From assembly GCA_025361445.1 (NCBI GenBank), contig JANYLP010000008.1, positions 1 through 40,710 on the forward strand: 40,710 nt of DNA, in the 5' to 3' direction. The notes beneath the pieces are model-generated. The model was not told the DNA's origin, made no database searches, and worked only from the letters and a program-made list of their open reading frames with translations. The stretch comes from Coriobacteriia bacterium (lineage in GTDB: Bacteria > Actinomycetota > Coriobacteriia > Anaerosomatales > PALSA-660). The position numbers and the translations under genes were made by a program. Positions 1 through 40,710 of the stretch are shown in pieces (the stretch's first letter is position 1; every line of letters begins with the position of its first letter).

Positions 1-1783
1 CCCGATCACCGCGAACTTCCGCGAGGGCCTCTCGGTCCTCCAGTACTTCATCTCGACCCACGGCGCCCGCAAGGGTCTGGCCGACACTGCCCTGAAGACG
101 GCCGACTCCGGGTACCTGACGCGTCGCCTCGTCGACGTGGCGCAGGACGTCATCGTCCGCGAGGCGGACTGTGGCACCGAGCAGGGCGTCACGCTCGCGC
201 TGGCCGACCCCAAGGGTGGCGATCGCGTCAACCACAACCTTGTGGGACGCTGCCTGCTTGCGCCCGCGGTCGCTCCGGCCACCGGCGAGGTCTTCAAGGA
301 AGCTGGCGACTACGTCGCCAACGACGCCGAGATCGAGAAGTGGCGTGAGGCCGGCATCGTGTCGGTCGAAGTCCGCGCCGTCATGACCTGCCAGGCGCGT
401 CACGGTGTGTGCCAGAAGTGCTACGGGTGGGACCTTGCGTCCAGCCGCGCCGTCGACATCGGCACCGCGGTCGGCATCATCGCTGCCCAGTCGATCGGCG
501 AGCCGGGCACCCAGCTCACCATGCGTACCTTCCACACCGGTGGTGTCGCAGGTGAGGACATCACGCACGGCCTCCCGCGTGTCACCGAGCTCTTCGAGGC
601 CCGTCGCCCGAAGGGCCAGGCGATCCTTGCCGAGATCAGTGGCGTGTTGCTGATCGAGGATGCCGACAAGACCCGCAAGCTCATCGTTCACGGTGAGGAC
701 GGCCACGAGAAGAGCTACCTCGTCTCGCGGCGCGCGCGCATGCGTCCCGGCGTCGCTGACGGCGTGACCGTGGCGCTCGGCCAGCAGCTGACCGAGGGTT
801 CCGTGAACCCGCATGACCTGCTCGAGCTTCGCGGCGAGACCGACGTGTTGTCCTACATCGTCGCCGAGGTCCAGGACGTCTATGCGTCCCAGGGTGTCGA
901 CATCAACGACAAGCACATCGAGGTCATCGCCCGTCAGATGATGCGCAAGCGCACGGTCATGGACGCGGGGGAGACCGACTTCCTCCCGGGCCAGCTCGTC
1001 GACCGTTTCGTGTTCGCCGAGGAGAACGACCGGGTCACGGCTGCCGGCGGAGAGCTCGCCAAGGCCGAGTCGGTCCTGCTGGGCATCACGAAGGCATCGC
1101 TGGCCACAGATTCATATCTCTCGGCCGCCTCCTTCCAGGAGACGACCCGCGTGCTCACGGATGCCGCGATCGCGGGCAAGGAGGACAACCTCCTCGGCCT
1201 GAAGGAGAACGTCATCATCGGCAAGCTGATCCCGGCTGCCACCGGCATGCGCCGCTACCGTGGCGTGCACCTGACCTACAAGGGCCAGTCCGCCGAGTGG
1301 AGCGCCGACGAGAGTCGCGGTCCGCTGCCGGACTTCGCTCCCGAGGAGCTGAAGGAGCTCGAGGCGATGCTCCCATCGCCGCAGGACCTGATCGAGCAGG
1401 GTGGGTTCACCCCCGAGCAGGCCACCGCGTTCTTCGAGGGCCTCGACACGAGCAACCTCGAGTTCTTCGACGTCGGCGCAGTGGTGCCGGCCCTCGAGGA
1501 GGAAGAGGATGTGGCTGCCGACCTCGTGCTTCCCGAGGAGCGTCCGCTCGAGGAGCCTGTCGTCGCGGAGCAGGAAGAGGAAGCCTGTCTGGCTACCACC
1601 GGCACCGGCGCGCGCTGCCGCAACAAGGCGCTTCCGGGCAGCCGCTACTGCCGCACCCACGAGAGTCTCTCGGCCACGGACGGCCTGTGCAAGGCGGTCA
1701 TGAAGAACGGCAAGCCGTGTCCCAAGCGGGCGCGCGAGGATTCGGACTACTGCGGGCAGCACGCGAAGCTCGCTGACGAGTAG
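1..1783 (+). CDS. rpoC: DNA-directed RNA polymerase subunit beta' (C-terminal part, 5' truncated by window start)
   Basis: Open frame continues upstream of the listed ORF ([50 protein letters not shown]); contains [30 protein letters not shown], typical of RpoC; C-terminal Cys/His-rich extension. Confidence 0.98.
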
Positions 1784-1800
1784 AACGATCGAACCCGGGT

Positions 1801-1835
1801 AGGGGGCGGCCGCGCACAAGCGGACCGCCCCCTTT
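1801..1835 (+). terminator. Rho-independent-type terminator after rpoC
   Basis: AGGGGGCGG-CCGC / GCGG-A-CCGCCCCCT stem (one 1-nt bulge) followed by a short T run (TTTC), 17 nt after the rpoC stop. Confidence 0.75.
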
Positions 1836-1906
1836 CGCGGGGCACGGCATGACGGGCATGGGGCGCGGGGCAAGCCTCGATAGACACGCCCGGACGCGTT
1901 GACTTA

Positions 1907-1935
1907 TTGACACGCCCCCTGAGGCTTGCTATCGT
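1907..1935 (+). promoter_or_regulatory. Sigma70-type promoter for the rpsL operon
   Basis: TTGACA (1907-1912), 17-nt spacer, TATCGT (1930-1935), about 100 nt upstream of rpsL and just after the rpoC terminator. Confidence 0.7.
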
Positions 1936-2037
1936 GCCACCTTGCGGCTCAAAGCGGGCGTGCCCGCGTGTGCTCGCGTCTCAGGAAGATGTACCGCCAA
2001 CCCGGCGGTTAATGCAAAGCGGCAAAGGAGAAAAGCG

Positions 2038-2409
2038 TTGCCGACGATCAACCAGCTGGTCCGCAAGGGCCGCAAGCAGGCGGTGAGCAAGAGCAAGACG
2101 CCGGCGCTCAAGGGCAACCCCCAGAAGCGTGGCGTGTGCACTCGCGTGTACACCACCACCCCGAAGAAGCCGAACTCGGCGCTGCGTAAGGTGGCCCGTG
2201 TCCGTCTGACGAACCAGATGGAGGTCACCGCCTACATCCCGGGCATCGGCCACAACCTGCAGGAGCACTCGATCGTGCTCGTGCGCGGCGGCCGTGTGAA
2301 GGACCTTCCTGGTGTCCGCTACAAGATCATCCGTGCGGCGCTCGACTGTGCAGCGGTAGCGAATCGCAAGCAGGCCCGCAGCCGTTACGGAGCCAAGAAG
2401 CCGAAGTAG
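2038..2409 (+). CDS. rpsL: 30S ribosomal protein S12 (TTG start)
   Basis: Protein [66 protein letters not shown] upstream of TTG. Confidence 0.96.
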
Positions 2410-2484
2410 CGTCGGATCGAGCGGACTGCGCTTTGCGCCGCCGCTCATCCGCCGAATGCCCGAGTCAGGTAGAGGAGATTAGGT

Positions 2485-2955
2485 ATGCCGAGGCGCGCAC
2501 CTGCTGCCCGTCGTGAGGTCCAGCCGGACGCTGTTTACAACAACCGGCTCGTGACGCAGCTCATGAACAAGATCCTGCTGCACGGGAAGAAGGCCGTCGC
2601 CGAGCGCACTGTCTACAGTGCGTTCGAGATGGTCGAGACGAAGACCGCAACCGATCCGCTGTCCGTCTTCAAGAAGGCGATGGACAACGTCCGTCCCGCG
2701 CTCGAGGTCAAGCCGAAGCGCGTCGGCGGCGCCACCTATCAGGTGCCGATCGAGGTCAGCTCCCGCCGCGCCACCACGCTCGCGATCCGCTGGATCGTCG
2801 GCTACTCGCGCAAGCGTCGCGAGAAGACGATGGCCGAGCGTCTGGCCAACGAGATCATGGACGCCGCGAACGGCGTCGGTGCCTCGGTCAAGAAGCGTGA
2901 AGACCTGTTCAAGATGGCCGAGTCGAACCGCGCGTTCTCGCACTACCGCTGGTAA
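2485..2955 (+). CDS. rpsG: 30S ribosomal protein S7
   Basis: 156 aa [37 protein letters not shown]7 family; follows rpsL. Confidence 0.97.
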
Positions 2956-2996
2956 TCGACCCTAGCCACCTTACCTAAAGGACTGACGAACCTCTC

Positions 2997-5087
2997 ATGG
3001 CACAGCGCTACCCCCTCGATAAGACGCGCAACATCGGCATCATGGCCCACATCGATGCCGGTAAGACCACGACGACCGAGCGTGTCCTGTTCTATACAGG
3101 CAAGACGCACAAGATCGGCGAGGTCCACGAAGGCGCGGCAACGATGGACTGGATGGTCCAGGAACAGGAACGCGGCATCACGATCACGTCGGCCGCGACG
3201 ACCTGCTTCTGGAAGGACCACCGTATCCAGATCATCGACACGCCCGGCCACGTCGACTTCACGGTCGAGGTCGAGCGGTCCCTGCGCGTCCTCGACGGCG
3301 CCTGCGCGGTATTCTGCGCGGTCGGCGGAGTCGAGCCGCAGTCTGAGACGGTCTGGCGTCAGGCGGACACCTACGGCGTCCCTCGGATGGCCTACATCAA
3401 CAAGATGGACCGCACCGGTGCGGACTTCATGAACGTCGTGGGGATGATGAAGGACCGCCTCGCCACCAAGCCGGCGCTGTTGCAGCTGCCGATCGGCGCC
3501 GAGGACAAGTTCATCGGCATCATCGACCTCATCGAGATGAACGCCATCTTCTTCAACGAGGATGACAAGGGGATCAACCCCACCACCGGCGCGATCCCGG
3601 CCGAGATGCTGGAAGATGCCGAGCTCTACCGTGATGAGCTTCTTCACATGGCCGCCGACTACGACGACGCGGTCATGGAGAAGGTCCTCGACGAACAGGC
3701 CGTCACCGTCGCCGACCTGAAGGCCGCGATCCGCAAGGGCTGCATCGCGTGCGGGATAACGCCTGTCGTCTGCGGCGCATCTTTCAAGAACAAGGGGGTC
3801 CAGGCGCTGCTCGACGCGGTCCTCGATTACCTGCCGTCGCCCCTCGACGTCGCCGCCATCAAGGGCACCGACCTCAAGACCAACCAGGAAGTCGAGCGGC
3901 CGGCGGACGAGAACGCGCCGTTCGCAGCGCTGGCCTTCAAGATCATGACCGACCCGTACGTCGGCAAGCTCACCTACTTCCGTGTCTACTCCGGGAAGCT
4001 GGACGCCGGCTCGTACGTGCTCAACTCCACCAAGGACAACCGCGAGCGCATCGGCCGGATCCTGCAGATGCACGCGAACCACCGCGAGGACGTCGATCAG
4101 GTCCGCGCGGGCGACATCGTCGCCGTCGTCGGCCTCAAGGCCACCTCGACCGGTGACACGCTGTGTGCCGAGGACGCCCCGGTGCTCCTCGAGTCAATGG
4201 TGTTCCCGGAGCCGGTCATCGACATCGCCATCGAGCCCAAGACCAAGGCCGAGCAGGACAAGCTCGGAGCCGGCCTCGTCAAGCTCGCCGAAGAGGATCC
4301 GACCTTCCGGGTGCGCACCGACCAGGAGACCGGTCAGACGATCATCGCCGGCATGGGCGAGCTCCACCTCGAGATCATCGTCGACCGCCTCATGCGCGAG
4401 TTCAAGGTGGAGGCGAACGTCGGCAAGCCCCAGGTCGCTTACCGCGAGACCGCCGGCAAGGCCGTCAACAAGGTTGAGGGCAAGTTCGTGCGTCAGACGG
4501 GCGGCCACGGCCAGTACGGCCACGTCGTCTTCGACCTCGAGCCTCTCGAGCCCGGAACGGGCTCCGAGTTCGTCAACAAGACCGTCGGTGGTTCCGTTCC
4601 GAAGGAATACGTCTCCGCTGTCGAGAAGGGCGTCGCCGACTCGCTGCTTACCGGCGTGCTCGCCGGCTATCCGATCGTGGATGTGCGCACGACGCTCATC
4701 GACGGCTCGTACCACGAGGTCGACTCCAACGAGATGGCATTCCGCGTTGCAGCCGCCATGGGCTTCAAAGAGGCCATGCGCAAGGCTTCGCCGAAGCTCC
4801 TCGAGCCCATGATGTCGGTCGAGGTCGTCACCCCGGAAGCGTTCGCCGGCGACGTGATGGGCAACCTGTCCAGCCGCCGCGGCCACATCGAAGGCATGGA
4901 GCCGCGCGGCAACGCGCAGGTCATCCGCGCCAAGGTGCCGCTCTCCGAGATGTTCGGTTACTCCACGGACCTTCGCAGCCGCACCCAGGGCCGCGCCGTG
5001 TACACCATGCAGTTCAGGGCCTACGAGCAGGTTCCGAAGTCCGTCGCGGAAGAGATCGTGGCCAAGATCGGCGTCAGCAAGGCGTAA
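2997..5087 (+). CDS. fusA: Elongation factor G
   Basis: 696 aa; [51 protein letters not shown] GTPase motifs. Confidence 0.98.
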
Positions 5088-5145
5088 TCAGCGTCACAGA
5101 GCGTGCGCAGCAGTGAAGTCCCCGCACTATGGAGGGTGAACCAAG

Positions 5146-5457
5146 TTGGCGAATCAGCAGAAGATCCGCATCCGCCTCAAGGCGTATGACCACGAGATCG
5201 TGGACCAGTCCACGAAGAAGATCGTGGAGACGGCGCAGCGCACCGGCGCACGCGTGTCCGGGCCCATCCCGCTGCCGACGCAGCGCAGCCTGTACTGCGT
5301 TATCCGCTCGCCGCACGTTAACAAGGACAGCCGTGAGCACTTCGAGATGAAGACTCACAAGAGGTTGATCGACATCCTCGATCCGAACGCGAAGACGGTC
5401 GACTCGCTCATGCGTCTCGAGCTGCCGGCCGGCGTCGACATCGAGATCAAGCTCTAA
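5146..5457 (+). CDS. rpsJ: 30S ribosomal protein S10 (TTG start)
   Basis: [45 protein letters not shown]. Confidence 0.97.
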
Positions 5458-5597
5458 ACATACAGGAAGTGTCCCGCCGCCTCCCGGTGGTGGGTGCGAT
5501 ATAGAGGAGCGGTCCTCTGGGTGTCCGCGAAACGAGGCGGACGATCGGCACGAAGCGAAGTCCCACGACCGCGCGAAGATGGAAGAGAGTGTGAACG

Positions 5598-6218
5598 ATG
5601 CCAAAGACGATCCTCGGCCGGAAGCTCGGCATGAGCCAGGTCTGGAGCGATGACGACCGTCTCATCCCGGTCACGGTCATCGAGGCCGGGCCCTGCTTCG
5701 TCGCGCAGATCAAGACGATGAAGAAGGACGGCTACGAGGCCATCCAGCTCGCCTTCGGCGACATCAAGGCCGGCCGTGCCACGAAGCCGGAAGCCGGACA
5801 CTGCGCGAAGGCCGGTCTCGACCCGAAGAAGCACCTCCACGAGGCGCGCCTCTCCGCTGGCGAGACCTACAAGAAGGGCCAGAAGATCACGGTCGACCTG
5901 TTCGAGGTCGGATCCAAGGTCGATGTCGCCGGAACCAGCAAGGGCAAGGGCTTCGCCGGTGTCATGAAGCGCCACAACTTCAAGGGCGGCCCGGGCGGCC
6001 ACGGTTCGCACTTCCACCGCGCGCCCGGCTCGATCGGTATGTGCGCGAGCCCGTCCCGCGTCCTGCGCGGCACGAGAATGCCGGGCCACATGGGCGCGGA
6101 GACCGTGACCGTACAGAAGCTCGAGATCGTCAAGATCGACGTTGAACAGAACCTGCTCGTCGTCAAGGGCGCTGTCCCCGGCGGCAAGAACGGCCTGCTC
6201 GTCATCAACGCGAGCTAG
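5598..6218 (+). CDS. rplC: 50S ribosomal protein L3
   Basis: MPKTILGRKLGMSQVWSDDDRLIPVTVIEAGPC; GHGSHFHRAPGSIG signature. Confidence 0.97.
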   Translation: MPKTILGRKLGMSQVWSDDDRLIPVTVIEAGPCFVAQIKTMKKDGYEAIQLAFGDIKAGRATKPEAGHCAKAGLDPKKHLHEARLSAGETYKKGQKITVDLFEVGSKVDVAGTSKGKGFAGVMKRHNFKGGPGGHGSHFHRAPGSIGMCASPSRVLRGTRMPGHMGAETVTVQKLEIVKIDVEQNLLVVKGAVPGGKNGLLVINAS

Positions 6219-6252
6219 TGCCGGCATCGACTCGAGGAGACAGATACAGAAG

Positions 6253-6876
6253 ATGGCGACGATCGAAGTGAAAGACATGAAGGGCGCGAAGGTGGGAACA
6301 GCGAAGCTGTCCGACACCGTCTTCGGCGTCACTCCCAATACGCACGCGGTGCACATGGTCGTTCGCAGCCAGATGGCCGCGGCGCGCCAGGGCACGCACT
6401 CCACCAAGACCCGCGGACTCATCTCCGGCGGCGGCGCCAAGCCGTTCAAGCAGAAGGGGACCGGCCGCGCACGCGCCGGTACCACTCGCGCTCCGCAGTG
6501 GACCGGCGGCGGTGTGGTCTTCGGTCCGCACCCGCGCAAGTACGGCTTCCGCGTCCCGAACAAGGTCGTCAAGCTCGCGATGCGCAGCGTGCTGTCCGCG
6601 AAGGCCGCCGAAGGCGACCTGTTCGTGATCGACACTCTCGACTTCACCACGCCCTCCACCAAGACCGCGCAGGCCATGATCGCGGCACTCGGCTGCAAGG
6701 GCCGCGTCACGGTCATCGTCCCGAACGGTGACGAGGTCGCGATGAAGTCCTTCCGCAACATCGAGCGCGTCCGGGTCATCACCGCGGCTCAGAGCAACAC
6801 CTACGACCTGGTCGACAACGCAGCGCTCGTTCTCACGAAGTCGGCGCTCGAGTACCTCGAGGGGGTTCTGGCTTAA
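6253..6876 (+). CDS. rplD: 50S ribosomal protein L4
   Basis: MATIEVKDMKGAKVGTAKLSD; GGGAKPFKQKGTGRARAGTTRAPQWTGGGVVFGPHPR. Start placed at the internal ATG 6253 rather than the ORF-track start. Confidence 0.96.
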   Translation: MATIEVKDMKGAKVGTAKLSDTVFGVTPNTHAVHMVVRSQMAAARQGTHSTKTRGLISGGGAKPFKQKGTGRARAGTTRAPQWTGGGVVFGPHPRKYGFRVPNKVVKLAMRSVLSAKAAEGDLFVIDTLDFTTPSTKTAQAMIAALGCKGRVTVIVPNGDEVAMKSFRNIERVRVITAAQSNTYDLVDNAALVLTKSALEYLEGVLA

Positions 6877-7163
6877 TGGATGCCCGCAGCGTCATCATCC
6901 GACCGATCATCTCCGAGAAGAGCTACGCTCAGATCGAGAACAATCGGTACACGTTCGAGGTCGACAAACACTGCAGCAAGCCGCAGATCGCAGACGCGGT
7001 CGCAGAGGTTTTCAAGGTCACGGTCACGCGCGTGAACACGATGAACGTGTCCGGCAAGACGCGCCGCCTGCGCACATCGCAGGGAGTCACCCGCGCGTGG
7101 AAGAAGGCCATCGTCACCCTTAAAGAGGGCGACAAGATCGAGTTCTTCGAGGGCGGCCGGTAA
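6876..7163 (+). CDS. rplW: 50S ribosomal protein L23
   Basis: MDARSVIIRPIISEKSYAQIENNRYTFEVDKHCSKPQIADAVAEVF; TAATG overlap with rplD. Confidence 0.96.
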   Translation: MDARSVIIRPIISEKSYAQIENNRYTFEVDKHCSKPQIADAVAEVFKVTVTRVNTMNVSGKTRRLRTSQGVTRAWKKAIVTLKEGDKIEFFEGGR

Positions 7164-7331
7164 GCAAGCCGCCGCAAGCAGACGGCCGACGGTGTTGGTG
7201 ACCATTCGCCCCTGAATGGAGCCGCCCGGCACCGTTGTTAGTCCGGCGTCGAGGTCCGCAAGCCGCGTGAGATAGCGGCGGGAGTGCCACCCAGGACCCG
7301 GCCATCGGACACGAGAAACGAAGGAGAAGTA

Positions 7332-8162
7332 ATGGCACTTAAGAAGTACAAACCGACATCACCGGGTCGACGCTTCCAGTCGGTCTCCGATTTCGCGGAG
7401 ATCACGAAGTCGACCCCGGAGAAGTCACTGGTCACCCCGCTGCACCGGACGGGCGGTCGTAACAACAACGGCCGCATCACCACCCGGCATCAGGGCGGCG
7501 GGCACAAGCGTGCCTACCGGATCATCGACTTCAAGCGCAACAAGGACGGCATCCCCGCCCGCGTCGCGTCGATCGAGTACGACCCCAACCGCTCCGCCCG
7601 TATCGCGCTGCTCTTCTACGCGGACGGCGAGAAGCGCTACATCATCGCCCCCCAGAAGCTCTCTGTGGATGACGTCGTCACGTCCGGCACCGGCTCCGAC
7701 ATCAAGCCCGGCAACTGCCTGGTCCTGTCCGAGATCCCGACCGGTACCGTCGTCCACGCCATCGAGCTTCAGCCCGGCCGCGGCGCCGCACTCGCGCGCA
7801 GCGCCGGCTGTTCCGCCCAGCTCCTCGCGAAGGAAGGCAAGTACGCGATCCTGCGTATGCCGTCCTCCGAGATGCGTATGGTTCCGCTCACCTGCCGCGC
7901 CACCATCGGTGTCGTCGGCAACGCCGAGCACGAGGGCATCTCGGTCGGCAAGGCGGGCCGCAACCGTTGGGCCGGCATCCGCCCGAGCGTGCGTGGTACC
8001 GCGATGAACCCCGTCGACCACCCGCACGGCGGTGGCGAGGGCAAGAACAAGTCCGCTGGTCGCGACCCGGTCACTCCGTGGGGCGTTCCCACCAAGGGTC
8101 ACCGCACGCGCAACAAGAAGAAGGCCAGCAGCAGTCTGATCATCCGCCGCCGCAAGAAGTAG
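7332..8162 (+). CDS. rplB: 50S ribosomal protein L2
   Basis: [67 protein letters not shown]. Confidence 0.97.
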
Positions 8163-8201
8163 CGGACGAAGAAGTCTCTTACGACAGGAGAGCACGAGCA
8201 C

Positions 8202-8477
8202 ATGAGCAGAAGCCTGAAGAAAGGGCCCTTCGTCCAGCCGAGGCTGCTGGCGAGGATCCGGAAGATGAACGAGGCAGGAGAGAAGAAGGTCATCAAGACC
8301 TGGTCTCGCGCCTCCACGATCTTCCCGGAGATGGTGGGACACACCATCGCCGTGCACGACGGCCGTAAGCACGTCCCGGTCTACGTGACCGAGTCGATGG
8401 TCGGGCACAAGTTGGGCGAGTTCTCGCCGACCCGCACGTTCAAGGGTCATGCGGACACCAAGAAGGCCCGGCGCTAG
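8202..8477 (+). CDS. rpsS: 30S ribosomal protein S19
   Basis: [54 protein letters not shown]. Confidence 0.97.
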
Positions 8478-8566
8478 TCCGGGGAGATCTTCTTTGACCG
8501 GCTTCGCGCCGGCACTGCAGTGGACCTTGAGTCCGACCGCGTAAGAACCGAAAGGCTTTGTGGATC

Positions 8567-8908
8567 ATGGAAGCAAGAGCAGTAGCGAGGTACGTGCGGG
8601 TAAGTCCGCGCAAGGCGCGCCTCGTCGTCGATCTCGTCCGCGGCAAGTCCGTGGAAGAGGCGGCGACCATCCTGCGCTTCACCGAAAAGGGTGTCGCGGA
8701 GGTCGTAGGCAAGGTGCTCGCCAGCGCGGTCGCCAACGCCGAGCACAACCTGAAGATCAAGCCGGAGACGCTGTACGTGTCGGAGACCTTCGTGAACGAA
8801 GGGCCGACGCTCAAGCGTATCCAGCCGCGGGCGATGGGCCGCGCGTTCAGGATCCGCAAGCGTTCGGCGCATATCACCATCGTCGTCAAGCAGCGAGAGG
8901 GGGCATAG
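8567..8908 (+). CDS. rplV: 50S ribosomal protein L22
   Basis: [35 protein letters not shown] at 8567 preferred over upstream TTG. Confidence 0.95.
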
Positions 8909-8913
8909 GCCCT

Positions 8914-9645
8914 ATGGGTCAGAAAGTCTATCCCGTCGGTCCCCGCCTCGGCATCACCGAGGAGTGGCGTTCGCGGTGGTTCATGGGCAAGGGCTACGAC
9001 AAGACGCTCTTCGAGGACGTCGAACTCCGCCGTTACCTGACGAAGCGCCTGAAGCGTGCAGCACTGTCGCGCATCGACATCGAGCGTGCCGGCGACAAGG
9101 TGACCGTGACGCTGTTCTCAGCGCGCCCGGGCATCGTCATCGGTAAGAAGGGCACGGAGGTCGACACGCTGCGCAAGGACCTCGAGAAGATCGCGACCGG
9201 TCACGTCTCGGTCAACATCAACGAGATCAAGCGCCCCGAGCTTGACGCCGTTCTCGTGGCTCAGGCCATCGCGGAGCAGCTCGAGGCTCGCGTCGGTTTC
9301 CGTCGCGCGATGAAGAAGTCGGTGACCGCTGCGATGAAGGGCGGTGCGCTCGGCATCCGCATCCAGTGCTCCGGCCGCCTCGGCGGCTCGGAGATGGGCC
9401 GTCGCGAGTGGTACCGCGAAGGTCGCGTTCCGCTCCACACGCTGCGTGCGAAGATCGACTACGGAACCGCATCGGCGCGCACCACGTTCGGGGCGTGTGG
9501 CGTTAAGGTCTGGGTCTACCGCGGCGACCTGCTGCCCGGCCAGACGATCGCGTCGCTGTACGAAGCAGCCGATGCCCGCCCGTCCCGTCCGCAGCGCGAC
9601 CGCGACGATCGTCGTCCCCGCCGTGATGGGGGAGGTCGAGGCTAG
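8914..9645 (+). CDS. rpsC: 30S ribosomal protein S3
   Basis: [44 protein letters not shown]-domain [13 protein letters not shown]. Confidence 0.96.
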
Positions 9646-9647
9646 AG

Positions 9648-10076
9648 ATGTTGCTCCCCAAGCGCGTAAAGCATCGCAAGGTCCAGCGCGGTAGCGCATG
9701 GCACGGCACCGCCAAGGGCGGCACCGAACTCAACTTCGGCGAGTTCGGCCTCAAGGCCATGGAAGCCGAGTGGATCACGAACCGCCAGATCGAGGCCGCT
9801 CGTGTCGCGATGACCCGGTACATGAAGCGTGGCGGCAAGGTATGGATCAACATCTTCCCGGACAAGCCGGTCACGCAGAAGCCGGCCGAGACCCGCATGG
9901 GTTCCGGCAAGGGCAACCCCGAGAAGTGGGTCGCCGTCGTCAAGCCGGGCCGCATCATGTTCGAGATCGCGGGCGTCACGGAAGAGGTCGCGCGCGAGGC
10001 GATGCGCCTGGCCGCACAGAAGCTTCCCATCAAGTGCAAGGTCGTCACCCGTTCGGATAGCGGCGGTGAGTCATAG
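9648..10076 (+). CDS. rplP: 50S ribosomal protein L16
   Basis: [44 protein letters not shown]. Confidence 0.97.
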
Positions 10077-10292
10077 ATGAAGGCGACAGACATCAAGACC
10101 ATGGAGCCCTCGGACCTCGAGCTCAAGCTCAAAGAGGCCCGTGTGGAACTGTTCAACCTGAGGTTCCAGCTCGCCACGGGCCAGCTGGACAACCCCGGCA
10201 AGATCAAGCTCGTGAAGAGGGATATCGCGCGTCTCCACACCGAGGCCCGCACCCGCGAGATAGATGCGGCCCGCAAGGCCGCGGCGTCCTAG
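10077..10292 (+). CDS. rpmC: 50S ribosomal protein L29
   Basis: MKATDIKTMEPSDLELKLKEARVELFNLRFQLATGQLDNPGKIKLVKRDIARLHT. Confidence 0.95.
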   Translation: MKATDIKTMEPSDLELKLKEARVELFNLRFQLATGQLDNPGKIKLVKRDIARLHTEARTREIDAARKAAAS

Positions 10293-10577
10293 GTGTCCAC
10301 GGAAGGGACTGTTCAGATGACCGAAGAGCGTAACCGCCGCAAGGTGCGGCAGGGCATCGTGGTCTCGACCGCGGGCGACAAGACCTGCGTCGTCAAGGTC
10401 GAGAGCCGTAAGCCGCACCCGCTGTACGGCAAGATGATGACCCACAGCGAGAAGTACCACGCGCACGACGAGAACAATGAAGCCGGCGTGGGTGACATCG
10501 TGACCATCATGGAGACCCGTCCGCTGTCGAAGCTGAAGCGGTGGCGTCTCGTGGAGATCGTCGAGAAGGCCAAGTAA
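10293..10577 (+). CDS. rpsQ: 30S ribosomal protein S17 (GTG 10293 or ATG 10317 start)
   Basis: [67 protein letters not shown] precedes ATG 10317. Confidence 0.94.
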
Positions 10578-10580
10578 CAC

Positions 10581-10616
10581 AGCTTCCAGCGGACGGGCCC
10601 GCCCGCCGCTGAAGCT
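10581..10616 (+). other. Strong intercistronic hairpin between rpsQ and rplN
   Basis: AGCTTC-c-AGCGG-a-CGGG / CCCG-CCGCT-GAAGCT, about 15 bp with two 1-nt bulges and a CCCG loop; no U-tract. Confidence 0.65.
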
Positions 10617-10646
10617 GCGAGGCGTACTCAGGAGGAACGGAAAGAC

Positions 10647-11015
10647 ATGATCCAGGCAGAAACCCGACTCAAAGTCGCGGACAACTCAGGTGCACGGCAG
10701 GTCCTGTGCATCAAGGTGCTGGGCGGTTCCAAGCGCCGCTATGCTCGCGTGGGCGACGTTATCGTCGTCACCGTGAAAGAAGCGATGCCCAACGGCGCCG
10801 TGAAGAAGGGTGACGTCGTCAGAGCTGTCGTCGTTCGCTGCAAGAAGGAGACCCGTCGCAACGACGGCTCCTACATCAAGTTCGACGACAATGCTGCGGT
10901 CATCATCGACAATGCGGGCAACCCCCGCGGGACCCGTATCTTCGGGCCGGTCGCGCGCGAGCTGCGCGACAAGCGCTACATGAAGATCGTCTCGCTCGCG
11001 CCCGAAGTCCTGTAA
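10647..11015 (+). CDS. rplN: 50S ribosomal protein L14
   Basis: [46 protein letters not shown]. Confidence 0.97.
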
Positions 11016-11030
11016 GGAGGCCGCGTACAT

Positions 11031-11354
11031 ATGGCTAGTTCCATGCATGTCCGGCGCGGCGACAAAGTGCGCGTCATCGCCGGCAAAGAGAACGGCAAAG
11101 AGGGCAAGGTCCTGCACGCCTTCCCCGAGAAGCAGCGTGTGACCGTCGAGCACCTGAACATGATCAAGCGCGCGACGCGGCCCAGCCAGAAGAACCAGCA
11201 GGGCGGGATCATGCAGCAAGAGGGCACGATGCACGTGTCGAACGTGATGCTCATCTGCCCGAACTGCTCGCAGCCGACGAGGATTGCTCGACGCCGCGAT
11301 GGCGGGGACCGTATCCGCGTCTGCAAGAAGTGCGGCAAGGATATCGACAAGTAG
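11031..11354 (+). CDS. rplX: 50S ribosomal protein L24
   Basis: MHVRRGDKVRVIAGKENGKEGKVLHAFPEKQRVTVEHLNMIKRATRPSQKNQQGGI (KOW domain). Confidence 0.95.
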   Translation: MASSMHVRRGDKVRVIAGKENGKEGKVLHAFPEKQRVTVEHLNMIKRATRPSQKNQQGGIMQQEGTMHVSNVMLICPNCSQPTRIARRRDGGDRIRVCKKCGKDIDK

Positions 11355-11373
11355 TCGTAGAAGCGTCACACGG

Positions 11374-11419
11374 CCTTTCCGGCAAGACGCCGGGAAGGGG
11401 CAGGGTTGGTGATCCTGCC
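11374..11419 (+). other. Two tandem hairpins between rplX and rplE
   Basis: CCTTTCCGGC-aagac-GCCGGGAAGG (10 bp, one G-U) followed directly by GGCAGG-gttggtgat-CCTGCC (6 bp). Confidence 0.6.
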
Positions 11420-11454
11420 TGAAACCGCTGAAATCAGTTGAGGAGAGTGGAAGA

Positions 11455-11997
11455 GTGGGTCCGAGACTCAAAGAGAAGTACCGCACCGACGTTGTGGCGA
11501 CGCTCATGACCGAGATGGGCTACGGCAACGTCAACCAGGTGCCGCGTTTCGAGAAGATCGTTGTGAACATGGGCGTCGGTGGAGCCACGCAGGACACCAA
11601 GTTGCTCGATGCCGCCATCGCCGACCTGCGCATCATCACCGGTCAGCAGCCGATGACCACGCGGGCCAAGAAGTCGATCGCCGCATTCAAGCTGCGCAAG
11701 GGTATGCCGATCGGGGCCAAGGTCACGCTCCGCGGTGACCGCATGTGGGAGTTCTTGGACCGCCTGCTGGCGACCGCGCTCCCGCGCATCCGCGACTTCC
11801 GCGGCATCAACCCCGCATCGTTCGACGGCCGTGGTAACTACTCCATGGGCGTGGACGAGCAGCTCATCTTCCCCGAGATCGACTACGACAAGGTCGACCG
11901 CACGCGCGGGATGGATATCACGTTCGTCACCACCGCAAACACCGATGAGGAATGCCGCGCGCTGCTCAACGCGTTCGGCTTCCCCTTCAAGAAATAG
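11455..11997 (+). CDS. rplE: 50S ribosomal protein L5 (GTG start)
   Basis: [59 protein letters not shown]. Confidence 0.97.
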
Positions 11998-12058
11998 AGC
12001 GTAGTCCCACACCGCGCCGGCGCCCGGAAGCGTCCGGCAGATCTCCAGGAGGTAGTTG

Positions 12059-12244
12059 GTGGCCAAGAAGTCGATGATCGCGAAGGCCAATCGCACGCCG
12101 AAGTTCAGCGTGCGCGGCGTCCATCGCTGCAATCGCTGCGGTCGTCCGCGGGCGTTCTACCGTCAGTTCGGCCTGTGTCGCATCTGTTTGCGCGAGCTGG
12201 CCAACAAGGGCGAAGTCCCCGGCGTTCGCAAGGCGAGCTGGTAG
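12059..12244 (+). CDS. rpsZ: 30S ribosomal protein S14 type Z (zinc-binding, GTG start)
   Basis: [61 protein letters not shown]; two CxxC. Confidence 0.95.
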
Positions 12245-12362
12245 CACGGAGAAGGGCCGCGGACCGAGGCGGCCCGGCGGACGAGAAGGCGCGTGTGCCA
12301 CGGGCGTACGCGAACCACCCGGTACGCAGGGTGTACGACAGGACCATAGGAGGCATCCGAAC

Positions 12363-12761
12363 ATGAGCATGACCGATCCGATCGCGGATATGCTGACCAG
12401 GATCAGGAACGCGAACAACGCGTTCCAGACCTCGGTCTCAATGCCGTCGTCGAAGAAGCTGGTCGAGATCGCCCGAATCCTCAAGGAAGAGGGCTACGTC
12501 TCGAGCTACGAGGTCGTCCCGGGCGACGTCCAGGCGACTCTGACGCTGCAGTTGAAGTACGGACCCAAGCGCGAGCGCGTCATCACCGGCATCCGGCGCA
12601 TCAGCAAGCCGGGCCTGCGCGTTTACGCGAAGAAGGACGAGATGCCCCGTGTCTTGGGCGGTCTCGGCATCGCGGTCATCTCGACGTCTTCCGGCGTCAT
12701 GACCAACAAGCAGGCAAAGAAGGCCGCCGTCGGCGGCGAAGTCATCGCCTACATCTGGTAG
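12363..12761 (+). CDS. rpsH: 30S ribosomal protein S8
   Basis: [46 protein letters not shown]. Confidence 0.97.
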
Positions 12762-12791
12762 ACGGACAGGACAGGAAAGGAGCCACACGCC

Positions 12792-13328
12792 GTGTCTCGA
12801 ATCGGCAAGCAGCCCATCCCGGTCCCGTCCGGGGTCGAGGTAAAGATCGACGGATCGACCGTCACGGTCACCGGTCCGAAGGGAACGCTCACGCAGACCT
12901 TTCAGCCGGCGATGAGCATCGCTCTCGAAAAGGGCGTGCTGACGGTGACCCGTCCGAACGACGAGCGCACCAATCGCTCGCTGCACGGACTGACCCGCAC
13001 GTTGCTCTCCAACATGGTCGTCGGCGTCTCGGAGGGGTTCCACAAGAACCTCGAGATCGTGGGCGTCGGCTATCGCGCGGAGCTCAAGGGTGCCGACATC
13101 CAGCTTGCTCTGGGTTTCAGCCACCCCGTTCTCGTGAAGGCGGAGCCGGGCATCACGCTCGAGGTGCCGGCCAACACGAAGATCACCGTTCGCGGCATCG
13201 ACAAGCAGCGCGTCGGTCAGGTGGCCGCGGAGATCCGCGGATGGCGTCCGCCGGAGCCCTATAAGGGCAAAGGCGTGCGGTACGAAGGCGAACATGTCCG
13301 CCGCAAGGTCGGCAAGACGGCGAAGTAG
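12792..13328 (+). CDS. rplF: 50S ribosomal protein L6 (GTG start)
   Basis: [47 protein letters not shown]. Confidence 0.97.
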
Positions 13329-13348
13329 AAGGGGCGAGGAACAGCACC

Positions 13349-13717
13349 ATGGATAAGCTGAAAGCAAAAGCATTCAAGCTCGCCCGCCGTCAGCGCCGGG
13401 TTCGCGGCAAGGTCTCTGGGACCGATGCCCGTCCGCGCCTGAGGGTCACGCGCAGCAACGCACACATCTATGCACAGGTCATCGATGACGTCGCAGGCGT
13501 CACGATCGCTTCCGCCTCGACGCTCGATCTCGAGGTCAAGGGTGCGGTCAAGCTCGGCAGCAACGTCGCGGCGGCCAAGGCTGTCGGCGAGCTCGTCGGC
13601 AAGCGTGCACTGGACAAGGGCGTCACCGAGGTCGTCTTCGACCGCGGCGGACGCATCTATCACGGCCGCGTGAAGGCCCTGGCCGACGGTGCCCGCGAGG
13701 CCGGGCTTACGTTCTAG
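13349..13717 (+). CDS. rplR: 50S ribosomal protein L18
   Basis: [71 protein letters not shown]. Confidence 0.96.
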
Positions 13718-13731
13718 AGAGGACGAGGACA

Positions 13732-14241
13732 GTGGCGCGCAATATCGCTCCCGTCTCGGAGCTGCAGGAAAAGGTCGTCTACATCAACCGTGTGTCGAAG
13801 GTCGTCAAGGGTGGTCGCCGCTTCTCGCTGACCGCACTCGTCGTCGTCGGCGACGGTAACGGCAACGTGGGTGTCGGCATGGGCAAGTCCGCCGAAGTCC
13901 CCGTGGCCATCAAGAAGGGCGTCGAAGACGCGAAGAAGAACATGTTCAAGTTCCCGCTCATCGACGGCACGATCCCGCATGCCGTGATGGGCAAGTTCGG
14001 CGCAGGGCGCGTCATGCTCAAGCCGGCCGCCCCCGGTACCGGAATCATCGCCGGCGGCCCGGTGCGTGCACTGCTCGAGCTGGGCGGCGTGACCGACGTC
14101 CTGTCGAAGTCGCTCGGCTCGGACAACGCGCTGAACATGGTCAAGGCAGCCGCTCAGGGTCTCGAGTCCCTGACGAGCGCAGCCCAGATCGCCCGCCGTC
14201 GCGGCAAGACGGTCGGCCAGGTCTTCGGCTGGGAGGAGTAG
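13732..14241 (+). CDS. rpsE: 30S ribosomal protein S5 (GTG start)
   Basis: [53 protein letters not shown]. Confidence 0.97.
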
Positions 14242-14245
14242 AGCC

Positions 14246-14443
14246 ATGGCGAAGGAAGCAGCCAAGATCCTGCGCATCACGCAGGTCCGCAGTGGCATCG
14301 GTCTGGCGCGCGATCAGCGCAACACCGTCCGCGCCCTCGGTATCCACCGCATGCACGAGACCGTGGAGCAGGCCGATAGTGCCGTCATCCGCGGGATGAT
14401 CTTCAAGGTCAAGCACCTGGTCAAGGTCGAAGAGGTCAAGTAG
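14246..14443 (+). CDS. rpmD: 50S ribosomal protein L30
   Basis: KILRITQVRSGIGLARDQRNTVRALGIHRMHETVEQADSAVIRGMIFKVKHLVKVEEV. Confidence 0.95.
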   Translation: MAKEAAKILRITQVRSGIGLARDQRNTVRALGIHRMHETVEQADSAVIRGMIFKVKHLVKVEEVK

Positions 14444-14538
14444 CTCGGAAGACAGTCCGCCGGCGGCGAGCGGCCGGCGATCGGGATTCGCCCACGTAGG
14501 GGGCGCTCCCGGTGGCGATCAAGAAGGAGACGAACAGA

Positions 14539-14979
14539 ATGCAGATCCACGACCTTGCTCCGGCGCCCGGCTCCACCAAGCCGCGCAAGCGCGTCGGGCG
14601 CGGCAACGGCAGCGGACACGGCTCGACGGCTGGCCGCGGCGACAAGGGCCAGAACTCCCGCGCAGGCGGAGGCAAGGGCCCCGGCTTCGAGGGCGGCCAG
14701 AACCCGCTCGCGATGCGTCTGCCGAAGCTTCCCGGATTCACCAACCACTGGCGCCAGGAGTACGACGTTGTCAACGTCGGCCGCCTGGAGGGCCTTTTCG
14801 CCGACGGTGACGTCGTCGATGCCGAGTCGCTCAAGGCGAAGGGCGTCGTCAAGTCCGCGACGGCTGTCGTCAAGGTGCTCGGCGACGGAGAACTCACGAA
14901 GAAGCTCACCATCAGGGTCGACAAGGTGTCGGCGCCGGCTCGCGTGAAGATCGAAGCGGCCGGCGGGGCGGTCGAGTAG
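14539..14979 (+). CDS. rplO: 50S ribosomal protein L15
   Basis: MQIHDLAPAPGSTKPRKRVGRGNGSGHGSTAGRGDKGQNSRAGGGKGPGFEGGQNPL; AAGGAGA RBS before ATG 14539. Confidence 0.95.
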   Translation: MQIHDLAPAPGSTKPRKRVGRGNGSGHGSTAGRGDKGQNSRAGGGKGPGFEGGQNPLAMRLPKLPGFTNHWRQEYDVVNVGRLEGLFADGDVVDAESLKAKGVVKSATAVVKVLGDGELTKKLTIRVDKVSAPARVKIEAAGGAVE

Positions 14980-14981
14980 CC

Positions 14982-16271
14982 ATGCTTCAGGCCCTCGCGA
15001 ACGCGTTCCGAGTACCGGATCTTCGCAAGAAGATCCTGTTCACGCTTGGAATCATCGCGCTGTATCGACTCGGCGCGGTCGTTCCGGTCCCGGGTATCTC
15101 GCGGGACATGATCAGGGCGCTGACGGCGACCATGACGGATTCAGGTTCGGCCGGCCTCAGCCTGCTGAACCTGTTCTCCGGTGGCGCTCTTTCGCAGTTC
15201 GCGATCTTCGCGCTCGGCATCATGCCCTACATCACGAGCTCGATCATCATGCAGCTGCTCCAGGCGGTCATCCCGAAGTTCGAGGCGTGGTCGAAGGAGG
15301 GCGAGTCCGGGCAGCGTAAGCTCACCCAGATCACGCGCTACATGACCCTCGGTCTCGGTTTCGTCGAGTCCGTTGGCCTCATCGCGACGTTCGAGGGCCT
15401 TCTGGCGCAGCAGAATATGCTCGGGAGTTACCGGGCCTTCGACTGGCTGACACGCATCCTGATCCTCCTGTCCCTGATGGCGGGTACGGCGTTCATCATG
15501 TGGATGGGCGAGCTGATCACCCAGCGGGGCATCGGGAACGGGATGTCACTCCTGATCTTCGCCAACATCGTCTCGCGTTTTCCGGAGACTCTCGTGCAGG
15601 CCTTCAACATCTCCGAGTGGTACTGGGGAGTGATGGTCCTGGTCGCCTCATTCGCGATCATCGTCGCTATCGTGACGATGGAACGGGCTCAACGCCGGAT
15701 CCCGGTCCAATACGCGAAACGCGTCGTCGGGCGTAAGGTCTTCGGCGGGGTCGGGACATACATCCCGCTCAAGCTCAACGCCGCCAACGTCGTGCCGATC
15801 ATCTTCGCGAGCTCCGTGCTCAACTTCCCGGTCGTGCTGGCGGGCTTCTCGAACATCCCCTGGCTGACCGCGATCGGCAACACGCTCGCGAGCGGGCCGG
15901 TGAACTGGGTCGCGCAGTCGCTGCTGATCCTGTTCTTCGCATACTTCTATACCGCGCTGATCTTCAACCCGATCGATCTTGCCGACAACCTGCGCAAGCA
16001 GGGAGGGTTCATCCCCGGCGTGCGTCCCGGCAAGGCCACTTCGAGCTACATCGAGCACGTGCTGAACCGCATCACCTTCCCCGGCGCCCTGTTCTTGGCC
16101 GCGGTGGCGATCGTGCCGACGATCCTGTTCCAGATGTCAGGCAACACGATGCCGCTGCTCCGGATGTTCGGTGGCACGTCGATACTCATCATGGTCGGCG
16201 TCGCGCTCGAGACGATGACCCAGCTGGAAAGCCAGCTGAAGATGCGCCACTACGACGGGTTCTTCAAGTAG
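14982..16271 (+). CDS. secY: Preprotein translocase subunit SecY
   Basis: 429 aa; MLQALANAFRVPDLRKKILFTLGIIALYRLGAVVPVPGIS; many TM segments. Confidence 0.97.
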   Translation: MLQALANAFRVPDLRKKILFTLGIIALYRLGAVVPVPGISRDMIRALTATMTDSGSAGLSLLNLFSGGALSQFAIFALGIMPYITSSIIMQLLQAVIPKFEAWSKEGESGQRKLTQITRYMTLGLGFVESVGLIATFEGLLAQQNMLGSYRAFDWLTRILILLSLMAGTAFIMWMGELITQRGIGNGMSLLIFANIVSRFPETLVQAFNISEWYWGVMVLVASFAIIVAIVTMERAQRRIPVQYAKRVVGRKVFGGVGTYIPLKLNAANVVPIIFASSVLNFPVVLAGFSNIPWLTAIGNTLASGPVNWVAQSLLILFFAYFYTALIFNPIDLADNLRKQGGFIPGVRPGKATSSYIEHVLNRITFPGALFLAAVAIVPTILFQMSGNTMPLLRMFGGTSILIMVGVALETMTQLESQLKMRHYDGFFK

Positions 16272-16374
16272 GACCATCCGCGCGCAAGCGCGTGAAGGTG
16301 GGCACATGCGGGGCGGGGTCCGGTCGGTCCGGGTCCCGCCCAGCGTGACTTGGAAGCAAGGGGAGGGGAGAGTC

Positions 16375-17025
16375 GTGAACATCGTTCTTCTGGGCGCGGC
16401 GGGCACCGGCAAAGGCACGCAGGCTGCGCGCCTCATCGACGCTCTCGGAGTCACCCACATCTCCACAGGCGACATCTTCCGCAAGGCGGTCGCGGACGGT
16501 ACTCCGTTGGGCCTTGAGGCGAAGCGCTACATGGACGCCGGCGACCTCGTCCCCGACGAAGTGACCATCGGCATCGTGAAGGAGCGTCTCGCCCAGCCCG
16601 ACTGCGCAGGCGGCTTCATGCTCGACGGTTTCCCCCGCACGCTCCCGCAGGCAGAGGCGCTCGATGCTGCGCTCGCGAGCATGGACAAGCACCTCGACGC
16701 GGTCGTTGCGATCGACGTGCCCCGCGATGTGCTGATGGGACGCCTGACGGCGCGCCGCCAGTGCCGCGGTTGCGGCAAGATCTACAACGTCATGGGCGAG
16801 ATGCCCACGACCGACGGCGTGTGTGACGCGTGTGGCGGCGAGGTCTACCAGCGCGCCGACGACACCGTCCAGGCCGCCACGAAGCGCCTCGACGACTACG
16901 ATGCCGTCACGTCCCAGCTCGTGCCGTACTACACGGCTCAGGGGCTGCTCCACAAGATCGACGGCGACCGGCCGGTAGACGTCGTGTTCGCCGACATCAC
17001 CGCTGCGCTTCGCGGCGCGGAGTAG
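16375..17025 (+). CDS. adk: Adenylate kinase (GTG start, Cys4 zinc LID)
   Basis: MNIVLLGAAGTGKGTQAARLIDALGVTHISTGDIFRKAV; LID CRGCGKIYN..GVCDACGG. Confidence 0.95.
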   Translation: MNIVLLGAAGTGKGTQAARLIDALGVTHISTGDIFRKAVADGTPLGLEAKRYMDAGDLVPDEVTIGIVKERLAQPDCAGGFMLDGFPRTLPQAEALDAALASMDKHLDAVVAIDVPRDVLMGRLTARRQCRGCGKIYNVMGEMPTTDGVCDACGGEVYQRADDTVQAATKRLDDYDAVTSQLVPYYTAQGLLHKIDGDRPVDVVFADITAALRGAE

Positions 17026-17035
17026 GCGGACACCG

Positions 17036-17782
17036 ATGATCGTCCGTCGCTCAGCGGCCGAGTTGGCCATCATGCGTGAGGCCGGGCGTGTCACGGCCCG
17101 AGCGTTGCGCGCGGTGGGCGATGCGGTCGCACCGGGAGTCACGACCGCCGAACTCGACGAGGTGGCGGTCGCGATCATCGAGGCGGCGGGCGCCAAGCCG
17201 GCGTTCAAGGGGTATCACGGGTTCCCCGCAACGATCTGCGCGTCACGCAACGGCGAGGTCGTACACGGCATCCCGGGCAAGGTGCGGCTCGTCGAAGGCG
17301 ACATCATCTCCGTCGACATGGGCGCGATCGTCGACGGGTATTACGGTGACTCGGCCCGGACGTTCGCGGTCGGGAAGGTCTCTGCGGAGGCCACGGCGCT
17401 CATGGATGCCACGCGTCTCAGTCTCGAGGCGGGTATCGCCCAGTGCTACCCGGGCAACCGGCTCTACGACATCGGTGCGGCGGTGCAGGCGACCGCGGAG
17501 GCAGCCGGATTCTCGGTGGTTCGCGAGTACGTCGGCCACGGCATCGGTCGCAACATGCACGAGGAGCCACAGGTCCCGAACTACGGGACGGCAGGGAAGG
17601 GCCCGCAGCTCATGGCGGGGATGGTGCTCGCGATCGAGCCGATGATCAACGCCGGTGGCGCGGGAGTGCGGCAGCTCGATGATGGCTGGACCGTGGTGAC
17701 CGCCGACGGCAAGCTCTCCGCTCACTTCGAGCATACCGTCGCCATCACCGCTGAGGGGCCGTACGTGCTCACGCTCGAATGA
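17036..17782 (+). CDS. map: Type I methionine aminopeptidase
   Basis: MIVRRSAAELAIMREAGRVTARAL; GDIISVDMGAIVDGYYGDSARTFAVG; GHGIGRNMHEEPQVPNYG. Confidence 0.96.
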   Translation: MIVRRSAAELAIMREAGRVTARALRAVGDAVAPGVTTAELDEVAVAIIEAAGAKPAFKGYHGFPATICASRNGEVVHGIPGKVRLVEGDIISVDMGAIVDGYYGDSARTFAVGKVSAEATALMDATRLSLEAGIAQCYPGNRLYDIGAAVQATAEAAGFSVVREYVGHGIGRNMHEEPQVPNYGTAGKGPQLMAGMVLAIEPMINAGGAGVRQLDDGWTVVTADGKLSAHFEHTVAITAEGPYVLTLE

Positions 17783-17790
17783 TCGTCCGC

Positions 17791-17819
17791 TAGACGCTCG
17801 TGCCCGCTGTTGGTATACT
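17791..17819 (+). promoter_or_regulatory. Predicted promoter (extended -10) for infA-rpmJ-rpsM-rpsK-rpsD-rpoA-rplQ
   Basis: TAGACG (17791-17796), 17-nt spacer, TATACT (17814-17819) with upstream TGG (TGn extended -10). Confidence 0.7.
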
Positions 17820-17862
17820 CCCCGTTTGCGGCTTCACGACCCGCCCGTAGAAGGAGTCCTGT

Positions 17863-18084
17863 TTGGCAAAGCGCGAAGACGCCATCGAGCTGGAAGGCAC
17901 CGTGGTCGAACCTCTGCCCAACGCGATGTTCCGCGTTGAGCTTGAGAACGGCCATAAGGTGCTCGCGCATATCTCTGGCAAGATGCGCATGCACTACATC
18001 CGGATACTGCCGGGTGACAAGGTCGTCGTTGAGCTCTCGCCCTACGATCTCACGCGCGGCCGCATCACCTATCGATACAAGTAG
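17863..18084 (+). CDS. infA: Translation initiation factor IF-1 (TTG start)
   Basis: [73 protein letters not shown]. Confidence 0.97.
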
Positions 18085-18236
18085 CGACCGCACGATCCGC
18101 CTTCGGGGGAAGCAGTAGGGGCTACTCCCGGTGGCGTTTGTATGGGCGATGTCGAGTCGCCATGAAGAACGACAACGATACGCCTGCGGCTGGGCGCGCA
18201 CATAGAGCGATCGAACTGTTGAAGGGAACCAGGCAG

Positions 18237-18350
18237 ATGAAGGTACGACCCTCTGTGAAGAGGATCTGCGAGAAGTGCAAGGTCATCCGCCGTCACGGGC
18301 GCGTTCTCGTCATATGCGAGAACCCGCGACACAAGCAGCGGCAGGGATAG
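18237..18350 (+). CDS. rpmJ: 50S ribosomal protein L36 (zinc-binding form)
   Basis: [37 protein letters not shown]. Confidence 0.96.
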
Positions 18351-18375
18351 TCCGACCCCTTTAAGGAGAACCACC

Positions 18376-18753
18376 TTGGCTCGTATATCCGGCGTCGACC
18401 TCCCGCGCGAGAAGCGCGTCGAGATCGGCCTCACCTACATCTTCGGTGTCGGTCTCACGACCAGCCAGAAGATCCTGCGCGAGACCGGGATCAACCCGGA
18501 TACTCGCGTGCGTAACCTGACCGAAGAGGAGGTCGTTCGCCTCCGCGAGTTCATCGACCGCCAGCTCAAGGTCGAAGGCGACCTGAGGCGTGAGGTCAGC
18601 CAGAACATCAAGCGTCTGATGGAGATCGGCTGCTATCGCGGTCTGCGCCATCGCAAGGGGCTGCCCGTTCGCGGTCAGCGCACCCACACGAACGCGCGCA
18701 CCCGTAAGGGTCCGCGTCGCCAGATCGGCGCGAAGAAGAAGGTAGGTAAGTAG
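18376..18753 (+). CDS. rpsM: 30S ribosomal protein S13 (TTG start)
   Basis: [64 protein letters not shown]. Confidence 0.97.
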
Positions 18754-18755
18754 CG

Positions 18756-19163
18756 ATGGCTGCCGCTCCCAAGAAGAAGGTCGTAAAGACCCGCATCAAG
18801 CGCAGCGAACGCAAGAACATCGCTGTTGGTCAGGCTCACATCAAGTCCACGTTCAACAACACAATCATCAGCATCACCGACCCTGCGGGCAACGTCATCT
18901 CGTGGCGCAGCGCCGGCCAGGTCGGGTTCAAAGGCTCCCGCAAGTCCACGCCGTTCGCCGCTCAGCTCGCGGCCGAGCAGTGTGCCAAGGACGCCATGGA
19001 ACACGGGATGCGCAAGATCTCCGTGTTCGTGAAGGGCCCCGGTTCCGGTCGTGAGACGGCAATCCGTTCTCTGCAGGCGACCGGGCTCGAGATCGCAAGC
19101 ATCCAGGACTGCACGCCTGTCCCGCACAACGGCTGCCGGCCGCGCAAGCGCCGGCGCGTGTAG
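18756..19163 (+). CDS. rpsK: 30S ribosomal protein S11
   Basis: [59 protein letters not shown]-terminus. Confidence 0.97.
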
Positions 19164-19186
19164 TCTTACCGAGGAGGATTCCAAAG

Positions 19187-19813
19187 ATGGCACGTTATAC
19201 AGGCGCGGACTGCCGCCTCTGCCGTCGTGAAGGCATCAAGCTGTTCCTGAAGGGCGATCGCTGCTACAGCGACAAGTGCGGCGTCGATAGGCGTCCGTTC
19301 CCGCCCGGTCAGGCCGGCAAGAAGCGCCCGCGCGACAGCGAATACCGCGTACAGCTGCGTGAGAAGCAGAAGGCCAAGCGTTCCTACGGCGTTCTGGAGA
19401 AGCAGTTCCGCACGTACTACGAGCTTGCGAGCCGCCAGGTGGGCAAGTCGGGCGAGAACCTTCTCCGGTTGCTGGAGACCAGGCTCGACAACGTGGTCTA
19501 CCGTCTCGGATTCGCCGCATCGCGTGACGAGGCCCGTCAGACGGTCCGCCACAACCACATCTTCGTGAACGGCGCCAAGGTCAACATCCCGTCCTACCGC
19601 GTCCGTCCCGGAGACACGATCGCAGTGGCAGACAAGGCTCGCGACCTCACGGTCATCAAGGCGGCCCTCATCTCCTCCGCTCGCGTCGAGGTCCCGGCAT
19701 GGCTGCAGGTCGACCCGGAGAAGCTGCAGGGCAAGGTGCTCGCTCTTCCGACCCGTGACCAGATCGATATGCCGGTGCGCGAGCAGCTGATCGTCGAGCT
19801 GTACAGCAAGTAA
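19187..19813 (+). CDS. rpsD: 30S ribosomal protein S4
   Basis: [42 protein letters not shown] (Cys-containing form); S4 RNA-binding domain. Confidence 0.97.
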
Positions 19814-19854
19814 TCCGGAGCACTTCAGGTACCCGCTCCTAGGAGGCTAGGTAG

Positions 19855-20787
19855 ATGTCAGAGTTCATGAGGCCCACTGTTTCGGTCGTGCCGATCGATG
19901 AGCGCACCGCGCGCTACGTCGTCGAGCCGCTCGAACGCGGGTTCGGCTACACCCTGGGCAACTGCATGCGCCGCGTGCTGCTCTCTTCGCTTCCGGGCGT
20001 GGCAGCCACCTCGATCCGCATCGAGGGTGTGCAGCACGAGTTCACCGCCATCAGCGGTGTCCGTGAAGACGTCACGGACATCGTGCTCAACGTCAAGCAG
20101 CTGGTGTTCCGGGATGCCGGCGCGGGCGACGACGCCGTCGCCACGCTGTCAGTGACCGGTCCGGCCACCGTCACCGGTGCGGACCTCAAGGTCCCCTCCG
20201 AGTTCGAGCTCGTGAACCCGGATGCCGTGATCGCCACGCTCGACAAGGGCGCGAAGCTCGAGATGGCCATCCGGATCGAGAGCGGGCGTGGCTATGTGTC
20301 CGCGGACCGCAACAAGCGTCTCGACGACGCCCTGGGCGTCATCACGGTCGACTCGCTGTTCAGCCCGGTCGCGCGCTGCACCTACCTCGTGGAGAACACC
20401 CGCGTGGGCCAGCGCACCGACTACGACAAGCTCATCGTCGAGCTTGAGACCAACGGCGCGATGGATCCTGCGGACGCCGTCGCGCGTGCTGCCAAGATCA
20501 TCGACGACCACATGTCGCTGTTCCAGGCTCAGGCCATCGGCGATCTGGCCGGCGACACGTTCGCCGACCTGCCTGAAGAGGGCGAGACCGTCCTCGACAC
20601 GCCGATCGAAGACCTGGACCTCACCGTACGTTCGTTCAACTGCCTGAAGCGTCAGGGAGTCAACACGATCGGCCAGCTGAACGAGTGCACAGAGGCCGAC
20701 CTGCTCAACATCCGTAACTTCGGCGCCAAGTCCATCGAAGAAGTGAAAGACAAGCTTCAGCAGATGGGCCTGGGGCTCAAGGGCTAG
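19855..20787 (+). CDS. rpoA: DNA-directed RNA polymerase subunit alpha
   Basis: EPLERGFGYTLGNCMRRVLLSSLPGVAATSIRIEGVQHEFTAISGVREDVTDIVLN; alpha-CTD IEDLDLTVRSFNCLKRQGVNTIGQL. Confidence 0.98.
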   Translation: MSEFMRPTVSVVPIDERTARYVVEPLERGFGYTLGNCMRRVLLSSLPGVAATSIRIEGVQHEFTAISGVREDVTDIVLNVKQLVFRDAGAGDDAVATLSVTGPATVTGADLKVPSEFELVNPDAVIATLDKGAKLEMAIRIESGRGYVSADRNKRLDDALGVITVDSLFSPVARCTYLVENTRVGQRTDYDKLIVELETNGAMDPADAVARAAKIIDDHMSLFQAQAIGDLAGDTFADLPEEGETVLDTPIEDLDLTVRSFNCLKRQGVNTIGQLNECTEADLLNIRNFGAKSIEEVKDKLQQMGLGLKG

Positions 20788-20803
20788 AGGGAGACCGCTT
20801 ACC

Positions 20804-21196
20804 ATGCGACACCTTAAGAAGGGCCGTCAGATCGGCAGCGATGCCGCTCACGGCAAGGCGATCCTGCGTAGCCTCGCTCTGGCGCTGCTCACGCACGAGC
20901 GCATCAAGACGACCGAGATGCGCGCCAAGGAGGTCCGCGGGCTCGTGGACCGCATCATCACCTGGGGCAAGAAGGGCGACGTGCACTCGCGCCGGCTCAT
21001 CATCGCCGCCCTCGGTGGGGAGAAGAAGCTCATCAACCCGGCCACGGGCAAGCAGGACCTCGAGATGTCGTACCGTGTCATCCACGACATCGCGCCGCGC
21101 TTCGCCGAGCGTCCGGGCGGCTACACCCGCATCCTGAAGCTCGGTCCCCGCAAGGGCGACAACGCCTCCATGGTCATCCTGGAGTTCGTCGAGTAG
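20804..21196 (+). CDS. rplQ: 50S ribosomal protein L17
   Basis: MRHLKKGRQIGSDAAHGKAILRSLALALLTHERIKTTEMRAKEVRGLVDRIITWGK. Confidence 0.96.
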   Translation: MRHLKKGRQIGSDAAHGKAILRSLALALLTHERIKTTEMRAKEVRGLVDRIITWGKKGDVHSRRLIIAALGGEKKLINPATGKQDLEMSYRVIHDIAPRFAERPGGYTRILKLGPRKGDNASMVILEFVE

Positions 21197-21237
21197 TTTG
21201 GATGATGCCTGCCACGCGGCAGGACTGACGTACCATC

Positions 21238-21267
21238 ACGGGAGGGTCGCGACTGCGGCCCTCCCGT
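21238..21267 (+). terminator. Hairpin after rplQ (candidate terminator or attenuator)
   Basis: ACGGGAGGG ... CCCTCCCGT perfect 9-bp stem; no clear U-tract. Confidence 0.45.
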
Positions 21268-21278
21268 TGCGTGAGAGG

Positions 21279-22109
21279 ATGGCGTCAAGAAGCGTGCTCG
21301 AGTTCGCAGAGGTGTCGTTCGCATATCCGACCGCAACCGCGCCCGCGCTCGACGGGGTGTCGTTCTCGCTCGAGCCCGGGCAGCTGCTGGTCGTCGTGGG
21401 CGCGAACGGGTCGGGCAAGTCGACGCTCGCGCGCCTGTGCGACGGACTGCTCACGCCCGGAGGTGGCCGCGTTCTCGTCGACGGCCTTGACACTGCAGAC
21501 GTCTCTCTCGTGTGGGATATCCGGGTCAAAGTAGGCATGGTGTTCCAGGACCCGGACGATCAGATCGTCGGGACCACGGTCGATGATGACTGCGCGTTCG
21601 GGCCTGAGAACCTCGGGTTGCCTCCGGAGGAGATCGTCGCGCGGGTCGCGGAAGCGCTGACCTCAGTCGGCATGGACGGGCTCGAGCGCCGGGAGCCGCA
21701 CCTTCTGTCTGAAGGGCAGAAGCAGCGCCTTGCGATAGCCGGGGCGCTGGCGATGGGCCCCCGATATCTGGTCTTCGACGAACCCTCCGCGATGCTGGAT
21801 CCCGCGGGTAGGCGGAGTGCGATCGCGATCATCGAGCGCCTTGCGCACGAACAGGGGCACGGAGTGCTGCTCGTGTCGCACGACGCCGCGGACGTCGCCC
21901 GAGCGGACCGGGCATTGGCGCTCTCGGGTGGCTGCGTGGTCTTCGAAGGGGCACCCGAGGACCTGCTTGCCGACGCTGCGCTTCTGAGGGCATGCGGCCT
22001 GGCGACCGGCAGCATGGGTGTCCTTGGCGAGCGACTGCGCGCGCTCGGACTGGCTGTGCCCGTGGGCGCGCTCGAGGCGGAGAGTGTGGTGGACGCGCTG
22101 TGGCCCTGA
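21279..22109 (+). CDS. ecfA1: ECF transporter ATPase EcfA1
   Basis: Walker A GANGSGKS, signature LSEGQKQRLAIAGALAMGP, Walker B YLVFDEPSAMLDP. Start placed at ATG 21279. Confidence 0.88.
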   Translation: MASRSVLEFAEVSFAYPTATAPALDGVSFSLEPGQLLVVVGANGSGKSTLARLCDGLLTPGGGRVLVDGLDTADVSLVWDIRVKVGMVFQDPDDQIVGTTVDDDCAFGPENLGLPPEEIVARVAEALTSVGMDGLERREPHLLSEGQKQRLAIAGALAMGPRYLVFDEPSAMLDPAGRRSAIAIIERLAHEQGHGVLLVSHDAADVARADRALALSGGCVVFEGAPEDLLADAALLRACGLATGSMGVLGERLRALGLAVPVGALEAESVVDALWP

Positions 22110-22954
22110 CACTCGCTGACATCACCTGTGAGTACGCCGAGGGGAGCCCGCTGTCGTACCGCGCGCTGGAGTCCGTGTCTCTTTCGATCGAGCCCGGTGA
22201 GCTCGTTCTGCTCCTCGGGCCGACCGGATCCGGGAAGACGACGCTGCTGCGCGCCGCCGCGGGACTTCTCCCGTCGTCTGCCGGCACCGTCGAGGTCGAC
22301 GGCGTTCGCATCGGCGTGAGGGGAGCGCAGCGGGCGGCGGTGGGGATGCTCTTCCAGCGGCCGGAATCGCAGTTCTTCGCGCTCAGCGTCGAAGAGGACT
22401 GTGCGTTCGGTCCCCGCAACCTCGGCCGATCTGACAAAGACGCGCGCGCGGACGGGCGAGCGGCGCTCGCCCAGGTGGGACTCGATCCGAGCACGTTCGG
22501 GCCCCGTGAGCCATGGACGCTCTCCGGGGGAGAGGCCCGCCGGGCTGCACTGGCGGGGGTCCTCGCGATGCGCCCGCGCTACCTTCTTCTCGACGAGCCC
22601 ACCGCAGGGCTCGACGCTGTCGGCCGCGATTCGGTCGCTGCGGTGATCGAACGCACTCGACACACCGCCGGCGTTCTCGTCGTGACACACGATCCCGACC
22701 TCCTCATACGACGAGCCGATCGCGTTCTCGTGATGAGCGAAGGCCGCACCGCGTTCTCCGGCGACGTCCCTGCCTTCCTTGCCGCTCTCCCCGCGCTCAC
22801 GGCCACCGGCGCGGCCGAAGCCCCTGAGGTGTTGCGAACGCTGATGCTCGCGGAGCGACGTCTCGGCCGCGCAGGCGCAACGCCGACACTGGACGTCGAC
22901 GAGGCCGCGTCTTCCCTCGCCCGCATGTGTGCCGAGGGCGGGGTCCCGCGATGA
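22100..22954 (+). CDS. ecfA2: ECF transporter ATPase EcfA2 (GTG start)
   Basis: Walker A GPTGSGKT, signature LSGGEARRAALAGVLAMRP, Walker B YLLLDEPTAGLD; overlaps ecfA1 end. Confidence 0.88.
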   Translation: MALTLADITCEYAEGSPLSYRALESVSLSIEPGELVLLLGPTGSGKTTLLRAAAGLLPSSAGTVEVDGVRIGVRGAQRAAVGMLFQRPESQFFALSVEEDCAFGPRNLGRSDKDARADGRAALAQVGLDPSTFGPREPWTLSGGEARRAALAGVLAMRPRYLLLDEPTAGLDAVGRDSVAAVIERTRHTAGVLVVTHDPDLLIRRADRVLVMSEGRTAFSGDVPAFLAALPALTATGAAEAPEVLRTLMLAERRLGRAGATPTLDVDEAASSLARMCAEGGVPR

Positions 22955-23745
22955 AGCCCATCAGCGGCATGGGACAGTACGTCCCGACGGACTCCCCCCT
23001 GCACCACCTCGATGCGGCCGCGAAGATCGGGCTTGCGGCCGCGCTCACGACCGCGCTGTTCATGGCCTCGGGATTCGCGGGTCTCGGCGTGCTGGCCGCC
23101 GCGGTGGCCTGGGCCGTCGCTAGCTCGAGAGTGCCGTTGCGGGCGGTCGCCCGCGGTCTCGGTGCGGTCTCGTTCGTCGTCGTCTTCACGCTGCTGGCAA
23201 ACTCCCTGCGGTGGGAGCCGGCGGTCGCGCTGCTTCGGATCGGGCCGCTCGCGGTCGACGCCGCGGGGTTGCGGACGGGTGCGTTCTTCGCCGTGCGCAT
23301 ACTCGTGCTCGTCGTGGGGACGACGCTGCTCACGCTGACCACGAGTCCCGTGCGTCTCTCGGGCGGGCTTGAGCGCGTGATGCGTCCGCTCTCGTGGCTG
23401 CGCGTCCCGGTCGGCGACCTCGCCATGACCCTCACGATCGCGTTGCGGTTCATCCCGACGACCGCCGAGGAAGCGGAGCGGATCGTGATGGCTCAGCAGG
23501 CTCGCGGCGCGGTGTTCGACAAGGGCGGCCCGATCCGACGCGCCCGCGCGTACGCACCTGTTCTGGTCCCGCTGTTCTTCCAGTTGTTCCGTCGTGCTGA
23601 TGCGCTCGCCACGGCGATGGAGGCCCGCTGCTACCGTGGCACCGAAGGCCGGACGCGGATGAGGGAAGAGCGGATGCGTGGCGTCGACTGGCTCGTCATG
23701 CTCGGTCTGGGCGCCGCGCTCGTCGCGGTGGGGTGGTTCCTGTGA
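22951..23745 (+). CDS. ecfT: ECF transporter transmembrane subunit EcfT
   Basis: MKPISGMGQYVPTDSPLHHLDAAAKIG; multiple TM segments; QQARGA motif (IVMAQQARGAVFDKGG) typical of EcfT. Confidence 0.9.
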   Translation: MKPISGMGQYVPTDSPLHHLDAAAKIGLAAALTTALFMASGFAGLGVLAAAVAWAVASSRVPLRAVARGLGAVSFVVVFTLLANSLRWEPAVALLRIGPLAVDAAGLRTGAFFAVRILVLVVGTTLLTLTTSPVRLSGGLERVMRPLSWLRVPVGDLAMTLTIALRFIPTTAEEAERIVMAQQARGAVFDKGGPIRRARAYAPVLVPLFFQLFRRADALATAMEARCYRGTEGRTRMREERMRGVDWLVMLGLGAALVAVGWFL

Positions 23746-24530
23746 GCAACGAGCCGGTCACGGTGATCACGGTCGCCTACGACGGCGCGCCGTTCGCGGG
23801 GTTCGCCCGGCAGCCCGGACGCGCCACGGTCCAGGGGCGGCTCGAGGACGCCTTGCGGGTGATCCTGCGACGTGAGGTCGCGATGGCCTGCGCCGGACGC
23901 ACGGATGCGGGTGTTCACGCGCGCGGGCAGGTCATCAGCTTCCCGAGTGCGCCACAGGATGAAGCGCCCGACGCGCTCTTGAGGTCGCTCAACGCGCTCG
24001 TCGGCCCCGAGATCGCCGTCAGCGACGTGCGGAGCGCCTTGACCGGCTTCTCGGCGCGCTACGACGCGACTGCGCGCGAGTACCGGTATCTGCTCGTTCC
24101 AGGCCCGGTCCCTCCGGTGGCGCTGCGTGGCCGCGCGTGGTGGACGAAGCGCACGCTCGACCTGGACGCGATGCGCGAGGGCGCGTCGCACCTGCTGGGC
24201 GAGCACGACTTCAAGTCGTTCTGTGTCACACCCAGCGCGGTGGGGAAGCGCACAGTCCGCCACATCGCGGTTCTCGAGATCGAGTCGGTCATCGAGCTTG
24301 GCGAACCGTGCATCCGGGTGCGGATCGCGGGCCGCAGTTTCCTCCACTCGATGGTGCGCATCATGGTCGGATCGCTCGTGCAGGTGGGGAGAGGGCGGCG
24401 CGACCCGTCCTGGGTGGCCGATGCACTGGCGGCGTGCGAGCGCGACGCCGCAGGGCTGACCGCTCCGCCGCACGGGCTGACACTGTGGGGCGTCTCCTAC
24501 CCGGAGGACCATTGGCTCGTCCGGGGATGA
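23742..24530 (+). CDS. truA: tRNA pseudouridine(38-40) synthase TruA (GTG start)
   Basis: VAYDGAPFAGFARQPGRATVQGRLEDAL; ACAGRTDAGVHARGQVISF catalytic motif; overlaps ecfT stop. Confidence 0.93.
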   Translation: MSNEPVTVITVAYDGAPFAGFARQPGRATVQGRLEDALRVILRREVAMACAGRTDAGVHARGQVISFPSAPQDEAPDALLRSLNALVGPEIAVSDVRSALTGFSARYDATAREYRYLLVPGPVPPVALRGRAWWTKRTLDLDAMREGASHLLGEHDFKSFCVTPSAVGKRTVRHIAVLEIESVIELGEPCIRVRIAGRSFLHSMVRIMVGSLVQVGRGRRDPSWVADALAACERDAAGLTAPPHGLTLWGVSYPEDHWLVRG

Positions 24531-24578
24531 TCCCCCGCACACCGCGCGGTATGGACACGCCCGGTAGCGTTTGTTGCG

Positions 24579-24610
24579 TTGACGCACGGGGGGTGCGCGT
24601 GGCAGACTAT
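24579..24610 (+). promoter_or_regulatory. Possible promoter for rplM-rpsI
   Basis: TTGACG at 24579 and an AGACTAT box ending at 24610; spacing 18-20 nt depending on which -10 register is chosen. Confidence 0.4.
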
Positions 24611-24685
24611 GACGGTTCGTTCCACGGAGCCCCGTAACCTCTTGGAACACACGGACACCGCATTCCAGTACCTGAGGGAGAACGA

Positions 24686-25120
24686 GTGAAGACGTACCAC
24701 GCAAAGCCGGGAGAGATCGAGCGCGAGTGGCTGCTCGTCGACGCCACGGACATGACGCTCGGCCGGCTCGCGAGCGAGGTCGCCCAGATCCTGAAAGGCA
24801 AGCGCAAAGCTGCCTATACTCCGCACGTCGACACCGGTGACTTCGTCATCGTCGTCAACGCGTCGAAGATCAAGGTCACCGGCAACAAGCTCACCGACAA
24901 GAAGTACTTCCGCCATACCGGTCACCCGGGCGGCCTCAAAGAGGTCACGCTCGAGGTCCAGCTGGCGAAGTTCCCGGAGCGCGTCATCGAGCACGCGGTC
25001 AAGGGGATGCTCCCGAAGAACACGCTCGGGCGCGCTATGGGCATGAAGATGCACGTGTACGCAGGTCCGGAGCACAAGCATCAGGCCCAGAAGCCCCGTC
25101 AGATCACCCTGGAGGGTTAG
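24686..25120 (+). CDS. rplM: 50S ribosomal protein L13
   Basis: [59 protein letters not shown]. Confidence 0.97.
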
Positions 25121-25125
25121 TCAGC

Positions 25126-25533
25126 ATGGTGGAAAAGGCTGTCGATAAGGCTGTTTACCTGGGCACCGGTCGCCGCAAGACCTCGGTCGCGCGAGTGCGC
25201 CTCATGCCCGGCACAGGGACCATCACCGTCAACGGCCGCGACGCCGCCGCATACTTCGGTCGCGCCGTGCTCATGACGCTGGTCGAGGCGCCGTTCAAGG
25301 TGACCGAGACCGAGGCTCGCTTCGATGTCGTCGCCAAGCTCGAGGGCGGTGGGCTCTCCGGCCAGGCCGGTGCGCTGCGCCACGGTATCGCCCGCGCGAT
25401 GCTACTGGCGGGCGACGACTATCGCGCCACCCTGAAGAAGGAAGGCTTCCTGCGTCGCGATCCGCGTATGGTCGAGCGCAAGAAGTACGGCCTGAAGAAG
25501 GCCCGCAAGAAGCCGCAGTTCAGCAAGCGCTAG
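25126..25533 (+). CDS. rpsI: 30S ribosomal protein S9
   Basis: [37 protein letters not shown]-term [24 protein letters not shown]. Confidence 0.97.
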
Positions 25534-25554
25534 GCTCGGTATTCCGAACCTCGT

Positions 25555-25593
25555 CGGAGGCCCGCCCGTCCTTTCGGACGCGGCGGGCCTCCG
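25555..25593 (+). terminator. Long hairpin terminator after rpsI
   Basis: CGGAGGCCCGCC + CGTCC-tttc-GGACG + c + GGCGGGCCTCCG: 12-bp plus 5-bp stem with a 1-nt bulge; no U-tract. Confidence 0.7.
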
Positions 25594-25675
25594 TGCGTGG
25601 GGTATCATCCGAGATGGTCCGGCGCGGGGGAGTGGCCGCCCGACCTCACCACTCACGAGAGGGCCAGCGATCACG

Positions 25676-27007
25676 ATGCCCCGACTCTTCGGCACCGACG
25701 GCGTGCGCGGTATTGCCAACGCCGAACTGACCCCCGAGCTGGCCTTCCGGCTCGGCGAGGCCGCCGGCGTGCTTCTGTGCCGGGATGGCCGCGGAAGCGT
25801 GGTCATCGGGAAGGACACGCGCCTCAGCGGAGACATGCTCGAGGCGGCACTGACAGCGGGCTTCTGCGCCGCGGGGTGCGAGGTCCTTCTGGCCGGGATC
25901 GTACCGACGCCGGCCGTGGCATTCCTGGCGCGCGACCTGGGAGCGGATGCGGGAGTCGTGGTCTCGGCTTCGCACAACCCCGCCGCGTACAACGGGATCA
26001 AGTTCTTCGACGGCGACGGCTTCAAGCTGACCGACGCGATCGAGGATCGTCTCGAGGCGTTCGCGCTCTCAGAGCAGCGGAGCGCTCGCCCGACCGGCGA
26101 GTCGATCGGTTCGGTGCGGCTGGTGGAGGATGCTGTCGAGCGCTACCTCGAACATGCGATCGCAACGGTCTCCGGTCGTCTCGACGGCCTGAAGGTCGCC
26201 CTCGACTGCGGTCATGGGGCGGCGTCCCGCACGAGCGAGGCTGCATTCCGGGCGCTCGGCGCCGAAGTGGTCGTGATCAACGCCGACTGGAACGGGACCG
26301 ACATCAACGACGGGTCGGGCTCCACGCATCTGGCGCCGCTCACCGCACTCATGCTCTCATCGGGCGCGGCGATGGGCGTTGCGCACGATGGAGACGCGGA
26401 CCGCACCCTGGCAGTGGATGAGACCGGCGCGGTGGTGGATGGCGATCGGATCATGGCCATCTGTGCGGCGCAGATGCACGCAGAGGGCTCTCTGTCGCAC
26501 GACACGGTGGTGGCGACCGTGATGACGAACATGGGCTTCGACGTGGCGATGCGCGGCCTTGGGATCGAGGTCGCGAAGGCACAGGTCGGTGACCGCTATG
26601 TTCTCGAAGTGATGCGCAAGACGGGCGCGGTCCTTGGCGGCGAGCAGTCCGGCCACGTCATCTTCCTCGATCACACCACGACAGGCGATGGGCTCGTCAC
26701 GGCACTGCAGCTTGCGCACGCCGTCGTGGCCTCCGGCAAAGCGCTGTCCGCGCTGTCCGGCATCGTGAAGCCGCTTCCACAGGTGCTGCTCAACGTCCGG
26801 GTACCGGAAGCCGTTCGCGTCGCGGCCGAGCCGGCGCTGCTGGCCGCGGCCGCGGTCGAAGAGGCCGCGCTGGGCGGGAACGGGCGCGTCCTCGTTCGCG
26901 CGAGTGGCACGGAGCCGTTGGTGCGCGTGATGGTCGAGGCCACCGATGCGAAGGTCGCCACGGACGCCGCCGGCCGGCTCGCCGATCTGGTCGCCGAGCT
27001 CGGCTGA
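25676..27007 (+). CDS. glmM: Phosphoglucosamine mutase
   Basis: MPRLFGTDGVRGIANAELTPELAFRLG; VVSASHNPAAYNGIKFF active-site Ser; DGDADR. Confidence 0.95.
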   Translation: MPRLFGTDGVRGIANAELTPELAFRLGEAAGVLLCRDGRGSVVIGKDTRLSGDMLEAALTAGFCAAGCEVLLAGIVPTPAVAFLARDLGADAGVVVSASHNPAAYNGIKFFDGDGFKLTDAIEDRLEAFALSEQRSARPTGESIGSVRLVEDAVERYLEHAIATVSGRLDGLKVALDCGHGAASRTSEAAFRALGAEVVVINADWNGTDINDGSGSTHLAPLTALMLSSGAAMGVAHDGDADRTLAVDETGAVVDGDRIMAICAAQMHAEGSLSHDTVVATVMTNMGFDVAMRGLGIEVAKAQVGDRYVLEVMRKTGAVLGGEQSGHVIFLDHTTTGDGLVTALQLAHAVVASGKALSALSGIVKPLPQVLLNVRVPEAVRVAAEPALLAAAAVEEAALGGNGRVLVRASGTEPLVRVMVEATDAKVATDAAGRLADLVAELG

Positions 27008-27149
27008 CAGACGCTCGAGTGTCACCGAAACGTGACCGTCGGCGATCCTGACGTCTGCTAGCATTGGGCGTGTGCGCCGCGCGGGAACACGGCGGAACGC
27101 GGCGGCGGGAGGGAGACAACGACGCACCTGTAGCACGGATGCACCACCA

Positions 27150-27290
27150 AGCGCCGGGACTGCACGCGCGAGCGCGCAGTCGACGAGGCGGGGGCTCATC
27201 GAAAGATTCGGCGGATGGCCCTCCGGCACCTCCCGATGTCGATACCGCACCGACAAAGCCCGCGGGTGACCGCGGAGACAACACGGTCGT
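27150..27290 (+). ncRNA. glmS glucosamine-6-phosphate-activated ribozyme
   Basis: A|GCGCC cleavage-site context at 27150/27151, GACTGC..GCGCAGTC P1-like hairpin, GACGAGG, GGGGGCTCATCGAAAGATTCGGCGGATG core, CCGCGG-GTGA-CCGCGG P4-like GNRA hairpin (27260-27275), ACAA (27278-27281); directly upstream of glmS. Confidence 0.9.
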
Positions 27291-27414
27291 GGATCCGGGA
27301 TCCCAGCGCGCACACGCGCGCACACGACGCACAAGCGGCGACGATACTCGTTCGCGCCAGCGACCGTGCTTCGGCATATCCTAGACAAGAACAGAAGACC
27401 GGGAGGTCATCCAT

Positions 27415-29244
27415 ATGTGCGGCATCGTCGGTTATGTGGGGCCGCGTCGTGCGACAGACGTGCTCCTCGGAGGGCTGTCGCGGCTCGAGTACCGCGGCTA
27501 TGACTCGGCGGGTGTCGCCGTTCCCGAGGATGGCACGCTCGCGATCGTCCGTCGGCTCGGGCGGCTTGCGAACCTGCGCGAGGCGCTGGGAGCGCACCCG
27601 CTCGGGGCCACTTCGGGCATCGGCCACACCCGGTGGGCGACACACGGCCGCCCCACCGAGGAGAACGCGCACCCGCACCCTGACTGCAGCGGTGCGATCG
27701 CGGTGGTCCACAACGGCATCATCGAGAACTACTCCGACCTGCGCGAGGAGCTCGCCGCGGCCGGGCACATCCTGCGCAGCGAGACCGACACCGAGGCGAT
27801 CGCGCACCTGATCGAGAGCTACTTCGAGGGCGATCTGACGACCGCCGTTCGCAAGACGCTCGCGCGACTCGAGGGCAGCTACGCGCTTGCGATCATGCAC
27901 GCCGCAGACCCCACGACGATCGTGGCTGCGCGCAGAGACTCACCGCTCATCATCGGGATCGGCCAGGGCGAGAACATCGTCGCCAGCGACATCCCGGCGG
28001 TGCTCGAGTACACGAGGCGCATCCTGGTACTTCATGACGGCGAGGTCGCCACCGTGACGCCGGAATCGGTCCTCGTGGTCGCCGCCGACGGGTCCGTCGT
28101 CGCCGAGCCCGAGATGATCGACGTGGAGTGGGACCTCGACGCCGCCGAGAAGGGCGGATACGAGGACTTCATGCTCAAAGAGATCCACGAGCAGCCGCGC
28201 GCGCTGCGGGAGACCCTGCGCGGGCGCATGGCCGACGACGGCGAGATCCAGCTCTCAGAGCTGGACATGACCACCGAGCAGGTCGCAGGCATCGAGCGGG
28301 TCCTCGTCATCGCGTGCGGCACCTCGTACCACGCCGCTCTCGTCGCGAAGAACCTCATCGAGCGGTGGGCGAGGATCCCCGTCGAGGTCGACGTATCCAG
28401 CGAGTTCCGTTATCGCGATCCGATCGTCGGAGACGACACGCTTGTCGTAGCGGTCACCCAGTCAGGCGAGACCGCCGACACGCTCGCGGGCGTGCGTGAG
28501 GCGCGCGACCGTGGGGCCAAGGTCATCGCGGTCACGAACGTCGTCGGCTCGCGTGTGACCCGCGAGAGCGACGGCGTGATCTACACGCACGCCGGTCCCG
28601 AGATCGGTGTTGCCGCCACCAAGACCTTCACGGCTCAGATCGCCGCCCTCACCGTGCTGGCACTCAAACTGGCGCAAGCGAAGGGGTCGATCCCGCAGGA
28701 GCGCATCCGGTCGCTGTGGGACGAGCTTCTGACCGTCCCGGAAGTGGTCGAGGCCGGCCTCAAGGGCGCCCATCCGCTCGACGAATGTGCCGCCCTCTTC
28801 ATCGACGCGACGTCGTCGCTGTTCCTCGGAAGGGGGATGGGCGTTCCTGTCGCTATGGAGGGGGCACTCAAACTCAAGGAGATCAGCTACATCCACGCCG
28901 AAGGCTTCGCCGCCGGCGAGATGAAGCACGGTCCCATCGCTCTGATCACCGAAGGCATGCCCATCGTCGTCGTGGCGACGCAGGGGCCCACCTACGAGAA
29001 GGTCGTGAGCAACATCCAGGAAGTGCGGGCCCGCGGCGCGAAGGTGATTGCCATCGCCACGGCGGGCGACGACGACATCCGACGTCACGCCGAATGCGTC
29101 CTCTACGTGCCGCGCATGACCGAGGCCCTCTCCGCCATTCCAGCTTCGGTCCCGTTGCAGCTCCTGGCCTACCACATCGCCAAGGCCCGCGGCTGCGACG
29201 TCGACCAGCCCCGCAACCTGGCCAAGTCAGTGACGGTGGAGTAG
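27415..29244 (+). CDS. glmS: Glutamine--fructose-6-phosphate aminotransferase (isomerizing)
   Basis: MCGIVGYVGPRRATDVLLGGLSRLEYRGYDSAGVAV; two SIS domains; C-term NLAKSVTVE. Confidence 0.98.
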   Translation: MCGIVGYVGPRRATDVLLGGLSRLEYRGYDSAGVAVPEDGTLAIVRRLGRLANLREALGAHPLGATSGIGHTRWATHGRPTEENAHPHPDCSGAIAVVHNGIIENYSDLREELAAAGHILRSETDTEAIAHLIESYFEGDLTTAVRKTLARLEGSYALAIMHAADPTTIVAARRDSPLIIGIGQGENIVASDIPAVLEYTRRILVLHDGEVATVTPESVLVVAADGSVVAEPEMIDVEWDLDAAEKGGYEDFMLKEIHEQPRALRETLRGRMADDGEIQLSELDMTTEQVAGIERVLVIACGTSYHAALVAKNLIERWARIPVEVDVSSEFRYRDPIVGDDTLVVAVTQSGETADTLAGVREARDRGAKVIAVTNVVGSRVTRESDGVIYTHAGPEIGVAATKTFTAQIAALTVLALKLAQAKGSIPQERIRSLWDELLTVPEVVEAGLKGAHPLDECAALFIDATSSLFLGRGMGVPVAMEGALKLKEISYIHAEGFAAGEMKHGPIALITEGMPIVVVATQGPTYEKVVSNIQEVRARGAKVIAIATAGDDDIRRHAECVLYVPRMTEALSAIPASVPLQLLAYHIAKARGCDVDQPRNLAKSVTVE

Positions 29245-29718
29245 ATGATCACAGGGCTGGGCGTCGACATCGTCGAGATCGGCCGCATGGCAGCGGCCCT
29301 GGAGCGCCATCCCCGCATGAGGGAGCGGCTCTTCTCCGAGGAAGAGCGCGCCTACTGCGACAAGCGCAATCGGCCCGAGGTCCACTACGCGCTCCGTTTC
29401 GCGGCCAAAGAAGCGGTACTCAAGGCGCTCGGGACCGGATTCGCCGGGATGCGCTTCACCGACGTCGAAGTTGTGCGGGATGCAGGCGGTCGCCCGACGC
29501 CACGTCTGTCCGGCAGGGCCGCCGAGGTCGCGGACGAGCTCGGTGTCGTAGAGTTGCATCTGTCGTTGTCCTACACGCACACGACCGCGGTGGCCTCGGC
29601 GGTCGCGATCACCACACCGAAGGACGATGGCGCGCCTCCGGATCCGGAGAAGCGCCGGAACGCGGCGTTCAAGGACGCGAGGGCATTGCTCGACGATCTG
29701 GAGCCTCCGAGCGCGTGA
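29245..29718 (+). CDS. acpS: Holo-[acyl-carrier-protein] synthase
   Basis: MITGLGVDIVEIGRM; LFSEEERAYCDKRNRPEVHYALRFAAKEAVLKALGTG. Confidence 0.93.
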   Translation: MITGLGVDIVEIGRMAAALERHPRMRERLFSEEERAYCDKRNRPEVHYALRFAAKEAVLKALGTGFAGMRFTDVEVVRDAGGRPTPRLSGRAAEVADELGVVELHLSLSYTHTTAVASAVAITTPKDDGAPPDPEKRRNAAFKDARALLDDLEPPSA

Positions 29719-29757
29719 CGATGGCGGCGGGGGACCGTCGCTCAGGGGGGAGTGAAG

Positions 29758-31317
29758 ATGCGCCATCTGCTCACGGAGGAACAGTCACGAGCCGCCGAGG
29801 CCGCGGCCGTCGAGTCCGGTGTCACACTCGCCGTGTTGATGGGACGGGCGGGAGCCGCAGTCGCGGCGGAGGTCGACTCGCTCGTGCCGGCGGGGCGTGT
29901 CGTCGTCATGGCCGGCCCGGGGAACAACGGCGGCGACGGCTGGTCCGCGGCGCACCTGCTGCATGCGGCAGGCCGGGACGTTCTGGTTCTCACGTCGGCG
30001 GAACCGGACAGCATGTCGTCTCCGGCGCGGGAGACGGTCCGCGACGCCATCGGCGCCGGGGTTCCGTGGCTGCACGTCGACACGGGTCCCGAAGCCGCCC
30101 ACGCGCTCTCAGAGGCCGCCGTGATCGTCGACGCGCTGCTGGGGATCGGACTCCACGGCGTCCCACGCCCACCGTACGCCGGGTTCATCACCGCGATAGG
30201 GGATGCCACGGCGCCGGTGGTGGCGGTGGACTTGCCTTCCGGTGTGGACAGCGACTCCGGACTGGCGTCGGGTCCCGCCGTGCGCGCCGACGTGACCGTC
30301 TGCTTCTCGGCCCCGAAGGTCGGGTGCGTGCTTCAGCCGGGTGCGTCGCTCTCCGGCGTCCTGCGCTTGGTCGACATCGGCGTTCCGGCCGAGTCCCTAC
30401 GTTTCGACGGGGCTCCTGAGTGCTGGGGCGCGGCCGACTACCTCGCCTGCCTCCCGGATCCTCACTGGGACGACAGGAAGGGCACCAGGGGAAGCGTCCT
30501 CATCGTCGGCGGCACGATCGGCCTGACAGGAGCGGTGTGCCTCGCGGCCGGCGGCGCGTTGCGCTCGGGCGCGGGATACGTCGTCGTCGCCGTGCCACGG
30601 CCTTCGCTGGCCGTCGTCGAAACGAAACTGACCGCGCCCGTGAAGATGGGTCTCAGCGCAACGGCTGATGGGGCGTTGTTGCCCGCTGCGATCGAGGAGG
30701 TCCTCGAGGCGGCGGCCAGGTCCGATGCGGTGATCCTCGGACCGGGGCTTGGCCGCGCCGAATCAACCTGTGAAGTGGTTCGCGCTCTCGTGGCGCGGCT
30801 GGACGCTCCACTGCTCATCGACGCCGACGCGCTCTACGCGTTGGGCGAAGATCTTTCGCTCGTGGCGGCACGGGTGGCCCCCACGATACTGACCCCACAC
30901 TCCGCCGAGGCCGCGAGGGTGCTGGGGACCACCCCGGAGGCTATCGACTCCGACCGGCTCGCTGCGGTCAGCGCGCTTGCCGTTGGCAGCGCGACGGCGG
31001 TCCTGAAGGGCCCGGCGACCCTCATCGCGGAGGACGGGCGCATCGTCGTCAACCCCACGGGAGGACCGGGGCTCGCCACTCTTGGGACCGGCGACGTGCT
31101 CTCGGGCATCATAGGGGCGTGGCTGGCGCGCGGGCTGCTCCCGCTCGATGCGGCCGCGGTCGGGACCTACCTGCACGGTGCCGCCGGCGATTGCGCGGCG
31201 CGCGATCTTACGACCATCTGCTGCACGGCTGAAGACGTGGACTCGTACCTGCCTGAGGCGATCCGGACGCTGAGCGCTCGGGACGACGACGGAACACTGC
31301 GAAAGGACGAACGATGA
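29758..31317 (+). CDS. nnrD: Bifunctional NAD(P)H-hydrate epimerase / ADP-dependent dehydratase
   Basis: N-term GPGNNGGDGWSAAHLL; C-term GSVLIVGGTIGLTGAVCLAAGGALRSGAGYV and NPTGGPGLATLGTGDVLSGIIGAWLARG. Confidence 0.92.
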   Translation: MRHLLTEEQSRAAEAAAVESGVTLAVLMGRAGAAVAAEVDSLVPAGRVVVMAGPGNNGGDGWSAAHLLHAAGRDVLVLTSAEPDSMSSPARETVRDAIGAGVPWLHVDTGPEAAHALSEAAVIVDALLGIGLHGVPRPPYAGFITAIGDATAPVVAVDLPSGVDSDSGLASGPAVRADVTVCFSAPKVGCVLQPGASLSGVLRLVDIGVPAESLRFDGAPECWGAADYLACLPDPHWDDRKGTRGSVLIVGGTIGLTGAVCLAAGGALRSGAGYVVVAVPRPSLAVVETKLTAPVKMGLSATADGALLPAAIEEVLEAAARSDAVILGPGLGRAESTCEVVRALVARLDAPLLIDADALYALGEDLSLVAARVAPTILTPHSAEAARVLGTTPEAIDSDRLAAVSALAVGSATAVLKGPATLIAEDGRIVVNPTGGPGLATLGTGDVLSGIIGAWLARGLLPLDAAAVGTYLHGAAGDCAARDLTTICCTAEDVDSYLPEAIRTLSARDDDGTLRKDER

Positions 31318-31769
31318 GCGAACTCGTCGCGCGGGACATCATGACCGCCGACCCTGTGACCGTCGGCCCGGAAACGTCAGTGACCGAGGCGGCGCACCTT
31401 ATGGCGGATCGACGCATCGGGGCGCTGCCCGTGGTCGAGAAGGGGCGCATGATCGGGCTGGTCACCGAAGGTGACCTGATCATGCAGGACGTGCGCGTCC
31501 ACTTCCCGACATACCTGAGCCTGCTTGGCGGCTACGTGTTCGCGCTCGGAGCCGCCGACCGGTTCGAGACCTCTCTCCGCAAGGCCGTCGCCGCCACCGT
31601 GAGCGACGTCATGACACGCGAGCCGATCACCGTGACCGCCGACGCGCTCGTGACCGACGTCGCGACGCTGCTCGTCGAGCGCGACATAGCGCGCGTCCCC
31701 GTCATGGACGGAGACACCGTCGTCGGGATCGTGAGCAAGTCCGACATCGTTCGCTCACTCATCAGCTGA
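31314..31769 (+). CDS. Two-CBS-domain protein
   Basis: ARDIMTADPVTVGPETSVTEAAHLMADRRIGALPVVEKGRMIGLVTEGDLI and DVMTREPITVTADALVTDVATLLVERDIARVPVMDGDTVVGIVSKSDIV. Confidence 0.9.
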   Translation: MSELVARDIMTADPVTVGPETSVTEAAHLMADRRIGALPVVEKGRMIGLVTEGDLIMQDVRVHFPTYLSLLGGYVFALGAADRFETSLRKAVAATVSDVMTREPITVTADALVTDVATLLVERDIARVPVMDGDTVVGIVSKSDIVRSLIS

Positions 31770-32923
31770 TGCGCGCGGAGGATCGGAGATGGGCGTGGGC
31801 CGAGATCGATCTCGGCGCCGTCGCCCGCAACATCGGAACGCTCAAGGCTATGCTCTCGCCCGGCACGCGCCTCATGGCGGTCGTGAAGTCGGACGGCTAC
31901 GGGCACGGGGCGCTCGAGGTCGCACGAGCGGCCATGGACGCGGGCGCGGACCGGGTGGGCGTCGCCACACTCGATGAGGCGCTTCGCCTGCGCACCGGTG
32001 GGTTCATCGCTCCGATACAGGTGCTGTCGGAAGCTCCCCCGCGCGCCGCGGCCAAGCTTGTCGACGCCGGCATCATCGCGACGGTCTTCTCAGAGGACTT
32101 CGCCCGGGCGTTGTCGCGCGCGGCGGTGGCGCAGCAGGGCATGGCCACATTCCATCTCAAAGTGGACACGGGCATGAACCGCATCGGCGTACGCGCCGAG
32201 GACGCGGCCGCCTTCGTCGAGTCGCTCCGCGGGCTTCCCGGTCTGACGATGGAGGGCGTCTTCACGCACTTCGCGACCGCCGACATCCCGGGCGACTGGG
32301 CGTTCGACAGGCAGATGGAACGGTTCAGCGCGACACTGGAGGAGTTCCGTCGCCGCGGCATCGATCCGGGTATGGTGCACGCCGCGAACAGTGCCGCGAC
32401 GATCCTGCACCCGGAGACCCACTTCGACATGGTTCGGTGCGGTATCGCGGTCTACGGCTTGCATCCCGACCCAGCGACCCACGGGCAGATCACTCTGGAG
32501 CCCGCGATCGCGGTCAAGGCGCGTGTCTCGCGCGTTGCGCGTCTCGCGATGGGAGAGGGCGTCAGCTACGGCATGACGTGGCACGCAGCGGCGCCGACCA
32601 CGGTCGCGACGCTCCCGATCGGGTACGCCGACGGCGTGCGCCGCTCGCTGTCGAACTCACTGACCGTACTGATCGGCGGGCGACCCTGCCGCCAGGTGGG
32701 ACGCATCGCCATGGACCAGCTCATGGTGGAGATCCCCCGCGGGCTCGAGGTCGCCGTCGGAGACGAGGCCGTCGTGATCGGTAGTCAGGGAGCTGAGACG
32801 CTGACGCTCGAGGGCATGGCCGCTCTCGCGGACACCATCGACTATGAGATCGCATGCGGCTTGGGCGCGCGACTGGCGAGGGTCTACCGACGCCCTCGGG
32901 GTTCTTCCGGTTCTTCCTCCTAG
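31769..32923 (+). CDS. alr: Alanine racemase
   Basis: WAEIDLGAVARNIGTLKAML; MAVVKSDGYGHGALEVA PLP-lysine region; LPIGYADGVRRSLSN. Confidence 0.93.
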   Translation: MRAEDRRWAWAEIDLGAVARNIGTLKAMLSPGTRLMAVVKSDGYGHGALEVARAAMDAGADRVGVATLDEALRLRTGGFIAPIQVLSEAPPRAAAKLVDAGIIATVFSEDFARALSRAAVAQQGMATFHLKVDTGMNRIGVRAEDAAAFVESLRGLPGLTMEGVFTHFATADIPGDWAFDRQMERFSATLEEFRRRGIDPGMVHAANSAATILHPETHFDMVRCGIAVYGLHPDPATHGQITLEPAIAVKARVSRVARLAMGEGVSYGMTWHAAAPTTVATLPIGYADGVRRSLSNSLTVLIGGRPCRQVGRIAMDQLMVEIPRGLEVAVGDEAVVIGSQGAETLTLEGMAALADTIDYEIACGLGARLARVYRRPRGSSGSSS

Positions 32924-33057
32924 GAACTTGCAGGAATCCGCCCGTCCGAGTGGAACTCATCCCATTGAGGCCACACGCCTCGTTCGAGACATGCGCCATA
33001 CGTGGGGACGCGGGCCGGTACAAGACCCGCTTTCCTGTCGGAATGAGAGGAGACGCC

Positions 33058-33429
33058 GTGGTCGACGACAAGGTGCTGGAGGAGATCAAGTTCCACCAGG
33101 ACGTCGTAGAGCACGACAGCGCATCGCCGCTGCATCGCATCCGCGAGAAGGAGTTGGAGATCTCCGGGCGCGTGCTCAAGGCGAAGCAGAAGGCTGACGA
33201 GATCGTCGCCGATGCACGTCGAAAGGCAGCCGAGGTGATCGGCAAGGGCGAAGCTGAGGGGGACAAGCTCGCTCGCGATGCCGAGGCGTCGACGATGGCC
33301 GGCGCCGAGAAGGAAGCCGCTGCCGCAAAGGAGAAAGCGGCCGCTGAAGCGGCCGAGATGGAGGGGACGCTGGCTGCCCGTCGCGCACTCGCGGTGGACG
33401 CCATCGTGAAAGCGGTAACGCAGGTCTGA
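33058..33429 (+). CDS. V/A-type ATPase subunit H (G-like peripheral stalk)
   Basis: 123 aa; Ala/Glu/Lys-rich coiled coil (RIREKELEISGRVLKAKQKADEIVADARRKAAEVIGKGEAEG) immediately upstream of subunit I; likely GTG start at 33058. Confidence 0.75.
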   Translation: MVDDKVLEEIKFHQDVVEHDSASPLHRIREKELEISGRVLKAKQKADEIVADARRKAAEVIGKGEAEGDKLARDAEASTMAGAEKEAAAAKEKAAAEAAEMEGTLAARRALAVDAIVKAVTQV

Positions 33430-33465
33430 CCGTCCTTGAGAGGGTAGGACGGTCCTTACGAGGGG

Positions 33466-35475
33466 GTGAGGCGCGTGCTCGTCCCGATGGCCCGGGTCGA
33501 GATCATCGGACCGAAGAACCGCTTCTTCGAAGTGGTGACCCTGCTGCACGAGCAGGGGACGCTGCACATCGAGGATCTTTCGAAGAAGATCGGTAGCGGC
33601 GAGATGCCCGTCGAGAAGATGGCTGTTGCCATCGGGCAGGCGGGCGAGCGGGAGCGGATGGAGGATCTTCTCATCCGTGTCCGCGCGATCATCAAGGCGT
33701 TGCATCTGCCGGGAACGACTCTTGACGAGGTCGCCCGACAGAAGGAGTACCTGAAGCTGTGGAAGCTTGGGTCGGCCGAGCTTTCAGACGAGGTAGTGAA
33801 GGTCATCGACGAGGTCGAGGAGCGCACCGCCACTCTGGCGCAGACGCAGTCCGAGATCGAGAACGAGATCTCACTGCTCGGGCGCTACGAGCCGATCCTG
33901 CACAAGATCCAGCCGCTCGCGCGTCAGATCGTCACCACGGGGGCCTTTGACTCCGTCGCTCTGCTCATCGAGCGCCGGTACAAGGGGCTGCTCGAGCAGT
34001 TGAAGGAAGAACTCGACACGATCACGCACAAGCAGTGCGACATCGTGTCGACCGACGTCGACGAGGACACCACCGCGGCGATCGTCGTCTTCTCGCGCAC
34101 GTACTCGGAGCCGGTCCACAAGTTCCTCGCCATGGAGAACGTGAACCAGATCCGCCTCCCCAACGACATGCAGGGCCTGCCGTTCGACCAGGCCTATGAG
34201 TCGATCCGCGAGCGTCGCAAGACGCTGCCGGAGGACCTGAAGGCGATACGCATCGAGCTCGAGACGATGTCGGCCAAATGGTTCCTGCGACTGACCACGG
34301 TCCGCGACGTCCTCACGGACAAGATCGATGAGATCGCGGCCATCCCGCAGTTCGGCCAGACCGAGTACGCGTTCGTCATAACCGGCTGGGTGCCGGTCTC
34401 CGACGTGGGCGTGCTCAAGTCGGAGCTCTCGGCGTCGTTCGGTCAGGACGTCATCGTCAACCAGACCGAGATCGGCGAGAAGGACTTCGCCGACACGCCG
34501 GTAGCGCTGAAGAACTCGAAGGTGTTGGCTCCCTTCGAGTTCATCCTTGCTCAGCGCGGCATGCCGGCGTACGGCACGATGGACGCCACCTGGATGCTGT
34601 TCGTGTTCTACCCGCTGTTCTTCGGCATGATCGTCGGTGACTTGGGCTACGGCCTCATCCTGCTCGGCCTGGTCATATGGCTCCGGTTCCGCTTCAAGGA
34701 CAACGAGAACATCCAGCTTGCGACGTCGATCCTGGGACCGGCGTGTACAGCGGTCTGCGCATTCGGTCTCGTGTACGGTGAGTTCTTCGGTGACCTGCTG
34801 AAGAACCCGCGGTTCTTCCCGATCATCCAGGAGATCCACGTGGGTCCGGTGGCTCTTCCGTTCAACCGGGTCGAATTCGTGCAGGCATTCATGCTCATCG
34901 CGGTCGCGGTGGGTGTCGTGCAGGTGCTGCTCGGACTCGCATTCGGCGTCGTGAACGCGGTGCGGACGAAGAACAAGCATCACCTCTACGAGCGCGGTGG
35001 GCTGCTGACCTTCTTCGTCGCGATGTTCATCGCGGTGGCCATCAGCGTCTTCTTCGCCAACTGGGACGGCTCGCCCTGGATCATGGGAGCGTTCGCGCTG
35101 GCCTCGTTCGTCGGGTTCATCTATGCCATCAGGGGCGGCGGCATCATGGGCGTCGTCGAGATCATCGAGTCCGGCAGCGGAATGGCGAGCTACATCCGTA
35201 TCATGGCCGTTGGCCTCGCAGGGGCGATCTTCGCCGATGCGATCAACGGGATCGTCCTCAAGACGATGGGCGGCGCCAACATCTCCGTCGGCGGCATGGT
35301 TCTCGGTATCGTCGTAGGAATCGTCCTGCATGCGCTGAACCTGATAATCTCTGCGTTCAGCCCGACGATCCACGCTTTGCGTCTCAACTTCCTGGAGTTC
35401 TTCGGGAGGTTCTATGAGGTAGGGACGAAGGAGTACAGCCCGTTTCACAAAACCGGAGGGGAAGGGCAGGCATGA
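33466..35475 (+). CDS. V/A-type ATPase subunit I (a-subunit)
   Basis: 669 aa; MRRVLVPMARVEIIGPKNRFFEVVTLLHEQGTLHIED; C-terminal TM region with FYPLFFGMIVGDLGYGLI and NLIISAFSPTIHALRLNFLEFFGRFYEVGTKEYSPF. Confidence 0.95.
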   Translation: MRRVLVPMARVEIIGPKNRFFEVVTLLHEQGTLHIEDLSKKIGSGEMPVEKMAVAIGQAGERERMEDLLIRVRAIIKALHLPGTTLDEVARQKEYLKLWKLGSAELSDEVVKVIDEVEERTATLAQTQSEIENEISLLGRYEPILHKIQPLARQIVTTGAFDSVALLIERRYKGLLEQLKEELDTITHKQCDIVSTDVDEDTTAAIVVFSRTYSEPVHKFLAMENVNQIRLPNDMQGLPFDQAYESIRERRKTLPEDLKAIRIELETMSAKWFLRLTTVRDVLTDKIDEIAAIPQFGQTEYAFVITGWVPVSDVGVLKSELSASFGQDVIVNQTEIGEKDFADTPVALKNSKVLAPFEFILAQRGMPAYGTMDATWMLFVFYPLFFGMIVGDLGYGLILLGLVIWLRFRFKDNENIQLATSILGPACTAVCAFGLVYGEFFGDLLKNPRFFPIIQEIHVGPVALPFNRVEFVQAFMLIAVAVGVVQVLLGLAFGVVNAVRTKNKHHLYERGGLLTFFVAMFIAVAISVFFANWDGSPWIMGAFALASFVGFIYAIRGGGIMGVVEIIESGSGMASYIRIMAVGLAGAIFADAINGIVLKTMGGANISVGGMVLGIVVGIVLHALNLIISAFSPTIHALRLNFLEFFGRFYEVGTKEYSPFHKTGGEGQA

Positions 35476-35804
35476 TGGACAAGCGTTTCACGAAGGTAAT
35501 GGGGCTCGGCGTGTTCTTGACGGTTCTTGCTATGCCGATGATGGCGTTCGCTCAGGAAGGCGCCGCTACCGGGGCGACCGCTTCATGGGAGCTTGGCGCC
35601 GCCAAGGCTCTGGCCGCCGGTTTCGCGATGGCCGTCTCGGCGTTCTCCGCAGCGTATGCGCAGGCTAAGATCGGCGCCGCCGGCGCTGGAACGCTCGCCG
35701 AGCGTCCCGAGGTTGCGATCTGGGTCATCACGCTTCAGGCGCTGCCGGAAGTCATCGTGCTTCTCGGGTTCGTCTCCGCGATCATGATCAACTCGGCCGG
35801 CTAG
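35472..35804 (+). CDS. V/A-type ATPase subunit K (c-ring proteolipid)
   Basis: 110 aa; hydrophobic N-terminus, one TM hairpin, AERPEVAIWVITLQALPEVIVLLGFVSAIMI. Confidence 0.92.
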   Translation: MMDKRFTKVMGLGVFLTVLAMPMMAFAQEGAATGATASWELGAAKALAAGFAMAVSAFSAAYAQAKIGAAGAGTLAERPEVAIWVITLQALPEVIVLLGFVSAIMINSAG

Positions 35805-35843
35805 GGACCCTCTCTTAAAGACTCGGAAGCAGGGGAGTCCTGA

Positions 35844-36422
35844 ATGGCAATCGAAGACATCTTCATAGCGCTCGAGGAGCAGGGCGAGCAGGAGAGCCGC
35901 GAGGCTGTCCAAGCAGCTCAGGAGCAGGCCCAGGGCATCAAGGAGGACGCCGAGGCGCAGGCCAAGGCGATCCGTGACGCAAAGGTCGATGCCGCCAAGG
36001 CACATGCGACGCTGGCGTCGGCCCGGACGGTGAACTCCGCCCGACTTGCCGGCCGCCGTACTGTCGCGGGTGTCAAGGAGCGCGCCATCGTCCAGTCGTT
36101 CGACGAGGCGCTGGCGAAGCTCGGCTCTATCCGGGGGACCGAAGGGTACCCGGCGCTGTTCCGCGCACTGGCCGATGAGGCTGTAGCCGGGCTTTCCGGC
36201 GAGGTCGTCCTTCAGGTCGATCCCGCGGACGCCGCGCTTGCTGCGGACTACCTCAAGGTGTCCGGTCTGGTCGGCTCGGTCGACGCGACCGCCAAGACGT
36301 GCGGCGGCCTGGTGGCCGTCGCCGAGGGAGGCGACCTCTTCAGGCGGAACACGCTTGAGGATCGTCTCGAGAAGTACCGCGGTCTGGGCCAGTCCGAGAT
36401 ATCAGAGGTCCTTTCCGCATGA
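35844..36422 (+). CDS. V/A-type ATPase subunit E
   Basis: 192 aa; coiled-coil N-terminus and position in ATPase operon. Confidence 0.8.
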   Translation: MAIEDIFIALEEQGEQESREAVQAAQEQAQGIKEDAEAQAKAIRDAKVDAAKAHATLASARTVNSARLAGRRTVAGVKERAIVQSFDEALAKLGSIRGTEGYPALFRALADEAVAGLSGEVVLQVDPADAALAADYLKVSGLVGSVDATAKTCGGLVAVAEGGDLFRRNTLEDRLEKYRGLGQSEISEVLSA

Positions 36423-37507
36423 GCGCGATGGCAGCCACCAAAGCACCGACTTCCGGCCGTGACTACGGCTATGAGAACGCGCGAGTGCGCGGGATGCGCT
36501 CACGGCTGCTGACGCCGCAGTTCTTCGACGACCTGATGATGTCTGCGGATCTCACGAGGATCATTCAGGCCCTGATCAACACGGAATACGGTCCCTATAT
36601 CGAGACGGCCATAATCAAGGGCCGTACTCCGGCCGCCATGGACGAGGCGCTCCGCGCCAACATGGTGGCCACGTTCCAGAAGATCGCCGGCTTTCTGAAC
36701 GCGGAAGCCAGCGAGCTGATTGGAACGCTGCTCGGCAGATGGGACCTCTTCAACCTCAAGTCGATCGTCCGCGGCAAGCATATGCACCTCAAGGCCGAGG
36801 AGATCGAGGACGGTCTCTACGCCGTCGGAGCGTTGACCCCGATCGATCTGCACCTACTGGTGGGGCTCGAGGACATCCGGGCGGTCGTCGACACGCTTGT
36901 CACGTGGGGCTCGCCCTACGCGGTGCCGCTTCGCGAGAACCTCGCCGCCTACGGCGAGAGCGGCAACCTTGCCACGCTGGAACTCGCGCTCGACCGCTAC
37001 TACTTCGGTTGGGCCGCGGCGCGTCTCAGCCGTCGTCGGGACAACACCAAGCTCGCTCGTCACATTCTGGGCCTGCAGGCTGATTCGGTGAATCTTGTGA
37101 CCGTGTTCCGTCTTCTCAACAGCGATATCGGCGACGTCGACCCGAAGAGCTTCTATCTTCCCGGCGGCGCGTTCGTCGACGAGGCGCTCTTCATCTCGCT
37201 GGCTGCGATGTCCGACGTCGACGAGGTCATCGACGGCCTCAAGAAGACGCCCTATTCGCGCCAGATGGAGTCCGTCATCGCACGGTACGTGGAGGAGAGC
37301 TCGCTGCCCGTGTTCGAGCGTGCTCTCGAGGATTTCGTGATGCGCAAGGCGCTCGATGCCGGGCGCGGAGACCCCCTGGGAGTCGGGATCACCATCGGCT
37401 ACCTCTGGGCGAAGCAGAACGAGATCACGAATCTGCGGATCATCATCAAGTGCACGTCCGTCGGCATGCCGGCGGACCGCATGCGGAAGGAACTGATCCT
37501 TGTATAA
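36419..37507 (+). CDS. V/A-type ATPase subunit C (d-like)
   Basis: 362 aa; DYGYENARVRGMRSRLLTPQFFDDLM; WDLFNLKSIVRGK; position. Confidence 0.9.
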   Translation: MSAMAATKAPTSGRDYGYENARVRGMRSRLLTPQFFDDLMMSADLTRIIQALINTEYGPYIETAIIKGRTPAAMDEALRANMVATFQKIAGFLNAEASELIGTLLGRWDLFNLKSIVRGKHMHLKAEEIEDGLYAVGALTPIDLHLLVGLEDIRAVVDTLVTWGSPYAVPLRENLAAYGESGNLATLELALDRYYFGWAAARLSRRRDNTKLARHILGLQADSVNLVTVFRLLNSDIGDVDPKSFYLPGGAFVDEALFISLAAMSDVDEVIDGLKKTPYSRQMESVIARYVEESSLPVFERALEDFVMRKALDAGRGDPLGVGITIGYLWAKQNEITNLRIIIKCTSVGMPADRMRKELILV

Positions 37508-37832
37508 GCTCGTCGTCCTGACCGACCCCGAGCATGCTGACGGCTTTCGCCTGTCGGGGTGCGATGTCGTGGTCGCGGAATCCCCAGAAGAGGCTCGTCG
37601 CTCCCTCGCGGCGCTCGTCGACGACGACACCAGCGGCATCATCGCCGTGAATGAGGCGTTGATGACCGCGGTGGACGAACGGCTTCAGCGCAAGATCGAC
37701 TCGATCTACCGCCCGATCGTTGTATCCCTGCCGATCAAAGAGACTCTCAGCATCGGCGAGGACCACAGGGCTTACCTGTCACGCCTGATCCGTCGGGCAA
37801 TCGGATTCGACATCACACTGAGGCGAGGATAG
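37500..37832 (+). CDS. V/A-type ATPase subunit F
   Basis: 110 aa; MYKLVVLTDPEHADGFRLSGCDVVVAESPEEARRSLAALVDDDTSGIIAVNEAL. Confidence 0.9.
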   Translation: MYKLVVLTDPEHADGFRLSGCDVVVAESPEEARRSLAALVDDDTSGIIAVNEALMTAVDERLQRKIDSIYRPIVVSLPIKETLSIGEDHRAYLSRLIRRAIGFDITLRRG

Positions 37833-39586
<1,754 letters not shown>

Positions 39587-39587
<1 letters not shown>

Positions 39588-40710
39588 TGACGCCGACCGC
39601 CGCCGAAACGGCCCCGCGCCGCTCGCTCCTGTCGACTGAATACCGGACCCTCGGTTACGTCACCGGGCCGCTCATCTTCGTGCACAACGTGCACGGGGTG
39701 GCCTACAACGAGATGGTCTCGATCTCCATGCCCGACCACAGCATCCGTACCGGTCAGGTCCTGGAGATCAGCGGCGACATCGCCGTCATCCAGGTCTTCG
39801 AAGGCACGCGCGGCATCGACGTGGACAAGACGACGGTCCGCTTCCTCGAAGAGGTCGCGAAGGTCGAGGTCTCCACTGAGTTGCTGGGCCGCGTGCTCAA
39901 CGGCACCGGCAAGCCGATCGACGGTGGAGCTCCGGTCATCCCGGAGAAGCGCCTCGACATCACCGGCTCGCCGATCAACCCGTACCGCCGCGACCAGCCG
40001 GCCGACTTCATCGAGACCGGCGTGTCCGCCATCGACGGTTTGAACACGCTCGTCCGCGGACAGAAGCTCCCGATCTTCTCCGGTTCGGGACTCCCGGCCA
40101 ACGACCTCGCCGCTCAGATCATCCGGCAGGCTCGCGTCGGTTCCGGTGAGGAGTTCGCGATCGTCTTCGGTGCGATGGGTATCACGCACCGCGAGGCGGC
40201 GTTCTTCATGCAGCAGTTCGAGGATACGGGCGCTCTCGAGCGCGTCGTCTTCTTCATGAACCTCGCCGACGACCCGACGGTCGAGCGTCTGCTCACCCCG
40301 AAGGTCGCCCTCACCGTCGCCGAGTACCTGGCGTTCGAAAAGGGCATGCAGGTCCTCGTCGTCCTCTCGGACATGACGAACTACTGCGAGGCGCTCCGCG
40401 AGGTCTCGACCGCACGCGAAGAGGTGCCGGGACGCCGCGGCTACCCGGGCTACATGTATACCGACCTCTCCATGATCTACGAGCGCGCCGGACGCATCAA
40501 AGGCAACCCCGGGTCCGTCACGCAGCTCCCGATCCTGACGATGCCGGACGACGACATCACGCACCCGATCCCCGACCTCACCGGCTACATCACCGAGGGT
40601 CAGATCGTGCTGAGCCGCCAGCTGCACCGTCGCGGCGTGTTCCCGCCCATCGACACCCTGCCGTGCCTGAGCCGCCTGATGAACCTGGGCATCGGCGAAG
40701 GCAAGACTCG
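39587..40710 (+). CDS. atpB: V/A-type ATPase subunit B (3' truncated by window end)
   Basis: Manual translation from ATG 39587: [50 protein letters not shown]...; [14 protein letters not shown]; no stop before window end so absent from ORF track. Confidence 0.95.

Follow-up and report, generated by a model that had tools for sequence, protein, structure and literature searches.

Results

The glmM-glmS locus

We analysed a 40,710-nucleotide stretch of contig JANYLP010000008.1 (assembly GCA_025361445.1), referred to here as the window, from a Coriobacteriia bacterium. The genome belongs to the same class as Collinsella, in keeping with the context proposed in an earlier reading made from the sequence alone, and a query of C. 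aerofaciens DNA matched a genome of that class at 100%. The genes for phosphoglucosamine mutase and glutamine-fructose-6-phosphate transaminase, glmM and glmS, follow each other on the forward strand (Table 1) and are separated by 407 nt, one fewer than that reading had counted; acpS, then a gene for an NAD(P)H-hydrate epimerase/dehydratase and then alr come after glmS. GlmM acts one pathway step after GlmS, the product of which is GlcN6P.

Table 1. Genes and RNA features of the glmM-glmS locus (window coordinates)
Feature	Coordinates	Strand	Basis or support
glmM, phosphoglucosamine mutase	25676..27007	+	NCBIfam TIGR01455, 535.8 bits, cut-off 447.6
Extended -10 element TGCTAGCAT, predicted glmS promoter	27056..27064	+	TGnTAnnnT pattern
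AGGGAG, Shine-Dalgarno-like polypurine stretch, no start codon after it	27110..27115	+	RRGGRG pattern
glmS ribozyme	27139..27302	+	RF00234, full-length match
Predicted self-cleavage site, A27150/G27151	27150..27151	+	A/GCGCC aligned to family model
P2.2 pseudoknot 5' strand, partner 27210-27213	27152..27155	+	paired in 31/31, invariant
P1 hairpin, 27158-27163 with 27176-27181	27158..27181	+	97.8% paired; both-side changes at 3/6 pairs
Core GACGAGG	27182..27188	+	no variation at its 7 positions in 31 sequences
P2.1 pseudoknot 5' strand, partner 27199-27201	27184..27186	+	family structure mapped on window
P2 5' strand, partner 27218-27223	27190..27195	+	100% paired; both-side changes at 3/6 pairs
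P2.1 pseudoknot 3' strand UCG	27199..27201	+	paired in 31/31, invariant
Core UCGGCGGAUG, includes P2.2 3' strand 27210-27213	27208..27217	+	invariant or nearly invariant columns
P3 hairpin, 27224-27228 with 27237-27241	27224..27241	+	98.7% paired; both-side changes at 2/5 pairs
P4 basal helix, 27245-27251 with 27285-27292, bulged C27288	27245..27292	+	family structure mapped on window
Nested GUGA hairpin, 27260-27265 with 27270-27275	27260..27275	+	96.7% paired; both-side changes at 4/6 pairs
glmS ribosome-binding site GGGAGG	27401..27406	+	sequence
glmS, glutamine-fructose-6-phosphate transaminase, regulated gene	27415..29244	+	TIGR01135, 837.2 bits, cut-off 418

Elsewhere in the window, rpoC (137-1783) ends in a C-terminus (1562-1780) made of two Cys/His zinc-knuckle-like repeats with weak DUF5763 and zinc-finger matches, and the same tail recurs in several further genera of the order, on frames of rpoC length (about 1417-1446 codons).

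Identification and structure of the ribozyme

The sequence-only reading had placed a glmS ribozyme in the gap between the two genes, which is confirmed by the full-length RF00234 match, by covariation and by the presence of glmM upstream and glmS downstream. The covariance search that it had proposed as a check gave 80.7 bits over model positions 1-167 against a gathering score of 37 bits, with an E value, computed for the whole window, of 3.9e-17. No Rfam family other than RF00234 exceeds its threshold in the window, and a permissive Rfam scan of the leader by itself returned no further family. The interval given earlier, 27150-27290, was too short, the match extending about 11 nt more on each side. 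The predicted cut lies 264 nt before the glmS ATG.

The hallmark sequences listed in the earlier reading were found where it had put them: A/GCGCC with the cut at 27150/27151, the GACTGC...GCAGTC hairpin (P1), GACGAGG, ATCGAAAGATTCGGCGGATG at 27198-27217 and ACAA at 27278-27281. The GUGA hairpin (loop 27266-27269), which had been read as P4-like, is also present; its assignment is to be amended to an inner hairpin of the P4.1 type sitting on top of the basal P4 helix. In an alignment of 31 ribozymes from the order, that of the window among them, A/GCGCC is invariant save for the A in one relative. G27188, likewise invariant in the 31 sequences, is the counterpart of the catalytic guanine, which is G42 of the Bacillus subtilis RNA (residue roles from PMC11602151). 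The purine stack of the P4 internal loop, formed by AAA (27255-27257) and ACAA, is invariant or nearly so, and all seven pairs of the P2.1 and P2.2 double pseudoknot can form in the window, as in each of the 31 sequences.

Across this alignment the proposed structure is paired in 91.5% of cells, compared with 85.7% in shuffles; both-side changes occur at 15 of 37 pairs (10.1 in shuffles) and the covariation score is 0.251 (0.129 in shuffles). Each of these measures beats at least 499 of 500 partner shuffles, and in slid controls pairing drops to 28-46%. Helices P1, P2, P3 and P4 are thus backed by compensatory changes. The outer P4 pairs are uninformative because the bulged C of the window shifts the register of the alignment, which is a limit of the alignment and not evidence against P4; P2.1 and P2.2, being invariant, are consistent with the fold and contribute no covariation signal.

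A G+C-rich leader forms hairpins easily and the folding z-score here is only -0.97, as would be the case if the resemblance were due to chance or the region were akin to an intrinsic terminator. We give this explanation a negligible probability: in addition to the E value, every conserved unpaired base is in place, a terminator scan found no terminator-like site, and the element occupies an equal position in relatives. The RF00234 match together with the covariation refutes it.

The score of the window ribozyme is below that of most relatives (up to 111.5 bits) and a few of its peripheral pairs are mismatched. Taken with the bulged C in P4, and with the loss of the ribozyme from several genomes of the order, which makes relaxed selection possible, this could point to a degenerate RNA that kept its fold and lost cleavage. 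However, all cleavage-site and core positions that are invariant in the 31 sequences are intact in the window, the differences are peripheral and the paired arms are still complementary, so that we consider an inactive ribozyme very improbable. Judged by its sequence, 27139-27302 is an ordinary member of RF00234 that differs from the family only in peripheral parts.

Distribution and G+C content

A glmS ribozyme was found in 48 of the 61 nearest genomes, all of the same order, in 47 of 301 genomes of the class and in 67 of 398 genomes sampled across the phylum. It is therefore the rule in this order of Coriobacteriia and occurs elsewhere in Actinomycetota, while the majority of genomes sampled in the rest of the class are without a match. 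The unusual distribution suggested by the sequence-only reading is not upheld by these counts, and the distribution is not news. None of the papers available to the analysis links the glmS ribozyme with Coriobacteriia. In the relatives checked, glmS lies about 70-200 nt downstream of the ribozyme match, often with glmM upstream. Several ribozymes appeared to have no glmS downstream (L113, L114, L121, L126, L129 and L014), and glmS proved to be present at all of them, beginning with TTG or GTG or having an N-terminus that differs slightly.

Two matches stood apart. Genome G190, from the phylum, carries two distinct glmS ribozymes (L123 and L160), each before its own glmS on a short contig, either a paralogue or assembly contamination. 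In a genome of the same class, a sub-threshold match (L170, G464:C24:13262-13300, 26.4 bits) covers only model positions 49-88 and is either chance or a remnant.

The P1 and P2 arms are G+C-rich, as had been pointed out; the claim that they are unusually so stands on weaker ground, since they only track the genome (ribozyme 68.3%, locus 68%, whole window 65.8% G+C). Ribozymes of relatives have 56-68% G+C within the order and up to 70% elsewhere in the phylum. The proposal of a GC-tolerant variant is likewise not sustained: relatives of equal or higher G+C, at 68-70%, score better, so that high G+C is no strain on the RF00234 family.

Relatives without the ribozyme

Of the 13 near genomes that lack a match, three have no detectable glmS and are probably incomplete, three have a divergent GlmS and seven an ordinary GlmS (70-76% identity). 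The divergent proteins, in G044, G054 and G055 (L140, L139 and L138), are only 50-51% identical, and the gene ahead of glmS is nagB-like, matching the glucosamine-6-phosphate isomerase/deaminase family in G044; the pattern looks like a replacement of the native glmS. A degenerate remnant was looked for at the ribozyme-less glmS loci and rejected, with no glmS ribozyme match up to an E value of 5. As no trace is left at these loci, the ribozyme was lost several times within the order, or glmS was replaced.

The leader upstream of the cut

In the order, 40 of the 48 leaders have the extended -10 pattern TGnTAnnnT between glmM and the ribozyme; shuffles give an expectation of 0.4. A generic sigma-70 scan for two hexamers found no promoter and did not pick up the -10 element of the window. 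The polypurine pattern RRGGRG lies 22-56 nt (about 35) before the cut in 41 of the 48 leaders, where 6.3 were expected and the maximum in 200 shuffles was 12. It follows the -10 element mostly by 24-27 nt, and by 46 nt in the window. All seven ribozyme-less leaders of orthologous glmS keep the -10 element and none has the polypurine stretch after it. The association of polypurine stretch and ribozyme has a probability of 1.7e-5 by Fisher's test, or 2.8e-4 when the three genomes that share a genus are treated as one, both values ignoring phylogeny; the probabilities for the polypurine stretch are optimistic because the motif was picked after the sequences had been inspected. Outside the order, comparable stretches are found in some but not all leaders, both in Actinomycetota and, for one or two leaders, in Firmicutes. 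The -10 element with a ribozyme-linked, Shine-Dalgarno-like stretch may be a new observation.

Two other roles for the polypurine stretch were considered. The best match to the anti-Shine-Dalgarno sequence is stronger than in shuffles (mean -10.4 versus -6.9 kcal/mol; the 16S anti-Shine-Dalgarno pattern was found in G018 only, of seven genomes searched), as would be expected if a small upstream open reading frame used it as its ribosome-binding site, but a start codon stands at the usual distance in just 4 of 41 leaders and no reading frame downstream is shared. The upstream frame was rejected on these grounds and we regard it as unlikely. Alternatively, the polypurine stretch could bind the 3' strand of P2, in competition with the ribozyme, and not act as a stabiliser at all. 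The minimum-energy fold of the window does pair it with CCCUCC of P2; yet swapping the partners does not weaken the pairing (-10.84 for own, -10.96 for swapped pairs), the mean pairing probability is 0.13 and exceeds 0.5 in only 5 of 41 leaders, and P2 loses no more than it does with shuffled leaders. Pairing with P2 as a shared feature is ruled out by the swapped pairs and the pairing probabilities, and competition of this sort seems to us improbable as the role of the polypurine stretch.

Discussion

It is very likely, in our judgement, that the glmS leader carries a ribozyme whose cut at A27150/G27151 is triggered by GlcN6P and followed by RNase J decay of the message, with cleavage, GlcN6P dependence and decay taken over from what holds for the family. 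Abundant GlcN6P would fill a preformed pocket of the RNA and join in catalysis; the RNA would then cut itself, and the glmS message, now with a 5'-OH, would be degraded by RNase J, as happens to the cleaved glmS message in B. subtilis (PMC3997798; PMC11780869). The same genome has an RNase J with beta-CASP and C-terminal domains, the gene being cut by the contig end.

The analysis of the leaders suggests that the polypurine stretch is a putative stabiliser of the STAB-SD type that self-cleavage would remove. STAB-SD elements in 5' leaders, characterised by a longer message half-life brought about by 30S binding, were described by Agaisse and Lereclus (1996, as cited in PMC3997798), and a strong Shine-Dalgarno sequence without a start codon shields messages from 5' attack (PMC3997798). 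Because the polypurine stretch lies upstream of the cut, it would shield the uncut message only. Self-cleavage would then do two jobs, opening a 5'-OH entry for RNase J and taking away the stabilising sequence; that the polypurine stretch and the ribozyme form one such regulatory unit, lost together, is a tentative proposal, which we hold to be less probable than not. If functional, the polypurine stretch would explain how the uncut message is protected and would open a gap in the glmS mechanism to testing.

Compared with the glmS ribozymes of B. subtilis and Thermoanaerobacter tengcongensis (RF00234), the RNA described here has the same cleavage-site sequence, double pseudoknot core and P1, P2, P3 and P4 architecture, and it also stands ahead of glmS. 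Its departures from the RF00234 consensus, namely 68% G+C, a P1 shorter by 5 bases, one or two single-base insertions and the bulged C in P4, are peripheral. With STAB-SD the leader has in common a Shine-Dalgarno-like polypurine sequence near the 5' end that does not need a start codon; unlike STAB-SD, the polypurine stretch is here only a candidate stabiliser and sits on the leader segment removed by the ribozyme. A polypurine stretch also stabilises the katG message in mycobacteria (PMC2358910), where, unlike here, it precedes a start codon.
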